From: Hyphobacterium indicum
GTDB taxonomy: Bacteria > Pseudomonadota > Alphaproteobacteria > Caulobacterales > Maricaulaceae
Direction of reading: 5' to 3'
Assembly: GCF_003129605.1 (NCBI RefSeq)
Contig: NZ_QBDX01000004.1
Coordinates: 248,001 to 312,000, forward strand
Length of the DNA: 64,000 bases
The position numbers and the translations under genes were made by a program. Below, one piece after another: positions 1 to 64,000 of this stretch; position 1 is the stretch's first letter, and each line of letters starts with the position of its first letter. The notes under the pieces are model-generated. The model saw nothing but the letters and a program-made list of their open reading frames with translations, made no database searches and was not told where the DNA came from.

Positions 1-450
1 GGCACCACGCTTTTGATGCATTGCGATCTGTCCTATGCGTCCGAAAATGCAGCGTTCAAGACGCCATTCGTGGATCTGGCACTGGCCCCGGAATTTGCCT
101 CCAGCCTGCTGTTTCCGACGCGGCTTGGCCGCGCCGCCGCTTCCGACCTGTTGATGCTGGGCAGTGTCTGGGATGCCACCCGGGCGAAAGAGGCCGGCCT
201 CATCACGGATATCTTTCCGTCCGCCAGTCTTGCCGATGAGGTGCGCAAGAAGGCGCTGGCCCTCGCCGCCAAGTCGCCGGGCGCCGTGCGCAAGGCCAAG
301 GCGCTGATGATGACCGCGGAAGAACCGGTTGAAGACCGCATGAAACGCGAAGGCGGCATTTTTGCCGAAATGCTGCAATCGCCCGAATTTGCCGAAGCCG
401 TGGGCGCGTTCATGGAACGCCGGGCGCCCGATTTCTCGAAGTTCGGCTGA
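1..450 (+). CDS. Enoyl-CoA hydratase/isomerase family protein, 3' part (5' end outside window)
   Basis: The reading frame is already open at base 1, so only about the last 149 residues are present. They read as the C-terminal part of a crotonase-fold protein: the stretch around SYASENAAFKTPFVDLALAP is the usual second half of the CoA-binding/active-site region, followed by the family pattern LGRAAASDLLMLG and the helical C-terminal trimerisation segment. Crotonases hydrate or isomerise enoyl-CoA esters in the cytoplasm, usually in beta-oxidation. The oxyanion-hole segment lies upstream and cannot be checked. Its TGA overlaps the next ATG by one base, so it probably heads a co-translated group. 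Substrate unknown. Confidence 0.85.
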   Translation, partial: GTTLLMHCDLSYASENAAFKTPFVDLALAPEFASSLLFPTRLGRAAASDLLMLGSVWDATRAKEAGLITDIFPSASLADEVRKKALALAAKSPGAVRKAKALMMTAEEPVEDRMKREGGIFAEMLQSPEFAEAVGAFMERRAPDFSKFG

Positions 451-1358
451 TGGGCAAGGGCGCGCACTCCTATATCGACGATCCGCGCAATGCGGAGGTT
501 CGGGTCTGGATCAATGGCGAGCTTTTCCCGCGCGCCGAAGCCAAGGTCTCGGTGCTCGATTCCGGCTTCGTGCTGGGCGATGGCGTCTGGGAAGGCTTGC
601 GCGTCCACAAGGGCAAAATCGCTTTTCTGGACCGGCATCTCGACCGGCTGGAAGAAGGTGCCAAGGCGCTGGATTATGAGCTCGGCCTGACACGGGACGA
701 GCTGACCCGGGCGCTTTATGACACGCTGAAGGCCAATGACATGCTGGACGGCGATGGCGTCCATATCCGGCTGATGACCACGCGCGGGCTGAAGGCCACC
801 CCCTATCAGGATCCCCGCGTCACCATATCGCCCGCCACCATCGTCATCCTGCCGGAGTGGAAAACACCTGATCCGAAAGTCGCCGAAAAAGGCCTGCGCC
901 TCTTCACCGTCCATGTCCGGCGCGGCTATCCCGATGTGCAGGACCAGAAGCTGAACTCGCACTCCAAGATCAACTGCATCACCGCCTGCATCCAGGCCAC
1001 CAAGGCCGGGGCGGACGAAGCCCTGATGCTGGACCCGCACGGCTTTGTTGCCACCTGCAACTCGACCCACTTCTTCATCGTCCGCAAGGGCGAGGTCTGG
1101 ACCTCGACCGGTGATTATTGCTTGGGCGGTGTGACGCGCGGCGTGATCATCGATATCTGCCGCCAGGCCGGCATTCCGGTGTTTGAAAAGAATTTCACCC
1201 TCACACAGGTCTATTCTGCCGACGAGGCCTTCACCACCGGCACCTTTGCCGGCCTCGTCCCGGTCACCGAGGTTGATGGCCGCACGATTTCCGGGGGCCG
1301 CGGCCCGATGGTGGAACGCCTGCAGGCGCTCTACCGGGAGACAATCGCGGCGCAATGA
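450..1358 (+). CDS. Class IV (BCAT/D-AAT-like) PLP-dependent aminotransferase
   Basis: Fold-type IV aminotransferase of 302 residues, a normal length. The PLP lysine is Lys173 in LNSHSKINCI, and GADEALMLD (about 187-195) is the expected following strand. The Glu that normally contacts the PLP pyridine nitrogen (in patterns such as SEGxxxNLF) is absent: the aligned segment reads GFVATCNSTHFF, with Thr at about 202. Classical branched-chain or D-amino-acid transaminase activity should therefore not be assumed. The ATG overlaps the preceding TGA, and the 3' end overlaps a sulfotransferase-like gene by four bases, so the two are probably made together. Family assignment is firm; reaction unknown. 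Confidence 0.85.
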   Translation: MGKGAHSYIDDPRNAEVRVWINGELFPRAEAKVSVLDSGFVLGDGVWEGLRVHKGKIAFLDRHLDRLEEGAKALDYELGLTRDELTRALYDTLKANDMLDGDGVHIRLMTTRGLKATPYQDPRVTISPATIVILPEWKTPDPKVAEKGLRLFTVHVRRGYPDVQDQKLNSHSKINCITACIQATKAGADEALMLDPHGFVATCNSTHFFIVRKGEVWTSTGDYCLGGVTRGVIIDICRQAGIPVFEKNFTLTQVYSADEAFTTGTFAGLVPVTEVDGRTISGGRGPMVERLQALYRETIAAQ

Positions 1359-2095
1359 GGGAAACCATCCGCATCTGCCTGTGGTCCGGCCCGCGCAACA
1401 TCTCGACGGCCACCATGCGGTCGTTTGAAAACCGCCCCGACTGCGCGGTCTGGGACGAACCCTTCTACGGGCCTTACCTGGTCCGGACCGGGCTCGATCA
1501 TCCCGGCCGCGACACCATCCTCGCCGCCGTGCCTCTGGATGAAGACGATATTGCTGCCCGCTGTGCCGGTGAGGCCCCCGAAAGCGCGCCGCTCTTCTTC
1601 CAGAAACATATGTGCCAGCACATGCTGGATGATATCCCGCGCGACTGGATGGCCGCCTGCCGTCACATCTTCCTGATCCGCGATCCGGCCGAAGTCGCCG
1701 CCAGCTTCGCGGCAACAACCGGTGGTGCGACCGCAGACGATCTGGGAGCGATCCGCCAGGCCGAACTGTTCGAATATGCCTGCCAGCTGACCGGCCAGGC
1801 CTGGCCGGTGATCGAGGGGGCGGATGTGCTCTCCGATCCCGAGGGCATGCTACGCGCGCTTTGCGCCGCCATCGACATTCCCTTTGATGCCGCCATGTTG
1901 TCCTGGCCGGCGGGCAGGCGGGAGAGTGACGGCGTCTGGGCACCCTGGTGGTATGATCGTGTGGAGGCCTCCACCGGTTTCGAGCCGCCACAGCCGAGCC
2001 CGCACGATCTGCCGGACATGCTGCGCCCTGCCGTCGAGGCCAGCCGCCCGCATTACGAGACGCTGAAAGCCCGCAAGCTGGAGAACCGCCCATGA
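1355..2095 (+). CDS. Sulfotransferase-like P-loop protein
   Basis: Protein of 246 residues beginning with LWSGPRNISTATMRSF (about 9-24), which has the spacing of the 5'-phosphosulfate-binding loop of PAPS-dependent sulfotransferases. IFLIRDPAEVAASF (about 108-121) resembles their 3'-phosphate-binding element, where an RDP motif is typical. It is coupled to the upstream aminotransferase by an ATGA overlap and to the downstream acetyltransferase by another. I recall that plants have proteins in which a domain of this kind is fused to a class IV aminotransferase-like domain, which would fit a joint role. That is recollection, and no substrate is evident. Confidence 0.65.
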   Translation: MRETIRICLWSGPRNISTATMRSFENRPDCAVWDEPFYGPYLVRTGLDHPGRDTILAAVPLDEDDIAARCAGEAPESAPLFFQKHMCQHMLDDIPRDWMAACRHIFLIRDPAEVAASFAATTGGATADDLGAIRQAELFEYACQLTGQAWPVIEGADVLSDPEGMLRALCAAIDIPFDAAMLSWPAGRRESDGVWAPWWYDRVEASTGFEPPQPSPHDLPDMLRPAVEASRPHYETLKARKLENRP

Positions 2096-2382
2096 CCGAC
2101 ACACCTGTGAAACACGAAGTCGGCGAGACCAAAGGCCGCTTCGTCATCGATCTCGGCGGAGGTGCGGAAGCCGAGCTGACCTATTCGATTGCCGGAAAAA
2201 CCCGCTGGATCGCGGACCATACCGGCGTACCGGACGAACATGGCGGCAAGGGCATTGCCGGCCAGCTCGTGCGCGCGCTGGTCGCCGCCGCCAGGGAAGC
2301 GGATGTGAAAATCATCCCGCTCTGTCCCTATGTGAAATCCTGGGCGCAAAAACATCCTGAAGACGCCGGTATTTTCGACTAG
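2092..2382 (+). CDS. Small GNAT-type N-acetyltransferase (YjdJ-like)
   Basis: Compact 96-residue GNAT fold of the YjdJ/GTN type. HTGVPDEHGGKGIAGQLVRA (about 44-63) is the acetyl-CoA pyrophosphate-binding motif, and IIPLCPYVKSWAQKHPE near the C-terminus is the conserved end of this subfamily. These proteins are close to a minimal acetyltransferase core, and their acceptors are mostly unknown. It overlaps the sulfotransferase-like gene by four bases and is the last member of the overlapped set; a 33-base gap containing a good RBS (ggggggaga) separates it from the next gene. Confidence 0.8.
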   Translation: MTDTPVKHEVGETKGRFVIDLGGGAEAELTYSIAGKTRWIADHTGVPDEHGGKGIAGQLVRALVAAAREADVKIIPLCPYVKSWAQKHPEDAGIFD

Positions 2383-2415
2383 GCTGCGGCCAACACGTTT
2401 CGGGGGGAGAACCAC

Positions 2416-3756
2416 ATGAAAATCCTGCGCTGGACCGGTGGCATCATCGTCATCGCCATCATCGCCGGCCTTGTCTGGCTGAACACGTCGGCTATTGGCC
2501 GCATCTATATTCCGACCGCCACCGGTATTACCGCCAAGCAGGTCTGCTCGATGACATTCGTCTCGGATATCGAGCCACAGCTGGCGCGATCGCTTTATGT
2601 CGATCCCTTGCTCGGCGATCCCGCGTCCCTGATCAGCGCCAATGTCGATCGTGAGGACAGATCCGTTCACTCGCGCCTTCTGGGCCTCTGGCATGCCGAA
2701 GCAGTCTATCGCGAAGGCCTGGGCTGCACGCTGGTGCATGGCGCGCAGGAGTTCGACCGCGATCTGACCGTGCCATGGGATGACGAGCCGCGTTATTATG
2801 ATCTGGATACGCTCCATCGCGACGCGAATTTTGACACGGACGCCCTGCAAACCGCCATTGATGGGGCGTTCGATGATGGCTTCGGTGCGCGCAACACGCT
2901 GGCCGTGGTCGTGCTGCATGAGGGCCGTCTCGTCGCCGAGCAGTACGCGCCGGGCTTTTCGCGCGAAAACCGCCTGCATTCCTGGTCCATGGCGAAATCC
3001 GTGGCCGCCACCCTGGCCGGCGCGATGACGCTCAGTGGCGATCTCGACATATATGAGGAAGGCACGATCGAGCTGCTCGGCGGTCTGGGCGCCGAGGCAG
3101 AAGCCACGACGATCGACGATCTATTGCGCATGACAGGCGGACGCGCCGTGCATGAAATCAATGACGGCACGGACCCCAATTCCGACATGCTGTTCACCGA
3201 GCGCGACATGGCCCGCTTTTCCGCCACGCGCGATCGCCTCCATCCGCCGGGCGAGCATTGGGAATACCAGTCCGGCGATACCGTGCTGGCGACCTGGGAG
3301 ATGCAGTCGCGCCTCGGCGGCACGCTGGACGAGCAGGTCCGCGCCCTGCGCGCCCTCATCTTCGAACCGGCGGGCATCCATTCGCCGATCTTTGAAGCCG
3401 ATGCTACCGGCACGCTGCAGGGCTCGTCCTACATCTATGCCACCCCGCACGACTGGGCACGCCTGATGCAGGTCTATCTCGATGACGGCATGGCCAATGG
3501 CACGCGGATCCTGCCGGAAAACTGGCGGGACTATGTCACCACGGAAACACCGGGGTCGGACGGAATTTACGGGTCGGGCTTCTGGCTCGCACCGGAGCTG
3601 ACGCCGCAAGCCTTCTACATGTCCGGCTTCCAGGGCCAGTCAACGCTCGCCATTCCGGACCATGACCTGGTGATCGTGCGCATGGGTGCCACCAATTATA
3701 CCCGCACCGGCACGTGGGACATGGTGCGGGACATCATCGCGGCGCTGGAGGACTAG
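2416..3756 (+). CDS. Membrane-anchored serine hydrolase, beta-lactamase class C family
   Basis: Protein of 446 residues with an N-terminal hydrophobic helix (about 7-23, an uncleaved anchor or signal). The catalytic core has the SxxK motif SMAK (Ser191-Lys194) and a Tyr-x-Ser element YQS (284-286); the third motif is a degenerate GFQGQ near the C-terminus. This pattern fits periplasmic esterases or peptidases of the penicillin-binding-protein-like family rather than an antibiotic-degrading AmpC. The start ATG follows ggggggaga. Its TAG stop interlocks with the TAG of the convergent gene (ctag at 3753-3756). Substrate unknown. Confidence 0.8.
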   Translation: MKILRWTGGIIVIAIIAGLVWLNTSAIGRIYIPTATGITAKQVCSMTFVSDIEPQLARSLYVDPLLGDPASLISANVDREDRSVHSRLLGLWHAEAVYREGLGCTLVHGAQEFDRDLTVPWDDEPRYYDLDTLHRDANFDTDALQTAIDGAFDDGFGARNTLAVVVLHEGRLVAEQYAPGFSRENRLHSWSMAKSVAATLAGAMTLSGDLDIYEEGTIELLGGLGAEAEATTIDDLLRMTGGRAVHEINDGTDPNSDMLFTERDMARFSATRDRLHPPGEHWEYQSGDTVLATWEMQSRLGGTLDEQVRALRALIFEPAGIHSPIFEADATGTLQGSSYIYATPHDWARLMQVYLDDGMANGTRILPENWRDYVTTETPGSDGIYGSGFWLAPELTPQAFYMSGFQGQSTLAIPDHDLVIVRMGATNYTRTGTWDMVRDIIAALED

Positions 3757-4034
3757 TCGCGCAGCCTCTCCCAACCGTCCGTATCCGTCTCCGTGCGTTG
3801 CAGAATCCGGTCGAACGGATGCGGCACAATGCGCTCCGCCTTGCACAGCCATTTATCCAGCCGGTCATGTTTGCGGCGCAGGGCGCGCACGCCGTCCCGT
3901 GCCCGGTTGGAATTGGAGACGATCAGCGCCAGCCCGGCGGCGATGAGGACCAGCCCGACCGGAATCGGCGTCCAGAACAGCGGCAGGCCCAGCAGGATGA
4001 GCACGACACCAAGGATCTGATAGAGGATGGACAT
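3753..4034 (-). CDS. Small two-helix membrane protein (PGPGW-like)
   Basis: A 93-residue protein starting MSILYQILGVV. It has two hydrophobic segments separated by a short Pro/Gly turn, WTPIPVG, the position of the PGPGW-type motif of a widespread family of small inner-membrane proteins with unknown function. A basic cytoplasmic tail follows (RALRRKHDRLDKW). An in-frame ATG at 4106 would add 24 residues; I chose the start at 4034 because it leads straight into the hydrophobic segment, but the choice is uncertain. Transcribed away from ubiD and convergent with the serine hydrolase. Confidence 0.6.
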   Translation of the reverse strand: MSILYQILGVVLILLGLPLFWTPIPVGLVLIAAGLALIVSNSNRARDGVRALRRKHDRLDKWLCKAERIVPHPFDRILQRTETDTDGWERLRD

Positions 4035-4153
4035 GAGGCTCACGGTAAGCCGCTCAACCGCATATTCAACCTCTGAACCATTCGCCGCAGGCGAAAGACT
4101 GGACATCGCGGCGGCAAACCGCAGATTGGCACGCAGGACAAGAGGCAAAAGCC

Positions 4154-5656
4154 ATGGCGTACAAATCCCTGCGTGATTTTCTGGCGATGCTGGAGGCAAA
4201 TGGCGACCTGAAGCGCATCACCGCGCCGGTCTCGACCCATCTGGAAATGACCGAGATTCACCGCCGCGTGCTCGCCGCCGGCGGCCCGGCCCTGCTGTTC
4301 GAGCATGTCATCTATGAAAAGGGCGAGCGCTCGGACATGCCGGTGCTGGCCAATCTCTTCGGCACCGTGCAGCGCGTCGCCAATGCCGTCACCCTGGGCG
4401 GTACGCCGCGTTCCACCGCCGCCGAATTGCGCGAGGTCGGCGAGCTCCTCGCCTTCCTGCGCCAGCCCGAACCGCCGCGCGGCCTCAAGGATGCGCTCTC
4501 CATGCTGCCGCTGGCGAAAACGGTGATGAGCATGCGGCCCAAAACCGTGCGCAACGCCCCCTGCCAGGAAGTGGTGCTGACCGGCGATGAGATCGATCTG
4601 GACAAGTTGCCGATCCAGACCTGCTGGCCCGGCGAACCCGCCCCGCTCATCACCTGGCCGCTGGTTGTCACCAGGGGCCCGTCGGACGCGAAGGAAGATG
4701 ATTTCAATCTCGGCATTTACCGCATGCAGAAGCTGGGCAAGGACCGCACCTTGATGCGCTGGCTGAAGCATCGTGGCGGGGCGCAGCATTATCAGCGCTG
4801 GAAAGACAAAAAGCCCGACCCCCTGCCCGCCGCCGTCGTGCTCGGCGCCGATCCCGGCACCATCCTCGCCGCCGTCACGCCGGTGCCGGACACGCTCTCG
4901 GAATACCAGTTCGCCGGGCTCTTGAGGGGTGCCAAGGCGGAGCTCGTCGACTGCAAGACCGTGCCCTTAAAAGTGCCCGCCGAGGCCGAGATCATCCTCG
5001 AAGGCCATGTCCTGCTGGACGAGTACGGCGAGGAAGGCCCCTATGGCGACCACACCGGCTATTATAATTCCGTCGAACCCTTCCCGGTGTTCCAGATCAG
5101 CGCCATCACCATGCGCAAGGACCCGATTTACCTCTCCACCTTCACCGGCCGCCCGCCGGACGAGCCCAGCGTTCTGGGCGAGGCGCTGAACGAGGTCTTC
5201 ATCCCGCTTTTCCAGCAGCAATTTCCGGAAATCACCGATTTCTGGCTGCCGCCGGAGGGCTGTTCCTACCGCATCGCCGTGGTCTCGATGAAGAAGGCCT
5301 ATGCCGGCCATGCCAAGCGGGTCATGCTCGGCGTCTGGTCTTACTTGCGCCAGTTCATGTACACGAAATGGGTGATCGTCGTGGATGACGACATCAATGC
5401 GCGCGACTGGAAGGATGTGATGTGGGCGATCTCCACCCGCATGGACCCGGCGCGCGACATCACCCTGATCGAGAACACGCCGATCGACTATCTCGACTTT
5501 GCCTCACCCGTCTCCGGTCTCGGCTCCAAGATCGGCCTCGACGCCACCAACAAGATGGACGGCGAAACGACGCGGGAATGGGGCGACAAGCTGGACATGG
5601 ACGAAGCCACGAAGCGCCGCGTGGACGAGATGTGGGCCGAGTTGGGGCTGGGTTGA
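4154..5656 (+). CDS. ubiD: UbiD family decarboxylase (3-octaprenyl-4-hydroxybenzoate carboxy-lyase)
   Basis: Full-length 500-residue UbiD protein, beginning [20 protein letters not shown] as is typical. UbiD enzymes use prenylated FMN, made by UbiX, and a metal to decarboxylate aromatic or alpha,beta-unsaturated acids; the classical member removes the carboxylate of polyprenyl-4-hydroxybenzoate in ubiquinone synthesis. Family landmarks include [14 protein letters not shown] (about 292-305) and [11 protein letters not shown] (about 330-340). No ubiX or other ubi gene lies nearby, so the ubiquinone role comes from family similarity alone. Divergent from the small membrane protein gene. Confidence 0.9.
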
Positions 5657-5679
5657 TCCCCAGCCCTCATATTTGACGG

Positions 5680-6351
5680 CTAGGCCGACTCGGCCGGTTT
5701 GGGCGCTTTGAGCACGATCAAGGCAATGCCCGCCACGATAAACCAGACAATGAAACCGAGGCCGAACACCATTGTTGCGGCTGAGAGTGCCGGGATCGTC
5801 GAGATTATCCCGGCGCCACCCACCACAAAGCCCAGCCCGTTCACGGCCAGCGGCAGAGTCTTGGTCTGGAATCCGGCCAGGCTCAGCACGAAAATCCACA
5901 TGCCGCCGGTGATTTCATTGCCGCCGCCCAGTCCGGCGCTGACGACCGTCGTCGACCGCCAGAGCGCGACCGCCGAATCCATATCCACCTCTGCCAGCCG
6001 GACGATCTGGCCGATGGCGATGTTTTCCAGCATGCCGGTGGCGAGGATCAGGCCGGCCCAGATCAAGCCGAACGCCGAAGCGGTCTGTGCGATGGCACCG
6101 CTGGCCGTCAGACGCCGGTGCAGGCCAATGACGATGAACACCATCAGCACCGCATTGAGCACATAGATAACCTGGTTCCAGAGCGTCATCAGCGCCTGGT
6201 TGTCCACGAGAAAGCTGACATGGTTGGCGGCGGGCACGGCCAGGCTGCCGTATTGCGCGGGCCCGAGCACTGAAAAGTAGACCCAGAACCCGATGATATA
6301 GGTTGCGCCGGCGGCTATGGCCGCAAGGCCGCTTATCTTCTGGAAATTCAT
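5680..6351 (-). CDS. Multi-helix membrane protein (DUF4386-like)
   Basis: A 223-residue integral membrane protein with about six hydrophobic helices, starting at MNFQKISGLAAIAAGATYII. The arrangement and the TLWNQVIYVLNAVLM and GMLENIAIG segments resemble the DUF4386 group, which has no established biochemical role. It lies 63 bases downstream of another membrane protein on the same strand and probably shares its transcript. Both point away from an AraC-type regulator that may control them (inference from gene order). No catalytic motif seen. Confidence 0.6.
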   Translation of the reverse strand: MNFQKISGLAAIAAGATYIIGFWVYFSVLGPAQYGSLAVPAANHVSFLVDNQALMTLWNQVIYVLNAVLMVFIVIGLHRRLTASGAIAQTASAFGLIWAGLILATGMLENIAIGQIVRLAEVDMDSAVALWRSTTVVSAGLGGGNEITGGMWIFVLSLAGFQTKTLPLAVNGLGFVVGGAGIISTIPALSAATMVFGLGFIVWFIVAGIALIVLKAPKPAESA

Positions 6352-6414
6352 CTGGTTTTGCCTTTCTTGTTTTATGGGCTGAGCGAGTCTGACCGGCTCG
6401 CGGCCGCTGCTCTT

Positions 6415-7107
6415 TCATAGCGTTGGAATGGAAGGGGCTCGGTCCGCGAATTTCTGGCCGAATCTTGTGCGAACAGCATGGACAGCGGTCCAGACAACAA
6501 CGGCGAGAACGGGAAGGGCCAGAAACCACGGTGTTCTCAGGACTTCCGGCAGCACGTGGTTGTTGCCGAAAAAGAAGATGCCGGTCGCCAGGAAGAAGGA
6601 AAAACCCATCCGCCATAAATGCCGCGTCAGCCGCATCCGGAGCGCAGGCGCAGACATAAGGGCGTAGAAGATATCCAGCCCGCAGAGGACAGCGCTGACG
6701 AGCGCCAGCCCGTAGAAGGCGTCCGGGGGCAGACCGTCGAGAGCGCCATCCGGGCTTGCGCCAGCGATCATGCCGCCCGCCGCTGCCCCCAGCACAATAA
6801 GGCCGGACACGATCGGTGCCAGACGGCTGATCCAGCGGCACAGAACGGAACGATTCCTGGCCGCCGCCCATCCGGTGATCAGCGCGTGAAAGCTGATCGC
6901 GGACAGAAAGACCGTGAACAGAATGTCGCGCGCCAGGCTGAGCCAGAGACCGCTGATCGCCAGCAATCCCATTGAGACCACAAACAGCGTGCCCGCTTTC
7001 CGGTGCACACCTTCGCCCTTGCGCGAGGCAAACGCCGCAAAGCCCGCAATAATCGCGCCGCACCCGATCCAGAAGTGAAGATCGCCGAGGAGTTCCGGTT
7101 CAGTCAT
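6415..7107 (-). CDS. Integral membrane protein (DUF2306-like)
   Basis: A 230-residue protein starting MTEPELLGDLHFWIGCGAI, with about seven hydrophobic helices. His residues lie at helix edges (LHFWIG, GVHRKAGTLFV, ISFHALITG, NNHVLP), the pattern of DUF2306-type membrane proteins. The frame stays open upstream of this ATG, but that part is hydrophilic and runs through the divergent promoter region, so I took the ATG at 7107. Probably co-transcribed with the following membrane protein. Function not recognised. Confidence 0.6.
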   Translation of the reverse strand: MTEPELLGDLHFWIGCGAIIAGFAAFASRKGEGVHRKAGTLFVVSMGLLAISGLWLSLARDILFTVFLSAISFHALITGWAAARNRSVLCRWISRLAPIVSGLIVLGAAAGGMIAGASPDGALDGLPPDAFYGLALVSAVLCGLDIFYALMSAPALRMRLTRHLWRMGFSFFLATGIFFFGNNHVLPEVLRTPWFLALPVLAVVVWTAVHAVRTRFGQKFADRAPSIPTL

Positions 7108-7265
7108 GTTTCGTCCGTTGTGAATGCCGGTAAACGGGCCGGCGATGTGTCGTCTGGAACCCTCTATTCCGCATCCCGCAACTGTCTGTCGTCCGTGCGG
7201 GACGGCGCGGACAAATTGCCTGCACAAAGATTGATCGGTGGGCCGCTCTCCCCTAGACCACGCCA

Positions 7266-8453
7266 ATGCAGACAGATGGCGTTCTTTTGCTTTCGGCACT
7301 GGTGACCGGAATTGCGCTGGCCGGTGCATTGGCGGTGGCCGTGACCGGCGCACGCCAGAATTCCGCCAGGTCGAGCCGGATTTATCTGCTCTCGGTTTTC
7401 GTGACGATGGCCGGACTATGCGCTCTGCCGCTGGCAACGGCCGTGCAGCCAGCCCTCTTCACCTTCTACATGCCCGCGCTTTTGCCGCTGATGTTCGCCT
7501 TGCCCGTCGCCGTCTATCGCTATGCGAACAGCCGCCTGACCGGCACGGCCGAACGGCGAAACTGGCGGCGGGATGCCATACTGCCCCTGGCCGGTCTGGG
7601 CGTCATGCTGGGTTATTGGATGCTTCCTGCGCCGGCCCGGCGCGACTTGTTCATCAACGGCGACCTTCCCGGCGGCATCGCACCGGCGGCTTTGACCCTT
7701 TTGACCTTCGCACTGATCTTCGTGTGGGTGGCCGCGTCTATCCTCTATCTGATCGCCACCTTGCGGACGCTGGCCCGCTACCGGGCGACTCTCAAATCCC
7801 TGTATTCGAACACTGAAGCCTTTGAACTGCGCTGGATCGATGGATTTCTGATCCTTCTGGTCGGCGTGTGGGCCGCCGCCGCCATCTCCCTGTTGAGCGA
7901 CAATCTGGGCATCGGCTTTCTGACGCCGGACACGCTCGTATTTGCCCTCGCAGGCGGCGTCCTGTTGACGCTCACTGCTTTTGCCAACGCCCCTGTTCCA
8001 CCTGATGCGCTGGATCTGCCGACTTCGCCGTCCGGCGACCCGGCCACGGAAAAATATGCGCGATCCGCCCTCTCCACCGAGCGCGCGGAAAAGATCGCCG
8101 AACGCATTCTCAAGGCCATGGAAACCGAAAAACTCTACCTCGATCCCGGCCTCTCCCTGCAGAAACTGGCCCGGCATGTCACCACGCCGCCGAACCTGGT
8201 GTCGCAAACCCTGAATGAACAGCTGGGCATGACGTTTTTCGACTTCGTCGCTCAATGGCGAATTGAAGACGCAAAATCACGAATCCTCGCAGGCGATGAT
8301 TCTGTTTTGAACATCGCGCTGGATGTCGGCTTCAACTCCCGCTCGACCTTCTATAAAGCCTTCAAGCGCGAGACCGGGCAAACACCGAAGGAATTTCGCC
8401 GCATGCCGGGGGCATCCACGTCGATGGCGTCAACAGAACATGCCGGGCAGTGA
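7266..8453 (+). CDS. Membrane-anchored AraC-family transcriptional regulator
   Basis: Protein of 395 residues. The first roughly 240 residues form about seven hydrophobic helices, and the C-terminal 110 residues are an AraC-type double helix-turn-helix: LSLQKLARHVTTPPNLVSQT is the first HTH, and NIALDVGFNSRSTFYKAF plus GQTPKEFRR is the second helix pair and family signature. Such regulators sense a signal in or across the inner membrane and bind DNA from the cytoplasmic side. Divergent from two membrane-protein genes across a 158-base spacer, it is their likeliest regulator (inference). Effector unknown. Confidence 0.85.
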   Translation: MQTDGVLLLSALVTGIALAGALAVAVTGARQNSARSSRIYLLSVFVTMAGLCALPLATAVQPALFTFYMPALLPLMFALPVAVYRYANSRLTGTAERRNWRRDAILPLAGLGVMLGYWMLPAPARRDLFINGDLPGGIAPAALTLLTFALIFVWVAASILYLIATLRTLARYRATLKSLYSNTEAFELRWIDGFLILLVGVWAAAAISLLSDNLGIGFLTPDTLVFALAGGVLLTLTAFANAPVPPDALDLPTSPSGDPATEKYARSALSTERAEKIAERILKAMETEKLYLDPGLSLQKLARHVTTPPNLVSQTLNEQLGMTFFDFVAQWRIEDAKSRILAGDDSVLNIALDVGFNSRSTFYKAFKRETGQTPKEFRRMPGASTSMASTEHAGQ

Positions 8454-8564
8454 CGGATGCAACTCCCCCGAATTTGACACCCGCCGCTCATCTTGCGACC
8501 TTTAGGGACCGCAGCGCGTCACTGGAACGCGCGACACCTTTTCACCCTCCACCAGGAAGAATTC

Positions 8565-9002
8565 ATGCCAACAGCAAAAAAGGGCGACACCGTCCTGCTC
8601 ACCTACATTGTAAAAACCGCCGACGGCACCGTCGTCGGCAAGACGGAAGACGATACGCCCGTGCCGGTGACCATCGGCAATGCCGAGATTTTCCCCGAAG
8701 TCGAAGCCGCGCTGGACGGCCTGGAAGTCGGCAAGGAAAGCGCCGCCGTGGTCAGTTCCGGCAATGCCTTTGGCCCGCGCCGCGAGGAAATGGTCATCGA
8801 CATTCCGCGTGCCCAGCTGCCGGGCGATCTGACGCCGCAACCGGGTATGACGCTCGGTGCACAGCAGCCGGATGGCTCGACCCAGCAGCTCACCATCACA
8901 AAGGTCGGCGAGGAAAGCGTCACCGTCGACGGCAACCACCCGCTGGCGGGCGAGGATCTGCATTTCGGCCTGACACTGGTCGACATCCAGACCGCCGCCT
9001 GA
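8565..9002 (+). CDS. FKBP-type peptidyl-prolyl cis-trans isomerase (SlyD-like)
   Basis: A 145-residue SlyD-type FKBP with no signal peptide, so cytoplasmic. KGDTVLLTYIVKTADGTVV at the N-terminus, PVTIGNAEIFPEVEAALDGL (FKBP core) and NAFGPRREEMVIDIPRAQLP (the flap) follow the SlyD order, and NHPLAGEDLHFGLTLVDIQ is the conserved end. The metal-binding His-rich tail of E. coli SlyD is missing. The family catalyses proline isomerisation and acts as a folding helper. Start chosen for the RBS aggaaga just upstream of the ATG; the frame is open further 5' without support. Confidence 0.9.
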   Translation: MPTAKKGDTVLLTYIVKTADGTVVGKTEDDTPVPVTIGNAEIFPEVEAALDGLEVGKESAAVVSSGNAFGPRREEMVIDIPRAQLPGDLTPQPGMTLGAQQPDGSTQQLTITKVGEESVTVDGNHPLAGEDLHFGLTLVDIQTAA

Positions 9003-9017
9003 GGCGGCAATTTCCAA

Positions 9018-9053
9018 CCGGTCCGGCGTTCCGCTTTGCGGGCGCCGCACCGG
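9018..9053. other. Multi-part inverted repeat after the FKBP gene
   Basis: A hairpin is readable as three stacked stems (CCGGT/ACCGG, GGCG/CGCC, CCGC/GCGG) around a TTT loop, starting 16 bases after the FKBP stop. There is no T-run on either side, so it is at best an atypical terminator. It sits at the edge of the lower-GC cassette. The remaining bases up to 9134 hold no gene I can support. Confidence 0.5.
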
Positions 9054-9134
9054 GACGAGGCTGCAGGCGGGAACACAGCGACGAGATGTGGGAGGCGTTG
9101 AGGGTTTACGCCGAACCTCACTGAGCCAATAAAC

Positions 9135-9884
9135 TCAAATCAAAGCGACCTTATCGAGAAGCGATTGTCGCGCAAAGTCGATCTTGTCTGGGTTCGTCTT
9201 CGGCGAGAGCATATTTCGCGGCTTTTTGCCTAGAAAATATGCGATTCGTTCCATGTTTGCGCCGCTGGGATGAGGCAAGCCCGAAAAAACAACTTTCGAA
9301 GATAGCGACCCGCAATCAACGAAGTGTTGAAGTACCGATTCTGCGTGATGTCCCAGAGGAACCCAGACTGCACCTGGTATCGCAAGCACCTCCTCCCCGA
9401 GTTTGGTTTCAATCAGGCTTCGCAACATGCTATTACCCAATGGGCGAGGAGACCCAGAGTAGTTTAGTCCTGACTTGAAAACCGGATATCGCACTGCAGA
9501 TGTAAAATGTACGCTTGAGGATTTATCCTTGAAAAAGTCGGCACACGTTTCAACGCCGAATGGGTTGGAAAGGCCAATCTTGTCGAGCATTGCGATTAGA
9601 TTGGTCCGCATGGGCCCGCTAAAACTAGCAAACTTCTTAGCCGCCTTAAGACTAGTACTGATAGAGGCTCCAAGCTGTAAATGTTCAAAGCACGACTTGA
9701 GCGCATTATCTGCCTGTTGCCGCCCCGGCGTCAGGCCAACAATCACAAGCTTGGCCTCCTTTTCGATATGGTCGAAAGGTGCCCATTCTACTGTCAATGA
9801 CCCGTCTTCGCTCATTAAAAGACTTGGATCACCGCAACGACACGCTTGATTCGCAGACGCTAAATGCTGGATGAATTTATCCAT
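9135..9884 (-). CDS. Uracil-DNA-glycosylase-fold protein of unknown activity
   Basis: A 249-residue protein starting MDKFIQHLASANQACRCG; the RBS cagga upstream fixes this start. Two motifs match the glycosylase superfamily in order and spacing: LVIVGLTPG (46-54), the GxxPG loop after the first strand, and GLPHPSGAN (202-210), the HPSxxN loop. The usual catalytic Asp or Glu of motif A is not obvious, since the loop reads GLTPGRQQ, and there are no four Cys for an Fe-S cluster. It could be a divergent repair enzyme or a catalytically altered base-binding protein. Third gene of a lower-GC cassette, two bases after the DUF4258-like gene. Confidence 0.55.
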   Translation of the reverse strand: MDKFIQHLASANQACRCGDPSLLMSEDGSLTVEWAPFDHIEKEAKLVIVGLTPGRQQADNALKSCFEHLQLGASISTSLKAAKKFASFSGPMRTNLIAMLDKIGLSNPFGVETCADFFKDKSSSVHFTSAVRYPVFKSGLNYSGSPRPLGNSMLRSLIETKLGEEVLAIPGAVWVPLGHHAESVLQHFVDCGSLSSKVVFSGLPHPSGANMERIAYFLGKKPRNMLSPKTNPDKIDFARQSLLDKVALI

Positions 9885-9886
9885 GT

Positions 9887-10159
9887 CTATTTCCTGTAAC
9901 TTACGGTGATCACGCGGTCTTCCGACGTGACAATCAAATATGCGCGACGAAATTTTTCCATCTCCTTCAAGCGCCATTTTCCGAATAGTCGCTCGATTTC
10001 TTTCCAAGATCGGTTGTCGAAGTCATAGCGCATTGCACCGCCACCTGCTGGCTTCTCTGTGCCGTAGTCTCGCAGCAATTGAATAGCAAGTTCAGGGATG
10101 CCGCGTTCGGTGACACGACTGTGGCCATGCGCTGTTCTTTCAAGATGTCGATTAGTCAT
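9887..10159 (-). CDS. Small DUF4258-like protein
   Basis: A 90-residue protein with the layout of DUF4258-type proteins: an N-terminal HSRVTERGIPELAIQLLRDYG (about 13-33), a basic helical centre (SWKEIERLFGKWRLKEMEKFRR), and a final beta hairpin AYLIVTSEDRVITVSYRK. The conserved H-x(3)-R-x-R-G-I start and VITV end resemble small proteins related to the RelE/BrnT type of fold, but a toxin or nuclease role is not shown. Its start overlaps the end of the upstream HTH gene by eight bases, and only two bases separate it from the glycosylase-like gene, so the three are one unit. Confidence 0.5.
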   Translation of the reverse strand: MTNRHLERTAHGHSRVTERGIPELAIQLLRDYGTEKPAGGGAMRYDFDNRSWKEIERLFGKWRLKEMEKFRRAYLIVTSEDRVITVSYRK

Positions 10160-11252
10160 CAGACAAGGCCTCCAGCTCTGAACGCCTTATGCGTTTCCAA
10201 GACTGACCGCTCACAATGCCCCAATTGCCGCTATCCTTATTCGGGCGTCGCCAGCGTGGCGTTTGCATACGGGAAAGCCTGCTCAAAGCCTCGTCAAAGT
10301 TAGCAACGACATCTTCCCCACCCTTCGGGCCTATTCGGAATACAGATTCACCACCCAGACCTCTCTTCAATCCAGGATGAAAAATCGAACCATCCTTGTC
10401 GACGGGCACAAACAAATAGTCATCATGCTCCAGCAATTCTTGATCAGGTTGATACTCGGTGTTCCGCCCCCAATTCGGATGCAATGGGTAAAGCGCGATC
10501 ACATCTTTCCAGATAGATGCCTTGTAGTCGCGATCTTCCAGCCACCTTTTACAGGCATCTGTGGATATCAAGCCGCTCTTCGATACTGTGGGAGCGCCTT
10601 CAGAGCGTGCATATATCGCATTTTGAAGCCGTTTCGTGCTAACGCCAGAGAGGATTGCCAGCTCACCGACAGTCAGAGTTTCGCCAGCATCATACTTAAT
10701 ACGAGCGCGAGCATGATCGCGAACATGGGTAAGATGAAACAACTCGGTTTTGCCACCTTCATTACGCAAGGCCAGCCTTTCGAATTGATCAATTTTTGCA
10801 CAGACGCCTTGCACCCACTTCGGTAGATTTTTTACCTGATCGATACGATGGCGAATATGGTTTTCAGTTGACGCCATATCGACAGCGCCCGGCTCGATAT
10901 CCCAAAGAGTTACGATACCATATTTTGCAAAAGCGCTAAGGTCATGAAGTTCATCAAGAAATGGCGGAGTCGAACTTGCATCCCAGCCATCGATCTTCGA
11001 CCAAGTTTCACGCCAATTCTCATCTGGCTGAACTGAGGCGAGCTCGGCCCAGTCCCATCCTTCACGTCGGCCCTTTGCAATGACCTTCTCAAGAACGGCC
11101 ATTGTCATGCCAGCCTCATCGCCGATGAATACTAAATCAAGCATTTCACCAATGACCGACAGGGACCGGATGACCTCGTCTTGAGGGTTAAACTCATACT
11201 CGGCCCGAAATTCTTCCAGCCGTTCATCGAATGTGTCTCTTATCGAAACCAT
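10152..11252 (-). CDS. Hypothetical protein with central helix-turn-helix
   Basis: A 366-residue soluble protein I do not recognise. The first 185 residues are acidic and mostly helical in appearance. Residues about 192-239 (TLTVGELAILSGVSTKRLQN through STDACKRWLEDR) read as an excisionase/MerR-like winged helix that would bind DNA. The remaining 125 residues include GLGGESVFRIGPKGGEDVVANF and a basic end (RWRRPNKD). It is the first gene of a three-gene lower-GC cassette; its RBS context (aggaaatagcc before ATG) nearly repeats that of the third gene (aggaaatagac). It could be the regulator or the sensing subunit of the cassette; both are guesses. Confidence 0.55.
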   Translation of the reverse strand: MVSIRDTFDERLEEFRAEYEFNPQDEVIRSLSVIGEMLDLVFIGDEAGMTMAVLEKVIAKGRREGWDWAELASVQPDENWRETWSKIDGWDASSTPPFLDELHDLSAFAKYGIVTLWDIEPGAVDMASTENHIRHRIDQVKNLPKWVQGVCAKIDQFERLALRNEGGKTELFHLTHVRDHARARIKYDAGETLTVGELAILSGVSTKRLQNAIYARSEGAPTVSKSGLISTDACKRWLEDRDYKASIWKDVIALYPLHPNWGRNTEYQPDQELLEHDDYLFVPVDKDGSIFHPGLKRGLGGESVFRIGPKGGEDVVANFDEALSRLSRMQTPRWRRPNKDSGNWGIVSGQSWKRIRRSELEALSDD

Positions 11253-11505
11253 GGCTATTTCCTCTTTTCAAAATCACGTCGCACACCATGCATGGGTGTT
11301 TCATTTATCTGATATGCCCATAAATCATATTTCATACGTAGTGTAAATAATGGGTATATACGTTTTCCTATTTACCCGAGTATTATCTACTGACCAAAAC
11401 CCACGCCTCCAGATTTCTTTCCTGATATATCGTGTGTATATGTTGCGTATCGAACCAATCATGCCGGGTTTGCGAACCGGCCGGGTCGATACAGGGAGAG
11501 ATCAC
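11253..11505. promoter_or_regulatory. AT-rich divergent intergenic region between the cassette and hicB
   Basis: About 250 bases without a supportable gene, clearly AT-rich: 22 of 60 bases at 11281-11340 are G or C by hand count. It must hold the promoters for the leftward three-gene cassette and the rightward hicB. Short A/T-rich stretches suitable for -10 elements occur (tataatgggt-like and gatatatcg), but I could not fix a promoter. An open frame from 11350 reaches hicB without an internal RBS and lacks HicA features. Confidence 0.4.
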
Positions 11506-11922
11506 ATGAGCGGATTATTTGTTGCGCTCGTTCATACGGACGGGGCCGGAAGCTATGGCGTGTCATTTCCTGACGCGCCGGGCGTGGTGGCGGTCGGCAG
11601 GAGCATTGAAGAGGCCCTTGAATCCGGCCGCAAGGGCCTGCGGTCGCATTTCAACGCCTTGCAGGATGAGGGCTTCGACGTGCCGGAGGCCCGGCCGCTG
11701 GAAGACGTGATCAATGATCCGGCATTTGCTCACGACCGGGCGGAGGCCATTCTGGTTTCCACCATCGCGCCCGCGCCGAAAACCGGCAAAAGCCTGAGGA
11801 TCAATATCAGCATTGACGAGTTTCAATTGGAGCGCATCGACAGCGCCGCCCGCAAATCCGGCCTGACCCGCTCGAAATTCCTGGTCGAAGGCGCACTCAG
11901 GAGTGCGGACATCGAGGCCTAA
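11506..11922 (+). CDS. HicB-family antitoxin-like protein (no HicA found)
   Basis: A 138-residue HicB-type protein. The N-terminal half has the degenerate RNase-H-like fold of HicB (YGVSFPDAPGVVAVGRSIEEALESG), and the C-terminal part has a ribbon-helix-helix segment (RINISIDEFQLERIDSAARK followed by SGLTRSKFLVEGAL) for operator binding. HicB normally neutralises the small mRNA interferase HicA encoded next to it. No HicA-like frame of about 60 residues is visible within 250 bases on either strand, so this is an orphan antitoxin or regulator. The RBS agggagag supports the start. Confidence 0.8.
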   Translation: MSGLFVALVHTDGAGSYGVSFPDAPGVVAVGRSIEEALESGRKGLRSHFNALQDEGFDVPEARPLEDVINDPAFAHDRAEAILVSTIAPAPKTGKSLRINISIDEFQLERIDSAARKSGLTRSKFLVEGALRSADIEA

Positions 11923-12048
11923 GGCCGCGCCCACCTGCCGGCAGAACAACGCCCTTCCTATCCCCGCCGCCCTCTGCGGCATTAAACTGCCCGGTGGAGC
12001 TGACCGTAACCGGTGCAGACCGGCATATAGGGCCGGGGGCCGCAAATG

Positions 12049-12110
12049 CCGGAGAATCCGGAGTCATTGGAGGATAAAACCGGAGTCACTGGAGGAAAAA
12101 CCGGAGTCAT
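12049..12110. repeat. Tandem short repeat, about 21 bases, 2.5 copies
   Basis: The unit CCGGAGTCAYTGGAGGAWAAAA occurs at 12058-12079 and 12080-12100 with two differences and a one-base length change, followed by a partial third copy CCGGAGTCAT (12101-12110) and preceded by a shorter relative, CCGGAGAAT. Each full unit carries GGAGGA, a Shine-Dalgarno-like core. There are no spacers between units, so it is not a CRISPR array. It lies upstream of the candidate leader peptide and the symporter gene. Confidence 0.75.
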
Positions 12111-12136
12111 GTCGGGAAGCCGCCAGAACCGGGATC

Positions 12137-12232
12137 ATGAAGTCAGGACAGGAGATCCCGGTGTCCGGGCTGCACCCATCGCCGGAAATTATAGTAGTCG
12201 TAGTAGGAGACTCTTTTCTTGCAGAATTATGA
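12137..12232 (+). CDS. Candidate 31-residue Ile/Val-rich leader peptide
   Basis: An ATG at 12137 opens a 31-codon frame ending ten bases before the symporter ATG. It contains SGLH (12164-12175) and then IIVVVVG, encoded ATT ATA GTA GTC GTA GTA GGA (12188-12208). Six consecutive branched-chain codons just before a gene are characteristic of attenuator leader peptides. The same order, SGLH then IIVVVVG, is encoded in frame upstream of the methyltransferase near 62.4 kb. No T-run terminator hairpin lies between this peptide and the gene, so classical attenuation is not supported. Translation is unproven and the RBS is weak. Confidence 0.4.
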   Translation: MKSGQEIPVSGLHPSPEIIVVVVGDSFLAEL

Positions 12233-12242
12233 GACATTTTGA

Positions 12243-13574
12243 ATGACCGAGCCCAAACGCATCCGCACAAGAGACCTCCGCAAGAAGCTGGAAAGCTGGA
12301 TTCGCGGCCGGCTGTGGGCGCAGGTCATCACCGCGCTTGTCCTCGGTGCCGGCCTCGGCTTTCTGATCGGTCCGGATACCGGCCTCGTCAGCGCCGAAGC
12401 GGCGGATCTGGCCGGGCGCTGGCTGGCCCTGCCCGGCGGCCTTTTTCTCAACCTCATCCAGATGGTGCTGATGCCGCTGGTCGCCGCCTCCATCGTGCTC
12501 GGCCTCGCCGCCGGGGCCTCCGACCCGGAAAAGCTGCGCCGCCTCGGCGGACGACTCGCCCTCTATATCACCGGCACCACCCTGTTTGCCGCCGCCCTGG
12601 GCGCAACACTGGCGCTCTGGTTCCGGCCGGGGCTTTCGGTCGTGACCAACCCCATGCCACTGCCGCGCCTGCGCCCGGACCCGGAGACGCTGACCGACCC
12701 TCTGACCGAAGCCGCTACGCGCGCGCCCGACCTCATCGCCCGCATCGTGCCGTCCAACCCGCTCGACGCCGCGGCCAACAGCGAGATGCTCGCCATTGTC
12801 GTGTTCTCGATCTTTGTCGGCCTCGCCTTCGTCGCCTCCAGCAATCAGGCACGCCTCGCGCCGCTGAAGCAATTGTTCGAGGCCATGCTGGAAGTCTCGA
12901 TGACCGTGGTGAAATGGGCCATGCACATCACCCCGCTGGCCGTGTTCGGCCTCACCGCCCAGCTCGTCGCGCGCATGGGCGTTTCGGCGATGACCACGCT
13001 GGCTGCATATGTCGGCCTCGTCCTCGGCGGGCTGGCGCTGTTGCTCATGCTCTATGTCGGGCTGGTCATGGTGCTGGGGCGGATGGGCCCCGTCACTTTT
13101 CTGAAAGCCATCTTCCCGGTGCAGCTTCTGGCGTTTTCAACCTCCTCGTCGGCCGCCGTCATGCCGCTGTCGATGGAAACCGCCCGCAACCGGCTGGGCA
13201 CGCCGGGCGACACCGCCAGTTTCATCATTCCGCTCGCCGCCACCATGAACATGGCCGGCACCGCGCTCTACCAGGCCATCGCCGTGATTTTCGTGGCGCA
13301 GGTCGCCGGGGTCCAGCTTTCCCTGCCGGAAGTCTCGCTGATCGTGCTCAGCCTTGTCGCCGCCTCCATCGGCGCGCCGGGCGCGCCGGGCGTCTCCATC
13401 GCCATCCTGTCGGGCATGCTGGCCAGCTTCGGCATCCCGGCCGCCGGGCTGGTCTTTGTCATCGGCGTCGACCGGCTGCTGGACATGTCGCGCACCGTCG
13501 TCAATGTCACCGGCGACCTCGCCGCCTGCCGGATCCTGTCGCGAAATCAGGGAGAAACGGAAACCGGACATTAA
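12243..13574 (+). CDS. Dicarboxylate/amino acid:cation symporter (DAACS family)
   Basis: A 443-residue inner-membrane transporter of the GltP/DctA family, which imports dicarboxylates or acidic amino acids with protons or sodium. Family signatures: the serine-rich reentrant loop STSSSAAVMPLSMETA, the TM7 motif AATMNMAGTALYQA (NMDGT-type, with Ala for Asp), and the second hairpin IGAPGAPGVSIAIL, followed by the TM8 Asp in VIGVDRLLDMSRTVVNVTGD, where Arg/Asp/Asn residues normally contact substrate. Substrate cannot be named. It follows the repeats and candidate leader peptide; the RBS is poor, which leaves room for translational coupling. Confidence 0.9.
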   Translation: MTEPKRIRTRDLRKKLESWIRGRLWAQVITALVLGAGLGFLIGPDTGLVSAEAADLAGRWLALPGGLFLNLIQMVLMPLVAASIVLGLAAGASDPEKLRRLGGRLALYITGTTLFAAALGATLALWFRPGLSVVTNPMPLPRLRPDPETLTDPLTEAATRAPDLIARIVPSNPLDAAANSEMLAIVVFSIFVGLAFVASSNQARLAPLKQLFEAMLEVSMTVVKWAMHITPLAVFGLTAQLVARMGVSAMTTLAAYVGLVLGGLALLLMLYVGLVMVLGRMGPVTFLKAIFPVQLLAFSTSSSAAVMPLSMETARNRLGTPGDTASFIIPLAATMNMAGTALYQAIAVIFVAQVAGVQLSLPEVSLIVLSLVAASIGAPGAPGVSIAILSGMLASFGIPAAGLVFVIGVDRLLDMSRTVVNVTGDLAACRILSRNQGETETGH

Positions 13575-13628
13575 GCCTGCCGCCAGCTTTCACTCGCTTG
13601 CCACATCAGGGCGGCGCAATCTGGCGGA

Positions 13629-13847
13629 ATGAATACGGCCTATAACATCTCGCTGAACGCCATGACCGCCGCGCAGGCGCAAGTCGCGCAATCGGCCCGG
13701 CAGATCGCCAATCCCCGCGCCGATGAAAGCGGTGTCATCGAGGCCCTGATCGCCGTCAGGGAAGCCGAAACGCTCCATGCCGCTGCCGCCAGCGCCGCCC
13801 GCACCGCCGCTGATATGGACCGGCATCTGATCGACATCATGGCTTGA
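13629..13847 (+). CDS. Small FlgB/FlgC-like rod-motif protein
   Basis: A 72-residue protein. NISLNAMTAAQAQVAQSARQIAN matches the N-terminal helix motif of flagellar rod and hook proteins (SGLxAxxxxxxxxAxNIAN type), and the C-terminal helix (AAASAARTAADMDRHLIDIM) matches the other half of the coiled-coil pair. The globular middle found in FlgB or FlgC is missing, so this is a minimal version. No other flagellar structural gene is in the window. It may be a stand-alone small protein common in related genomes or a remnant of a rod gene. Confidence 0.55.
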   Translation: MNTAYNISLNAMTAAQAQVAQSARQIANPRADESGVIEALIAVREAETLHAAAASAARTAADMDRHLIDIMA

Positions 13848-13907
13848 GGCCCGCGTCACAACACGTCATCCTGTCGCCTGACCGATTTCAACCGACAGGA
13901 TGTATCC

Positions 13908-14303
13908 ATGCTGACCTTGCTTGCCGCCGCCTTGAGCCTGACCGTCCAGACCAGTGAATTCACCCGCGACCGGGAGGTTTTAAGCGGCTACATGGTTCAG
14001 GCCTGCCTGGTGCAACAGCAAGGCCGCAATGGCGCAACGGCAGAGGAAAACCTGCCCTTCTGTACCTGCCTGGACGCAGAACTCGCCGCAACCGCCACTG
14101 ACGAACTCTATCGCATTTTCGCGCTCGGCAGCCAGGGCGCCATCGGTGAAAATGCGCAGATCGACGCCGCCGCTGCGCAGGCAGAGAGCCAGCAGATTTT
14201 CCTTGAAATGACACCGGAAGACCAGGCCGGCGTTCAACCCATCCTGCAATCCGCCGTCGGCACCTGCTTCGCGGAAGCACCGGTGACGGAAAGCGCGCAA
14301 TAA
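13908..14303 (+). CDS. Secreted protein with C...CxCL...C pattern
   Basis: A 131-residue protein whose first 15 residues (MLTLLAAALSLTVQT) look like a signal peptide. The mature part has Cys residues in QACLVQQ, FCTCLDAEL and GTCFAE. The same order and the CTCL core occur in the lipoprotein at 15028, two genes downstream, so I treat them as one family of periplasmic proteins, probably with disulfides or a bound metal. Function unknown. The DsbA-like gene starts directly after its stop codon, which suggests a link to thiol chemistry (inference). Confidence 0.6.
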   Translation: MLTLLAAALSLTVQTSEFTRDREVLSGYMVQACLVQQQGRNGATAEENLPFCTCLDAELAATATDELYRIFALGSQGAIGENAQIDAAAAQAESQQIFLEMTPEDQAGVQPILQSAVGTCFAEAPVTESAQ

Positions 14304-14966
14304 ATGCCCGCCCCCGTCCGGATTGATCTGGTCGCCGATTTCGTCTGCCCCTGGTGCTGGCTGGGGTGGCGCAACTGGCTCGCCGCGAAGAAGCTCGCAC
14401 CTGACATCCGGACGGAGGTGACTTGGCGGCCCTATGAGCTGGACCCCGCAATCCCTGAAGAGGGCGCACCCTATCGCGACTACATGAAAGCCAAATTCTC
14501 CGGCGAAAATGCCGACCGCTGGAAAGCCATGCGCACCCATCTGGAAGCCGCCGGCCCCGGCGCGGGCATCGATTTCCGTTTCGATTCCATCACCCGCCGG
14601 CCGAACACGGTCAACGCGCATCGCCTGATCCGCTGGGCGCGTGGCCAGAGCGCAAAAAAGGCCGATGCCGTCGCCGAAGGCCTGTTTGCGTCCTTCTTCC
14701 GCGATGGCAAGGATGTCGGTGACAAGGACGTTCTGACCAGTATCGCCGTGGATGCAGGTCTGGACGGGGCCATAGTCGCCGACCTGCTTTCTACCGATCG
14801 CGACAAGGATGATGTGCGGCAGGAAGCCGGCTTCTTCCGCCAACTGGGCGTTACCGGCGTTCCCAGTTTTATCTTCGAAGGCCAGTTTGCGGTGCCGGGC
14901 GCAGCCGAGCCTGCCATTCTGGCCGACGCCTTGCGGCAAGCTGCAAACCTGCCGGAACGTGATTAG
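14304..14966 (+). CDS. DsbA-family oxidoreductase, FrnE/2-hydroxychromene isomerase type
   Basis: A 220-residue thioredoxin-fold protein with a helical insertion. The active site is CPWC in DFVCPWCWLG (Cys15-Cys18), and the cis-proline loop is GVTGVPSFIFEGQFAVPGA. It has no signal peptide, as usual for the cytoplasmic FrnE group, which has roles in thiol redox and stress tolerance in other bacteria. Its ATG abuts the TAA of the preceding CxC secreted-protein gene with no gap, so the two are co-translated. Specific substrate unknown. Confidence 0.85.
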   Translation: MPAPVRIDLVADFVCPWCWLGWRNWLAAKKLAPDIRTEVTWRPYELDPAIPEEGAPYRDYMKAKFSGENADRWKAMRTHLEAAGPGAGIDFRFDSITRRPNTVNAHRLIRWARGQSAKKADAVAEGLFASFFRDGKDVGDKDVLTSIAVDAGLDGAIVADLLSTDRDKDDVRQEAGFFRQLGVTGVPSFIFEGQFAVPGAAEPAILADALRQAANLPERD

Positions 14967-15027
14967 GCTTTACCGGCCACGGCTCTCCGGGTCATACTGC
15001 CATCCACCCCGGGACAGGAGGTTTTCA

Positions 15028-15462
15028 ATGAACACGCTCACCCCTCTGGCCATTCTGGCCGCACTTGCTCTGGCTGCCTGCAGCAATGACAGCCCTGATG
15101 CCAGCGATCCGCCCGCACAAAGCACGACCGAAACTGATGGGAGTGCTGCTGCCAGCGGCAATGATGGCGCCACAGATGATATGACAACAGAAACGGGCAC
15201 ATCATCTGGAAATGCCGGCGACGATTTTGTAGCCGCCTGCCTCAGCGCCTCAAATCAGTCCGTGTCGATGTGCACCTGCCTTTCGGAAAAGGCCGATGAG
15301 GATCTGAGCGATAACAGCCGGGAATTCCTGATTGCAACGCTGAATGAGGAATCCGAGGCTGTAATGGAGATGCGCACCCGGATGGATATGGAAGAAATGG
15401 CCACCGCCGCAATGTTCATGGCGAATGCCTCAACACAATGCGCCCGCGAAGGCCGCCAATAG
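15028..15462 (+). CDS. Lipoprotein with C...CxCL...C pattern
   Basis: A 144-residue lipoprotein with lipobox LAAC (Cys20), a Ser/Thr/Asp-rich linker (about 21-65), and a small helical domain with Cys in AACLSAS, MCTCLSEK and TQCARE. The domain shares its Cys pattern with the protein at 13908. The RBS ggacagga-ggttttca supports the start; the frame is open further upstream only through the previous gene's region. Likely anchored in the outer or inner membrane facing the periplasm. Function unknown. Confidence 0.65.
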   Translation: MNTLTPLAILAALALAACSNDSPDASDPPAQSTTETDGSAAASGNDGATDDMTTETGTSSGNAGDDFVAACLSASNQSVSMCTCLSEKADEDLSDNSREFLIATLNEESEAVMEMRTRMDMEEMATAAMFMANASTQCAREGRQ

Positions 15463-15474
15463 AAAGGCCCGGAT

Positions 15475-15867
15475 ATGACTGCAATGCAGGCTGTCGCTCT
15501 TTACGCCGGACTCAATCTTCTGATTCTCGGCCTGTTGTCGCTGCCCATCGGGCTGAATCGCAACAAGAAGAAGATCAGCCTCGGCGATGGCGGGGACAGT
15601 CAGATGAATGCCCTGATCCGTGCCCATGGCAACGCAGCCGAATGGATTCCCGGCGCGCTGATCGGTCTGACGCTTCTGGCTATGACAGGAATGGGCACAC
15701 TCGTCATTCACGTGCTGGGCCTGTTGTTCACACTGGCACGTGCCGCTCATGCTTATGCTTTCCTGTCCGGTCAGACGACTGGCCCGGGCCGCGTATTCGG
15801 TGCTGGCATGACGTTCCTGGTATTTCTCGTGATAGCCGGCCTGTTGATCTGGAAAGCGCTCAGCTGA
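15475..15867 (+). CDS. MAPEG-family membrane protein
   Basis: A 130-residue protein with four hydrophobic helices. The family motif RAHGNAAEWIPGALIGL (about 48-64) corresponds to the conserved RxxxNxxE/xxP region of MAPEG proteins, and ARAAHAYAFLSG is the second signature. MAPEG proteins include glutathione-dependent transferases and peroxidases; the bacterial YecN-like members have no defined substrate. It starts 12 bases after the lipoprotein stop and is probably cotranscribed. Confidence 0.85.
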   Translation: MTAMQAVALYAGLNLLILGLLSLPIGLNRNKKKISLGDGGDSQMNALIRAHGNAAEWIPGALIGLTLLAMTGMGTLVIHVLGLLFTLARAAHAYAFLSGQTTGPGRVFGAGMTFLVFLVIAGLLIWKALS

Positions 15868-15911
15868 ACGAAGCATTGCCCCGGCAGTATGTCACGGGCT
15901 AGGTGAGGGTC

Positions 15912-17273
15912 ATGGCCACACCGAACGACGCTCCAGACACAGACCAGCTTCTCTCGATTGCCGAGGACCTGATGCAACGCGCCCGCAAGCTGGGCGCGGA
16001 TGCTGCCGAAGCCGCCGTGACGCAATCTCGCGCGACAGAGGTCGCGGTTCGCGATGGCAAGCTGGAGTCGGTTGAAGGCTCGGAGAGCAAAGATGCCGGG
16101 CTGCGCGTATTTTTTGGCAAGCGGCAGGCTGGAGTCAGCTTTTCCGACCTTTCAGATGAAGGCGTCGCCTTGGCGGTTGAGCGGGCTATCGCAATGGCAA
16201 AGCTGGCCCCCGAAGATCCCTGGTGCGGTCTCGTCGAAACCGGGCGTCTGGCCACTTCAATACCTGATCTCGACCTTTACGAACCTCCTGTCTGGACCAG
16301 CGGGGAATTGTCGCGCCTGGCCTGCGAAGTTGAAACCGCCGCACGCGCCATTCCCGGCATAACCATGACCGAAACCGCCTTTGCCAGCACAGGCGAGACG
16401 GCATCAGCCTCGGTTTCGACGAATGGTGTGTCGCACACAGCCCGCCGGTCTAACAGCGGTTATGGTGTCAGCGTCATTGCAGCTGGAGATAACGGCATGG
16501 AACGCGACTATTCCATGACCAGCGCGCGCCGCCTCGCGGACCTGCGAAGCTGTACCGAGATCGGTGCCGAGGCCGGAGAACGAACCGTCAGCCGCCTGGG
16601 TGCCGCCCAGATGTCCTCGGGAGTCCGGCCGGTCATATTCGACCGCCGGGTGGCCGCGCGATTTCTCGGATCGCTCGAAGGAGCGATCTCCGGCCCGTCC
16701 ATTGCGCGCGGCGTTTCATTCCTGAGAGACAGGATGGGCAAACCCGTCTTTGGTGAACATATCAACATCATCGATGATCCGCACCGCCCCTGGGGCCTGG
16801 GCTCGCGGCCCGTCGATGGTGAAGGCCTGCCGAACAGCAAGCGCAATATCATCGAAAACGGTGTGCTCACGGCCTGGCTACTGAACTCTCCATCCGCGCG
16901 TCAACTTGGCCTCGAACCCAATGGATATGCAACCCGGTCACTTGGCGGGTCGCCCGGTGTCTCCACCACAAATCTTCACATTGAATCCGGAGTACAATCC
17001 CGTGCAGACATGATCGCGGCCATTTCCGATGGACTGCTGGTCACCGAGATGTTCAGCCCGTCCCAGAATCCCAATACCGGTGACTGGTCGGTCGGCGTTT
17101 CCGGGTTTGCAATTCTTTCCGGCGAAATTGCCCATCCGGTCAGCGAGATCACCGTTGCCGGCAATCTGAAGGACATTTTCTCGCGGCTCATTCCGGCGAA
17201 TGATCTGAAATTCTGGTCTTCGGTCAACTCACCCAGCCTGTTGGTGGACAATCTTTCCATCGGCGGCGCTTGA
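15912..17273 (+). CDS. pmbA: TldE/PmbA-type metalloprotease-family protein
   Basis: A 453-residue TldD/TldE-family protein. The N-terminal region AVRDGKLESVEGSESKDAGL and the C-terminal NTGDWSVGVSGFAILSGEI are typical of PmbA (TldE). TldE lacks the zinc-binding HExxxH of its partner TldD, and none is seen here. TldD/TldE together degrade unfolded peptides, process microcins and inactivate CcdA in E. coli. No tldD gene lies in the window, so the partner must be elsewhere. A GTG nine bases upstream could also start it. Confidence 0.9.
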   Translation: MATPNDAPDTDQLLSIAEDLMQRARKLGADAAEAAVTQSRATEVAVRDGKLESVEGSESKDAGLRVFFGKRQAGVSFSDLSDEGVALAVERAIAMAKLAPEDPWCGLVETGRLATSIPDLDLYEPPVWTSGELSRLACEVETAARAIPGITMTETAFASTGETASASVSTNGVSHTARRSNSGYGVSVIAAGDNGMERDYSMTSARRLADLRSCTEIGAEAGERTVSRLGAAQMSSGVRPVIFDRRVAARFLGSLEGAISGPSIARGVSFLRDRMGKPVFGEHINIIDDPHRPWGLGSRPVDGEGLPNSKRNIIENGVLTAWLLNSPSARQLGLEPNGYATRSLGGSPGVSTTNLHIESGVQSRADMIAAISDGLLVTEMFSPSQNPNTGDWSVGVSGFAILSGEIAHPVSEITVAGNLKDIFSRLIPANDLKFWSSVNSPSLLVDNLSIGGA

Positions 17274-17287
17274 ACAGGAAGGTAAAC

Positions 17288-17530
17288 ATGAGCGACAAGC
17301 AGCTGCTGCATCTGGTCATTGGCGGCGAACTGACGGATCTCGGCCCCGACGCCAACCAGTTCAAGGACCTGTCCCGGATCGATTTCGTCGGCGCATTTGC
17401 CAACTATGACGATGCCCGGCGCGCTTGGAAATCCGCCGCTCAACGTACCGTGGATAATGCGCATATGCGCTATTTCATAATTCACGCCCACCGTCTTCTG
17501 GATCCCCGAAATGACGGGCACGCACACTAG
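17288..17530 (+). CDS. DUF4170 family protein
   Basis: An 80-residue DUF4170 protein: LHLVIGGELTDLG at the start, then IDFVGAFANYDDARRAWKSAAQRTVDNAHMRYFIIHAHRLLDP. The family is confined to alphaproteobacteria and commonly sits beside lipid A/Kdo genes, as here, but has no known activity. The ATG with RBS aggaaggt is preferred over a TTG 18 bases upstream. Its 3' end overlaps the msbA start by 20 bases, which points to coupled translation. Confidence 0.85.
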   Translation: MSDKQLLHLVIGGELTDLGPDANQFKDLSRIDFVGAFANYDDARRAWKSAAQRTVDNAHMRYFIIHAHRLLDPRNDGHAH

Positions 17531-19292
17531 CCTGCCCACTCTTTCGGACGGCCCGGATCCGTCGCCGGTCAGGTCGTTGATCGCCCGCTTCTGGAGAGAT
17601 CGGATCGCTCCGCGATGGCGATTGGTCACTATTGCAGTCATTCTTTCTGCGACCACCGCCGCCGCCGCTTCCAGCTATGCCTTCATGATCCGCTGGGCAG
17701 TCGGCATGCTCGAGCGCCAGGACACGCAGGTGATCTGGCTGGCTCCCATCGTCATTGTCATCATCACCGCCATTCGCGGCGGCTCTCTTTTCCTGCAAAC
17801 AGTACAAACCAACCGGCTCGCCTTGCGGGTTATGCAGGATTTGCAGGAAACCCTGTTTACCCGTCTCGTTCGTGCGGACTATGCGCGCCTGATATCCGAA
17901 CCGGTCGGCGCAATCGTCTCGCGCTTTACCAATGATATTACCATTCTCCGCGATTTACTGGTGCGGGCCGCCAACAATCTGTTGCGGGATACGCTGACCA
18001 TTCTGGGCGCTGTCATCGCCATGTTTGTCTTCGACTGGATGCTCGCCTTGCTCATCCTTGTCGTCTATCCGCTGGCTGCCCTGCCGGTCATCCGTATCGG
18101 CAATATGCTCAGAAAGACATCCAGCGAAGCGCAGACCCAGATGGGCGAAGTCACCAGCTTCCTGGAGGAAAGCTTCTCCGGTGCGCGGATGGTCAAGACC
18201 TACGGGCTGGAAGATCACGAGATCGAGCGCTCGCGATTTGCCTTTCTCAAACGCTTCCAGCTCGCCTTGTCGCTGGCCGCCTCCAAAGCACGCGTGGATC
18301 CGATACTGGAAGTGGTCGGCGGGGCAGCGTTCGCCGGTGTACTGGCATTCGCTGGCTGGCGGATCTCACAGGGCGCGGCCTCGATTGCCGACTTTACCGG
18401 ATTCATCGCCGCCATCGGCATCATGGCCCCTGCCGTTCGTGCGGTTGGTACCCTTGGCGCAGCCATGCAGGAAGGCGTCGCCGTACTGCAAAGAATTTAT
18501 GATGTCACGGATGAAACCGATGATGTCATCCAGATACCGGGTGCGAAGCCGCTGAAAGTCACCCGCGGGCGGCTGGAGTTTGACAATGTCAGCTTTGCCT
18601 ATAACGGAGAAGGTGCCGCCCTGAGCCATATCGACCTGGTGGCAGATGCGGCAAAAACCACCGCAATCGTCGGAGCTTCAGGCTCTGGAAAGACAACGCT
18701 GCTCAATCTTGTGCCGCGCCTCTATGATCCGGCCGGGGGAGCGGTCCTGATTGACAATCAGGACATTCGTAAAGCCACGATCAAATCCGTGCGCGATGCC
18801 GTGGCGCTGGTCAGCCAGGATGTCGTCCTGTTCAATGACACGATCGCCGCCAACATCGCTTTCGGCCGCATGACCGCCAGCCGGGACGAGATCGAAGCAG
18901 CTGCGAGAGCCGCCGATGCACATGAATTCATCATGGAGCTACCGGGCGGCTACGACGCCCCGGTGGGTCCGCGCGGGGGGCAGTTATCGGGCGGGCAAAG
19001 ACAACGCATTGCGATTGCCCGCGCCATTCTCGCGGATGCTCCGATACTGCTTCTGGATGAAGCCACCAGCGCACTTGATGCCGAAGCAGAGGCGCGTGTG
19101 CAATCCGCACTCCAGCGCCTGTCCGAAGGCCGAACCACCATTGTGATAGCGCACCGGCTGGCAACTGTCCGGGATGCGGATCGTATCTATGTCATGGAGA
19201 ACGGTCAGATCGCCGAGACTGGCAAGCATGACGAATTGCTGGCCAGGGGCGGCATTTATGCCCGCCTTTGCAAGCTGCAATTTGCCGACTGA
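17511..19292 (+). CDS. msbA: MsbA-type ABC transporter (lipid flippase), fused TM-NBD
   Basis: A 593-residue half-transporter: six TM helices in the first roughly 330 residues, then a nucleotide-binding domain with Walker A GASGSGKTT (about 388-396), signature LSGGQ (about 492-496), Walker B ILLLDEATSALD (about 511-522) and H-loop IVIAHRL. MsbA flips lipid A-core across the inner membrane using ATP. Other exporters share this architecture, but the flanking Kdo/lipid A genes favour MsbA. It works as a homodimer. Confidence 0.85.
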   Translation: MTGTHTSLPTLSDGPDPSPVRSLIARFWRDRIAPRWRLVTIAVILSATTAAAASSYAFMIRWAVGMLERQDTQVIWLAPIVIVIITAIRGGSLFLQTVQTNRLALRVMQDLQETLFTRLVRADYARLISEPVGAIVSRFTNDITILRDLLVRAANNLLRDTLTILGAVIAMFVFDWMLALLILVVYPLAALPVIRIGNMLRKTSSEAQTQMGEVTSFLEESFSGARMVKTYGLEDHEIERSRFAFLKRFQLALSLAASKARVDPILEVVGGAAFAGVLAFAGWRISQGAASIADFTGFIAAIGIMAPAVRAVGTLGAAMQEGVAVLQRIYDVTDETDDVIQIPGAKPLKVTRGRLEFDNVSFAYNGEGAALSHIDLVADAAKTTAIVGASGSGKTTLLNLVPRLYDPAGGAVLIDNQDIRKATIKSVRDAVALVSQDVVLFNDTIAANIAFGRMTASRDEIEAAARAADAHEFIMELPGGYDAPVGPRGGQLSGGQRQRIAIARAILADAPILLLDEATSALDAEAEARVQSALQRLSEGRTTIVIAHRLATVRDADRIYVMENGQIAETGKHDELLARGGIYARLCKLQFAD

Positions 19293-19964
19293 TCATTCGC
19301 GGCGCAGCACTTTTTCTGTCAGGAAACTGCCCCACCAGCTCGCCATGAATCCGTCATGTACAGCCTGACGGTCATAGCGTGTTCGGACCCAGTCCAGAAA
19401 GCTCACCGGCTCGACCGAATTGGCCAGACGGTATTGCTCAAAGAAATAATCAAGCATGCCGGTCTTGCCCTGTTTCACATGGAGGTATTTGAGCGACAAG
19501 TGGTCGATGGCCTCTTCGAATGGAGCATTTTCATGGAGCAGCATATACATGACTGCAACGATTCCGGCCCGGTCCGCGCCAGACTTGCAATGCATCATCG
19601 CCGGGTATTCGATGGAGTTGAAAACCTCGATCAGCTGTTCGATCCGTTCAACATAAGGGGCCTCGCGAGACCCCCAGGGCAGGTCATGAATGGCCAGGCC
19701 GAGACGATCACAGGCCTCATGCTCGAGATCATAATAGGAACGGCCCGGCTGCGTGCCGCGCAGATTGAGGATTGTCTTGAACCCTTGGTCCTTCAACCAT
19801 GCCAGGCGATTGGGTGACGGCTGGTTTGCGCGCCACATGCCCTTTGTACCCACCTTGTGCATGTTGTGAAAGCGAAGCCGCAATACGCCATGGTCGCGCC
19901 AGAGATAATGGTTCCACGCGCGTTTGTGATCTTCAGGATTCGTCAAATCGTAGCTCATAAACAT
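19293..19964 (-). CDS. PTP/dual-specificity-type phosphatase, possibly acting on lipid A
   Basis: A 223-residue protein with the Cys-phosphatase P-loop HCKSGADRAG (HCxxGxxR; about residues 124-133) and a conserved upstream region (ILNLRGTQPGRSYYDLE) like bacterial DSP8-type phosphatases. Chemistry: a phospho-cysteine intermediate cleaving a phosphomonoester. It lies antisense between msbA and the DUF374/waaA/lpxK/lpxL genes. Caulobacter has a phosphatase of this class, CtpA, that I recall being linked to lipid A phosphate removal, so a lipid A or phospholipid substrate is plausible. Not a low-molecular-weight PTP. ATGs at 19964 and 19958 are both possible. Confidence 0.75.
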   Translation of the reverse strand: MFMSYDLTNPEDHKRAWNHYLWRDHGVLRLRFHNMHKVGTKGMWRANQPSPNRLAWLKDQGFKTILNLRGTQPGRSYYDLEHEACDRLGLAIHDLPWGSREAPYVERIEQLIEVFNSIEYPAMMHCKSGADRAGIVAVMYMLLHENAPFEEAIDHLSLKYLHVKQGKTGMLDYFFEQYRLANSVEPVSFLDWVRTRYDRQAVHDGFMASWWGSFLTEKVLRRE

Positions 19965-20044
19965 TCATTTACGGGGCCATGCCGCAGGCGGCAACCGCGA
20001 CGAACGCTTGACGCCTGCACCAATCAACGCAAGCAAAGACGCAA

Positions 20045-20794
20045 ATGTTGCGATCGCTCACATCCTCCGCCGCAGTCCAGCAGGCTATTTCGTGGATACT
20101 TGCGAAATACATGCAGTTTTGCGCGGCCACCAAAAGCTGGGACCGGCGCGGGCGGGAACATCTGGACGTCTGCACCCGAACCGGCGAAGGCATGATCGCC
20201 GCATTCTGGCATTCGCGTATCGGATTGAGCTTTATGGGTTGGGATCGTAAAGCGCCCCAGACGCCGACCATGCTGATTTCACGTTCGCGCGAAGGCGATT
20301 TCATTGCCCGGTTTGCACGCAATCTCGGAATCGGCGTGATCCGCGGCTCATCGCGAAACACACGAAAAACCAAACAGAAAGGCGGCATGACGGCTTTCCG
20401 CGACATGCAGCGCGCGATTGAGAAGCGTGCCTGTATGGGCCTGACCGTAGATGGACCGCGCGGACCGCGCCAGCGCGCCAGCATGGGCGTCATTCAGTTG
20501 GCCCGGATCACGGGCAAGCCAATCATGATTTTTTCCTGGGCCATTACGAACAAGAGAATTTTCAACTCATGGGACCGTTTTGTCTTGCCCTATCCTTTCG
20601 GCAAGGGCGTGTTGGTCTGGAAAGAACCACTGATCGTGCCGTCTGATGCCAGCGATGACGAAATGGAGGCTCTGCGGCTTGAACTCGAGCGCCGCCTGAA
20701 CGATGCCAATCAGGAAGCGGATGAGGCCGTCGGTGGCCCGGTCATCGAACCTGCGGAACCCCGGCCTGCGCGCAAGGCGGCGCAAGGCGCGTGA
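20045..20794 (+). CDS. Lysophospholipid acyltransferase family protein (DUF374)
   Basis: A 249-residue LPLAT-superfamily protein of the DUF374 type: FWHSRIGLSFMGW (acyltransferase block 1, with the shortened HS in place of HX4D), ISRSREGDFIARFARNLG, IRGSSR, and MGLTVDGPRGPRQRASMGVIQLA. DUF374 proteins are regularly placed before waaA in alphaproteobacteria and are presumed to transfer an acyl chain to a lipid A-type acceptor; direct evidence is thin. The C-terminal 30 residues (EPAEPRPARKAAQGA) are a disordered tail. Overlaps waaA by four bases. Confidence 0.85.
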   Translation: MLRSLTSSAAVQQAISWILAKYMQFCAATKSWDRRGREHLDVCTRTGEGMIAAFWHSRIGLSFMGWDRKAPQTPTMLISRSREGDFIARFARNLGIGVIRGSSRNTRKTKQKGGMTAFRDMQRAIEKRACMGLTVDGPRGPRQRASMGVIQLARITGKPIMIFSWAITNKRIFNSWDRFVLPYPFGKGVLVWKEPLIVPSDASDDEMEALRLELERRLNDANQEADEAVGGPVIEPAEPRPARKAAQGA

Positions 20795-22059
20795 GCCTGC
20801 CGCTTTCAATACGGCTTTATCGCGCCGCAGTCTGGGTGGCCACGCCATTGTCCGGCTGGATTCTCGGCAATCGGGCCCGGCGGGGCAAGGAAGACGCTAC
20901 GCGGCTCAACGAGCGGTTTGGCCGGACCGAACTCCCTCGTCCGGCGGGAAAACTTCTCTGGCTGCATGGGGCCAGCGTCGGAGAATCCCTTGTCCTGCTG
21001 GAACTGGTCCGGCGGCTACAGGATAAAACAGACTGGCAGTTTCTGGTCTCGACCGGCACGGTAACATCCGCGCGATTGATGGCTGAAAAACTGCCGGCGG
21101 GGGCCCGGCACCAATATATCCCGGTCGACCGGCTAGGGCCGGTCCGGCGTTTCCTTGATCACTGGCAACCTGATGCCGCCATATTCGTGGAATCCGAACT
21201 CTGGCCCAATCTGTTGATAGAAATGCAAAGCCGCAACATGCCCGCCGCACTGGTCAATGCGCGCATGAATGAAGCCTCGCTCATCAATTGGCACAAGCGC
21301 AGGGACGCTGCCCGGCATTTGCTCTCGGCGTTCAGATGGATCGGCGCAGCCGATGAACGTACGGCCGCAGGTCTGAACAAACTTGCAGGACATGCTGTCC
21401 CGCTCGTGGGTAATCTCAAACTCCAGATATCTGCGTCCGATCCTGACAGAAAGGTGCTGGACGCCGTTCGTTCCGTGCTGGGCGAACGCCCGGTCTGGCT
21501 GGCCGCCAGCACGCATGCCGGTGAAGAGCAGATCCTGCTCCAGGCCCACCGCCATTATCTGGAAACCCGTCCCGAGGCCCTGTTAATTCTGGCGCCGCGG
21601 CACCCGGAACGGGGCCACGAACTCGCCAATACTGTCAGAGCAGCGGGGCTGACTTTTGCCCAGCGGTCCCGGAGTGAATTGCCTGATACAGGCACTCAGG
21701 TCTGGCTGGCGGATACGCTGGGAGAAATGACGCTCTGGTATGCGCTTGCCGATCAGGCTGTCATAGGTGGCAGCCTCAGGGACGGCATTGGTGGGCACAA
21801 TCCGGTGGAAGCGACCCGGGCCGGGTGCCCGGTCATTTCGGGACCTTATACCGCCAGCTTTGAGGACGTTTTTGCTGCCTACAGAAAACATGAGGGTGTC
21901 GCGATTGTCGGGTCGCCCGCAGAGATCGCCGCAGCACTTAGGGATGTAACTGAAGACCGCCTGGCCGGGGCCCGGCGCGCCTTGCAGGAATTGACAGGCA
22001 GCGCAATGGACGAAACGCTGGCGGCCATTCTTTCGCTCATGCCCGAAGGGCCACGATGA
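20791..22059 (+). CDS. waaA: 3-deoxy-D-manno-octulosonic acid (Kdo) transferase
   Basis: A 422-residue WaaA/KdtA glycosyltransferase (GT-B fold). It adds Kdo from CMP-Kdo to lipid IVA at the inner face of the inner membrane. Signatures: the N-terminal region LWLHGASVGESL with the catalytic Glu in the GASVGE motif, FVESELWPN, NARMNEAS, and the nucleotide-binding C-terminal half with GGSLRDGIGGHNPVEATRAG. ATGA-type overlaps on both sides tie it to the DUF374 gene and to lpxK. Number of Kdo units added not predictable. Confidence 0.95.
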   Translation: MSLPLSIRLYRAAVWVATPLSGWILGNRARRGKEDATRLNERFGRTELPRPAGKLLWLHGASVGESLVLLELVRRLQDKTDWQFLVSTGTVTSARLMAEKLPAGARHQYIPVDRLGPVRRFLDHWQPDAAIFVESELWPNLLIEMQSRNMPAALVNARMNEASLINWHKRRDAARHLLSAFRWIGAADERTAAGLNKLAGHAVPLVGNLKLQISASDPDRKVLDAVRSVLGERPVWLAASTHAGEEQILLQAHRHYLETRPEALLILAPRHPERGHELANTVRAAGLTFAQRSRSELPDTGTQVWLADTLGEMTLWYALADQAVIGGSLRDGIGGHNPVEATRAGCPVISGPYTASFEDVFAAYRKHEGVAIVGSPAEIAAALRDVTEDRLAGARRALQELTGSAMDETLAAILSLMPEGPR

Positions 22060-23066
22060 AACCGCCGCATTTCTGGTACCATGAGCCCGCAACGCTGCTG
22101 GAAAAGCTAATGGCCCTGCTCCTTCAGCCTCTGGGTCCAGTCTTTGCAACGCAGGTCGCAACGCGGATCCGCAATGCGAAATCTGCGAAAGTGGATGCCG
22201 CGGTCATCTGCGTCGGGAATCTGACAGTGGGCGGGACCGGAAAGACCCCTGTGGCAATAGCTTTGCTGGGCGCTTTGAGAGAGGCCGGCATCAATGTCCA
22301 GGCGCTGAGCCGTGGTTATGGCGGATCGGTCAAAGGCCCGCTCTGCGTCGATCTCGGACGGCATACGGCAAGGGATGTCGGTGACGAGCCCTTGTTACTG
22401 GCCCGCGCCGCTCCTGTCTGGATCAGCCGGAATCGCCGCGCCGGCGCCGAAGCCGCCATTCTCCATCAGGCGGAAGTCATCATCATGGATGATGGCCACC
22501 AGAATCCGCAGCTCCACAAGGATGTGTCGATTTTGGTGGTTGATGCCGAAGCTGGTTGGGGAAATGGACGTGTCTTTCCGGCCGGGCCGTTGCGGGAGAA
22601 TTTTGATGATGGCCTTGCAAGGGCCGATGCCATTGTCCTGATGATACCGGCCCCTGATTACGAACCGGATTATGACCGCCTCGGCCTGACGGAGGTTGAA
22701 GTGCCGGTTCTGAAGGCTTGGCTTGAACCGGATTCTGCACCACCGGCCGACACGCTCTTTGCCTTTGCAGGGATTGGCCGTCCGGAAAAATTCTTCAACG
22801 CTCTGGCAAAAGCCGGCGCCCGGATTGGCGGCACAAAAGCCTATCCCGACCACCATGAATTCTCCCGAAATGATCTGCGCCAGTTAAGGTCTCTGGCAGA
22901 AGCGGCAGGCGCACAACTGATGACCACGGAAAAGGATCTGGTCCGGATACCCGCGCCGGATCGCGAGGGAATTACAGCCTGGCCGGTCCGTGCAGTGTTT
23001 GAAGAACCTGCGAGAGCCACCGCCTTGCTTGAACAGGCATTGGACGCCGCCGCAGCGCGGCGCTAA
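22056..23066 (+). CDS. lpxK: Tetraacyldisaccharide 4'-kinase
   Basis: A 336-residue LpxK. The Walker A is GNLTVGGTGKTP (about 54-65), and MDDGHQNPQL carries the catalytic DDGxQ region. It phosphorylates the 4' position of the disaccharide-1-phosphate to give lipid IVA. The N-terminal amphipathic/hydrophobic stretch (LMALLLQPLGPVF) anchors it to the membrane. It overlaps waaA by four bases, and ten bases separate it from lpxL. Having both a 4'-kinase and a nearby phosphatase gene is worth noting for the final phosphate content of lipid A. Confidence 0.95.
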   Translation: MKPPHFWYHEPATLLEKLMALLLQPLGPVFATQVATRIRNAKSAKVDAAVICVGNLTVGGTGKTPVAIALLGALREAGINVQALSRGYGGSVKGPLCVDLGRHTARDVGDEPLLLARAAPVWISRNRRAGAEAAILHQAEVIIMDDGHQNPQLHKDVSILVVDAEAGWGNGRVFPAGPLRENFDDGLARADAIVLMIPAPDYEPDYDRLGLTEVEVPVLKAWLEPDSAPPADTLFAFAGIGRPEKFFNALAKAGARIGGTKAYPDHHEFSRNDLRQLRSLAEAAGAQLMTTEKDLVRIPAPDREGITAWPVRAVFEEPARATALLEQALDAAAARR

Positions 23067-23075
23067 ACCCCGGTT

Positions 23076-24020
23076 ATGAGCGCGGGATGGCTTCAGCGAA
23101 TCGGTTGGCGGGCGGAAGCTCTAGCCTGGGACAGCTTTCAGCTGACCTTCCAGTCCATGGGGCTGGAGGGCGCATCGGCCTTTGGCAGCGCCGCCTTGCG
23201 GCGTATTGGACCACTCACCCCGGTTCACCGCGTCGCCCGCATCAATATGGAGCGTTGCTTTCCCACTGCGTCGGGACCGGAAATCGACCGGTTGCTTGAT
23301 CGCATGTGGGATAATTTCGGCCGGCTGGTCGGCGAAAATCCGAATATGCGCCATTACCGCCCCGAGGTTTATGGCGAGCGCGGTGAAATTTCAGGCGAAG
23401 AGATCGTTCTGGATCTTGAACGACAGGGGCAGCCCTATGTGCTGGTCGCAGGTCATTTCGCCAATTGGGAGGTGATGGGCGCGGCGATCGCCAAGCTGAA
23501 CCTCAATTGCAACATCACCTATCGTCATGCGAACAATCCGCTTGTCGACAAGCGCATTCTCGATTCCCGGCACGCCTATGGCATCAAGCTGCTGACCGCA
23601 AAGGGCGGTGTCGGCGCCAAGGAATTGCTGACAAATCTCAAACAGGGCATGTCCGTTGCGCTGATGAATGATCAGAAAATGAATGACGGAATTGCCGCGC
23701 CCTTTTTCGGCCATCAGGCCATGACGGCCTCCGGCCCAGCCAAGATGGCGATGAAGTTTGGCGCACCGATTGTGCCGATTGGTGTCCGCAGACTCGGTGG
23801 AACGCGGTTCCGCGTAACCTTTTACGAGCCGATCCCCCATTCACGGCTGGCGGATAAGTCCGCCGCCGTTCTGGAAACGGTCTCCCGCATCAACAAATGG
23901 GTTGAAGACCGGATCATAGAAGCTCCGGAACAATGGTTCTGGGTCCACCGCCGCTGGGACAAGGCGATCTACCGCAAGGATGCAGGATCAAGCGTCAATA
24001 CCAGGGCCGGATCAATATAG
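23076..24020 (+). CDS. lpxL: Lipid A late acyltransferase (LpxL/HtrB family)
   Basis: A 314-residue acyltransferase with the LpxL-type catalytic motif HFANWEVMG (HX4E; about residues 127-135), NPLVDKRILDSRHAYG, NDQKMNDGIAAPFFG (the DQ...G.PFFG block) and FWVHRRWDK near the end. It adds a secondary acyl chain to Kdo2-lipid IVA. Last gene of the lipid A run; its 3' end overlaps the convergent M23 peptidase gene by 52 bases. LpxL versus LpxM specificity cannot be read from sequence. Confidence 0.9.
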   Translation: MSAGWLQRIGWRAEALAWDSFQLTFQSMGLEGASAFGSAALRRIGPLTPVHRVARINMERCFPTASGPEIDRLLDRMWDNFGRLVGENPNMRHYRPEVYGERGEISGEEIVLDLERQGQPYVLVAGHFANWEVMGAAIAKLNLNCNITYRHANNPLVDKRILDSRHAYGIKLLTAKGGVGAKELLTNLKQGMSVALMNDQKMNDGIAAPFFGHQAMTASGPAKMAMKFGAPIVPIGVRRLGGTRFRVTFYEPIPHSRLADKSAAVLETVSRINKWVEDRIIEAPEQWFWVHRRWDKAIYRKDAGSSVNTRAGSI

Positions 24021-24850
24021 CGGTTGCGCCATTTGATCCGCCAGTCGAGATGGGCGCCCGTCGCACGGCCACCCGACCCGATTTCGCCGATAAGCTCACC
24101 CTGTTCCACGACATCGCCAACCGTTACGTGAACGGCACCGAGGTGAAGGAAGGCGCTGGTAAAGCCCTGCCCGTGATCGATGAAGATCAGCCCGCCCTCA
24201 TAATACATGTCCGGATCGGCCAAAGTGACGATACCTGCGGCCGGTGCATGAACTGGCGTGCCGGCATCATTGGCATAATCCAGCCCGTAATGCGGGCGGC
24301 GCGGCTCGCCATTGTAAAAACGCTGCGACCCGTAAACGCCTGAAATAATGCCCTCGGCAGGCGCTATAAATCCGCCGGCAAAACCCGCCCCGTCCCAGCG
24401 GCTGGTATAGGCGGCAGCCTTCATGCGGGATTGTTCACGGATCAGGGCAAGCGCCTCAGCCGGCGGATTGACGGTTTGCGGCGGGACTCCGTCCACGCGT
24501 TGAATATTGTATTCCCGCTGTTCGATCTCGTACTGCTGCTCGATCATTGCACCCGAAGGGAGCGCAGCTGTCAGCGTCAATACATCTTCGCTGTCACGAT
24601 TGATCCCGAGGATGACCCATCCATCGCTGTCAGCTGTTCCGGACTGATCACCCAGTGATATGATCGTCCCGGGTTCGGCCCGGCAGACAATGGCGGCCCC
24701 TTCGATATACTGGCCAATACAGCTCAATTCCGGTTCGGCAATCTCCCGGATTTCTCCCGCCAGCGGAAATTCGGAATCCGCGCTCAACACATCAGCGATC
24801 GGGTCGGCCCCGGGCGCCTGCAAAGCCAGCAATGCGGCAAGAATCATCAT
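23969..24850 (-). CDS. M23-family (LytM-type) peptidase-like exported protein
   Basis: A 293-residue protein with a short signal-like N-terminus (MMILAALLALQAPG) and a C-terminal LytM domain: RPHYGLDYAN supplies HxxxD, and GAHLDWRIKW stands where GPHLHF is usual, so the second His of HxH is Asp. The HLDWR form is, as I recall, frequent in alphaproteobacteria, and the protein may be an altered-metal hydrolase or a non-catalytic regulator of cell-wall enzymes. It overlaps the upstream DUF2093 gene by four bases. Confidence 0.8.
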   Translation of the reverse strand: MMILAALLALQAPGADPIADVLSADSEFPLAGEIREIAEPELSCIGQYIEGAAIVCRAEPGTIISLGDQSGTADSDGWVILGINRDSEDVLTLTAALPSGAMIEQQYEIEQREYNIQRVDGVPPQTVNPPAEALALIREQSRMKAAAYTSRWDGAGFAGGFIAPAEGIISGVYGSQRFYNGEPRRPHYGLDYANDAGTPVHAPAAGIVTLADPDMYYEGGLIFIDHGQGFTSAFLHLGAVHVTVGDVVEQGELIGEIGSGGRATGAHLDWRIKWRNRYIDPALVLTLDPASLR

Positions 24851-25077
24851 CGTCCAGGCTCCTCGTAAACGGACTTCCAGCGTTCCGCAGACGCATAGCC
24901 GTCCTTGTAGGCTTCCTGCAGCTCGGCGCTCCAGTAACGCAAATCCTGCAACGGGATTTCTTCCCTGGTGACTGCGCAGCGCACAAAGGCGCCCGGCTTC
25001 AGGATCATGAAATCGGCATCGCCAAATTCGAGCACGGCCTCGCCGGCAAACTCTTTGCTGAACGGTGTCTTCATCAT
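24847..25077 (-). CDS. DUF2093 family protein
   Basis: A 76-residue protein: EAVLEFGDADFMILKPGAFVRCAVTREEIPLQDLRYWSAELQEAY, the typical DUF2093 sequence. These small alphaproteobacterial proteins have no known function and commonly lie near xseA, as here. ATG codons at 25077 and 25074 are adjacent; the first sits at good spacing after agga. It is translationally coupled to the M23 gene by ATGA and starts 28 bases after the xseA stop, suggesting an xseA-DUF2093-M23 transcript. Confidence 0.8.
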   Translation of the reverse strand: MMKTPFSKEFAGEAVLEFGDADFMILKPGAFVRCAVTREEIPLQDLRYWSAELQEAYKDGYASAERWKSVYEEPGR

Positions 25078-25105
25078 GCTTGCAATCCTAGCCGCTTGTT
25101 TCAGC

Positions 25106-26593
25106 CTAGAACAGCCGCCCCTGCTTTTCACTTGCAGCCGGCTTGATCTTGCGGGATTTGGGCCGTTGCTGACCTGTCTGCCCGTCAATCACGGCATTCT
25201 TGCGGCCATCCGCCAGTTCGATGGAAACCGATTGTCCGGCCGACAAGCCGCGACTTTTCCGCACCAGCCGTCCATCCATGTCCCGGATCAGGGCAAATCC
25301 GCGCCTGAGTACAGATTGATGACCCAACAGGGCATGACGTCCGGCGACTGCTGCCAGATCCCGGTGTTTTCGGATCAATGACCGCTTTCCTGCCTGCACC
25401 AGCCGGTCTGCAAGCTTTTCCGTCCTGTCCCGGCATTGAATCGCCAGACGGGCGGGGCTGGCACGGCCAAGACGCGAGCTGACAGAGCTCATTTGCTCGC
25501 GCCCGGATTTCACTTGCCGGCGCAGGCTGGATGTCAGACGGCCACCGGCACCGGCCACTTTTTCGGCCTTTGACCGGATATCCCGCCGCAACGCATCGGG
25601 CCGGATGCCGGTCGAGGCGAGATCAAGGCGCTGACGCATCGGCCCCAGCAGCGCCTGAGGGGCCGGAAACACCCGGGAAGTCGCGCGGAATTCTGCCCTT
25701 CGCCGCTCGATCAGCCGCATCAGGCCCCGCGACAGACGATCCGCCCAGCCGCGCAGATCCTGCATCAGCTCGGACCGGACCGGGACAGCGATTTCAGCGG
25801 CGCCGGTCGGGGTCGGTGCGCGCCGGTCTGAGGCAAAATCGATCAATGTCGTGTCGGTCTCGTGTCCGACCGCAGAGATCAGCGGTATTACCGAGCTGGC
25901 GGCTGCCCGGACCACGACCTCTTCATTGAAGCACCACAAATCCTCAACCGAACCGCCGCCGCGCGCCACGATCAACACATCAGGACGTGGAATGCCGCCA
26001 GTCCCGTCTATGGCATTGAAGCCCTCAATCGCTGCCGCAATCTGTGCTGCCGCCCCCTCGCCCTGGACCAGAACCGGCCACAACAGGACGTGCCGGGGAA
26101 AGCGGTCTTCCAGCCGATGCAGAATATCCCGTATCACAGCGCCGGTAGGGGATGTGACCACGCCGATCACGCGTGGCAAATAGGGAATGGCCTTTTTCCT
26201 GCCCGACTCGAACAAGCCTTCGGCAGCCAGTTTTTTCTTCCGCTCCTCGAGCAGCGCCATCAGAGCGCCCGCCCCCGCCGGTTCCATGCGCTCGATAATG
26301 ATCTGGTATTTTGACTGACCAGGATAAGTGGTCAGCTTGCCTTCGCATATGACTTCCAGGCCTTCTTCCGGCCGGAAATTGAGCCGCGATACCATGCCTT
26401 TCCACATGACACCGGAAATGACGGCCTTCTCGTCCTTGAGGTCCAGATAGACATGACCCGAGCGCGGCGTTGTCACCCGACCCAGTTCACCGCGAACGCG
26501 CACATGTCCGTACGCATCCTCGACGGTCCGCTTCAGCGAATTCGCCAGCTCGGAGACGGAAAATTCCGGCGTATTGGACTCGGTTTCTGCCAT
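25106..26593 (-). CDS. xseA: Exodeoxyribonuclease VII large subunit
   Basis: A 495-residue XseA. An N-terminal OB fold (FSVSELANSLKRTVEDAYGHVRVRGEL) binds single-stranded DNA; the catalytic core contains IGVVTSPTGAVIRDILHRL, DVLIVARGGGSVEDLWCFNEE and PLISAVGHETDTTLIDFASD; a long coiled-coil region then carries XseB subunits; the end is LRRGFALIRDMDGRLVRKS. ExoVII degrades single-stranded DNA to oligonucleotides. The frame runs far upstream over purD without support. An alternative ATG eight codons earlier (26617) is possible. No xseB in the window. Confidence 0.95.
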   Translation of the reverse strand: MAETESNTPEFSVSELANSLKRTVEDAYGHVRVRGELGRVTTPRSGHVYLDLKDEKAVISGVMWKGMVSRLNFRPEEGLEVICEGKLTTYPGQSKYQIIIERMEPAGAGALMALLEERKKKLAAEGLFESGRKKAIPYLPRVIGVVTSPTGAVIRDILHRLEDRFPRHVLLWPVLVQGEGAAAQIAAAIEGFNAIDGTGGIPRPDVLIVARGGGSVEDLWCFNEEVVVRAAASSVIPLISAVGHETDTTLIDFASDRRAPTPTGAAEIAVPVRSELMQDLRGWADRLSRGLMRLIERRRAEFRATSRVFPAPQALLGPMRQRLDLASTGIRPDALRRDIRSKAEKVAGAGGRLTSSLRRQVKSGREQMSSVSSRLGRASPARLAIQCRDRTEKLADRLVQAGKRSLIRKHRDLAAVAGRHALLGHQSVLRRGFALIRDMDGRLVRKSRGLSAGQSVSIELADGRKNAVIDGQTGQQRPKSRKIKPAASEKQGRLF

Positions 26594-26692
26594 TCCCTGT
26601 TGGTAATCGCTTGGCATTGCTGCGGCAATGGCGGCGGCAGACTCGCCAACAGCTTTCCAATCCGCTAGCCGTGAGAAAGCAGGAGGTGCGAC

Positions 26693-27973
26693 ATGAAGAT
26701 TCTGGTTGTCGGCGGCGGGGGCCGCGAGCACGCGCTTTGCTGGAAAATCCGGAAAAGCCCGATAGTGGAGCGGCTTTACTGCGCACCTGGCAATGCTGGA
26801 ATCGCTCAGGAAGCCGATTGTGTCGATATCGCCGCAGATGATGTGTTTGCTCTGACCGATTTTGCTATCGACAAAGCCATTGATCTCGTCGTGATCGGAC
26901 CTGAAGCGCCGCTGGTTGCCGGGCTCGGCGACCGCTTGCGGGCCATAGGCATTTCGGTTTTCGGCCCCAATGCAGACGCGGCGCAGGTCGAGGCCTCGAA
27001 AGCCTTTACAAAGGAACTCTGCGACAGGGCCGGAATCCCGACGGCACGCTATGGAAAATTTACCGATCCGCAGGAAGCCAAAACCTTTCTGGACAGTCTC
27101 TCCCCGCCTTATGTTCTGAAGGCGGATGGTTTGGCAGCCGGCAAGGGAGTCGTTATTCCGGAAACGCGCGAGGAAGCCGAAGCTGAAATTGACGAGATGA
27201 TGTCCGGCAAGTTCGGTGACGCCGGCAAGACACTCGTTATCGAGGAATTCCTGAAAGGCGAGGAAGCCTCCTTTTTTGCATTCTGCGACGGTATAACGGC
27301 GATGCCGTTGATCTCGGCCCAGGATCACAAGCGCGCCCATGATGGCGACAAGGGTCCCAACACTGGCGGAATGGGCGCGTATTCGCCAACGCCGGTTGCG
27401 GGTCCAGCGATTGTCCGGCAGACGATGGACGAGATCATCCTGCCGGCTATAAAAACACTGGCAGATGAGGGAATGCCGTATTCCGGTGTCCTGTTCGCCG
27501 GTCTGATGATCAGTGAGGACGGACCGCGGCTGATCGAGTTCAACGCCCGCTTTGGCGATCCCGAATGCCAGATCCTGATGATGCGGATGCTGAGCGACAT
27601 CGTGCCTTATCTGAAAGCCTGCGCTGATCAGGAACTCGGCGGGATGCCACCCCTGTCCTGGCATGGCAGTGCGGCCGTTACCGTTGTCATGGCGGCAAAA
27701 GGCTATCCGGGTGACTATGAAAAAGGCACTGAAATCCGCAATGTCGATGCCGCCAGCGCGATGGATCAGGTGACAGTATTCCACGCCGGGACCAAACGCG
27801 ATGCAGAGGGCCGGCTTCTGGCAAATGGCGGCCGGGTTCTGAATGTAACGGCGCGCGGGAACAGCTATCGCGAAGCCATCGACCGGGCCTATCAGGCCGT
27901 TGATGTCATCGACTGGCCCGGCGGTTTCTGCCGTCGTGATATAGGGTGGCGTGCACTGAAGACTTCAAGCTAG
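26693..27973 (+). CDS. purD: Phosphoribosylamine-glycine ligase
   Basis: A 426-residue ATP-grasp enzyme, GAR synthetase, the second step of purine synthesis. Landmarks: MKILVVGGGGREHALCW, VIGPEAPLVAGL, ADGLAAGKGVVI, QDHKRAHDGDKGPNTGGMGA and EFNARFGDPECQ, all in their usual order. Divergent from xseA across about 100 bases with RBS aggaggt. Full length with no oddities. Confidence 0.97.
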   Translation: MKILVVGGGGREHALCWKIRKSPIVERLYCAPGNAGIAQEADCVDIAADDVFALTDFAIDKAIDLVVIGPEAPLVAGLGDRLRAIGISVFGPNADAAQVEASKAFTKELCDRAGIPTARYGKFTDPQEAKTFLDSLSPPYVLKADGLAAGKGVVIPETREEAEAEIDEMMSGKFGDAGKTLVIEEFLKGEEASFFAFCDGITAMPLISAQDHKRAHDGDKGPNTGGMGAYSPTPVAGPAIVRQTMDEIILPAIKTLADEGMPYSGVLFAGLMISEDGPRLIEFNARFGDPECQILMMRMLSDIVPYLKACADQELGGMPPLSWHGSAAVTVVMAAKGYPGDYEKGTEIRNVDAASAMDQVTVFHAGTKRDAEGRLLANGGRVLNVTARGNSYREAIDRAYQAVDVIDWPGGFCRRDIGWRALKTSS

Positions 27974-28000
27974 TCTGCGTGAAAATATCGGGGAGACATC

Positions 28001-29281
28001 ATGATCAGGTTTGTAATCGCATTTCTGGCGCTGGCCTTAAGCCCGGTGGCCGCGGCTCAGGACAATGTGACCATCATCCATGCGGGCTGGTTGCTCGCCA
28101 TTCCCGGCGAGGCGCCTGCCGAAGAGCAGTCAATTGTCATCCTTGGCGAACGCATCGACCGGATTGAAAGCGGTTTCATCGAGATCGACGGAGCGGAATA
28201 TGTTGATCTTTCTGATCACTTCGTTCTGCCGGGACTGATCGACAGCCATGTTCACCTCTTGTCGGAACTGAACCCTGAACGGCGCCTGCAGAACGTCACC
28301 TTTTCCTCTGCGGACTGGGCAATTGACGGGGTACGCAATGCCCGGGCGACTCTGATGGCGGGCTTTACAACCGTTCAGGATGTCGGCGGCGAACTCGAAG
28401 CCATCATCGCCCTGCGTGACGGCCAGCGGGACGGAGACTTCGCCGGCCCGCGTATGCGGGTATCCGGACCCTCGGTCACACCAACGGGCGGTCATGGCGA
28501 TATCAATGGCTATAATGAAGATATCATGCATGCCTTCTCCAGCCGGGCCGCCTGCAATGGCCCCGCAGACTGCCGGCGGGTTGTTCGCGAACTGGTCCGC
28601 GCCCGCGTCGATCTCATCAAGATCACCGCAACCGGCGGCGTTCTGTCCCAGACAGCTGCCGGGACCGAACAGCAATTCTTCGACGACGAGCTGGCGTCCA
28701 TCATGGAAGCTGCCCGCATGATGGGCCGCTATGTCACCGCGCATGCTCATGGTGTGACCGGTATCAATTCAGCGATCGAGAACGGTATCCACTCCATCGA
28801 ACACGGCACTTATCTGGATGATGAATCCATACGTCTGTTCCGCCGCAACAATGTGTATCTCGTACCCACCCTGCTCGCCGGCGCAACGGTTGCCGAAATT
28901 GCCACCAGCGCGGACTGGATGACTCCGGAAGTCCGCCAGAAATCGCTGGAAGTCGGCCCCAATATGATCGAGATGGCCCGTCGCGCTCATGCGGGGGGCG
29001 TCATGATCGCATTTGGAACCGATAGCGGCGTATCGCGTCATGGTGACAATGCCCGTGAGTTTGCGCTGCTCGTGGAGGCCGGACTTTCGCCCATGGACGC
29101 CATCCGGTCCGCCACGGTAACAGCCGCTGCCCACGTGCAGATGGCTGATGACATCGGGACCATCGCGCCCGGCAGGTACGCCGATATTATTGCCGTTTCC
29201 GGCAATCCTCTGGATGACATTACCGAGCTCGAGGATGTGGATTTCGTGATGCAAGGCGGAGAGGTCTATTCCCGCCAATGA
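28001..29281 (+). CDS. Exported amidohydrolase family protein (imidazolonepropionase-like)
   Basis: A 426-residue protein with a signal peptide (FVIAFLALALSPVAAAQ). The metal-dependent TIM-barrel motifs are LIDSHVHL (HxH at about 81-83), ITATGGVLSQ with the bridging-Lys position in LIKIT, TAHAHG, IEHG and GTDSGVSRHG (final Asp). The family hydrolyses amide bonds, including dipeptides such as Xaa-Pro or Xaa-Arg. Its stop overlaps the next gene's ATG by four bases. Export to the periplasm is inferred from the signal sequence. Confidence 0.85.
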   Translation: MIRFVIAFLALALSPVAAAQDNVTIIHAGWLLAIPGEAPAEEQSIVILGERIDRIESGFIEIDGAEYVDLSDHFVLPGLIDSHVHLLSELNPERRLQNVTFSSADWAIDGVRNARATLMAGFTTVQDVGGELEAIIALRDGQRDGDFAGPRMRVSGPSVTPTGGHGDINGYNEDIMHAFSSRAACNGPADCRRVVRELVRARVDLIKITATGGVLSQTAAGTEQQFFDDELASIMEAARMMGRYVTAHAHGVTGINSAIENGIHSIEHGTYLDDESIRLFRRNNVYLVPTLLAGATVAEIATSADWMTPEVRQKSLEVGPNMIEMARRAHAGGVMIAFGTDSGVSRHGDNAREFALLVEAGLSPMDAIRSATVTAAAHVQMADDIGTIAPGRYADIIAVSGNPLDDITELEDVDFVMQGGEVYSRQ

Positions 29282-30342
29282 CCAATCTTGACGACACTTT
29301 TTCCGGCACAAAGGACGTCGCCGAGGCTCTGCGGTTCAACGAAGCCGCCCTGTTGGACTGGATGAAAGCAAATGTGGAGGGTTTTTCCGGCCCGCTGCGC
29401 GTCGGCCAGTTCAAGGGCGGTCAGTCCAACCCGACCTACAAACTCGAAACGCCTGGCAAGGCCTATGTGCTGCGCCGCAAGCCCCCCGGCAAGTTGCTGC
29501 CGTCCGCGCATGCCGTTGACCGCGAATTCCGGGTGATGAGCGCGCTCGGCGCACAGGGCTTCCCGGTGCCGAAAATGCATGGTCTGTGCGAAGACCCTGA
29601 CGTCATCGGCACGGCATTCTACGTCATGGATTTTATCGATGGCCGCATATTCTGGGACCCTTACCTGCCGTCGATAGACCCGGCTGACCGGGCCCGCATT
29701 TATGATTCCATGAACGAGACGCTGGCGGCCCTCCATGCCTTTGACCCGGAGCGCATCGGCCTCGGTGACTATGGCAAGCCTGACGCTTATATCCCGCGTC
29801 AGATCGCCCGCTGGTCAAAACAGTACAAGGCGTCGGAGACTCATACGATTGCCTCCATGGACCGGTTGATTGACTGGCTGCCCGATGCGGCACCGGAGCA
29901 GGATCGCGCCAGTATCGTTCATGGTGATTTCCGGCTCGACAACATGATTTTTGACAAGAATGAACCGAAAGTCGTTGCGGTACTCGATTGGGAGCTTTCG
30001 ACCCTGGGTGACCCGCTTGCGGACTTCACCTATCAGCTCATGCAATGGCGCACGCCGAAAGAAATGCGGAACGGATTTCTCGGTGCCAATCTGAAGGAGT
30101 TGAACATTCCCGATGAGGCGGCGTATGTGGAAGCATATTGCCGCCGCACAGGTCGCGAGGGCCTGCCGCAACTCGACTTCTATTTCGCCTATAATCTTTT
30201 CAGGCTCGCCGCCATTGTTCAGGGCGTCTATCACCGGTCAACGCAGGGCAATGCCTCCAATGCCAAGGCAAGGGAGTATGGTGCGATGGTCGAGCCAATG
30301 GCGGATTATGCATGGTCTTTTGCCGAAAAGGCAGGCAATTAG
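29278..30342 (+). CDS. Aminoglycoside-phosphotransferase-family kinase (ACAD10-like)
   Basis: A 354-residue APH/choline-kinase-fold protein: FKGGQSNPTYKLET, AYVLRRKPPGKLLPSAHAV, IVHGDFRLDNMIFD (catalytic HGDxxxxN; about 213-226) and AVLDWELSTLGDPLADF (metal-binding DxE region). This subgroup resembles the kinase domain fused to acyl-CoA dehydrogenase in animal ACAD10/11, which phosphorylates hydroxyacyl-CoAs in 4-hydroxy acid breakdown. An acyl-CoA dehydrogenase gene lies about 900 bases downstream, convergent. It is translationally coupled to the amidohydrolase gene. Confidence 0.85.
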   Translation: MTNLDDTFSGTKDVAEALRFNEAALLDWMKANVEGFSGPLRVGQFKGGQSNPTYKLETPGKAYVLRRKPPGKLLPSAHAVDREFRVMSALGAQGFPVPKMHGLCEDPDVIGTAFYVMDFIDGRIFWDPYLPSIDPADRARIYDSMNETLAALHAFDPERIGLGDYGKPDAYIPRQIARWSKQYKASETHTIASMDRLIDWLPDAAPEQDRASIVHGDFRLDNMIFDKNEPKVVAVLDWELSTLGDPLADFTYQLMQWRTPKEMRNGFLGANLKELNIPDEAAYVEAYCRRTGREGLPQLDFYFAYNLFRLAAIVQGVYHRSTQGNASNAKAREYGAMVEPMADYAWSFAEKAGN

Positions 30343-30755
30343 CCGCCCAGATGCGCAAGGAACGGCACCCATAAGGCTAGCCCCATAAGCGATTCAAACA
30401 CCACCGCAGCGGCATTATATCCGGTGCGGGTCTGATGCTGGCCATGATCGGCGGCCATCGACACAATACGCCCGAGCGCCATCCCCATCCAGAAAGCGCC
30501 CATGGCAAAGCTGGTTCCCATCAGCGCAGCCATTCCGGCCTGGGTCTGCATAACAAAGGTCAGCAATATCGCGGCATGCCCCAGGAAAAAGGCTCCGCCA
30601 TAGCTGGCGCGGAATTCCGACCAGCCGCCCCGCCAGCGCGGATCGGGCTGCAGACGTACGACAGTTGCGCCCCAGCGCGGAACCAGAAGACTTGCCGCTC
30701 CCATGGCACAGCCAATGGCAGCAGCACCCGCCGCTGGTATCTGAATGAGCTCCAT
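30339..30755 (-). CDS. DUF4345-like four-helix membrane protein
   Basis: A 138-residue integral membrane protein with four hydrophobic helices and the conserved block WSEFRASYGGAFFLGHAAIL. It is clearly related to the next protein upstream on the same strand (at 30815): both have VRLQPDP or VRMQADP, then EFRAxxGG, and then GRIxSxxxDG near the third helix. DUF4345 proteins have no known activity. Its stop codon interlocks with that of the convergent kinase gene. Confidence 0.7.
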   Translation of the reverse strand: MELIQIPAAGAAAIGCAMGAASLLVPRWGATVVRLQPDPRWRGGWSEFRASYGGAFFLGHAAILLTFVMQTQAGMAALMGTSFAMGAFWMGMALGRIVSMAADHGQHQTRTGYNAAAVVFESLMGLALWVPFLAHLGG

Positions 30756-30814
30756 CCGCCCGCTCTCCTTGAAAAACCGATCTTGCGAAAGATGTAGAGC
30801 GGCGAAAGGAAAAG

Positions 30815-31228
30815 TCAGGCCGGCGGGTTGATCACGAAATTTGCCACCGGCAAAGCAAAGGCGATGGCGGCGGCCGTTTCGACGACAATCGAAACAAAAT
30901 TATGTTTCGTGCGGACCTGTTCTCCGTCCAGCATGAGGGACAGGATTCGGCCGAGCGCCGCACCGCCCCACCCGAACGACAATACAGCAGCAGCGCCGAT
31001 GACACCCTGATTCAGAATAATCGAGGCAAGAAACGCCAGATGGAGGAAGAGAAAAACACCGCCAAACGTGGCGCGGAATTCTGCATAGCCCTCTGGATTC
31101 GCCGGATCGGCCTGCATCCTGACCAGCCTTGCTGCCCACTCCGGAGAAATAATCGCACCAAGGCCCAGCCCGGCACCGATCACCCCGAACAGTCCGGCAA
31201 TACCGATTGCAGCGCTTTCCATCTTCAC
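30815..31228 (-). CDS. DUF4345-like four-helix membrane protein (paralogue)
   Basis: A 137-residue paralogue of the protein at 30339, with the same order of motifs: [23 protein letters not shown], then [11 protein letters not shown]. Its ATG overlaps the acyl-CoA dehydrogenase stop by four bases, so it is translated from that transcript. The tandem pair probably arose by duplication. Function unknown. Confidence 0.7.
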
Positions 31229-32442
31229 CCCTCGTTGGACAATCGTTTCATTTCCATGCGCGCAATCGCCCGTTCATGTACTTCGTCAGGACCGTCGGCC
31301 ATACGCAGCGTCCGGATTCCGGCATAGGCACTGGCCAGTGGTGTGTCGGCCGAAACACCCGCACCGCCATGAATCTGGATAGCATCGTCAATGACCTGCA
31401 GAGCCACACGCGGGGCGGACACCTTGATCATTGCAATTTCTCTCTGGGCGGCCTTGTTGCCGACCGTGTCCATCATCCACGCCGCCTTCAGCGTCAGCAG
31501 CCGGGCGCTTTCAATGTCGATCCGGGCCCGGGCAATACGATGATGCCAGATGGAGAAGTCTGCCACCCGCTGACCGAAGGCGACGCGGCTCATTCCACGC
31601 TTCACCATCAGTTCCAGCGCTCGCTCGGCGGCTCCGATGGTCCGCATGCAATGGTGAATACGGCCCGGCCCCAGCCGGCCTTGGGCGATTTCGAAACCGC
31701 GGCCTTCACCCAGCAGCATGTTGGAGGCTGGCACGCGGACATCTTTCAGCTCGACTTCCATATGCCCGTGTGGCGCATCGTCATAACCGAATACCGGAAG
31801 ATGGCGCTTGACCGTCGCACCTTTGGCATCTGCCGGAACAAGGATCATTGACTGCTGACGGTATTTGTCCGCATCCGGATCCGACTTGCCCATCACGATA
31901 TAAATGGCACAACGCGGATCGCCGGCCCCCGACGACCACCATTTGCGGCCATTGATGACGTATTCGTCTCCATCGCGCTCGATCTTGCACTGAATGTTGG
32001 TGGCATCCGAAGAAGCGACTTCCGGCTCTGTCATCAGGAAGGCAGACCGGATTTTCCCCGCCAGAAGGGGCTCCATCCATTGCTGCTGCTGTTCCGGCGT
32101 ACCGTAACGCGCCAGCACTTCCATATTGCCGGTATCGGGCGCCGCACAATTGAACACCTCCGCCGACCACGGCACACGCCCCATTTCTTCGGCCAGCGGC
32201 GCATAATCAAGATTGGTCAATCCTGCGCCTTTTTCGGATTCCGGCAGAAACAGGTTCCAGAGATCGGCAGCCTTGGCCTTCTCTTTCAATTCCTCGATGA
32301 CCGGGATCACCTGCCAGCGATTCTCTCCGAAGCCGGCCAGTTGTTCGGCATAAGTGGCCTCATTCGGATAGATGTGCGCATCCATGAAGGCGCGAAGGCG
32401 GTCAAGATAATCCTGACACCGCGGCGAATACGAAAATTCCAT
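31225..32442 (-). CDS. Acyl-CoA dehydrogenase family protein
   Basis: A 405-residue flavoprotein of the ACAD family: [15 protein letters not shown] (FAD/acyl-CoA-binding signature), [28 protein letters not shown], and the C-terminal [21 protein letters not shown] block. The subgroup is the larger ACAD10/11-like dehydrogenase, which fits the nearby ACAD10-like kinase. Start chosen at [13 protein letters not shown] with RBS aagggga. It removes two hydrogens from an acyl-CoA and passes electrons to ETF; chain specificity is not readable. First gene of an operon with two DUF4345 genes. Confidence 0.9.
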
Positions 32443-32521
32443 GAGTCTCCCCTTAGGTCCCGGTCCTGCATTTTGAATACGATCTGACACGGACTATAGC
32501 CGGGTCAATCCTTTTGGGGGG

Positions 32522-33262
32522 ATGATTCTCATGATCTGGCCCGTCATTCTTGCTGCAACCCTTGTGACAGCTTTCATTTCCGGGATTTTCGGAATGGCAG
32601 GCGGGCTGATCCTGATGGGTGTGCTGGCCCTCCTCCTGCCCGTTTCCGCCGCCATGGTAACGCATGGCGCTATCCAGAGTGTCGCCAATGGCTGGCGGGC
32701 GATTCTCTGGCGCAGATTCATCGACTGGCGGGTATTGGGTATTTATCTTGGCGGGTCGGCCTTGGCTTTTGCCCTCCTGATCGGATTTGCCTTCGAAGTC
32801 TCGAAGCCATGGCTTTTCATCCTTCTGGGTCTGGTCCCCGCCCTGATATGGATTCCGAAACAGTATCTCAGCCTTGATGCCCGCCGGCCTGGCCACGCCG
32901 TACTGTGCGGTTTTTCAGTGACCGGGCTGAACATCGTGGCCGGCGTGTCCGGCCCTTTGCTGGACATTTTCTTTGTCGCTGACGGCATGGATCGCAGAAC
33001 CATTGTGGCGACCAAGGCAGCCACGCAGGTCGCAGCTCACGCTGCCAAGATCGCCTTTTATCTGGCTCCGGCCCTTGCCGGTGGCGCACTGGCGCAATGG
33101 CAATGGCTGTTGGCCGCCGCTCCGCTGGCCATACTCGGCACCACGCTGGGCGCCCGTGTCCTTGATCTGATGAGCGATGCCAATTTCCGCAAATATACGA
33201 AATGGATCGTGACGGGTGTTGGCCTGGTCTATGTGATACGTGGCGTCATGCTGCTCAGCTAA
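32522..33262 (+). CDS. TSUP-family (TauE/SafE) membrane permease
   Basis: A 246-residue protein with about eight hydrophobic helices in two halves. Motif ATLVTAFISGIFGMAGGLILMGVL at the N-terminus and a related repeat in the second half (CGFSVTGLNIVAGVSGPLLDIFF) are typical for sulfite/organosulfonate exporters of the TauE/SafE family. Substrate not determinable. Divergent from the acyl-CoA dehydrogenase gene; the start is preceded by a run of G (gggggg). Confidence 0.85.
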   Translation: MILMIWPVILAATLVTAFISGIFGMAGGLILMGVLALLLPVSAAMVTHGAIQSVANGWRAILWRRFIDWRVLGIYLGGSALAFALLIGFAFEVSKPWLFILLGLVPALIWIPKQYLSLDARRPGHAVLCGFSVTGLNIVAGVSGPLLDIFFVADGMDRRTIVATKAATQVAAHAAKIAFYLAPALAGGALAQWQWLLAAAPLAILGTTLGARVLDLMSDANFRKYTKWIVTGVGLVYVIRGVMLLS

Positions 33263-33273
33263 AAGCGCAAGAG

Positions 33274-33870
33274 ATGAATTTGACACCTGCCATACTGGAA
33301 AATGACTGGGTGCGCCTGGAGCCGATGACAGAGAAGCACCGCGAGCAGTTGCGGCCACTCGCGTCGGATCCGGATCTTTGGGCGTGGACAACAATCCGTG
33401 GCGATGGTGAGTATTTCGATGCCTGGTTCGACCTGATGCTGGAGACGCAGGCAACTGGCAGTCAGATCAGCCATGTCATCTTCCGCAAGACAACCGGCGA
33501 GATGGTCGGACATTCCGCCTATCTCGTGATCTCGCCTCGCAACCAGCGCGCCGAAATCGGCTGGACCTGGTATGCAGCAACCGCGCACGGCACAGAAGTC
33601 AATCCGGCCTGCAAGCTGGCGCTGCTGACGCGCCTGTTCGAGTGCGGAGCCGAACGCGCCGAATTGAAAACGCATGGTCTCAACAAACGCTCACAGGCGG
33701 CGATGCTGAAAATGGGGGCCAGATATGAAGGCACGCTTCGCCGTCAGATGCGGACATGGCGCGGCGATTTGCGCGACACGGTCTGGTTTTCGGTGCTCAG
33801 CGACGAGTGGCCGGAGGTACGGGCGGGACTGGAAGCGCGGCTCAGCGCCGCTCCCGGAAAAAGGTCCTGA
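33274..33870 (+). CDS. GNAT-family N-acetyltransferase (RimJ/RimL-like)
   Basis: A 198-residue GNAT protein: WVRLEPMTEKHREQL at the start, then GHSAYLVISPRNQRAEIGWTWYA, and NKRSQAAMLKMGARYEGTLRRQM at the end, the classic RimJ/RimL C-terminal sequence. It probably acetylates an N-terminal or side-chain amine using acetyl-CoA. The start at MNLTPAILENDW follows a short RBS (gagat) 11 bases after the permease stop. Its 3' end overlaps the convergent tadA gene by 29 bases. Confidence 0.85.
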   Translation: MNLTPAILENDWVRLEPMTEKHREQLRPLASDPDLWAWTTIRGDGEYFDAWFDLMLETQATGSQISHVIFRKTTGEMVGHSAYLVISPRNQRAEIGWTWYAATAHGTEVNPACKLALLTRLFECGAERAELKTHGLNKRSQAAMLKMGARYEGTLRRQMRTWRGDLRDTVWFSVLSDEWPEVRAGLEARLSAAPGKRS

Positions 33871-34303
33871 GGAGTCGCGAGGACTCATCAGCGAGCACAC
33901 TCGGGACAATTTCCGGTTTCCAGTGACAGGTCGGTTGATCAAAGAATCGCGGCCCATGCAGCACCGCACCGCCTTTTTCGTCAGCCGCCCCGAAAACGAG
34001 CCGGCCAATCCGGGCAAAGCTGATCGCCCCGGCACACATGGCGCACGGCTCGAGGGTGACATAAAGCTCCATGCCCGAAAGGCGGTAATTGCCAAACTTT
34101 TCTGCAGCCAAGCGGATCGCACGGATTTCGGCATGCGCAGTCGGATCATGCCCGGCGATAGGCGCATTTCCGGCTGTGGCAAGCACTGCATCGGTTGCCG
34201 GATCAACAATCACGGCACCCACCGGCACTTCGCCCGCTTCAGCCGCCGCTTGCGCCGCGGCCAGTGCCAACTGCATAAAGGATTGATCGCGGGTCTCGCT
34301 CAT
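33842..34303 (-). CDS. tadA: tRNA-specific adenosine deaminase
   Basis: A 153-residue zinc deaminase. HAE (57-59) gives a zinc His and the catalytic Glu, and PCAMC (86-90) gives the two zinc Cys. It converts A34 to inosine in tRNA-Arg(ACG), which is essential in most bacteria. TLEPCAMCAGAISFARIGRLVFGA matches TadA closely rather than cytidine or guanine deaminases. An upstream in-frame ATG (34345) exists; I chose the ATG following caggtg. Divergent from the pseudouridine synthase gene. Confidence 0.93.
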   Translation of the reverse strand: MSETRDQSFMQLALAAAQAAAEAGEVPVGAVIVDPATDAVLATAGNAPIAGHDPTAHAEIRAIRLAAEKFGNYRLSGMELYVTLEPCAMCAGAISFARIGRLVFGAADEKGGAVLHGPRFFDQPTCHWKPEIVPSVLADESSRLLRTFFRERR

Positions 34304-34317
34304 GACACCTGCGGCGT

Positions 34318-35091
34318 ATGCGTGAAGCGCAGAAGGGTCAAGCATTGGCAGATCAACGAAACTCCGGAGAACGCATTGCGAAAGTGCTCGCGCGGGCCGG
34401 CATCGCCAGCCGCCGCGGGTCGGAACAACTGATCGCGGATGGCCGCGTGACCGTCAATGGAAAGACGTTGACGAGCCCGGCCCTGAATGTATCGCCAAAG
34501 GACAGGATCGCCGTTGATGGCAAACCCGTTGGCGAACCGGAGAAAACCCGTCTTTGGCGCTATCACAAGCCCACAGGCCTTGTGACCTCTCACAAGGATC
34601 CGGAGGGCCGCGACACAGTCTTTCAAAAACTGCCGAAGGAACTCGGACGCGTCATCTCGATCGGGCGTCTGGATCTGAATTCGGAAGGCCTGCTTCTTCT
34701 CACCAATAATGGCGAGCTTTCGCGTGCGCTCGAATTACCCTCAACCGGCTGGGCGCGGCGCTACCGGGTCCGGGCCTTTGGCCGTGTGACCGAGGTCGAG
34801 CTGGAAAAGCTGCGCAAGGGCATCACTGCCGAAGGCGTAAAATACGGCCCGATCGAAGTGGAGATTGAACGCGAGCAGGGCGGCAACAAGTGGCTGAATG
34901 TGTCGCTGCGCGAGGGCAAGAACCGGGAAATCCGCAAAGCGCTGGCGGCCGTCGGCATGACGGTGAACCGCCTGATCCGGATCTCCTATGGGCCTTTCCA
35001 GCTGGGCAATCTGCAACCTGGCGAGGTCAAATCCGTTCCCGAGCGCGTGCTGCAGGATCAGTGCGGCCATTTCCTCGGCGGAAAGGACTGA
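34318..35091 (+). CDS. rluB: rRNA pseudouridine synthase, RluB/RsuA family
   Basis: A 257-residue protein with an N-terminal S4 RNA-binding domain (RIAKVLARAGIASRRGSEQL) and the RsuA-family catalytic domain: GRLDLNSEGLLLLTNNG (catalytic Asp in GRLD), EREQGGNKWLNVSLREGKNREIRKAL. It isomerises a uridine in rRNA, most likely 23S helix 89 as in RluB. RsuA, RluE and RluF have the same domains, so the exact target is inferred. The next gene, rsmD, begins one base after its stop. Confidence 0.85.
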   Translation: MREAQKGQALADQRNSGERIAKVLARAGIASRRGSEQLIADGRVTVNGKTLTSPALNVSPKDRIAVDGKPVGEPEKTRLWRYHKPTGLVTSHKDPEGRDTVFQKLPKELGRVISIGRLDLNSEGLLLLTNNGELSRALELPSTGWARRYRVRAFGRVTEVELEKLRKGITAEGVKYGPIEVEIEREQGGNKWLNVSLREGKNREIRKALAAVGMTVNRLIRISYGPFQLGNLQPGEVKSVPERVLQDQCGHFLGGKD

Positions 35092-35092
35092 C

Positions 35093-35659
35093 ATGCGTAT
35101 CGTCGCCGGGAAATTCAAAGGCCGCGCTCTGAGCGCGCCTAAGGGGGCCAATACGCGGCCCACGTCCGACAAGGCCCGGCAGGCCCTGTTCAATGTGCTC
35201 GAACATGCCGCATGGGCTCTACCGCTTGAAGACGCACGGGTGGCGGATCTCTTTGCAGGTTCCGGCGCGCTCGGCTTCGAAGCCATCAGCCGGGGAGCGA
35301 GTTTCTGCCTTTTCGTGGAAACAGATGCCGCTGCTCGCGGTACCATCCGCGACAATATCGAGGCGCTCCAGCTCTTCGGGATTACCCGCCTTCACCGGCG
35401 GTCCGCGACCGATCTCGGCGAGAAACCGGCCAAGCTCGGTGCACCCTTCAATCTCGTTTTTCTTGACCCGCCCTATGACCGGGGTCTCGCTCCGCCCGCC
35501 CTTACCGGCCTGATTGACGGGAATTGGGTTGCCGATGATGCGTTGGCCGTGCTGGAAGTCGCGGCGGATGAGGACGCGCCGGATGTTCCCGGCTGGGAGC
35601 CGGTCGATGAACGCATCTGGGGCGCTGCAAAAGTGGTGTTTTTGAAACGCAGCCAGTGA
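35093..35659 (+). CDS. rsmD: 16S rRNA (guanine(966)-N(2))-methyltransferase
   Basis: A 188-residue RsmD. It starts MRIVAGKFKGRALSAPKG, then TRPTSDKARQALFNVL, the SAM-binding motif VADLFAGSGALGFEA, and the catalytic DPPY in VFLDPPYDRG. It methylates G966 of 16S rRNA. The ATG is two bases after the rluB TGA, so the two rRNA-modification genes are co-expressed. Full length. Confidence 0.93.
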   Translation: MRIVAGKFKGRALSAPKGANTRPTSDKARQALFNVLEHAAWALPLEDARVADLFAGSGALGFEAISRGASFCLFVETDAAARGTIRDNIEALQLFGITRLHRRSATDLGEKPAKLGAPFNLVFLDPPYDRGLAPPALTGLIDGNWVADDALAVLEVAADEDAPDVPGWEPVDERIWGAAKVVFLKRSQ

Positions 35660-36529
35660 TTATTGCGTGGTATCGCGCCCGGCCGGGACAAGCAGGCGCG
35701 TATGCAACAATCGCGCAGCATCAATATGACCGGACATGGAATTGAACCATATCTCCGCATCGGCTGCTGCATCGCCGGTTTGCGCGGACTCACCCCTGCC
35801 GGCGACGGAATGAAGACGGGAAATATCTGTCAGAAGGGCCACAAGCAGCATACCGAAGGTCGGGTCGGCTGAATGGGTCCCGTGTATTTCGGATTGCAAT
35901 CGCTGGAGTGCTGCCAGATTGACCTGCCGTGGTTGATTGAGTTGAGATTCCGGAATGGCACCGGTCAGCGCGGCCATTCCATAACCGCGCTCCCGGGCGA
36001 GATATTCCATCAGTGCGAGCAGCTGGAGTTCAAGGGCCCGCTGAAGGGCCGGTATATCCAACTCCCCGTGCAATTCTGCGGCAGTTTCCGTGATGATCTC
36101 CACCAGCTCCGTATAAGCGCCAAATGTCTCGAATGGCGATGCACTGTGATCTCCGGCATTTGAACGGATATCCACCAGTTGCTCCAGAGCGGGAACAATC
36201 GCGGCAAACGTGTCCCGCTGATGCCGGAGCACACCATCATCATCCGTCATCGCCTCGATTTGCGGGAGGAGCAGGAGACAATATTCATCCGTTGCCGCGA
36301 TTTCCCGTTGCACGCCTTCATGCTGCATGTCGGTGTGACCGAAAGCCGTTACATAGGCACGTTCCCGCTGGATCTCGTTATTGATCATGGTCAACCGGAC
36401 AATGATCTCACGTGCGGCTGCGGCCCTGTCCGCACGCTCGCCTTGCATCAGCAAATACGCTGTAACCGCCATGGAGATTACGAGAAAGGCGGCAATAATT
36501 ACGCCAACGGGCAGCAGCTTGCGGACCAT
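35660..36529 (-). CDS. Stand-alone NIT-type (nitrate/nitrite-sensing-like) membrane protein
   Basis: A 289-residue protein with one N-terminal TM helix (LLPVGVIIAAFLVISMAVTAYLLM) followed by an all-helical periplasmic domain. The repeated RxR elements (EIQRERAYVTAFG and LARERGYGMAALTG) are the pattern of the NIT sensor domain. In other proteins NIT is fused to a kinase, GGDEF or chemoreceptor module; here nothing follows, and no HAMP or second TM helix is visible. The RBS gga-gtcc before the ATG supports the start. Function unknown. Confidence 0.6.
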   Translation of the reverse strand: MVRKLLPVGVIIAAFLVISMAVTAYLLMQGERADRAAAAREIIVRLTMINNEIQRERAYVTAFGHTDMQHEGVQREIAATDEYCLLLLPQIEAMTDDDGVLRHQRDTFAAIVPALEQLVDIRSNAGDHSASPFETFGAYTELVEIITETAAELHGELDIPALQRALELQLLALMEYLARERGYGMAALTGAIPESQLNQPRQVNLAALQRLQSEIHGTHSADPTFGMLLVALLTDISRLHSVAGRGESAQTGDAAADAEIWFNSMSGHIDAARLLHTRLLVPAGRDTTQ

Positions 36530-36644
36530 GAAGGACTCCGGCAACGGACAAGGGATTGCTCGTGTTAGTGAAACACTAGGATTAAGGGATAAAGCAAAGT
36601 TGAATCTGGATGCATCGCATTCGCATGCCACATCCCGCCTGCCT

Positions 36645-38459
36645 TCACCGCCGCCCGAAAAGCCGCTCGATATCGGACAGCTTGAGCTCGACATAGGTCG
36701 GGCGGCCATGATTGCACTGGCCGGAATGGGGTGTGGCTTCCATTTCGCGCAAAAGCGCGTTCATTTCCTCGCCCGAGAGGCGACGGCCGGACCGGACAGA
36801 GCCGTGACACGCCATCGTGCCGACGACGTCCTCCAGCTTTTCCTTCAGCGACAGGGCGGCATCATATTCGGCCAGGTCATCAGCCAGATCACGGATCAGG
36901 CCCTGAACATTCAGCTTGCCCAGCAGAGCCGGGACCTCGCGCACCGCAACGGAATTTGCACCGAAGCTTTCCACGACCAGGCCTAACTCGGCAAGTTCAT
37001 CCGCACGTGACAGAACCCGCTCGGCTTCCGCCGCATCCAGATCAACGATCTCGGGAACCAGCAGGGACTGTTTCGCAACACCGGAATCCGCCAGCATCTT
37101 CTTCATCCGCTCATAGACCAGGCGCTCATGCGCAGCATGCTGATCGACAATCACCATCCCGTCCTGCGTTTGGGCAACAACATAGGTTTCATGCAGCTGC
37201 GCGCGCGCCACACCGAGCGGTAAATCATGTGCGGAAGCCGGGTCCGGCGCGGGCGAGTCAAACCCGTCTGGCCGCACAAAATCCGCCTCCACGCGGGCAG
37301 ACCGATCCTGCACGAGCTGTGTGTTTTCCGGCGGCCTGGGACTGCCCCAGGCCGCCATTAGCGTATGAGGTGTCTGATAGACAGCACCATCCGGCCGCGC
37401 GCGGCCCAGCGCATACCCGGCGACTGTCGTGGAAGCACGGTGCCCTGCGCCCGCCAGGGCATGCCGCAAGGACCCGACAATCAGCCCCCGGACAAGGCCC
37501 GGATCGCGGAAGCGCACCTCGGCCTTGGCCGGATGCACATTCACATCCACCAACCCGCCTTCAAGATCGACAAACAAGGCAACAACGGGATGGCGGTCGC
37601 GCACCAGAAAATCCTGATAGGCGCCACGAACAGCGCCACCCAGCAATTTGTCCCGCACCGGGCGCCCATTCACGAACAGATACTGATGCTGCGCCGAACC
37701 GCGATTGTAGGTCGGCAGCGAGGCAAGTCCCGTGATCCTGACCCCGTCCCGCTCCTGATCAATCTCAAGCGCGTTATCGCCAAAATCCTTGCCCAGAATC
37801 GCCGACAGGCGCTGGCGCTGCGCATCCTCTCCACGCTCGGCTGCCAGTGCCAGTCGCGAGCGGCCATCAATCGACAGCGTGAAGCCTGTATCCGGCCGCG
37901 ACAGGGCCAGCCGCCGCACCACATCGGCAATCGCATTGGCCTCGGCCCGTTCCGATTTCATGAATTTCAAACGGGCAGGCGTGGCGTAGAAAACGTCGCG
38001 CACATCAATCCTTGTCCCACCTAAGCCCAGCGGCGGGGCAGGCTTGATTTCACTCTGCCGGCCACCTTCAACGCCGAGCGAGAATGCCTCCTTCGTACCG
38101 CGAGCCTGAGTCGTGATGGTCAAACGCGCGATAGACCCGATGGACGGCAGTGCCTCTCCGCGAAAGCCCATGGTCGCAATATTCAGGAGATCATCTTCCC
38201 CATCCCGGCCGACGGGCAGTTTCGACGTTGCATGACGTTCCACACACAGCGCCAGCCGCACTTCATCCATGCCCGCGCCGTCATCAGATACGGTCAGCCT
38301 GGCAAGGCCACCCTTTTCCGCGTGGATATCAATCTGACGGGCACCGGCATCCAGTGCATTTTCCACGAGCTCTTTCACCACGCTGGCTGGGCGTTCAACG
38401 ACTTCACCCGCGGCGATGCGGTTGACGGTCTCGGGACTGAGTCGGCGGATCGTAGTCAT
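36645..38459 (-). CDS. mutL: DNA mismatch repair protein MutL
   Basis: A 604-residue MutL. The GHKL ATPase has [16 protein letters not shown] and [11 protein letters not shown]; the transducer domain has FVNGRPVRD and [13 protein letters not shown]. The C-terminal domain has [13 protein letters not shown], matching the DQHA(x)2E(x)4E endonuclease metal motif, plus GQCNHGRPT. It therefore probably nicks DNA itself, consistent with a methyl-independent pathway. No mutS in the window. Full length. Confidence 0.95.
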
Positions 38460-38490
38460 GTTCTCAGCCTCCGGGAGGCGAGGCGATGGG

Positions 38491-38790
38491 TCAAGCCGGC
38501 GCGGCGGTCCGGAAGTGGTCGAAAATTGTCCAGCCGCCGACCAGGATGAAACCGATACCCGCCAGCAATTTCAGTGGCAGGAATGCCAGCCATCTTTCCG
38601 CTGCAGTACCGAGCGCGACCGCCAGGGCTGTTGACGCCACAAGCGCGGCCGAGGCGGCCAGAAACACCAATAGCGGGGAGGATTGACGCTCCGAGGCGAA
38701 CAATACGGTCGCAAGCTGTGTCTTGTCTCCGAGTTCTGCAAGAAAAACCGTCACGAAAATGGCGAGGAGCTGTGTCATCAAATTCTCCAT
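38491..38790 (-). CDS. GDT1/TMEM165-type (UPF0016) half-length membrane protein
   Basis: A 99-residue protein with three hydrophobic helices and one copy of the family motif [10 protein letters not shown] (E-x-G-D-K-T). Full-length members have two such repeats and transport Mn2+ or Ca2+; half-length bacterial forms presumably dimerise. The first ATG (38790) and a second (38778) are both plausible. A 31-base gap separates it from mutL downstream, so the two may share a transcript. No ykoY-type riboswitch was seen upstream. Confidence 0.75.
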
Positions 38791-38795
38791 AGCAA

Positions 38796-38829
38796 TGAAA
38801 AAGGCGGCGAGCCGAAGCTGCGCCGCCTT
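38796..38829 (-). terminator. Rho-independent terminator after the DUF3035 gene
   Basis: On the minus strand, AAGGCGGCG and CGCCGCCTT form a perfect nine-pair stem around an 11-base loop, and the second arm runs into TTTTT. It follows the DUF3035 lipoprotein stop by about 20 bases and lies just before the GDT1-type gene, separating the lspA/DUF3035 transcript from that gene. Confidence 0.9.
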
Positions 38830-38848
38830 GAATCGGAAATGTTATTGG

Positions 38849-39373
38849 CTAGAGCCCCGGAATTTTCCCGATGCCGCCGCGATCACGTTCAATTTCCACG
38901 GTTCCGCCGCCGGTCACACTCTGGATCAGCCGTAAACGCTCGGCTTCTTCCTCCGCGTCGATCGGCACTGCATTATCGCCAATGCCTTCAGTGCCTTCAC
39001 GCCAGAACAGGATCTGATTGCTGAAAGCTGTGGATTTGCGGACAACCGCTGCGGTTTCGCCATCAATAATGGCGCGAATGAAAGGATCGGCCTCACCGCC
39101 TCCGGCACGCGCCACGAGCAGCGCTTCACCGTCAGAGCCCTGAAAATCGCCTTGGGCGCCGAACAATGCGGCACGGGCCGCCTGATCCGGGTAGATTTCT
39201 TCCGGACGAGGTTCACCGGGACGCGGCGGACGCAGATTATACTCCGGCGGTACTGTCAGCGGCGCAATCGTGACAACGCGGAATTCATCCGGCTCGGCAC
39301 CCCGGCCACCGGCACATCCTGCGACCGCAACCGTGGCGGCGAGAACGGCGAGCGTGATAAAACGCTGACGCAT
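38849..39373 (-). CDS. DUF3035 lipoprotein (BamF-type)
   Basis: A 174-residue lipoprotein with lipobox VAGC (Cys20). PDEFRVVTIAPLTVPPEYNLRPPRPG (about 28-53) is the DUF3035 hallmark. In alphaproteobacteria this protein is annotated in some genomes as BamF, a partner of the outer-membrane beta-barrel assembly complex; I use the name only as a pointer. Lies downstream of lspA, the peptidase that would mature it, as in related genomes. Confidence 0.8.
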   Translation of the reverse strand: MRQRFITLAVLAATVAVAGCAGGRGAEPDEFRVVTIAPLTVPPEYNLRPPRPGEPRPEEIYPDQAARAALFGAQGDFQGSDGEALLVARAGGGEADPFIRAIIDGETAAVVRKSTAFSNQILFWREGTEGIGDNAVPIDAEEEAERLRLIQSVTGGGTVEIERDRGGIGKIPGL

Positions 39374-39441
39374 AAAAATACTCCCGAAAATTCTGTCGGC
39401 TGTTTTCTAACCAAAGACAGGGGCTTTCGCCAGTCCGGCCC

Positions 39442-39963
39442 TCACCTTGTACCGCGATCATTGACCAGAAGGTCGATCAGCAATGCGAGAACGCCGATAT
39501 TGATGGAAACATCTGCCACATTGAACACCCAGGCAAACTCGAAGCCGAAGGGCAAGGGAAGGCTGGAGAAATCCAGGAAATCCGCCACCGCACCGTATAT
39601 GCCACGGTCAATCGCATTTCCCAGAGCGCCACCGATTATCAAGGCATAGGCCGAGGCCTGCAGCCATCGCGTGGCTTTCAGCATCCAGCTTGACAGCAGC
39701 CCTGAAACGGCAAGTGAGAACAGGATCAATAACAGGCTCTGCCAGAAAGCTTGCGCCTGCAGAAATCCGAAACTGATCCCCCGGTTCCAGACCATCGTCA
39801 GATGAAAAAAGGAAAAGACCTCTATGCGCTCGCCGGGCAATTGGTTGATCAGATCCAGCCCGTAAAGCATCCAGTACTTGCTCGCCTGATCAAGGGCAAT
39901 CACAAGCACGGCAATGCCGAAACCGGCTATCGGAATCACCCGGGAAGTCCGCCGCTCAAACAT
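39442..39963 (-). CDS. lspA: Lipoprotein signal peptidase (signal peptidase II)
   Basis: A 173-residue membrane aspartyl protease with four TM helices. VWNRGISFGFLQ, GGALGNAIDRGIYGAVADFL (first catalytic Asp in NAxDR) and FNVADVSINIG (second catalytic Asp) are the standard motifs. It cleaves prolipoprotein signal peptides after lipid attachment. In many relatives ileS lies between ribF and lspA; here only 47 bases separate lspA from ribF. Confidence 0.95.
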   Translation of the reverse strand: MFERRTSRVIPIAGFGIAVLVIALDQASKYWMLYGLDLINQLPGERIEVFSFFHLTMVWNRGISFGFLQAQAFWQSLLLILFSLAVSGLLSSWMLKATRWLQASAYALIIGGALGNAIDRGIYGAVADFLDFSSLPLPFGFEFAWVFNVADVSINIGVLALLIDLLVNDRGTR

Positions 39964-40010
39964 GTCTTGTCCACTTGCCTGTTTGGTAAACCTGCCTCCA
40001 GCAAGGAGGT

Positions 40011-40934
40011 TCAGGCCGGTCCAGACAACGCAATGCGCGCTGCCTTTGCATCCTCCGCAATTTGCGCCTTTAGGGCCTCAAGTCCATTGAACTTTTGTTC
40101 AGGCCGCAGGAAAGCGGCAAATTCCACAATCGCCAATTCACCGTAAATGTCCTGCGCGAAATCGAAAATATGAACTTCGAGCCGCTCGGTTGTGCCATCA
40201 ACCGTGGGGCGCAAACCGGCATTGGCCACGCCCAAATGCCATTGCCCGGCCACATGGATGCGGACCGCATAAACACCATATCGGGGGCGGCAATATTCGC
40301 CGAAGCTGATATTCGCGGTCCGGAAGCCGATTGTGCGGCCGCGCTGGTCACCTTGCTCCACTACACCCCTGACGGCCCATGGACGCCCCAGCAGGTCTGC
40401 GGCAGCGCCAACGTCACCGGACTCAAGATATTTGCGGATCTGGCTGGAGGAAATTTTCTCGCCGGCATCAGCCTTCAGCGCCACGCCGGTCACACCAAAA
40501 CCGGCCTGCCAACCGATACCGGTCAATATGGTCACATCACCGCTGCGGCCTTTTCCGAATTCGAAATCGGCACCGACAACGATATGCCGCGCATTGGCCC
40601 AGCCACACAGCACAGTGTCGGCAAACTCCCGGGGCATCATGCTGGACATGGCGGTGTTGAAAGGCAGGACGTGAAGACGCTCGAACCCCAGATCGCGCAG
40701 GGCATCCGTCTGCTGAATATCGTCCATCAAACGGAAAGGCGCTGAGTCGGGCTGAAAAAAACGCCGCGGATGCGGGTCGAAAACGGCAACCGCAGGCACA
40801 CATCCGTCGTCCCGGGCTTTTGCGAGCGCCGTATTCAGGACTTCCAGATGTCCCCTGTGTACACCATCAAAATTGCCCAGCGCCAGAACGCTGGGCGGCA
40901 GGTCGGATTGTGGCGGGCCTACGACAATCTGCAT
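40011..40934 (-). CDS. ribF: Bifunctional riboflavin kinase / FAD synthetase
   Basis: A 307-residue RibF. The N-terminal nucleotidyltransferase has ALGNFDGVHRGHLEVL and, later, GADFEFGKGRSGD; the C-terminal kinase has GRTIGFRTANISF and RYGVYAVRIHV (the PTAN region reads RTANI). It makes FMN and FAD from riboflavin. The DUF ends in LRPEQKFNGLEALKAQI, the conserved terminus. Downstream of the MaoC gene by nine bases. Confidence 0.95.
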   Translation of the reverse strand: MQIVVGPPQSDLPPSVLALGNFDGVHRGHLEVLNTALAKARDDGCVPAVAVFDPHPRRFFQPDSAPFRLMDDIQQTDALRDLGFERLHVLPFNTAMSSMMPREFADTVLCGWANARHIVVGADFEFGKGRSGDVTILTGIGWQAGFGVTGVALKADAGEKISSSQIRKYLESGDVGAAADLLGRPWAVRGVVEQGDQRGRTIGFRTANISFGEYCRPRYGVYAVRIHVAGQWHLGVANAGLRPTVDGTTERLEVHIFDFAQDIYGELAIVEFAAFLRPEQKFNGLEALKAQIAEDAKAARIALSGPA

Positions 40935-40943
40935 ATTGCGGCG

Positions 40944-41387
40944 CTATTCCCGTGACGTCCGTTTTCGCGTCCGGACCATGACAGAAGCCCGCGCCGTCAT
41001 GACTTCGGTCTCGCCCACACTGCAGGAGCACGACAGCTCGAGCATACGTGTCTTCAGGTCAATGGATGTGATTTCCGCACGCGACCGTACCGTATCGCCA
41101 ATCCGGACCGGTGACCGGAAACCAAGATCCATGCTGACAAAGATCGAACCGGGCCCCGGAAGCTCATTACCCAGCAGAGCCGACAGGTAGGACGCAATCA
41201 GCGCACCATGCGCAATACGCCCGCGATACGGCGTACGCCGCGCAAATTCCTCATCCAGATGAAGTGGATTGTGATCGCCGGAAACGTCTGCAAAGGCGCG
41301 CACAGTCTCATCATCAACAAGGCGTGTAATCTCTGCAGACTGGCCAACGCAGAAATCTTCCAGTGGAATGGGGGCCTTTTGCGTCAT
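40944..41387 (-). CDS. MaoC-family (R)-specific enoyl-CoA hydratase-like protein
   Basis: A 147-residue hotdog-fold protein with the MaoC/hydratase-2 motif DVSGDHNPLHLDEEFARRTPYRGRIAHGALIAS (Asp and His catalytic dyad in DxxxxH), then GDTVRSRAEITSID. Such proteins hydrate (R)-3-hydroxyacyl-CoA intermediates or act in fatty-acid/PHA supply. Located nine bases before ribF, and separated from the HAD gene by 62 bases. Substrate unknown. Confidence 0.9.
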   Translation of the reverse strand: MTQKAPIPLEDFCVGQSAEITRLVDDETVRAFADVSGDHNPLHLDEEFARRTPYRGRIAHGALIASYLSALLGNELPGPGSIFVSMDLGFRSPVRIGDTVRSRAEITSIDLKTRMLELSCSCSVGETEVMTARASVMVRTRKRTSRE

Positions 41388-41449
41388 TTACGGGGCTCCA
41401 TTGAATTCAGCGCCTTTAGACGGCAACGCCGGTGCCCTGTCCAGACCAC

Positions 41450-42295
41450 TCACCAGATCAGGCGCCGCGAAAACCATGTCGCTGTCACCTTGTACTGCGC
41501 CAGCAAATGACGGACGGCATCGGCATCAGTCGCATCGACATGCCCACCCAGAATGCCATCTCCGATGAAAAGGGAATCGACGCCGATGCGCGCAGCGCCG
41601 GCCAGATCGGTCTCCGGCCCGTCACCAATTGCCAGCACGGATGACGGGTCCTCCTGCCAGCCGGCCTCCTGCAGCAGGTCATAGGCAAGATCATAGATGG
41701 GTTTGTGCGGTTTGCCCGCTATGACGCTCTTGCCGCCGAGCTCACGATAGAGCCGCGCCAGCGCCCCCGCGCACCAGACAAGTTCGTCGCCGACCTGGAC
41801 AACAATATCCGGATTGGCGCAGATCATCGGCAGCTGTCGGTCGGCCAGTGATTGCAGAAGCGGCCGGTAATCATCAGGTGTTTCGCCCAGCACTCTTGTC
41901 AGCCCCGTGCAGACAATGGCCAGTGCATCCTCGGCATCGCTGAAAGCAATCTCCAGCCCGGCATAGAGCAGATCATCTCCGCCGGGCGGACCGATCTTGA
42001 AGAAGGGGCCCGGCGCGTAGTCGTCCAGCGCGATCCGCGTTGCGTCTCCCGACGTAACGATGCCGTCCCAGGCATTGTCCGGTGCGCCCATCAGGGCAAG
42101 CTGACGTGAAACATCGTGGGCCGGCCGCGGCGAATTCGATACCAGTATCACCGGAAGGCCACGCCTGCGTACATTTTGCAGGGCCTGGATGGCGTCTGGC
42201 AGTATGGAATGGCCGTCGCGGATGACGCCCCAGACATCACAGAAGACCGCCGAATAGCGGTCGGTGATATCTTTGAAATGAGGTGCGGATTTCAT
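41450..42295 (-). CDS. TIGR01459-family HAD-type hydrolase
   Basis: A 281-residue HAD phosphatase of the CMD2 (NagD-like) type: VFCDVWGVIRDG (nucleophile Asp; motif I), VILVSNSPRPAH (motif II), GKPHKPIYDLAYDLL (motif III Lys) and AIGDGPETDLAGAARIGVDSLFI (motif IV). The alphaproteobacterial TIGR01459 group has no known substrate and commonly sits upstream of ribF, as here. Probably first gene of the HAD-MaoC-ribF-lspA-DUF3035 set. Confidence 0.9.
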   Translation of the reverse strand: MKSAPHFKDITDRYSAVFCDVWGVIRDGHSILPDAIQALQNVRRRGLPVILVSNSPRPAHDVSRQLALMGAPDNAWDGIVTSGDATRIALDDYAPGPFFKIGPPGGDDLLYAGLEIAFSDAEDALAIVCTGLTRVLGETPDDYRPLLQSLADRQLPMICANPDIVVQVGDELVWCAGALARLYRELGGKSVIAGKPHKPIYDLAYDLLQEAGWQEDPSSVLAIGDGPETDLAGAARIGVDSLFIGDGILGGHVDATDADAVRHLLAQYKVTATWFSRRLIW

Positions 42296-42336
42296 ACCGC
42301 CCTACCTAGCGGGATCAGCTGGCGATTCAAACCGTT

Positions 42337-43545
42337 TCACGCCGAGCGGCGGATAGGCTGGGTCGTGGTTTCGTCGAGGATATCATCGCGGACTGGACGC
42401 GGTTCGCCAAACAGATGCCCCTGCGCAAAACCGGTATCGATATCCAGCAACTCAACGACGGTCTGCTCCTGCTCGACCTTGTCGGCAATCAGATCCATTC
42501 CGTACTTCGCAAACAGGCTCGGAATATCCTCCGCCTGGATCGCACCGGCCTCAAGGCCGCCAATCGGTTCCTGATTGCGGATGGCCGTGACCAGTCGCTG
42601 CCCCTCGACTTTCGCAAACCGGACGCCTGCCCGCTGCATGTCGGAGAAATCGCTGTTGAGATCGGTCATCTGGTCAACCGAGAAGCGGAAACCGAAATCA
42701 GCCAACCGTCCCATGTTCCGGGCAGCCCCGGGTGTCCGCGCTTCAAACGCCGCCTGCGATACCTCGAAAATCAGCGAGCTCGCGAGATCGGAATTCCGGC
42801 GCATGTAATCAAGGAAATTCGGGAAGAAATCCTCGTCCGCCAGGGACCGGAGCGAGACATTGCAGAAAATGCCGATCCGCCGGTCTGATTGCGTCAGGCG
42901 GCGCACAATCTGGACACAGCGGAACAGGAGCAGATTGTCCACTTCGGCCATCAGGCCGGCATCCTCGGCGGCACGGATGAAGGCGGCCGGCGCAATGATA
43001 TTGCCGGCACGGTCACGCAGCCGCGAGAAACTCTCGTAGAAATAGGTCTTGCGCTGCGGCAATGAGACAATGGGCTGCAGGTAAAGATCGACCCGGTTGG
43101 CGGCCAGAGCATCCCGGACGATGTCGATATCTACCGGGTTCTGACTGGCAACGCCGGCATTGGCGGCAGACGCAGATGCCCCGGCGCCCATCCGCCGCAC
43201 CAGGTCCTCCAGCACACGCACCTCATTCGTCAGTGTCTCTTCGCGTTGATGGGCCTCTGCACGGATCGTGTCGGCGATCGTGTCCAGCCGGGACTGCGCT
43301 TCAGCCATTTCCTCGGCAAGGTCGAGATTGGCGGCTTTAAGCGCCTCGATCTCGGCAAGCATTTGCCGCCGCTCAATAGAGCGGGCGGCAGCAGAATGCG
43401 CCTGACCTGCGATCAGGAAGACGCCGGCTCCCATCAGCCAGGCAAAGCTTGTCGACATCAACCCGAGACGCTCGAATGCCAGCGCCGACACCACGGCAAT
43501 CATGGCGTAGGTGAGGACGATCAGAATGTCGCTGGCGCGGGGCAT
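42337..43545 (-). CDS. tipF: TipF-like protein: TM helices, coiled coil, degenerate EAL domain
   Basis: A 402-residue protein: two TM helices (about 6-23 and 32-50), a coiled coil (about 55-125), and an EAL-type domain (about 145-375). The catalytic residues are altered: the EAL position reads YESFSRL, the DDF loop reads VDQM, and the EVE region reads DKVEQEQ, so phosphodiesterase activity is unlikely. This matches TipF of Caulobacter, a c-di-GMP-binding flagellum-positioning factor. The name is from architecture. Its mRNA leader carries a strong hairpin two bases before the AUG. Confidence 0.75.
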   Translation of the reverse strand: MPRASDILIVLTYAMIAVVSALAFERLGLMSTSFAWLMGAGVFLIAGQAHSAAARSIERRQMLAEIEALKAANLDLAEEMAEAQSRLDTIADTIRAEAHQREETLTNEVRVLEDLVRRMGAGASASAANAGVASQNPVDIDIVRDALAANRVDLYLQPIVSLPQRKTYFYESFSRLRDRAGNIIAPAAFIRAAEDAGLMAEVDNLLLFRCVQIVRRLTQSDRRIGIFCNVSLRSLADEDFFPNFLDYMRRNSDLASSLIFEVSQAAFEARTPGAARNMGRLADFGFRFSVDQMTDLNSDFSDMQRAGVRFAKVEGQRLVTAIRNQEPIGGLEAGAIQAEDIPSLFAKYGMDLIADKVEQEQTVVELLDIDTGFAQGHLFGEPRPVRDDILDETTTQPIRRSA

Positions 43546-43547
43546 GG

Positions 43548-43606
43548 GCGATCCAAGGCAATCTCGAGCGAATCAATACGATGGGCTCGAGACTACGTTG
43601 GATCGC
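43548..43606 (-). promoter_or_regulatory. Two-tier hairpin in the tipF-like 5' leader
   Basis: In the mRNA sense, GCGATCCAA (43598-43606) pairs perfectly with TTGGATCGC (43548-43556), and inside it TCTCGAGC (43585-43592) pairs with GCTCGAGA (43562-43569) around a 15-base loop. The outer arm ends two bases before the AUG and covers the only Shine-Dalgarno-like bases (GGAT). No T-run follows, so it is not a typical terminator. A role in blocking or tuning translation is inferred. Confidence 0.6.
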
Positions 43607-43642
43607 GCCGTGTTGTCAGATCGTTAACGAATACCGTCCGTG

Positions 43643-44314
43643 TTAGCTTTGGACGTGCGGCCGGATGCGGATTTCAACGCGGCGGTTTTGTGCGCGGCCC
43701 GACGGCGTGTCGTTCGAAGCAATCGGCGAGGTCTCGCCCAGGCCAGCCACATAGAAGCGGTCGCGCAGGACACGTTGCGAAATCAGATAACCCGCGACCG
43801 ATTGGGCCCGGCGTTCCGACAATTGCTGGTTATAGTCAGCCGCACCGGTTGAATCGGCGTGGCCGATCACATCGACATAAGTCGCCGGATAGGTGTTCAG
43901 CACGTCGGCAACATCGTTCAGAACAGAGTAAAAACGCGGTTCAATGTCGCTGGAATTGGTGGCGAAGGTCACATCGCCCGGCATGATCAGCAGGAGGTCA
44001 TTGCCCTGGCGGCGGACGCCTACGCCGGAATCACGCAATTGCTCGCGCATCGCCGCTTCCTGACGATCCATGTAATTACCCACGCCCGCACCGGCGAGTG
44101 CACCGATACCTGCGCCGATCAGGGCGTTGGTCCGGCCTTCCTCGGAATCATTGGTATTGGTTAGATAGCCAAGCGCCGCGCCGAGGCCCGCACCGATCAG
44201 CGCACCGCGAGCCGTGTTGTTCGGCCGCGTCTCGCCCGTATAGGGGTCGGTCGTGGTGCAGGCAGCGGCCAGAGAAAGCGCTGCAGCGGAAACAAAAATT
44301 GTGCGGAAAATCAT
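43643..44314 (-). CDS. OmpA-family lipoprotein with glycine zipper (YiaD-like)
   Basis: A 223-residue lipoprotein: lipobox LAAAC (Cys19), a double glycine-zipper region (ARGALIGAGLGAALGYL and ALIGAGIGALAGAGVGNYM), then an OmpA C-terminal peptidoglycan-binding domain with VIGHADSTGAADYNQQLSE and RAQSVAGYLI. It tethers the outer membrane to the cell wall. Divergent from groES across about 230 bases. Confidence 0.9.
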   Translation of the reverse strand: MIFRTIFVSAAALSLAAACTTTDPYTGETRPNNTARGALIGAGLGAALGYLTNTNDSEEGRTNALIGAGIGALAGAGVGNYMDRQEAAMREQLRDSGVGVRRQGNDLLLIMPGDVTFATNSSDIEPRFYSVLNDVADVLNTYPATYVDVIGHADSTGAADYNQQLSERRAQSVAGYLISQRVLRDRFYVAGLGETSPIASNDTPSGRAQNRRVEIRIRPHVQS

Positions 44315-44451
44315 GGGACACTCCAGTTGGGTTAGCTTTCGTCACTATACGCCGATCATGGCGGAAATACGAGAGATAGTTGAAAATTTCACGGTGAACG
44401 GGACATGAATATGCGTTGGCCGCACCTATCGCCATTCGCAGAGCCCGCCCC

Positions 44452-44480
44452 TTGACGCTGCCCGGAAGTATGCCTATCTG
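44452..44480 (+). promoter_or_regulatory. Probable housekeeping-type promoter of groESL
   Basis: TTGACG (44452-44457) and TATCTG (44475-44480) are separated by 17 bases, a good sigma-70-type spacing. The CIRCE element begins nine bases downstream, where transcription should start. Confidence 0.65.
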
Positions 44481-44488
44481 CCCGCTCG

Positions 44489-44515
44489 TTAGCAGTCGGC
44501 ACCAGTGAGTGCCAA
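44489..44515 (+). promoter_or_regulatory. CIRCE operator (HrcA-binding) before groES
   Basis: TTAGCAGTC, nine bases, then GAGTGCCAA. This is the CIRCE inverted repeat (TTAGCACTC-N9-GAGTGCTAA), with one mismatch in each arm. HrcA binds CIRCE to repress groESL until heat stress. No hrcA gene is in the window. Confidence 0.85.
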
Positions 44516-44547
44516 AACGGCTGCGGAAATTTAACAGGGGTATGAAT

Positions 44548-46543
<1,996 letters not shown>

Positions 46544-46570
46544 TTCACGCCAACCATGCTTGAACGATCA

Positions 46571-46599
46571 AGGGCGGCTCAATCGGGCCGCCCTTTTTC
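46571..46599 (+). terminator. Rho-independent terminator of groESL
   Basis: AGGGCGGC and GCCGCCCT make an eight-pair perfect stem around an eight-base loop, followed by TTTTT. It starts 27 bases after the groEL stop and ends five bases before the convergent hydrolase stop. Confidence 0.92.
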
Positions 46600-46604
46600 T
46601 TTGC

Positions 46605-47690
46605 CTAGATTCGCTGCCCCAGAACGTCCAGCCGCGCAATCGACTCGTCTATACGGGCTTCAGTGAGCTCACCATTGGCGACCGCGGCCTCGATCCAGTC
46701 TCCAAAACGGAGTGGCAGATCCGGATCCGGCGCGGCCGAATTCGACATCATGATCAGGTCATTTCCGGCCTGGATGGACCGGATAACGGCATCCCGCTGC
46801 GCGTAATTCTCATGGATCGCCCCCATGTCGAGATCATCGGTGATGAGCGCGCCCTGATAACCCATTTGCCCACGCAGCAGGTCGGTCAGGATCGGCCGGG
46901 AGACGGTGACCGGATCACCTGCCGGATCGAGTCCGGTGTGGGTCAGATGCCCGCCCATGATGAGATGTGCCTTGCCGGCATCAATCAACCGGCGGAAGGG
47001 ATCCAGCTCGGCCTGTGACCAGCTGTCGGTGATATCGACAAATCCATGGTGGCTGTCGCCGGATGATCGGCCATGTCCCGGGAAATGCTTGATGGCGCAG
47101 GCCGCGCCCGCCGTCTCGAAGGCATCGATAAAAGCTGCCGCATAGGCAGCAATCGTCTGGCCATCCTCGCCATAACCGCGCCCCCACCGGCCGATCACGC
47201 CATTCGCGTCATCCTGCACATCGGCAACCGGTGCCAGATTCATATTGAAGCCGGCCTCCCGGAATTCAGCGGCTGCGGCCGTATAAAGCGCGCGCGCTTC
47301 CTCAACAGTCTTTTCTTCGGAAATCACATAGGCGCGCGGAATTGGCGAATAGCCCAGATCACTCGACAGGCGCTGCACCGCACCGCCTTCCTGATCGACC
47401 GCCATCCAGGCGCCGGGCGCAATCGACCGGAAGAGCCGGGTCAATCCCTCGACGCCTTCGCGGCTACGCACATTGTGGCGCAGGAAAAGCACACCGCCGA
47501 TCCGGCCCTGTTCAAGATGGCCGGCGACCGCCGCTGCCCCGTCTGTATCGGTATTATCGCCGATAAAGCCCATCAGCAGCATGCGCGCAGCTTTCTGGCG
47601 GAGCGTCATTTGTGGACTGGCAAATGCCGGAGCCGAAAATGCCGTCGCACCGCTCGCGGCCATGCCTTGCAAGAATGTTCGCCTTTGCAT
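46605..47690 (-). CDS. Exported NagZ-like glycoside hydrolase family 3 protein
   Basis: A 361-residue GH3 enzyme: KHFPGHGRSSGDSHHG (the GH3 catalytic-loop His-Asp region) and ALITDDLDMGAI (nucleophile Asp) match beta-N-acetylhexosaminidases such as NagZ. The N-terminus MQRRTFLQGMAASGATAFSA has a twin-arginine-type motif and a signal-like region, whereas classical Gram-negative NagZ is cytoplasmic. It may trim peptidoglycan sugars in the periplasm. Convergent with groEL. Confidence 0.85.
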   Translation of the reverse strand: MQRRTFLQGMAASGATAFSAPAFASPQMTLRQKAARMLLMGFIGDNTDTDGAAAVAGHLEQGRIGGVLFLRHNVRSREGVEGLTRLFRSIAPGAWMAVDQEGGAVQRLSSDLGYSPIPRAYVISEEKTVEEARALYTAAAAEFREAGFNMNLAPVADVQDDANGVIGRWGRGYGEDGQTIAAYAAAFIDAFETAGAACAIKHFPGHGRSSGDSHHGFVDITDSWSQAELDPFRRLIDAGKAHLIMGGHLTHTGLDPAGDPVTVSRPILTDLLRGQMGYQGALITDDLDMGAIHENYAQRDAVIRSIQAGNDLIMMSNSAAPDPDLPLRFGDWIEAAVANGELTEARIDESIARLDVLGQRI

Positions 47691-47858
47691 TACTCACTCC
47701 GGATCATGATTTCGTATGGCATTATTACCGTGGCACCGGACTGTGCAAGCTTTGCGCCCTTTCATGGACTGTATCTGACGAATTCGTCACGCCTTCGCCA
47801 ATGAGCGGTAATGCGCTTCAGATCATCTTGAGCCCGCCTTCATGAAAGGCCCCTTCCC

Positions 47859-47898
47859 GCGGCGGTACATGCTTCCCCTTTTCCCCATGTACCGCCGC
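47859..47898. repeat. Perfect 13-base inverted repeat with all-pyrimidine loop
   Basis: GCGGCGGTACATG (47859-47871) and CATGTACCGCCGC (47886-47898) are perfect complements around a 14-base loop made only of C and T on the + strand. No T-run follows on either strand. It lies about 95 bases before the coiled-coil protein gene, in a 303-base stretch that otherwise holds only the two flanking gene starts. Confidence 0.8.
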
Positions 47899-47993
47899 AT
47901 CAATTTCAACCAGATGACGAAAAATTCAGCCAACCGCATACCTGTGGTAATCCCGGCAATGAAAATGTCCCCTCTCCAAATCTGGAGGGACAT

Positions 47994-48923
47994 ATGAAAA
48001 AGCTTCTCAGCCTTTCCGTCGCCGGGTCTGCGTTAATCGCGGCCGGCTGCACGACCGCTGCCATGGCCAGCGACCAGAATGAATACCGTGAAAATGTGCA
48101 TGTCGTCGTCGAGCGCGATGCTGCTGACGGTCAAACCATCGTCATCCGCGGCGTCGACATTGAAACGATCGATGGCGACGTCTTCATCAATGGCGATGCC
48201 CTCAGGACCGCAGCAGACGGCCGGATTGTCATTTCCGGCGACAATGTTCGCATCATCAACGGGGCACACAGCACGTTTGAATTCGCGACCGCCGGCGAGG
48301 AGCTCGAACTTCACCTGGCCGAAGTCGAAGCGCAGATGGAACATCTGCAGGACATGCGGATCATTGTGGAGGATCTGCACAGCGAGGAAATGGAACGCGC
48401 GCTCGCCCATGTCGAAGAAGAGCTGGCACGCAATCAGGGTCGACGCACGGTCGTGGTCAACGGCGAACGCCGCGAAATGACCGACGAGGAACGCGAGGAA
48501 GTCCGGCGCGAATTGATGCGTGCCCGCGAAGAAATCGCCGAATCCATGCGTGAAGTCCGGATCGAATTGCAGGAAGCTGAGGGCGATCGCGCCGAAGCCC
48601 TGCGCGTCATGCGGATCGAGCTCGAGCAGGCCGAGCGTGAGATGGCGGAAGCGGGACGCGAAGCCCGCCGTGTTCATGTGATCGCCAGACGCAATCAGGA
48701 CATAAATGATGAGGTGGTCCGTGCGCTACGCGAGAGCGGTGGTCACGAATTGCGGTTTGTCAGCGAAGAGGGCGAAAGCCGCGTCTGGGTCAATGGCGAG
48801 GAGCTTGAAGGCGACGCGCGAATCGAATGGCTGAACCGGCTCGAAACCGAGCGTCTGGCTGGCGGCCGGGATTCGGATCGCCGCCGGATTGTTATCGAAA
48901 TCGACGAGGACGAAACCGAATAG
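47994..48923 (+). CDS. Envelope protein with long Glu/Arg-rich coiled coil
   Basis: A 309-residue protein I do not recognise. The first 25 residues form a signal (LLSLSVAGSALIAAGC), perhaps with a lipobox (AAGC, Cys19). A beta-rich segment (VVVERDAADGQTIVIRGVDI, INGDALRTAADGRIVISGDN) precedes a charged coiled coil (about 100-230; EEREEVRRELMRAREEIAES), and the end is again beta-like. The coiled coil resembles those in the periplasmic part of some alphaproteobacterial BlaR1/M56-type sensors (loose recollection). Good RBS (tggaggg). Confidence 0.6.
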   Translation: MKKLLSLSVAGSALIAAGCTTAAMASDQNEYRENVHVVVERDAADGQTIVIRGVDIETIDGDVFINGDALRTAADGRIVISGDNVRIINGAHSTFEFATAGEELELHLAEVEAQMEHLQDMRIIVEDLHSEEMERALAHVEEELARNQGRRTVVVNGERREMTDEEREEVRRELMRAREEIAESMREVRIELQEAEGDRAEALRVMRIELEQAEREMAEAGREARRVHVIARRNQDINDEVVRALRESGGHELRFVSEEGESRVWVNGEELEGDARIEWLNRLETERLAGGRDSDRRRIVIEIDEDETE

Positions 48924-49024
48924 AATCCGGTTTACCCGGGCGGGGAAAGGTCCGGGCAGACCACATACCGGAAGGGGCTTCGATTGGGGGCGCTGTGCGC
49001 TTTAACCTCGAGGGAGTCTAAAAA

Positions 49025-49171
49025 ATGCGTATCAAGAAAATACTGGCCATGCTGGCCGCCACACTTCTCGCCACAACAGCCGCTGCTTGTGCGAGCATGC
49101 CGGCGAATGATGACGATACGTCATCATCGTCATCACGCAGCGAACGCGATACCCCCCACGGATATTTCTAG
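49025..49171 (+). CDS. 48-residue candidate lipoprotein
   Basis: A 48-codon frame: MRIKKILAMLAATLLATTAA, then ACAS (a lipobox-like LATTAAAC end) and an Asp/Ser-rich tail (DDDTSSSSS). The RBS cgaggga-gtct lies ahead of the ATG at good spacing, and the composition is that of a lipoprotein. Too short for most gene finders; a tiny envelope protein following the coiled-coil gene after 101 bases. Unknown function. Confidence 0.6.
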   Translation: MRIKKILAMLAATLLATTAAACASMPANDDDTSSSSSRSERDTPHGYF

Positions 49172-49190
49172 CCAAAGCTGGAATCCGGAC

Positions 49191-49221
49191 AAAAAAAGCG
49201 GGCCGGAAATATCCGGCCCGC
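49191..49221 (-). terminator. Rho-independent terminator of pgi
   Basis: GCGGGCCGGA and TCCGGCCCGC pair perfectly (ten pairs) around a four-base loop. On the minus strand the second arm is followed by TTTTTTT. It lies about 120 bases after the pgi stop and can also serve the small lipoprotein gene weakly from the other side. Confidence 0.9.
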
Positions 49222-49338
49222 AATTGTTTGGTCGATTGAGGCGTCTCCTCCCCGAAACGCCGAAGGACTGAACGGTCAGGTCCCGTCCTGTTTGTTACTT
49301 TGGCGTCACAAAGAGGGGACGTCAAGCACCCGAATCCC

Positions 49339-50946
49339 CTATCCACCCTGATAGTGCCGGATCTGACGTATCAATGCCTTTGTGGAAGCATCGTGCTGCC
49401 CAACTTCGCCGGCCATCCATTCGCGCTCCAGCTCTGCTGCCAGCTGCTTGCCAAGCTCAACGCCAAACTGATCGAACGCATTGATGCCGAACAGAACGCT
49501 CAGAACAAAGGTCTGGTGCTCGTAGAATGCCAGCAGCGCGCCCAGTGATTCGGCGTCCAGCTCCTGCCCGAGAATGAAGGTGGAGCTGCGCCCGCCGGGC
49601 ATGACCATATGGGAAGCCAGTGCGCGCGCCTGCTCATCATCCATCCCCTTGGCCGCAAGTTCCGCCAATGCTGCCGCTTCGCTGCGCCCCGAAAGCAGGG
49701 CTTCAGCCTGCGCAACAGCATTGGCAAGCAGCGCATTGCGATGGCGGCGTTCACCACCACAGGCGAAGGCGATGATATCGACGGGGATGGCCTCCCGCCC
49801 CTGGTGCAGGAGCTGGAAAAAAGCATGTTGGCCGTCCGGCCCCTCTCCGCCAAAGACCACGGGACCAGCCGGCACAGCCAAGGGCGCGCCGCCGATCGTC
49901 ACCGATTTGCCAAGCGACTCCATCGATAATTGTTTCAGCCAGCCCGGAAAAAGGCGCAGGTGCGTGGCATAGGGAACAACGGCCCAGGACTGGCGCCCGT
50001 GAATGGCCCGGTGCCACCATGCCGTCAGCGCAGCGACCACCGGCGCATTGGCGCTGGTACGGGCCTGCAGGAAATGCTCGTCCATTCGCCGCGCGCCCTC
50101 CAGCAACCGTTCGAATTCCTCCCGCCCGATGGCCGCCATTACCGAAAGAGACACACAGGACCAGAGCGAATAGCGACCGCCGACCCAGTCCCACATCTCG
50201 AAAATCCGGTCATCGGATATTCCAAGCGCACGTGCCGCGTCAGGCCGGGAGGTGGCCGCCACAAGATGGCGCCCGATACCGCCTTCCAGACCAGCCTCCA
50301 GCCAGCTGATCGCCGTCCGGGTGTTCAGCGACGTTTCCGGTGTGGAGAAAGACTTCGAAACGATGAAGACCAGTGTCGTTGCGGGATCCAGCCCCGACGT
50401 CGCACGTTCGAATGCATCCGGGTCAACGCTCGACAGAAAGCGGACATCAACCGGCGCATGCGGACTGGAGAGGGCATCATGAACCAGTCGCGGCCCGAGA
50501 TCGGATCCCCCGATGCCGACATGCAGGATATGCGTGAAAGCCTCATTTGTAGATGAGGTGAAAGTGCCGGAGCGAAGTTCGCCGGCAAAGTCGAGCGCAC
50601 GGTCTAGCTCTGCTTTTGATTGCGCCTTGCGCACTTCATCCTTGCCGCCGCCCCGCAGCGCCATGTGTTGCGCAGCCCGGCCCTCGGTCAGGTTTACGAT
50701 ATCCCCACGTCCAAGAGCTGCAATGGCATTCTCAATGCCCACCGCAGCGGCAAGACCGAGGAGCGCGGCAAACCCGTCGAGCGAAATGTTATGCTTTGAA
50801 AAATCGAATGTCAGCCCGGCCCCCTCGAGGAGGCATTGCTCCAACCTCCGCTCTTCGGTCGTCAGAAAATCCAGTGCACTGCGGCCCGCATCACGTTCGG
50901 CCTGCGCACGGATTGCTTCAACGGCTTGTTCACGGGTCGTCGCCAT
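49339..50946 (-). CDS. pgi: Glucose-6-phosphate isomerase
   Basis: A 535-residue Pgi: GIGGSDLGPRLVHDAL, FIVSKSFSTPETSLNT, GGRYSLWSCVSLS, and the PGI signature FGINAFDQFGVELGKQLA, with LSMESLGKS in the sugar-phosphate site. It interconverts glucose-6-phosphate and fructose-6-phosphate. A downstream ATG at 50946 (RBS aggga) is chosen over one at 50970. Divergent from a small secreted protein gene. Confidence 0.95.
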   Translation of the reverse strand: MATTREQAVEAIRAQAERDAGRSALDFLTTEERRLEQCLLEGAGLTFDFSKHNISLDGFAALLGLAAAVGIENAIAALGRGDIVNLTEGRAAQHMALRGGGKDEVRKAQSKAELDRALDFAGELRSGTFTSSTNEAFTHILHVGIGGSDLGPRLVHDALSSPHAPVDVRFLSSVDPDAFERATSGLDPATTLVFIVSKSFSTPETSLNTRTAISWLEAGLEGGIGRHLVAATSRPDAARALGISDDRIFEMWDWVGGRYSLWSCVSLSVMAAIGREEFERLLEGARRMDEHFLQARTSANAPVVAALTAWWHRAIHGRQSWAVVPYATHLRLFPGWLKQLSMESLGKSVTIGGAPLAVPAGPVVFGGEGPDGQHAFFQLLHQGREAIPVDIIAFACGGERRHRNALLANAVAQAEALLSGRSEAAALAELAAKGMDDEQARALASHMVMPGGRSSTFILGQELDAESLGALLAFYEHQTFVLSVLFGINAFDQFGVELGKQLAAELEREWMAGEVGQHDASTKALIRQIRHYQGG

Positions 50947-50994
50947 GATCCCTGACTCCACATCCGGCACGGATTGGCCGCAAGAGAGAGTCCA

Positions 50995-51456
50995 ATGCCC
51001 CTCCTTTCAGCCCTGTTAATTGCACTGACCAGCCTTCAGTCAACGCCGGGAGCGGAATTTGCAACGCTGGCCGCAGATCTGCAAACCGAGGTTCAGGCGC
51101 GCATAGTCGATGCTCAGGCCCACGCCGCACAATCCGCCCCGGAATTAGCCCCCGGGGATACACTGTATAATGGATTAGGCGAGCTTTCTGCGCGCGCCAT
51201 GCAATTGTCCCTGTCCATGGAAAGGCGCAACGGACCGGAAGATCTGAGATGTATCTACCGCGGGATGGCACAGGATGCACTGGACCAGCGTCAGGCCCTG
51301 TCAAATGCAGAGATTCGTTCTGATCGCATTCACGTCTATACCAATCTGGCCTACCTGCTCGATCATGCCGCCGAGATCGGGCCGATCGCGGATCAGGATG
51401 ATATTGCACCGTTCACGGGCGTCGATCCCGGCTGTCCCCGCGGAGCGTTGCGCTAG
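50995..51456 (+). CDS. Small secreted protein of unknown function
   Basis: A 153-residue protein with a signal peptide (MPLLSALLIALTSLQSTPGA) and a helical mature domain containing one Cys near the middle (LRCIYRG) and one near the end (PGCPRG). It does not match the CxC family elsewhere in the window. Not recognised. Its stop interlocks with that of the convergent DsbD-type gene. Confidence 0.55.
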   Translation: MPLLSALLIALTSLQSTPGAEFATLAADLQTEVQARIVDAQAHAAQSAPELAPGDTLYNGLGELSARAMQLSLSMERRNGPEDLRCIYRGMAQDALDQRQALSNAEIRSDRIHVYTNLAYLLDHAAEIGPIADQDDIAPFTGVDPGCPRGALR

Positions 51457-53543
51457 CCGCCATTCACGGTTTCAACAACGAGACGCGTATTGATGATCGG
51501 TGGCAGGATTTGGGGCTCTGAGCTGCCGGGCGCATAATAGACATACAGCGGAATACCGGCTGCACCATATCCCCGGATTGCCGCGGCGATCCGGTCATCA
51601 CGATTGGTCCAGTCAGCAATCAAAACCACGACATCATTCTCCTCAAACGCGTTGAGGACCTGTGGAGAGTTCAACGTCATCTGCTTGTTGAACTGGCAAC
51701 TGACACACCAGGCCGCGGTAAAGTCGATAAAGACCGGTCGCCCTTCCGCCACCAGCATATCAACGCGGTCCTGTGACCAGGGCTCACCGGCATATTCTCC
51801 CGCAACCGTGCTGCGGGAAACCCCGAACAGAGAAATAACGAGAACCAGAGCCCCTGCGGCGGCCGCGATCCGTGCCAGAAGGACCGGAAACTTCAGAACC
51901 CACACCAGGAAAGCAACGGCAAGGAAACCGGTCAGCAGCATCAGCACGCCCTGCGGGCCGCCCTGCATGGACAGAACCCAGACCAGCCAGATGGCGGCAC
52001 CAAACATCGGGAAAGCCAGAAACTGCTTGAACCGGGTCATCCATGGACCTGGCCGGGGCAGCCACTTCAGCAACGATGGATAGAAGGACAGGATCAGATA
52101 GGGCAGTGCCAGCCCAAGCCCCAGCATCAATGAAACCAGAACCAGCACAAACCCGGGCTGGGAAAAGGCCAGGCCAAGCGCGCCGGCCGCAAAGGGGCCA
52201 ATGCACGGGGCCGCGACGACGACGGCCAGCAAGCCGGTCATGAAAGCACCTGCATCGCCGCCCAGATTCGCCCAGCGGCCACCAACGCCCTGAAGGCTTG
52301 TACCGACTTCGAACAATCCGACCAGGTTGAGCCCGATTGCGAAAAAGATCAGCGCCAGTATGCCTACCGCTACCGGGTTCTGGAGCTGAAACCCCCAGCC
52401 GATCGGATCACCGATAGCCTTGAAAGTCAGAAGGATCGCGGCAAGCGCAAGAAATGTCACCAGAACACCCGCCAGAAACAGCAGGCCATGGCGCCGCAAC
52501 TCACCCGGAGCAGAGTGCGCGCGCTCCACGAAACCGAGCGCCTTGATGGAGAGCACCGGGAAAACACACGGCATCAGATTGAGGATCAACCCGCCGATCA
52601 GAGAGAGAAAGAGCGTGACGGCCAGACCACTGATGGTCACCGGCAGCATCGGGCCCGCGAACGCATCCTGCCGCACATCAATGACTTTGACCCCTGGTTC
52701 CGGCGTGATCACAATCGCGCGGGTGGTCCATTCGCCGCCATCCTGAACCTCATAGGTCAAAACGCCCTGCGGTGCCCAGGTCAGGCCCGAACGGGCTTCA
52801 GGTGCAGGGTCCAGTTTCAGTGCAATTCCGTCGTCAGAGATATACTCGACCTGTTCGGAGGCATGATTAATCACCGTATCCGCGTAGGGGTAGAATGCCG
52901 GATTGCGAACCATGCGCCCGGCCTCGGGCCGCTCAAGGGTTAGAATCAGGGAACTCGCCGACCGGGCTATGCCGGCGGACAAATCACTTTCCGATGGCAC
53001 ACGGTCCAGCCCTGACTGGATCAGCGCCGCGCCGGCATTATCCGGCGATGCCGTATCACTGACCGTCAAAAACAGGTCGAGATCAGCCGATTCCGGTATG
53101 CAGACCTCTTCACACACCAACCAGTTGGCCGCAGCGCGAATTTCGAGGAAACGGCCGTCAAAATCCTCGCCAATGGTCAGCGGCACCGGAAGAACAACTT
53201 CATCGCCATAGCCATAATTCATCAACGGACCGAAAGGGTAGGCTGTCGGCGCAGGCCAGATAATCTCTCCCGCTGTCACGCCCTGGGGTAAATCCCAGTC
53301 AATGCTGGTCGGCTCGCCGGAATCTCCCGGATTGCGCCAGTAAGTGTGCCAGCCCGGTTCGATTTCCATCCGCAACCCGACATGCAAGGTCATGCCGGGG
53401 GTGACCGTAACATGGTCTGCTACGAGGCGGGTCTGGACCATCGCCTCATTGCCGAGCGCTGAACGGCCCGGTCCGGACGTCTGTGCTGCCGCAAATGGCG
53501 CGGCTGTCAGAATAGCGAAAATGAAACTCAGAAAGCGGATCAT
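51453..53543 (-). CDS. DsbD/ScsB-type thiol:disulfide interchange protein
   Basis: A 696-residue protein: signal peptide; a periplasmic DsbD-alpha/ScsB-like domain (HVGLRMEIEPGWHTYWRNPGDSGEP); a central membrane domain with about eight helices and Cys in NLMPCVFPVLSIKAL and APCIGPFAAGAL; and a C-terminal thioredoxin domain with AAWCVSCQFNKQ (CxxC). It carries electrons from cytoplasmic thioredoxin to the periplasm to reduce partner proteins. The N-terminal domain and long length suggest ScsB/DsbD rather than short CcdA. Partners not shown. Confidence 0.9.
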   Translation of the reverse strand: MIRFLSFIFAILTAAPFAAAQTSGPGRSALGNEAMVQTRLVADHVTVTPGMTLHVGLRMEIEPGWHTYWRNPGDSGEPTSIDWDLPQGVTAGEIIWPAPTAYPFGPLMNYGYGDEVVLPVPLTIGEDFDGRFLEIRAAANWLVCEEVCIPESADLDLFLTVSDTASPDNAGAALIQSGLDRVPSESDLSAGIARSASSLILTLERPEAGRMVRNPAFYPYADTVINHASEQVEYISDDGIALKLDPAPEARSGLTWAPQGVLTYEVQDGGEWTTRAIVITPEPGVKVIDVRQDAFAGPMLPVTISGLAVTLFLSLIGGLILNLMPCVFPVLSIKALGFVERAHSAPGELRRHGLLFLAGVLVTFLALAAILLTFKAIGDPIGWGFQLQNPVAVGILALIFFAIGLNLVGLFEVGTSLQGVGGRWANLGGDAGAFMTGLLAVVVAAPCIGPFAAGALGLAFSQPGFVLVLVSLMLGLGLALPYLILSFYPSLLKWLPRPGPWMTRFKQFLAFPMFGAAIWLVWVLSMQGGPQGVLMLLTGFLAVAFLVWVLKFPVLLARIAAAAGALVLVISLFGVSRSTVAGEYAGEPWSQDRVDMLVAEGRPVFIDFTAAWCVSCQFNKQMTLNSPQVLNAFEENDVVVLIADWTNRDDRIAAAIRGYGAAGIPLYVYYAPGSSEPQILPPIINTRLVVETVNGG

Positions 53544-53580
53544 ATCCAGTCACTCTTTTTGGGTGACATCAGGACATATA

Positions 53581-53610
53581 TAAAAAGGGCGAGAGGGCTA
53601 GCCCTCTCGC
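53581..53610 (-). terminator. Rho-independent terminator after the sapC-like gene
   Basis: GCGAGAGGGC and GCCCTCTCGC pair perfectly around TA on the minus strand; the second arm is followed by CCTTTTTA. It follows the SapC stop by about 30 bases and separates it from the DsbD-type gene. Confidence 0.88.
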
Positions 53611-53639
53611 ACCTTCGTGAACACTGCGTGTTGAATACT

Positions 53640-54416
53640 TCAGTTGGCCTTGGGGGCCGCTGCCTGCTGCCGGCGGATTGCCTTGTTCAGGATACGGTCC
53701 CACCGGTTGAGCGAGATCAGATGCGCATAAATTGCCGGCAGGAAGCCTTCATCCCGCAGCTTCAGATAGACGTCAGTTGGCAGCGCGTTCAGCTTCTTCT
53801 CCGAAATACCGAAATACTCGGCCACCTTCTTGCTCTCGCCCGACGCATTGTCGTTGAGCGTGACATCCTTCGGTTCGAACAGGTCGAGATCCAGCATGCG
53901 CTGGACAAACATTTCCGTTGACCGTGCATCAGCATCAAACGCGCTGACGAAATCGATCGCCTGCTGCAAGGCCTGGGTTGGCTCGCCATTCTCGTCGAAG
54001 AAAGGCAATTGGGCGTTCTCACCAATACCGTCAGCTTCGATGTCGATGCAGACCGTTGACGGCTGATCCGGACCATTGGAGGCACTGACGAATGGATAGC
54101 GGCGGGCAAAGGCCGGCAACATCGTATCCTGCTCGTAGTTCCCATCGGCATCGACGAAGAGATTTTCACCCCGGTTCAGTCCCATCACCACGACCGGCAA
54201 ACGTTTCTCGCCAAGAAAGATGACCGGAAAGAAACCGGCATATTGCGAGAACTCGCCGACGATGGCCGGAAGAAAATGTGCATCCTTCAGGAAGGCAAAC
54301 GGCTCTTTCGGCGGTGACATGCCGAATTTGCGGTGCTTTTCCTTGTTCAGGGGCTCCGGCTTTTTGTACAGGGGAACCTGTCCGGAAAGCGGTTGGTTGG
54401 CAGGGGCGTCAGCCAT
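53640..54416 (-). CDS. SapC-family protein
   Basis: A 258-residue SapC-family protein (PF07277 type): LNKEKHRKFGMSPPKEPFAFLKDAHFLPAIVGEFSQ at the start, VVMGLNRGENLFVDADGNY, and VYLKLRDEGFLPAIYAHLISLNRWDRI at the end. SapC was named after an S-layer-associated protein in Campylobacter; in alphaproteobacteria a role is not established. No signal peptide is seen. Monocistronic, as terminators lie on both sides. Confidence 0.85.
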   Translation of the reverse strand: MADAPANQPLSGQVPLYKKPEPLNKEKHRKFGMSPPKEPFAFLKDAHFLPAIVGEFSQYAGFFPVIFLGEKRLPVVVMGLNRGENLFVDADGNYEQDTMLPAFARRYPFVSASNGPDQPSTVCIDIEADGIGENAQLPFFDENGEPTQALQQAIDFVSAFDADARSTEMFVQRMLDLDLFEPKDVTLNDNASGESKKVAEYFGISEKKLNALPTDVYLKLRDEGFLPAIYAHLISLNRWDRILNKAIRRQQAAAPKAN

Positions 54417-54496
54417 GGCGTCGTCCTTTGGGTTTCAAGATTTGGGGCTAGATAGCGAATTGAAGCGCATATCACAACGGAGAGCGTCACCCAGAC

Positions 54497-54532
54497 GTTA
54501 AATGGCCGTCCGGCGGACTGCCGAACGGCCAT
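54497..54532 (-). terminator. Terminator-like hairpin after ompW
   Basis: On the minus strand ATGGCCGT pairs with ACGGCCAT over a 15-base loop that can itself pair, followed by TTTAACG. It lies 24 bases after the ompW-like stop. The T-run is short, so efficiency is uncertain. Confidence 0.7.
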
Positions 54533-54555
54533 CAGGTGTGACATTTCGAAAACGG

Positions 54556-55176
54556 CTAGAAACGGCGGCCAATGCCGATCCCGAAGACCCACGGGTCAAT
54601 ATCAACATCCGCCGTGATCGCATTGTTGATGGTCACATCGGTATTGATATCGATGTATTTGACGTCAACATTGAAAAACCAGTTTTCGTTGACATCGAAG
54701 TCGATACCGCCCTGCAATGCGAGACCAAAGCTGTTGTCATAATTGATAGATGTCGCAATGCCACCGGCCGGAAGGTCTTCGTTGAAAAAGACCGTGTAGT
54801 TGATCCCGGCCCCAACATACGGGTGGATCGTGCCTTCAGGCAGGAAATGGTACTGCAATGTCAGCGTGGGCGGCAGAAGCGTGACGTCGCCCAGATCCAC
54901 ATTCCCGGCGGCCGTTCCCACGGCCATGACGTCATGTGGCGTAACGCCGAGGATGAGTTCAGCGGCGATCCGGTCAGTAAAAAAGTACGAAATGTCCAGT
55001 TCCGGAACGAAGCTGGTATCGATATCAACATCACCGCCAATCGGATTGATGGTTGCGCTTTCATTCGGTGAAACGTTCAGCAAGCGCCCGCGAATGAGCC
55101 AGTCGCCCTGATCCGCAAACGATGCTCCGCTGCCGAGCACGCTGGCAATGGCTGCGGCGAATAATGTCGATTTCAT
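54556..55176 (-). CDS. OmpW-family outer membrane protein
   Basis: A 206-residue protein with a signal peptide (MKSTLFAAAIASVLGSGASF) and an eight-stranded barrel of the OmpW family: DWLIRGRLLNVSPNESATI, ELDISYFFTDRIAAELILGVTPHDV, PTLTLQYHFLPEGTIHPYVGAGINY and a terminal FGIGIGRRF, ending in Phe as outer-membrane barrels do. OmpW proteins form small hydrophobic channels. RBS taggggg. Confidence 0.9.
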   Translation of the reverse strand: MKSTLFAAAIASVLGSGASFADQGDWLIRGRLLNVSPNESATINPIGGDVDIDTSFVPELDISYFFTDRIAAELILGVTPHDVMAVGTAAGNVDLGDVTLLPPTLTLQYHFLPEGTIHPYVGAGINYTVFFNEDLPAGGIATSINYDNSFGLALQGGIDFDVNENWFFNVDVKYIDINTDVTINNAITADVDIDPWVFGIGIGRRF

Positions 55177-55278
55177 GGGAACCCCCTATGTCCACAATTG
55201 ATATGTGGAATTTAGGGGGCGCCGCATGACTTGGGCAGTGTACGAAACGCCGCGCGGCAGCCTGCCGCACTTCCCATT

Positions 55279-57429
55279 CTAGAAGGCCACTGACAGGGCC
55301 GCACGGAAATTCCTTCCCGGCAACGGCAGCAGGTCTTTCAGGAAGCTGGTATGCAGCCGCGCTTCCTCGTCCGTCAGATTTCGGGCTTCCAGAATCAGCC
55401 GGACATCGCGGTCCTGTACCGGCCGCAAAACGAGTTGGGCATTCACCAGCGTATAGCTGTCGGTGGGCAGCTCGAAACTGGTAATGTTATCCTGTTCGGA
55501 AGACCAGAGCACTTCAAGATGGGCCGTCGCAATGTCGCGTTCCGCTTCAATCATGGCCGACAGGCCGAGCGGCGGAATACGCGGTAGGTTGCCGCCATTA
55601 TCGAGTTCGCCACGGACATATTCCGCTGTCACTTCCCCCCGGAAGTCCCAGCCCGAAGCGGAACCGATTTCGCGCTCCACACGGGCTTCGAATCCCCACA
55701 GGGACGCATCCTGCTGCGCATACTCAAAAACCGGCAATTCATCCTGTTCTGCACCTGTTGGGAACAACCCGATAAAGCCGTTATAATCAGCGAAGAACAC
55801 AGCGCCCTCGGCAGACCAGTTGCTCCGGTCGAGCCGGGCCGTGAAGTCAATGGACGTTGCGAGTTCCGGCGAGAGATTGGCATCGCCGATTTCAAAGGCC
55901 TGGGTCGCAAGGTGAGCGCCATTGGCAAACAACTCGACATCCGTCGGTGCGCGTTCGGACAGGGCGCCTGTCACAGCCAGGAAAACGTCCGGCTGGGGCC
56001 GGAAGAAGACCGCTGCGGATCCGCTGGCAGTGTTGAAGGATCGGGATACCGCTGCGGTATCGACATCGCGGGTTTCAACCCTCAAGCCACCTTCAAGGCC
56101 CCAGTCACCCGCATCATAACGCTCGACGATGAAAACTCCGGTATCAGCCGTTGTCACAGGAACGATGTAGGCCTCGGCCCCGAAGGCAGCGAAATCCCGG
56201 CTGAAGGACTGTATACCGAACGCGCCTTCAACATCACCAAAGGGACGGTGGCGCAGTTCCAACCGCCCTTCCCAGCCTTCATTCGTGAAGGTCGTCGAAA
56301 TTTCATCGCCTTCGATTTCGCTGTGCCGGTAATCACCTGTTCCAAGCGAGAATCTCACACGCTCGATAGGCGCGCCATCGAAACGGATATCACCGCGCGC
56401 ATCCCAGCGATTCTGCGTCATCACAAGTCGAGCATCGCCCTCCTCGCCATGCGCATCATCGTGATCATCGTCTTCAGCGAATGCGATCAGGGACGGGCCG
56501 TCATCATGATCGTCGCCGTGATCACCCTCTTCCTCATGCCCGTGGGCATGACCGGGAAGACCATAGGCGCTGTCACTGGTGCGGTAGGACACACCAACAA
56601 AACCCCAGTCAGACACGAATGACACGCCAACCGAACCACTGGTGAATGCGAGATCGGTATTCGGAACAAACCCGAAGGCCTCTTCTTCCTCAAGGCCGTG
56701 CGCATCTTCTTCCGCAAGAGCAACACGTGGCTGGCCATGATCATCATGGTCATCATGTTCTTCGGCCTCCAGAGCCCGCTGGCGCGCAGACTCGGCAAAA
56801 CCGGGTATGTCGTAATTCTCTGAAGCCCGATCCAGCCCTTCGACATGGAAGACGAAATTTCCTGCCGAAAAACGGCTCCGGCCGGCAAATTGATAACCTT
56901 CGTCAACGCTCGTCATGCCTGCATAGAAGCGCCCTTCGACGCCACCATCAGGCAGCCGTTCCGGAATGCGGCCATCGATCACATTCACCACGCCGCCAAT
57001 CGCGCCGCCGCCATAGGCGATTGCCGCTGGCCCCCGCAGGATCTCGACCCGTTCGGCTTCCAGTGCTTCTGATGAAACAGCATGGTCAGGGCTGGCGGTC
57101 GAGGCATCGACGAGGCCGACTCCATTAACCAGCACTCTCACCCGGTCAGCCCCCAGTCCGCGCAAAACAGGGCGGCTGGAAGCCGGACCGAAATAGGTCG
57201 TGGTAACACCCGGCTCGTGCGCAATCGTATCCGCCAGACTGCCGGACAGGTTTTCCTCGATATGATCCGCTGTCAGGATGGTGGCAGACCCAACTATTTC
57301 ATCCGCCAGCACCTGCAAGGGTGATGACGTCACGATAATGCGGTCGACCACCGGTTCTTCCGTACTTTGCGCCATGACTGGAGCACCTAGCAGCGCAGCA
57401 ACACACACACCATATTTCATCGGGGACAT
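55279..57429 (-). CDS. znuD: ZnuD-like TonB-dependent zinc receptor
   Basis: A 716-residue TonB-dependent receptor: signal peptide, plug domain (VVDRIIVTSSPLQVLADEI, GLGADRVRVLVNGVGLVD), and a barrel ending in FRAALSVAF. Two His/Asp/Glu-rich loops (EEHDDHDDHG and HAHGHEEEGDHGDDHDDG; about 240-255 and 330-350) are typical of zinc receptors. It imports zinc across the outer membrane using TonB/ExbBD. Divergent from the zur gene, with a candidate Zur operator between them. Confidence 0.88.
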   Translation of the reverse strand: MSPMKYGVCVAALLGAPVMAQSTEEPVVDRIIVTSSPLQVLADEIVGSATILTADHIEENLSGSLADTIAHEPGVTTTYFGPASSRPVLRGLGADRVRVLVNGVGLVDASTASPDHAVSSEALEAERVEILRGPAAIAYGGGAIGGVVNVIDGRIPERLPDGGVEGRFYAGMTSVDEGYQFAGRSRFSAGNFVFHVEGLDRASENYDIPGFAESARQRALEAEEHDDHDDHGQPRVALAEEDAHGLEEEEAFGFVPNTDLAFTSGSVGVSFVSDWGFVGVSYRTSDSAYGLPGHAHGHEEEGDHGDDHDDGPSLIAFAEDDDHDDAHGEEGDARLVMTQNRWDARGDIRFDGAPIERVRFSLGTGDYRHSEIEGDEISTTFTNEGWEGRLELRHRPFGDVEGAFGIQSFSRDFAAFGAEAYIVPVTTADTGVFIVERYDAGDWGLEGGLRVETRDVDTAAVSRSFNTASGSAAVFFRPQPDVFLAVTGALSERAPTDVELFANGAHLATQAFEIGDANLSPELATSIDFTARLDRSNWSAEGAVFFADYNGFIGLFPTGAEQDELPVFEYAQQDASLWGFEARVEREIGSASGWDFRGEVTAEYVRGELDNGGNLPRIPPLGLSAMIEAERDIATAHLEVLWSSEQDNITSFELPTDSYTLVNAQLVLRPVQDRDVRLILEARNLTDEEARLHTSFLKDLLPLPGRNFRAALSVAF

Positions 57430-57456
57430 GATTGACCTCTCGAAAATCTGCGCATG

Positions 57457-57472
57457 TGATATTATAACATAA
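57457..57472. promoter_or_regulatory. Candidate Zur operator between znuD and zur
   Basis: TGATATTATAACATAA is an imperfect palindrome (12 of 16 positions agree with its reverse complement), A/T-rich and close to Zur-box forms. It lies 28 bases from the znuD start and about 60 bases from the zur start, where it could repress both. Assigned from position and form only. Confidence 0.55.
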
Positions 57473-57532
57473 CGTAGACAGCAAGCATCAGGGCTCGATT
57501 TTCGCAGCCCGATTGGATTAAATCTTCGCAAG

Positions 57533-57961
57533 ATGGCTCATAGTGATTCTGTAACCACCGCCCTGCAGCACGCAGAGACGCATTGCGCCGAACGCGGGAT
57601 GCGCATGACTCCGCTGCGCAGGAACGTTCTCGCCCTGCTTGTCCGGGCGGGAGAGCCGATCAAGGCCTACGATCTTCTTGACCAGATGCGGTCGGAAGAT
57701 GGGTCTGCCAAGCCGCCAACAGTTTACCGTTCACTGGATTTCCTGATGGACGTCGGGCTGGCCCACAAGGTGGAAGCCCTCAATGCCTACATTGCTTGCG
57801 CTCATTGTCACGACAAGGGTGGTGCAGAGCTCTATATCTGCGGCAAATGTGGCTCGGTCGACGAGCGGCATGGTGCGCCCGAGCCGCGGAATGCGCCGGA
57901 CGGATTTGAAACCGAGCGCTCCGTTGTGGAGCATTACGGTCTCTGCGCGAAATGCCGTTAG
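57533..57961 (+). CDS. zur: Zinc uptake regulator (Fur family)
   Basis: A 142-residue Fur-family protein: winged helix MTPLRRNVLALLVRAGEPIKAYDLLD with PPTVYRSLDFLMDVGLAHKVE, the metal site CAHCHDKGGAELYICGKCG (two CxxC pairs for structural zinc) and HYGLCAKCR at the end. The HCHD segment and Cys layout match Zur, and the divergent zinc receptor gene supports zinc. It would repress zinc uptake when zinc is plentiful. Confidence 0.85.
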   Translation: MAHSDSVTTALQHAETHCAERGMRMTPLRRNVLALLVRAGEPIKAYDLLDQMRSEDGSAKPPTVYRSLDFLMDVGLAHKVEALNAYIACAHCHDKGGAELYICGKCGSVDERHGAPEPRNAPDGFETERSVVEHYGLCAKCR

Positions 57962-57979
57962 CGGCATCGGGAGTCAGAT

Positions 57980-58897
57980 ATGATTGAGCTCTGGCGGGGC
58001 TGCGCCAACGCCTGGGAATGCGATGAGCTCGGCCATCTCAACGTCCGCTTCTATCTGGCAAAAGCCTGGGAAGCGGTCGGTGATCTGGCAGACCGGGTTG
58101 GCATGCCGGGCGCATTCGGGCCGGGAAACGTCGCAACATTGCTGCCGGGTGAAATTGTCATCCGTTATCTGGGCGAGATCCGCCCCGGGACCCCGCTGGT
58201 GATCGAAGGCGCTGTCATCGGCGTCAAATCGAAAACCGCTGGCATTTGCCTGGTCGTCCGCAATGCGGCATCTGGAAAAATGGCCGCCATCTTCCGTATC
58301 ACGCTGCGCCATTGCGTTGCGGGCCGCCGCAAGAGTTTTGAATGGCCCGAACGTATCCGGCAAAAACTCGAATCGTTGAAAAGCGCGCTTCCGGAGGAGG
58401 CAAGGCCCCGCAGCCTTTCGTCGGCACCCCCACGAAAAGGCATTCGCCTACAGCATGCAGATGCGCTGAGCCTGGCCGAGATCGGACGCGGCCGCATCAA
58501 TCCGGAAGATTGCGGCCCCTTCGGGCAATTGATGCCGGAACACTTGCAGGGCAAGATTTCAAACTCGGCCGCCAATTTTTCCGAAGCCTTTCCCGAACAA
58601 TCTGCGGCCCATGCGTCGGGCAATATCCGCATCGGCGGCGCACTTCTCGAAGGCCGTATTTGCGTACGCCGCTGGCCGACGATCGGCGACGGCTATGTCA
58701 TTCGCTCGGGCGTGCAATCCGCGGATCGCAATGTGCGGAGCATCGTTCACTGGGTATTTGACCGCCGCGGGCGCTTGCTTTGGTCAATGCAGGGTGTCGC
58801 AGCCATTATGGATCTTACGGAACGCAAGCTGGTCAAGGCTGATGACGAAACGCTGGCCGCGCTTCAATCGGTTTGCAAACCGGAACTGACTGTTTAG
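57980..58897 (+). CDS. Acyl-CoA thioesterase-like double-hotdog protein
   Basis: A 305-residue protein with an N-terminal hotdog domain carrying the 4-hydroxybenzoyl-CoA thioesterase-type motif DELGHLNVRFYLAKAWEA (Asp and His/Asn; about 15-33) and a second, more divergent domain after about residue 145. Probably hydrolyses an acyl-CoA or acyl-ACP. It starts 18 bases after zur and may be co-transcribed, although a functional link to zinc is not evident. Its 3' end overlaps the convergent TPR gene by four bases. Confidence 0.75.
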   Translation: MIELWRGCANAWECDELGHLNVRFYLAKAWEAVGDLADRVGMPGAFGPGNVATLLPGEIVIRYLGEIRPGTPLVIEGAVIGVKSKTAGICLVVRNAASGKMAAIFRITLRHCVAGRRKSFEWPERIRQKLESLKSALPEEARPRSLSSAPPRKGIRLQHADALSLAEIGRGRINPEDCGPFGQLMPEHLQGKISNSAANFSEAFPEQSAAHASGNIRIGGALLEGRICVRRWPTIGDGYVIRSGVQSADRNVRSIVHWVFDRRGRLLWSMQGVAAIMDLTERKLVKADDETLAALQSVCKPELTV

Positions 58898-59727
58898 TCC
58901 TCAAGGTCCCGGGCGCGCGCCCGGGCAGCGATAGCCTGTCCATCCGTTGCAGCAACATTGGCAGCCTGTTCGTAGAGGGCGCGGGCCGCATCAACATCTC
59001 CCTGCGCCGCATGGGCTTCGGCCAGTGCGATAACGGCGTCAAAGCGCCCCGGCTCGAACGCGATCACCCGTTCCAGAAGGATGGTGGCTTCATCAGCCTG
59101 CCCGGCATCCAGCAAACATTCGGCGTGGCGGGTCAACGCATCAATATCCCATGGATCGGTTTCAACGGCAGACGCTGCCTGAGTGCAAGGATCGGCCGCC
59201 AGTGATGTGCCTGATGCCGCTGCTGTACCAATGGTTTCAGCCGGCCGCTCCACAGAATCCGTCGGCGCGCCCTCTGGCAAGGCGTTGGCACTGGTCACAC
59301 CCCCTGCAGGGGCTTCGGACATATCTGCCAGCACCGTATCGGCTGTATCTTCCCAGCCTCCTTCGGCGCTTATGGAATGCCAACTCAGCCGGTAACCGCT
59401 TTCTGTCGGCAGGATTTCGAGCCCGTCAGCGCCAGCCGGCAACTCAATGCGGATCAGTTGTCCGGTTTCGGACGGCACGGCTTCAATGGCCCGGATCCAC
59501 TGCCCGCCGGCCGCTTCTATGCGGCGCGAACCTGCTCGCTGACCGGCAAGCTCCAGTTCGATCGAGCGGCCATTGATCCGTGAGGACAACAATTCCGGCG
59601 CATCATCAAAGCCGATGAAAATGGCCGCCTGTCCGCTCGAATCCAGCTCGCGCAAATCAGTGATATCCGCGGCCGCAACAGCAGAAAAAACAAGCCCTGA
59701 CAGGCAGGAAAAGAAGAAGCGCTGCAT
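58894..59727 (-). CDS. Secreted TPR-containing protein
   Basis: A 277-residue protein with a signal peptide (MQRFFFSCLSGLVFSAVAAA), a beta-rich N-terminal domain (about 25-125), a Thr/Glu-rich linker, and tetratricopeptide repeats in the last 90 residues (AEWLLDAGQADEATILLERV-like LLDAGQADEATILLERVIAF and AHAAQGDVDAARALYEQA). TPRs mediate protein contacts in envelope assemblies. Function unknown. Confidence 0.7.
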   Translation of the reverse strand: MQRFFFSCLSGLVFSAVAAADITDLRELDSSGQAAIFIGFDDAPELLSSRINGRSIELELAGQRAGSRRIEAAGGQWIRAIEAVPSETGQLIRIELPAGADGLEILPTESGYRLSWHSISAEGGWEDTADTVLADMSEAPAGGVTSANALPEGAPTDSVERPAETIGTAAASGTSLAADPCTQAASAVETDPWDIDALTRHAECLLDAGQADEATILLERVIAFEPGRFDAVIALAEAHAAQGDVDAARALYEQAANVAATDGQAIAARARARDLED

Positions 59728-59762
59728 GCTATTCCAACTGGGCCGCGCCGGTTAAGGAATGC

Positions 59763-60572
59763 CTAACTGACCGGCGCGCGCGGACCTGCGCAGGAATCAT
59801 ATCCGAAAGCCCCGATCAGCGTGCCATCAGCTTCCCTTACGGTTTCATAGACATAACAGGCATCCCCGCGCGCGGGCATTTCCGAGCGGACGAAAATCGG
59901 ATCGGCTTCGCCCAACCGGACATCGACAGCGGTGAGCGGAACAACCGCATTCACGCGCGCATCATTCACCGTGATGCATTCCCAGCGATTGCCGGCGGAA
60001 TCGGCCATCCGGACCGCCGTTCCGCTGGCGGTGGAATAGGCGAAAGTGACATGGTCAGCCTGATGCCGGAGCTCGGCCATGCACAGATCAATGGCTGGCA
60101 TCCAGTCGGCCAGATAGTTCGACCACCGGTCATTGGCTGCCCGCTCTGACGCACAGCCACGATACCGCTCGCCCCCGATAACCAGCGTGGCAAAATAGGA
60201 TTGATCACCCTCGCCGCAGGGTCCGGCCTGCAACATCACGAACACGTCGCGGCCATCCTCTGACCGGCCGCTGAAACGCCGGACGCCTTCATTGAGATAG
60301 GGCTCTTCCATGTCCAGCGCAGCCGCGATCTCGCTACCATTTCCCGAAAAGGTGAAATCGACATCTATGGATTGCGCGGTGGCCTCATAGATCATGGCAC
60401 CATTCCAGCCCGCATCGCTGCGCATCTCATAGCCGAAATGGCGGTCCGGAAGTTCGGCCGAGCGCTGCGGCTCATAGTCGAAAGCATTGCTGGCCAGATC
60501 GCCGCCCGGACTGGTCGTGGCACAGGCCGTCAGGCCCGCAGCGGCAATAAGTATCGTCAAAATCCGTTTCAT
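59763..60572 (-). CDS. Lipoprotein of unknown function
   Basis: A 269-residue lipoprotein with lipobox LTAC (Cys17) and a mature region with four Cys (GPCGEGD, RGCASE, DLCMAEL, DACYVYE) that may form disulfides. No family recognised. The start at the MKRILTILIAAAG ATG (RBS ggggggt) is clear; upstream frame is unsupported. It lies 65 bases downstream of the LysR gene on the same strand. Confidence 0.6.
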   Translation of the reverse strand: MKRILTILIAAAGLTACATTSPGGDLASNAFDYEPQRSAELPDRHFGYEMRSDAGWNGAMIYEATAQSIDVDFTFSGNGSEIAAALDMEEPYLNEGVRRFSGRSEDGRDVFVMLQAGPCGEGDQSYFATLVIGGERYRGCASERAANDRWSNYLADWMPAIDLCMAELRHQADHVTFAYSTASGTAVRMADSAGNRWECITVNDARVNAVVPLTAVDVRLGEADPIFVRSEMPARGDACYVYETVREADGTLIGAFGYDSCAGPRAPVS

Positions 60573-60637
60573 GAAGCACCCCCCGCGCATATTCCAGATA
60601 GTGCAGCCATGGTGCCATAAAATCTGCCGCCATGCAC

Positions 60638-61528
60638 CTAGAGACCATCCTTGAAGCGTTCCGCCAGATGGTCGACGAACAGCCTTACCCGCTGGGCCAG
60701 ATAACGGTTGGACGGAAATACCGCCCACAGATCACGATGATCCGGCGACCAGTCCGGCAGGACCGGCACCACACGCCCGTCTGCCAGCGCCTGCCGCGCC
60801 GACCAGCTCGGGCTGCAGGCTATGCCCAGCCCCTGCGCCGCCGCTTCAATCGCAGCCGTGGCCCCGTTCAGCGTGATGCGGCCATTGACCTTGGCCTCGA
60901 TGGTCTCTCCGTCCTTCGTGAATTTCCACAATTGGGCGGCTGGCTTGTTGCGGTCGATAATGCAGTCCAGCGCGCTCAGATCGGCCGGCGAATTCAACGG
61001 ACCGGCTTTTTCCAGAAACGCAGGCGACGCCACCAGCGACATGCAGGCGGGAGCCAGCTTGCGGGCGATCAGGCTGGAATCGGTCAACTGACCGATCCGG
61101 ACCGCCAGATCGAACCCTTCATCGACGAGGTCGACCATACGGTCAGCCATCGACAGGCGGACATCCACACCGGGCCATTTCCGCATGTAATCGGCCACCA
61201 CCGGCATCAGGATCCGGGCACCGAAATCCACCGGCGCGGAAATCCGCAACACCCCCACCGGGGCCGCACCTTCCTCGGCAAACCCGTCCTCGATCAATTC
61301 GAATTCCGAAAGCCACGGCCGGATCCGTTCCAGCAATGCCTCGCCGGCATCGGTCAGCCTTACGGACCGCGTTGTGCGTTCCAGAAGCCGCGCCTGCAGG
61401 CGGGTTTCCAGCGCGGTGATCTGCTTGGACGCCGCTCCGGGGGTCATCCCCTCTTTTTCAGCAGCCTTGGTAAAACTGCCGAGCTCGGCGACGGACACAA
61501 ACAGGCGGAGCGTATCGATGCGGTCCAT
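60638..61528 (-). CDS. LysR-family transcriptional regulator
   Basis: A 296-residue LTTR: N-terminal HTH with LRLFVSVAELGSFTKAAEKEGMTPGAASKQITALETRL (about 6-43), and a C-terminal substrate-binding domain with GVLRISAPVDFGARILMPVVADY. The subgroup resembles CrgA-type regulators. It lies nine bases after the methyltransferase stop on the same strand, so the two are probably one transcript. Effector and targets unknown. Confidence 0.9.
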   Translation of the reverse strand: MDRIDTLRLFVSVAELGSFTKAAEKEGMTPGAASKQITALETRLQARLLERTTRSVRLTDAGEALLERIRPWLSEFELIEDGFAEEGAAPVGVLRISAPVDFGARILMPVVADYMRKWPGVDVRLSMADRMVDLVDEGFDLAVRIGQLTDSSLIARKLAPACMSLVASPAFLEKAGPLNSPADLSALDCIIDRNKPAAQLWKFTKDGETIEAKVNGRITLNGATAAIEAAAQGLGIACSPSWSARQALADGRVVPVLPDWSPDHRDLWAVFPSNRYLAQRVRLFVDHLAERFKDGL

Positions 61529-61537
61529 TTTGCCAGC

Positions 61538-62377
61538 CTAGCCTTCGTCTTTCCGCCGGGCGATGACCTCGATCACCATGGGCGTGGTCAGAACGCTGTC
61601 CGGATCCGCCGCGCGTTCCTGCATGATGGTATGGAATCGTTCCGCATCTTCCGCGCTCAGAAAGCCCAGCTCCACCAGGCGGTCGATGCCGTCGGATTTG
61701 AGCCAGCCGACCGGCCATTCCCAGACCAGCTCGCCCGGCCGCGTGGTGAAAATGTGCGGCGTCATGAATTCCGTGGTCCAGCCAACCCGGCGGCACAGGG
61801 CCGGAAGCTGCTTGGCGATATTCGGCTCGCCGCCAAAGGCGCGCCAGCTCTTCTTGACCGCCGCGATGAAGCGGTCCTGGACCGGATCGGCGGGGAAAAA
61901 TCCGAAGGTTTCATAATGGCCGTATTCATGGGCGATGAACCGGCCGCCGGGTTTGAGCGCGGTTTGCAGGCGCTCGAACAGGCCTTGCGGATGGGGAAGG
62001 AAGGACAACACCCAGCGCGACCAGATCATATCCACGCTGTTGTCTGGCAGGACCAGCTGTCCCAGATCGGATTTCACGGTCTCGATATTGATCAGCCCGC
62101 GTTGTTTGGCGCCCGCATTGACGGCATCCAGAAACAGCGCCGACTGATCGACCGCAATCACCTTGCCGGACGGACCGACGAGTTGCGCCAGATCAAAGCT
62201 GGCATGGCCCGGCCCGCAGCCGATATCAAGCACGGTCATGCCCGGTTTCAGCCCGGCCCGCCGCCATCCGGCGAGGGCTCGTTCGCGCCAGATGGCGTGT
62301 TGCTGGCCGAGGCGCAGGATTTCCTGCTGGCTGGCCCCGATGATGTAATCATCTTCCGGGAGGGCGGTCTGGCTCAT
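61538..62377 (-). CDS. SAM-dependent methyltransferase
   Basis: A 279-residue class I methyltransferase: TVLDIGCGPGHASFDLAQLV (motif I, about 60-79), VIAVDQSALFLDAV and SDLGQLVLPDNSVDMIWSRWVLSFL (motifs II/III). RBS gggga and the usual length favour MSQTALPEDDYII as start. The same frame is open up to 62500 and would add 41 residues containing SGLH and IIVVVVG, a signature also seen before the symporter gene. Substrate unknown; related proteins methylate small molecules or quinones. Confidence 0.8.
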   Translation of the reverse strand: MSQTALPEDDYIIGASQQEILRLGQQHAIWRERALAGWRRAGLKPGMTVLDIGCGPGHASFDLAQLVGPSGKVIAVDQSALFLDAVNAGAKQRGLINIETVKSDLGQLVLPDNSVDMIWSRWVLSFLPHPQGLFERLQTALKPGGRFIAHEYGHYETFGFFPADPVQDRFIAAVKKSWRAFGGEPNIAKQLPALCRRVGWTTEFMTPHIFTTRPGELVWEWPVGWLKSDGIDRLVELGFLSAEDAERFHTIMQERAADPDSVLTTPMVIEVIARRKDEG

Positions 62378-62437
62378 CTGCTTATCCCCGCAATGCGGCG
62401 TGAATTGCCACATTTTTCCAGTTTTTGCGTTTTCGAC

Positions 62438-62500
62438 TCCTACTACTACTACAATTATGGCGGTAGCAGCAGGACCGGAATGCAGGCCGGACGGGGACAT
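62438..62500 (-). other. Candidate leader peptide region before the methyltransferase
   Basis: On the minus strand an ATG at 62500 leads into SGLH (62480-62491) and IIVVVVG (62438-62458; ATA ATT then four GTA and GGA). This repeats the peptide signature encoded before the symporter gene near 12.2 kb. Here the frame continues without stop into the methyltransferase. The rest of 62378-62578 holds no other feature I can support. Confidence 0.45.
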
Positions 62501-62578
62501 AATGACGCCAGCGGCGCCAGTCTACCACCCGGAAGATGCGCCGGGGATTACGCCTCCGCGAACCGCAGGTGAAGCGCC

Positions 62579-63991
62579 CTATTCGCCGGTGATAAACCCG
62601 TAATAGGCGTTCGACCGGTCCGCGCCATCGCGCAGATAATCGGCCTTGTGCTGCGACAGGCGGTCATCCGCATAATGCGCCACCGTCCGTTCCGTACCGG
62701 AAAAACCATAGAGGTCAGCGGAATTCAGTCCGAAAATGCGGGTCTTCAATTCGCCATCCGATGCGCCCAGGGCGGGGAGCCCGAACCGGTCCTGCAGATC
62801 GGCGGCCACCTCAATCCGGCGGAACGCCTCGATCTGCCATTGCGGGGACCCCCACCAGACGGCATCCGTCCCCCACAACACATGATCACCGCCCAGCCCC
62901 TTCACCAGAATCGACATCATGGCCGCCGCCAGGCGCGGCTGCGTGATCGCACCCTGCCCGAAACTCGTGCCCACATCGGCATAGACATTGGAAACGCCGA
63001 ACCGTTCCGGGATATCGGCCAGATCACTGACCCATTCCATCCGTCCGGTCTCCTCGAATGCCGCGATAAATCCGGGATCGAACATCACCACCGGCCGCAT
63101 GGCGGCATGATAAATGATGAAATTCAGCTGCGGCCAGTCCTGCGCCGCCTTGCCGACATCGTCCACCGTGGCATAGGGCCAGAGATCCGGCATGCGCGTG
63201 GCATAATCGGCCGGCATCAGGCCCTTGTGGATACAGACATTGGTGATCCCCGCTTCCACCATGCGCTCATAGGCGGGATAGACGAGGGCTTCGTCATCCA
63301 GGCGCCAGGGGGCAATCGAGGTCGGCGACAGGGGATCGCCCACCGTATAGCCCTTCCAGCTGATCGGGCGGTGCACCTCGATCGCTTCTTCAAGGGCGTC
63401 CCACCAGCCATCCGCACCGGGATGGAAAGCGGCATGCCCCATCAGGCGCCGCGATCCGGCCGCGGAATTCAGGCGGGCGACATCACCGGCAATCTGCGCA
63501 TTGGTCAGGAACCGGCGCGCCGGATCATCCGACGTCGCGGTCGAGACAATCCCCACCGTCGTATCGCTGTCGAAATAGACCTCCTTGGCGAAATTCTCGA
63601 ACTTCAGATCGTCAAAGTCCGGGTCGCGTTGCGGAATACCATCCGCCTGCATGAAACGCGCAGCATTGCGGAAACCCAGAATGCCCGGCCAGTCATAATC
63701 ATCATGAACAAAATGCAGATGCCCGTCGAATATGAACTGGCCGGCATGACGCGCTGCCCATTCTGCGGCCGCACCCGTATCGGCGATCTCGTCCTGGGCG
63801 ACGGCATAACTCGCTCCGAAAACGGAATTGAGCGCGCCGAATGCCGCCGCCAAGCCGAAGCTCGATTGCAGGAAACGCCGCCGGTCCATGTCGAGCCGGG
63901 GCGCAAAGCGGTCCGCGAGATCAAAAAGCGCGGCCTCGACCCGCCGCTGGTCCTCCGTCTGCGGCAGCGGCGAATACTCGCCATTGGACAT
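62579..63991 (-). CDS. Tat-exported amidohydrolase family protein
   Basis: A 470-residue protein with a twin-arginine signal DRRRFLQSSFGLAAAFGALN (about 36-55) preceded by a cytoplasmic stretch, then an amidohydrolase-2-type TIM barrel: IFDGHLHFVHDD (HxH), ISWKGYTVG, VCIHKG and LWGTDAVWWGSP (terminal Asp). These enzymes decarboxylate or hydrolyse small ring acids; the substrate is unclear. The start lies only nine bases from the window edge; an earlier start outside the window cannot be excluded. Confidence 0.8.
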   Translation of the reverse strand: MSNGEYSPLPQTEDQRRVEAALFDLADRFAPRLDMDRRRFLQSSFGLAAAFGALNSVFGASYAVAQDEIADTGAAAEWAARHAGQFIFDGHLHFVHDDYDWPGILGFRNAARFMQADGIPQRDPDFDDLKFENFAKEVYFDSDTTVGIVSTATSDDPARRFLTNAQIAGDVARLNSAAGSRRLMGHAAFHPGADGWWDALEEAIEVHRPISWKGYTVGDPLSPTSIAPWRLDDEALVYPAYERMVEAGITNVCIHKGLMPADYATRMPDLWPYATVDDVGKAAQDWPQLNFIIYHAAMRPVVMFDPGFIAAFEETGRMEWVSDLADIPERFGVSNVYADVGTSFGQGAITQPRLAAAMMSILVKGLGGDHVLWGTDAVWWGSPQWQIEAFRRIEVAADLQDRFGLPALGASDGELKTRIFGLNSADLYGFSGTERTVAHYADDRLSQHKADYLRDGADRSNAYYGFITGE

Positions 63992-64000
63992 GATCCGTGT

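Follow-up and report, generated by a model that had tools for sequence, protein, structure and literature searches.

Most leader peptides known to us are single devices, each placed before a biosynthesis operon. Escherichia coli IvbL contains a Val run similar to that of the element described here, and peTrpL is a Trp attenuator leader found at one locus and equipped with a terminator. This peptide of the alphaproteobacterium Sinorhizobium is active beyond its own operon (PMC7298713). GTAG-type REP/RAYT elements are dispersed intergenic repeats that carry GTAG (PMC2817692, PMC3733652, PMC8266576), and the enterobacterial RU sequences are mobile intergenic units, 100–170 bp long, in which reading frames are on record (PMC2759123).

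We analysed two related sequences, copies A and B, in a 64,000-nucleotide stretch of the Hyphobacterium indicum genome (hereafter, the window). The reading that we favour, tentatively and at a little under even confidence, takes A and B as members of a family of about ten intergenic elements in this genome: a dispersed, lineage-specific cassette that joins a promoter to a small open reading frame (ORF) and, at loci where a gene start lies ahead of it, serves as a translated leader. No title or abstract opening listed from the literature searched, which consisted mostly of papers open without subscription, describes this element, and no paper was found there that combines Marinicauda with small RNA.

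Copies A and B in the window

The 31-codon frame of copy A is present as the original prediction had claimed, its stop lying ten bases 5' of the symporter ATG at 12243 (Table 1), and the phase of its ATG is matched in two orthologs (L093 and L233). Upstream, its neighbour is a gene for a HicB-like antitoxin (11350–11922; PF15919). Copy B, on the minus strand, likewise reads as described, with ATG 62500, SGLH, seven codons and then IIVVVVG at 62458–62438. The proposed DNA kinship of the two also held and comes down to one shared motif, (GTN)n-GTAGTAGGAG(A/T)C; in the window, the DNA motif for IIVVVVG gives four matches with up to three mismatches (two overlapping matches per copy), compared with 0.02 expected from shuffles. 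As originally stated, neither downstream gene serves branched-chain amino acid (BCAA) biosynthesis, Pfam naming a symporter and a methyltransferase, and the absence of a T-run terminator was borne out, a scan of these two copies finding no terminator-like site near either.

Table 1 Coordinates of the features of copies A and B in the window and the basis for each
Feature	Position	Strand	Basis
Copy A small ORF	12137..12232	+	ATG 12137, 31 codons (MKSGQEIPVSGLHPSPEIIVVVVGDSFLAEL), TGA 12230-12232
Copy A Ile/Val codon run IIVVVVG	12188..12208	+	Sequence; codon-position variation
Copy A conserved core GTCGTAGTAGGAGAC	12197..12211	+	Motif searches, base composition of copies
Copy A promoter-like box CTATCCCC, upstream of second box	11958..11965	+	Two-block scan score 19.0; none of 1540 shuffled controls as high
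Copy A second promoter-like box TAAACTG	11983..11989	+	17 nt from the CTATCCCC box; two-block scan
Copy A direct GGAG repeats	12051..12108	+	Sequence; ~10.5-bp phasing over genus copies (period scan)
Gene downstream of copy A	12243..13574	+	PF00375 sodium:dicarboxylate symporter (Pfam)
Copy B Ile/Val codon run IIVVVVG	62438..62458	-	Sequence
Copy B conserved core GTAGTAGTAGGAGTC	62435..62449	-	Motif searches
Copy B promoter-like box TAATCCCC, upstream of second box	62543..62550	-	Two-block scan score 18.0
Copy B second promoter-like box TAGACTG	62518..62524	-	18 nt from the TAATCCCC box; two-block scan
Copy B open frame through methyltransferase	61538..62500	-	Gene's own ATG 62377; PF13847 methyltransferase domain

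Other parts of the prediction have to be given up. Copy B does not encode a leader peptide of its own: the frame lacks a stop and continues in phase into the methyltransferase, in all three species fetched. SGLH, put forward as a signature, is missing from both fetched orthologs of A and, of two B orthologs, occurs in that of G005 and not in that of G007. The chance of some common four-residue word in two random open stretches of the size of the SGLH peptides is P ~0.004; the orthologs of A and B rule out SGLH as a signal. Of the notion that A and B are a matching pair, the shared motif survives and the pairing does not, there being one DNA motif that recurs genome-wide. The same recurrence excludes a chance likeness between the two.

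Distribution, anatomy and turnover of the cassette

The DNA motif is found well beyond A and B, with 11 distinct sites in the window's genome, 10 of them intergenic and 1 inside uvrB on the opposite strand. Searching this genome (2.79 Mb, 4 contigs) with up to two mismatches yielded 15 partly overlapping matches versus 1 in a reversed control, and a second pattern added one site. We take the uvrB site to be a chance match and not a copy of the element. The core reappears without a mismatch on the reverse strand of uvrB coding sequence in this genome (L004:1507-1521); the gene has the UvrB interaction domain (Pfam), and its coding strand reads, by eye, Ser-Tyr-Tyr-Asp-Tyr-Tyr, presumably a conserved UvrB motif. 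uvrB was rejected as a member or target since the site is a coding motif and the second-genus copies deviate from the uvrB sequence.

Among 60 relatives searched with at most one mismatch, the same-genus genomes G004, G005, G006 and G007 gave 6–13 matches each, and two genomes of a second Maricaulaceae genus gave 21 (G021) and 25 (G035, Marinicauda pacifica). G001–G003 had 0 or 1 match, those of G002 and G003 lying inside a predicted gene that is uvrB-like by eye, and the remaining relatives had 0–8, similar to the reversed control. Within the family Maricaulaceae, the GAGTC form alone was matched in 7 of 137 genomes, from 3 of 19 genera. Across the species collection, 97 stretches contain the exact core pattern, with 80 loci listed; 11 of the listed loci were viewed in context, of which 5 have the element (three M. 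pacifica, one Oceanicaulis and one MAG) and 6 are unlike it, and open-frame length alone was computed for the others. No long relative lacking the core turned up when one long unit served as BLAST query, except for a piece at the end of a G006 contig, the neighbouring contig of which has a core.

The analyses below use 78 copies (10 from the window's genome, 9 from G007, 8 from G005, 5 from G006, 7 from G004, 20 from G021, 18 from G035 and 1 from the Oceanicaulis genome G028). Dropped before counting were the genic sites L004, L109, L111, L116, L119, L228, L239 and L240, of which L116 may be a real copy, and also L090, L098, L100 and L104; 3 of the 25 G035 matches were left out of the set, and L252 stands outside the counts.

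On one strand, the cassette runs in the order TTATCCCC-N17/18-TANACT, a spacer and an Ile/Val run ending GTA-GTA-GGA-G(A/T)C, nearly invariant. The two-box block, TTATCCCC-N17/18-TANACT(G/C), lies about 75–270 nt upstream on the same strand, and the block-to-run spacer of about 40–200 nt abounds, within the genus of the window, in GGAG repeats with helical phasing. With a matrix built from these same sites, 60 of 77 same-strand upstream stretches scored ≥16.5 (one of the 78 copies being too close to a contig end), compared with 1/77 on the opposite strand, 0/77 downstream and 1/77 downstream on the opposite strand; the 1540 null sequences were plain base shuffles, and the strand and side controls were separate from these. 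The counts support a strand-specific promoter-like block. At copy A, the block is also found in the orthologs from G007 (score 18.5) and G004 (score 19.5). The block search exposed an additional G035 copy that the core pattern had overlooked (L252), and the other matches viewed from that search have no core. A 16S model search, run for the idea of an rRNA promoter, gave no match in five genomes. L078 was omitted from the promoter scan and the base-composition, fold and period analyses and was included afterwards; L115, L121 and L231 were also omitted from the fold and period analyses.

In the window's genus, distances between GGAGs cluster at 9–12, 20–22 and 30–33, with a best period of 10.5–10.75 (R=0.63, 169 pairs), a period that was scanned for among copies that are not independent; the second genus shows no such phasing (37 pairs). 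In 38 copies (7,328 nt), GGAG occurs 153 times and CTCC 26 times; the core contributes one GGAG to each copy. By position, 25 of 34 three-repeat GGAG matches in G000, G004, G005 and G007 are inside elements; in total, such matches outnumber the reversed control in G004 and G007 alone and are no commoner than reversed in G000 and G005. Likeness between two G004 paralogs is confined, by eye, to the stretch from CTTATCCCC (the first TTATCCCC) through the final TTTATCCACGC, which marks the ends of the unit there. As to the run itself, GTA makes up 0.038 of 678 Val codons in the genes of the window, compared with 71 of 195 run-region triplets in the genus. Here the last two Val codons and the Gly codon hold A at the third position, and third positions with G are nearly absent from the run, which Val codons alone do not predict. 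Together with TAG triplets, TTATCCNC resembles what we take to be a DnaA box with a DnaA-trio, an origin-like unwinding site; the middle base of these triplets is variable in the copies.

Copies have been both gained and lost, as follows from shared and unshared loci and from the occupancy of one site. The two genera have no locus in common at which neighbour and side both agree; the few weak cross-genus BLASTP matches (25–42% identity) pair genes on different sides. Between G021 and G035, the downstream gene is common at four loci (BLASTP), plus queA by eye. On the 3' side of ftsK, the element is present only in G028 and G035 among the 30 loci viewed, and G021 is without it; at least four of these (L277, L279, L281 and L283) were not counted as empty sites since the stretch viewed looks gene-internal. 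A Y1/RAYT-type transposase (PF01797) is absent from all seven multi-copy genomes and present in 2 of the 25 genomes searched, neither of them a multi-copy carrier; its absence from carriers rules out RAYT/REP membership. The G021 copies span 0.1–3.03 Mb, with 5 of 6 on the plus strand below 1 Mb and 13 of 14 on the minus strand above it (14 of 20 minus in all); for a replichore bias in this genome, sampled GC skew gave no usable pattern.

Some observations concern RNA genes or RNA-like stretches near the element. At G035 contig ends, L260 and L261 hold nearly the same sequence, several hundred bases long and apparently noncoding, and in both a TTATCCCC-N-CATACTG block of the promoter-like kind precedes it; L259 of Oceanicaulis G028 is a looser relative; none has an Rfam match at E≤1, and L260/L261 are possibly rRNA leaders or another RNA. 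A tRNA-Ser (TGA) gene (L262:1055-1142) lies about 100 bases before a G035 copy. In L242 (G028), GCTCTTTGACATCTTGAA, which resembles what we take to be an rRNA boxA, stands between promoter block and core, and GCTCTTTCTCA occupies that place in several M. pacifica copies.

Reading frames and neighbouring genes

Codon-level patterns indicate that the Ile/Val run is likely to be translated at most loci. The nearest ATG is in the frame of the run (the V frame) at 32 of the 44 loci with an ATG upstream (P=1e-7; 52 loci, 8 without ATG), and at 26 of 38 when seven similar M. pacifica copies are collapsed to one (P=1e-5), in statistics that take loci as independent though some copy one another. Counting all ATGs between the presumed transcription start and the run, the share in phase is 46 of 62 for the window's genus and 23 of 39 for the second. 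This phase test makes translation likely, short of proof. So does the variation of run codons between orthologs within the genus, which over 11 loci is greatest at the third position (16, 19 and 35 of 55 for positions 1, 2 and 3; P=4e-4), the outcome of a codon-position check that the original prediction had proposed. At five second-genus loci the bias is not significant (10, 10 and 16 of 25; P=0.15), nor is it upstream of the run (19, 26 and 30 of 105; seven ortholog or paralog pairs).

The frame is not kept everywhere. The nearest ATG is out of frame at 10 of 30 second-genus and 2 of 14 first-genus loci, 8 further second-genus loci have none, and in single orthologs of B, C and I the ATG is out of frame or missing. 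Stop positions vary even between orthologs, and past the core the G007 ortholog of copy A differs in length by one base. A control-codon run within a translated leader frame, by which BCAA attenuators are judged, is thus seen statistically and not at every locus.

Of the 78 copies, 77 have a called downstream gene, which is co-directional in 38 cases and convergent in 39, so a leader acting in cis cannot hold for every copy. Where the neighbour is co-directional, the V frame is fused or coupled to it at 14 of 24 loci and the other two frames are so at 13 of 48 (P=0.010), coupling being a frame end within 14 nt before to 10 nt after a gene start; these starts may be off, since flanking genes were called with a simple custom caller. 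The original prediction of a dispersed leader element with perhaps coupling-based control is partly upheld, in its dispersal and in a coupling-like link to co-directional genes; as a cis leader it cannot account for every copy.

Individual loci illustrate the variation. At thyA, the V frame is fused in G021 and not in G035, and in G007 and G004 the stop of the A frame overlaps the next gene as ATGA. The gene after the A-type copy in G004 is not the symporter and has, by eye, a DsbA-family-like beginning. In this copy (L233), the parts known from copy A (promoter block, core and start region) precede a different gene from that in G000 and G007, which indicates that the unit or the gene was exchanged. 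One copy, in reverse orientation, separates flgA from flgH, and its neighbours are homologous across four species. Neighbours named by Pfam comprise the symporter, methyltransferase, GST, MarC, SDR, thymidylate synthase, FlgA, FlgH, class-I aldolase and FtsK. No BCAA gene is among these Pfam-named neighbours, which cover the genes after A and B and nine neighbours of other copies (one of the nine, of 398 aa, has no family); the remaining neighbours were judged by eye only.

Possible roles and relation to known systems

A DNA-level explanation, in which the phased GGAG repeats and the GTAGTAGGAG core are the target of a binding protein and the codon-like periodicity is incidental, would account for the helical phasing in the window's genus (R=0.63), the excess of GGAG over CTCC (153 versus 26), the mixed orientation relative to genes and the A kept at the third position of the last two Val codons and Gly. 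It does not predict the excess of in-frame ATGs, however, and the second genus has no phasing (37 pairs); moreover, the period came out of a scan over non-independent copies, and arrays of three repeats are no commoner than reversed in G000 and G005. We consider such a nucleoprotein site unlikely. The ATG frame bias also argues against a mobile or copied MITE-like repeat with no host role, as do the lack of a Y1/RAYT-type transposase in the seven multi-copy genomes and the intact cores at orthologous loci with diverged spacers (at sites chosen by core). That copies were gained and lost, at the loci shared by G021 and G035 and at the ftsK site, and that the two G004 paralogs are alike only within CTTATCCCC-TTTATCCACGC, by eye, are what such a repeat would leave behind, and we give it a low probability.

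It seems improbable that each copy is an independent gene for a small or dual-function RNA with targets in trans. The strand-specific promoter-like block of their own and the half of the copies with no co-directional gene to control would suit this idea, and a trans-acting leader peptide is known in Sinorhizobium (PMC7298713). Against it, the fold signal is weak or absent (mean z of -1.2 over 38 copies and -0.2 over 35 copies), no terminator-like site was found at A or B, and Rfam gave no match over the window at the gathering threshold and no leader family in 14 element loci at E≤1 (18 loci searched, with one tRNA ~0.1 kb from an element and two sub-threshold matches). A short palindrome directly 3' of GTAG, a mark of GTAG-REP/RAYT elements, is clear by eye in L242; the unpaired-probability profile shows no general hairpin. 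Structured RNA has no clear support from Rfam or fold analysis. CsrA (PF02599), a possible partner of GGA-rich RNA, was found in 0 of 6 genomes versus 3 of 14 control genomes, which rules out a CsrA decoy, and trans-pairing with uvrB mRNA is contradicted, since all 38 second-genus copies differ at one position from the GGAGAC that uvrB has there. Still less probable, to the point of being very hard to credit, are true BCAA attenuators of the ivbL/ilv kind. The Val/Ile run that ends in Gly and is rich in rare GTA, as well as the similar Val run of E. coli IvbL, would speak for this kinship; it does not stand up against the unrelated named downstream genes (symporter, methyltransferase, GST, MarC, SDR and thymidylate synthase), the convergent half of the copies, the missing terminator at A and B, the lack of an Rfam leader family or clear fold, and the absence of a BCAA gene among the Pfam-named neighbours.

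We return to the dispersed promoter-plus-small-ORF cassette. RNA synthesis would begin at the promoter-like block, and a ribosome entering the small ORF would be slowed at the rare GUA codons and the internal, SD-like GGAG. Expression of a co-directional neighbour would then depend on translation through the run, as suggested by the frame often ending at, or being fused to, the gene start; facing a convergent neighbour, the cassette would yield a short translated RNA, possibly antisense. A bolder version, which we regard as doubtful, is that a lineage of Alphaproteobacteria has carried a portable cassette to 10–20 unrelated loci. At these, ribosome pausing or Val/Ile-tRNA supply during translation of the rare-codon run would set the expression of coupled or fused genes and, at convergent sites, antisense transcription, making a leader-peptide regulon by copying and not by operon structure. 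If so, a promoter-plus-leader unit copied to many loci, mostly in frame, would be a route to a translation-sensing regulon, and the convergent copies would call for a new role of leader ORFs.

Like the enterobacterial ivbL and ilv leaders, the cassette has a short, probably translated frame with a Val/Ile run that ends in Gly, contains rare codons and, at some loci, precedes a gene; unlike these attenuators, it has no terminator at A or B, is followed by unrelated genes and exists in many copies, half of them convergent. It differs from peTrpL in its roughly ten copies and, at A and B, in having no terminator. With the GTAG-REP elements it shares dispersal, intergenic position and GTAG, and is distinguished by its low copy number (~5–20), promoter-like block and small ORF, with no Y1 transposase in the seven multi-copy genomes and no hairpin abutting GTAG as a rule. 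The RU sequences resemble it as small dispersed intergenic units with reading frames; the cassette belongs to another clade and has another sequence, and its conserved part is a codon run that follows a promoter-like block.
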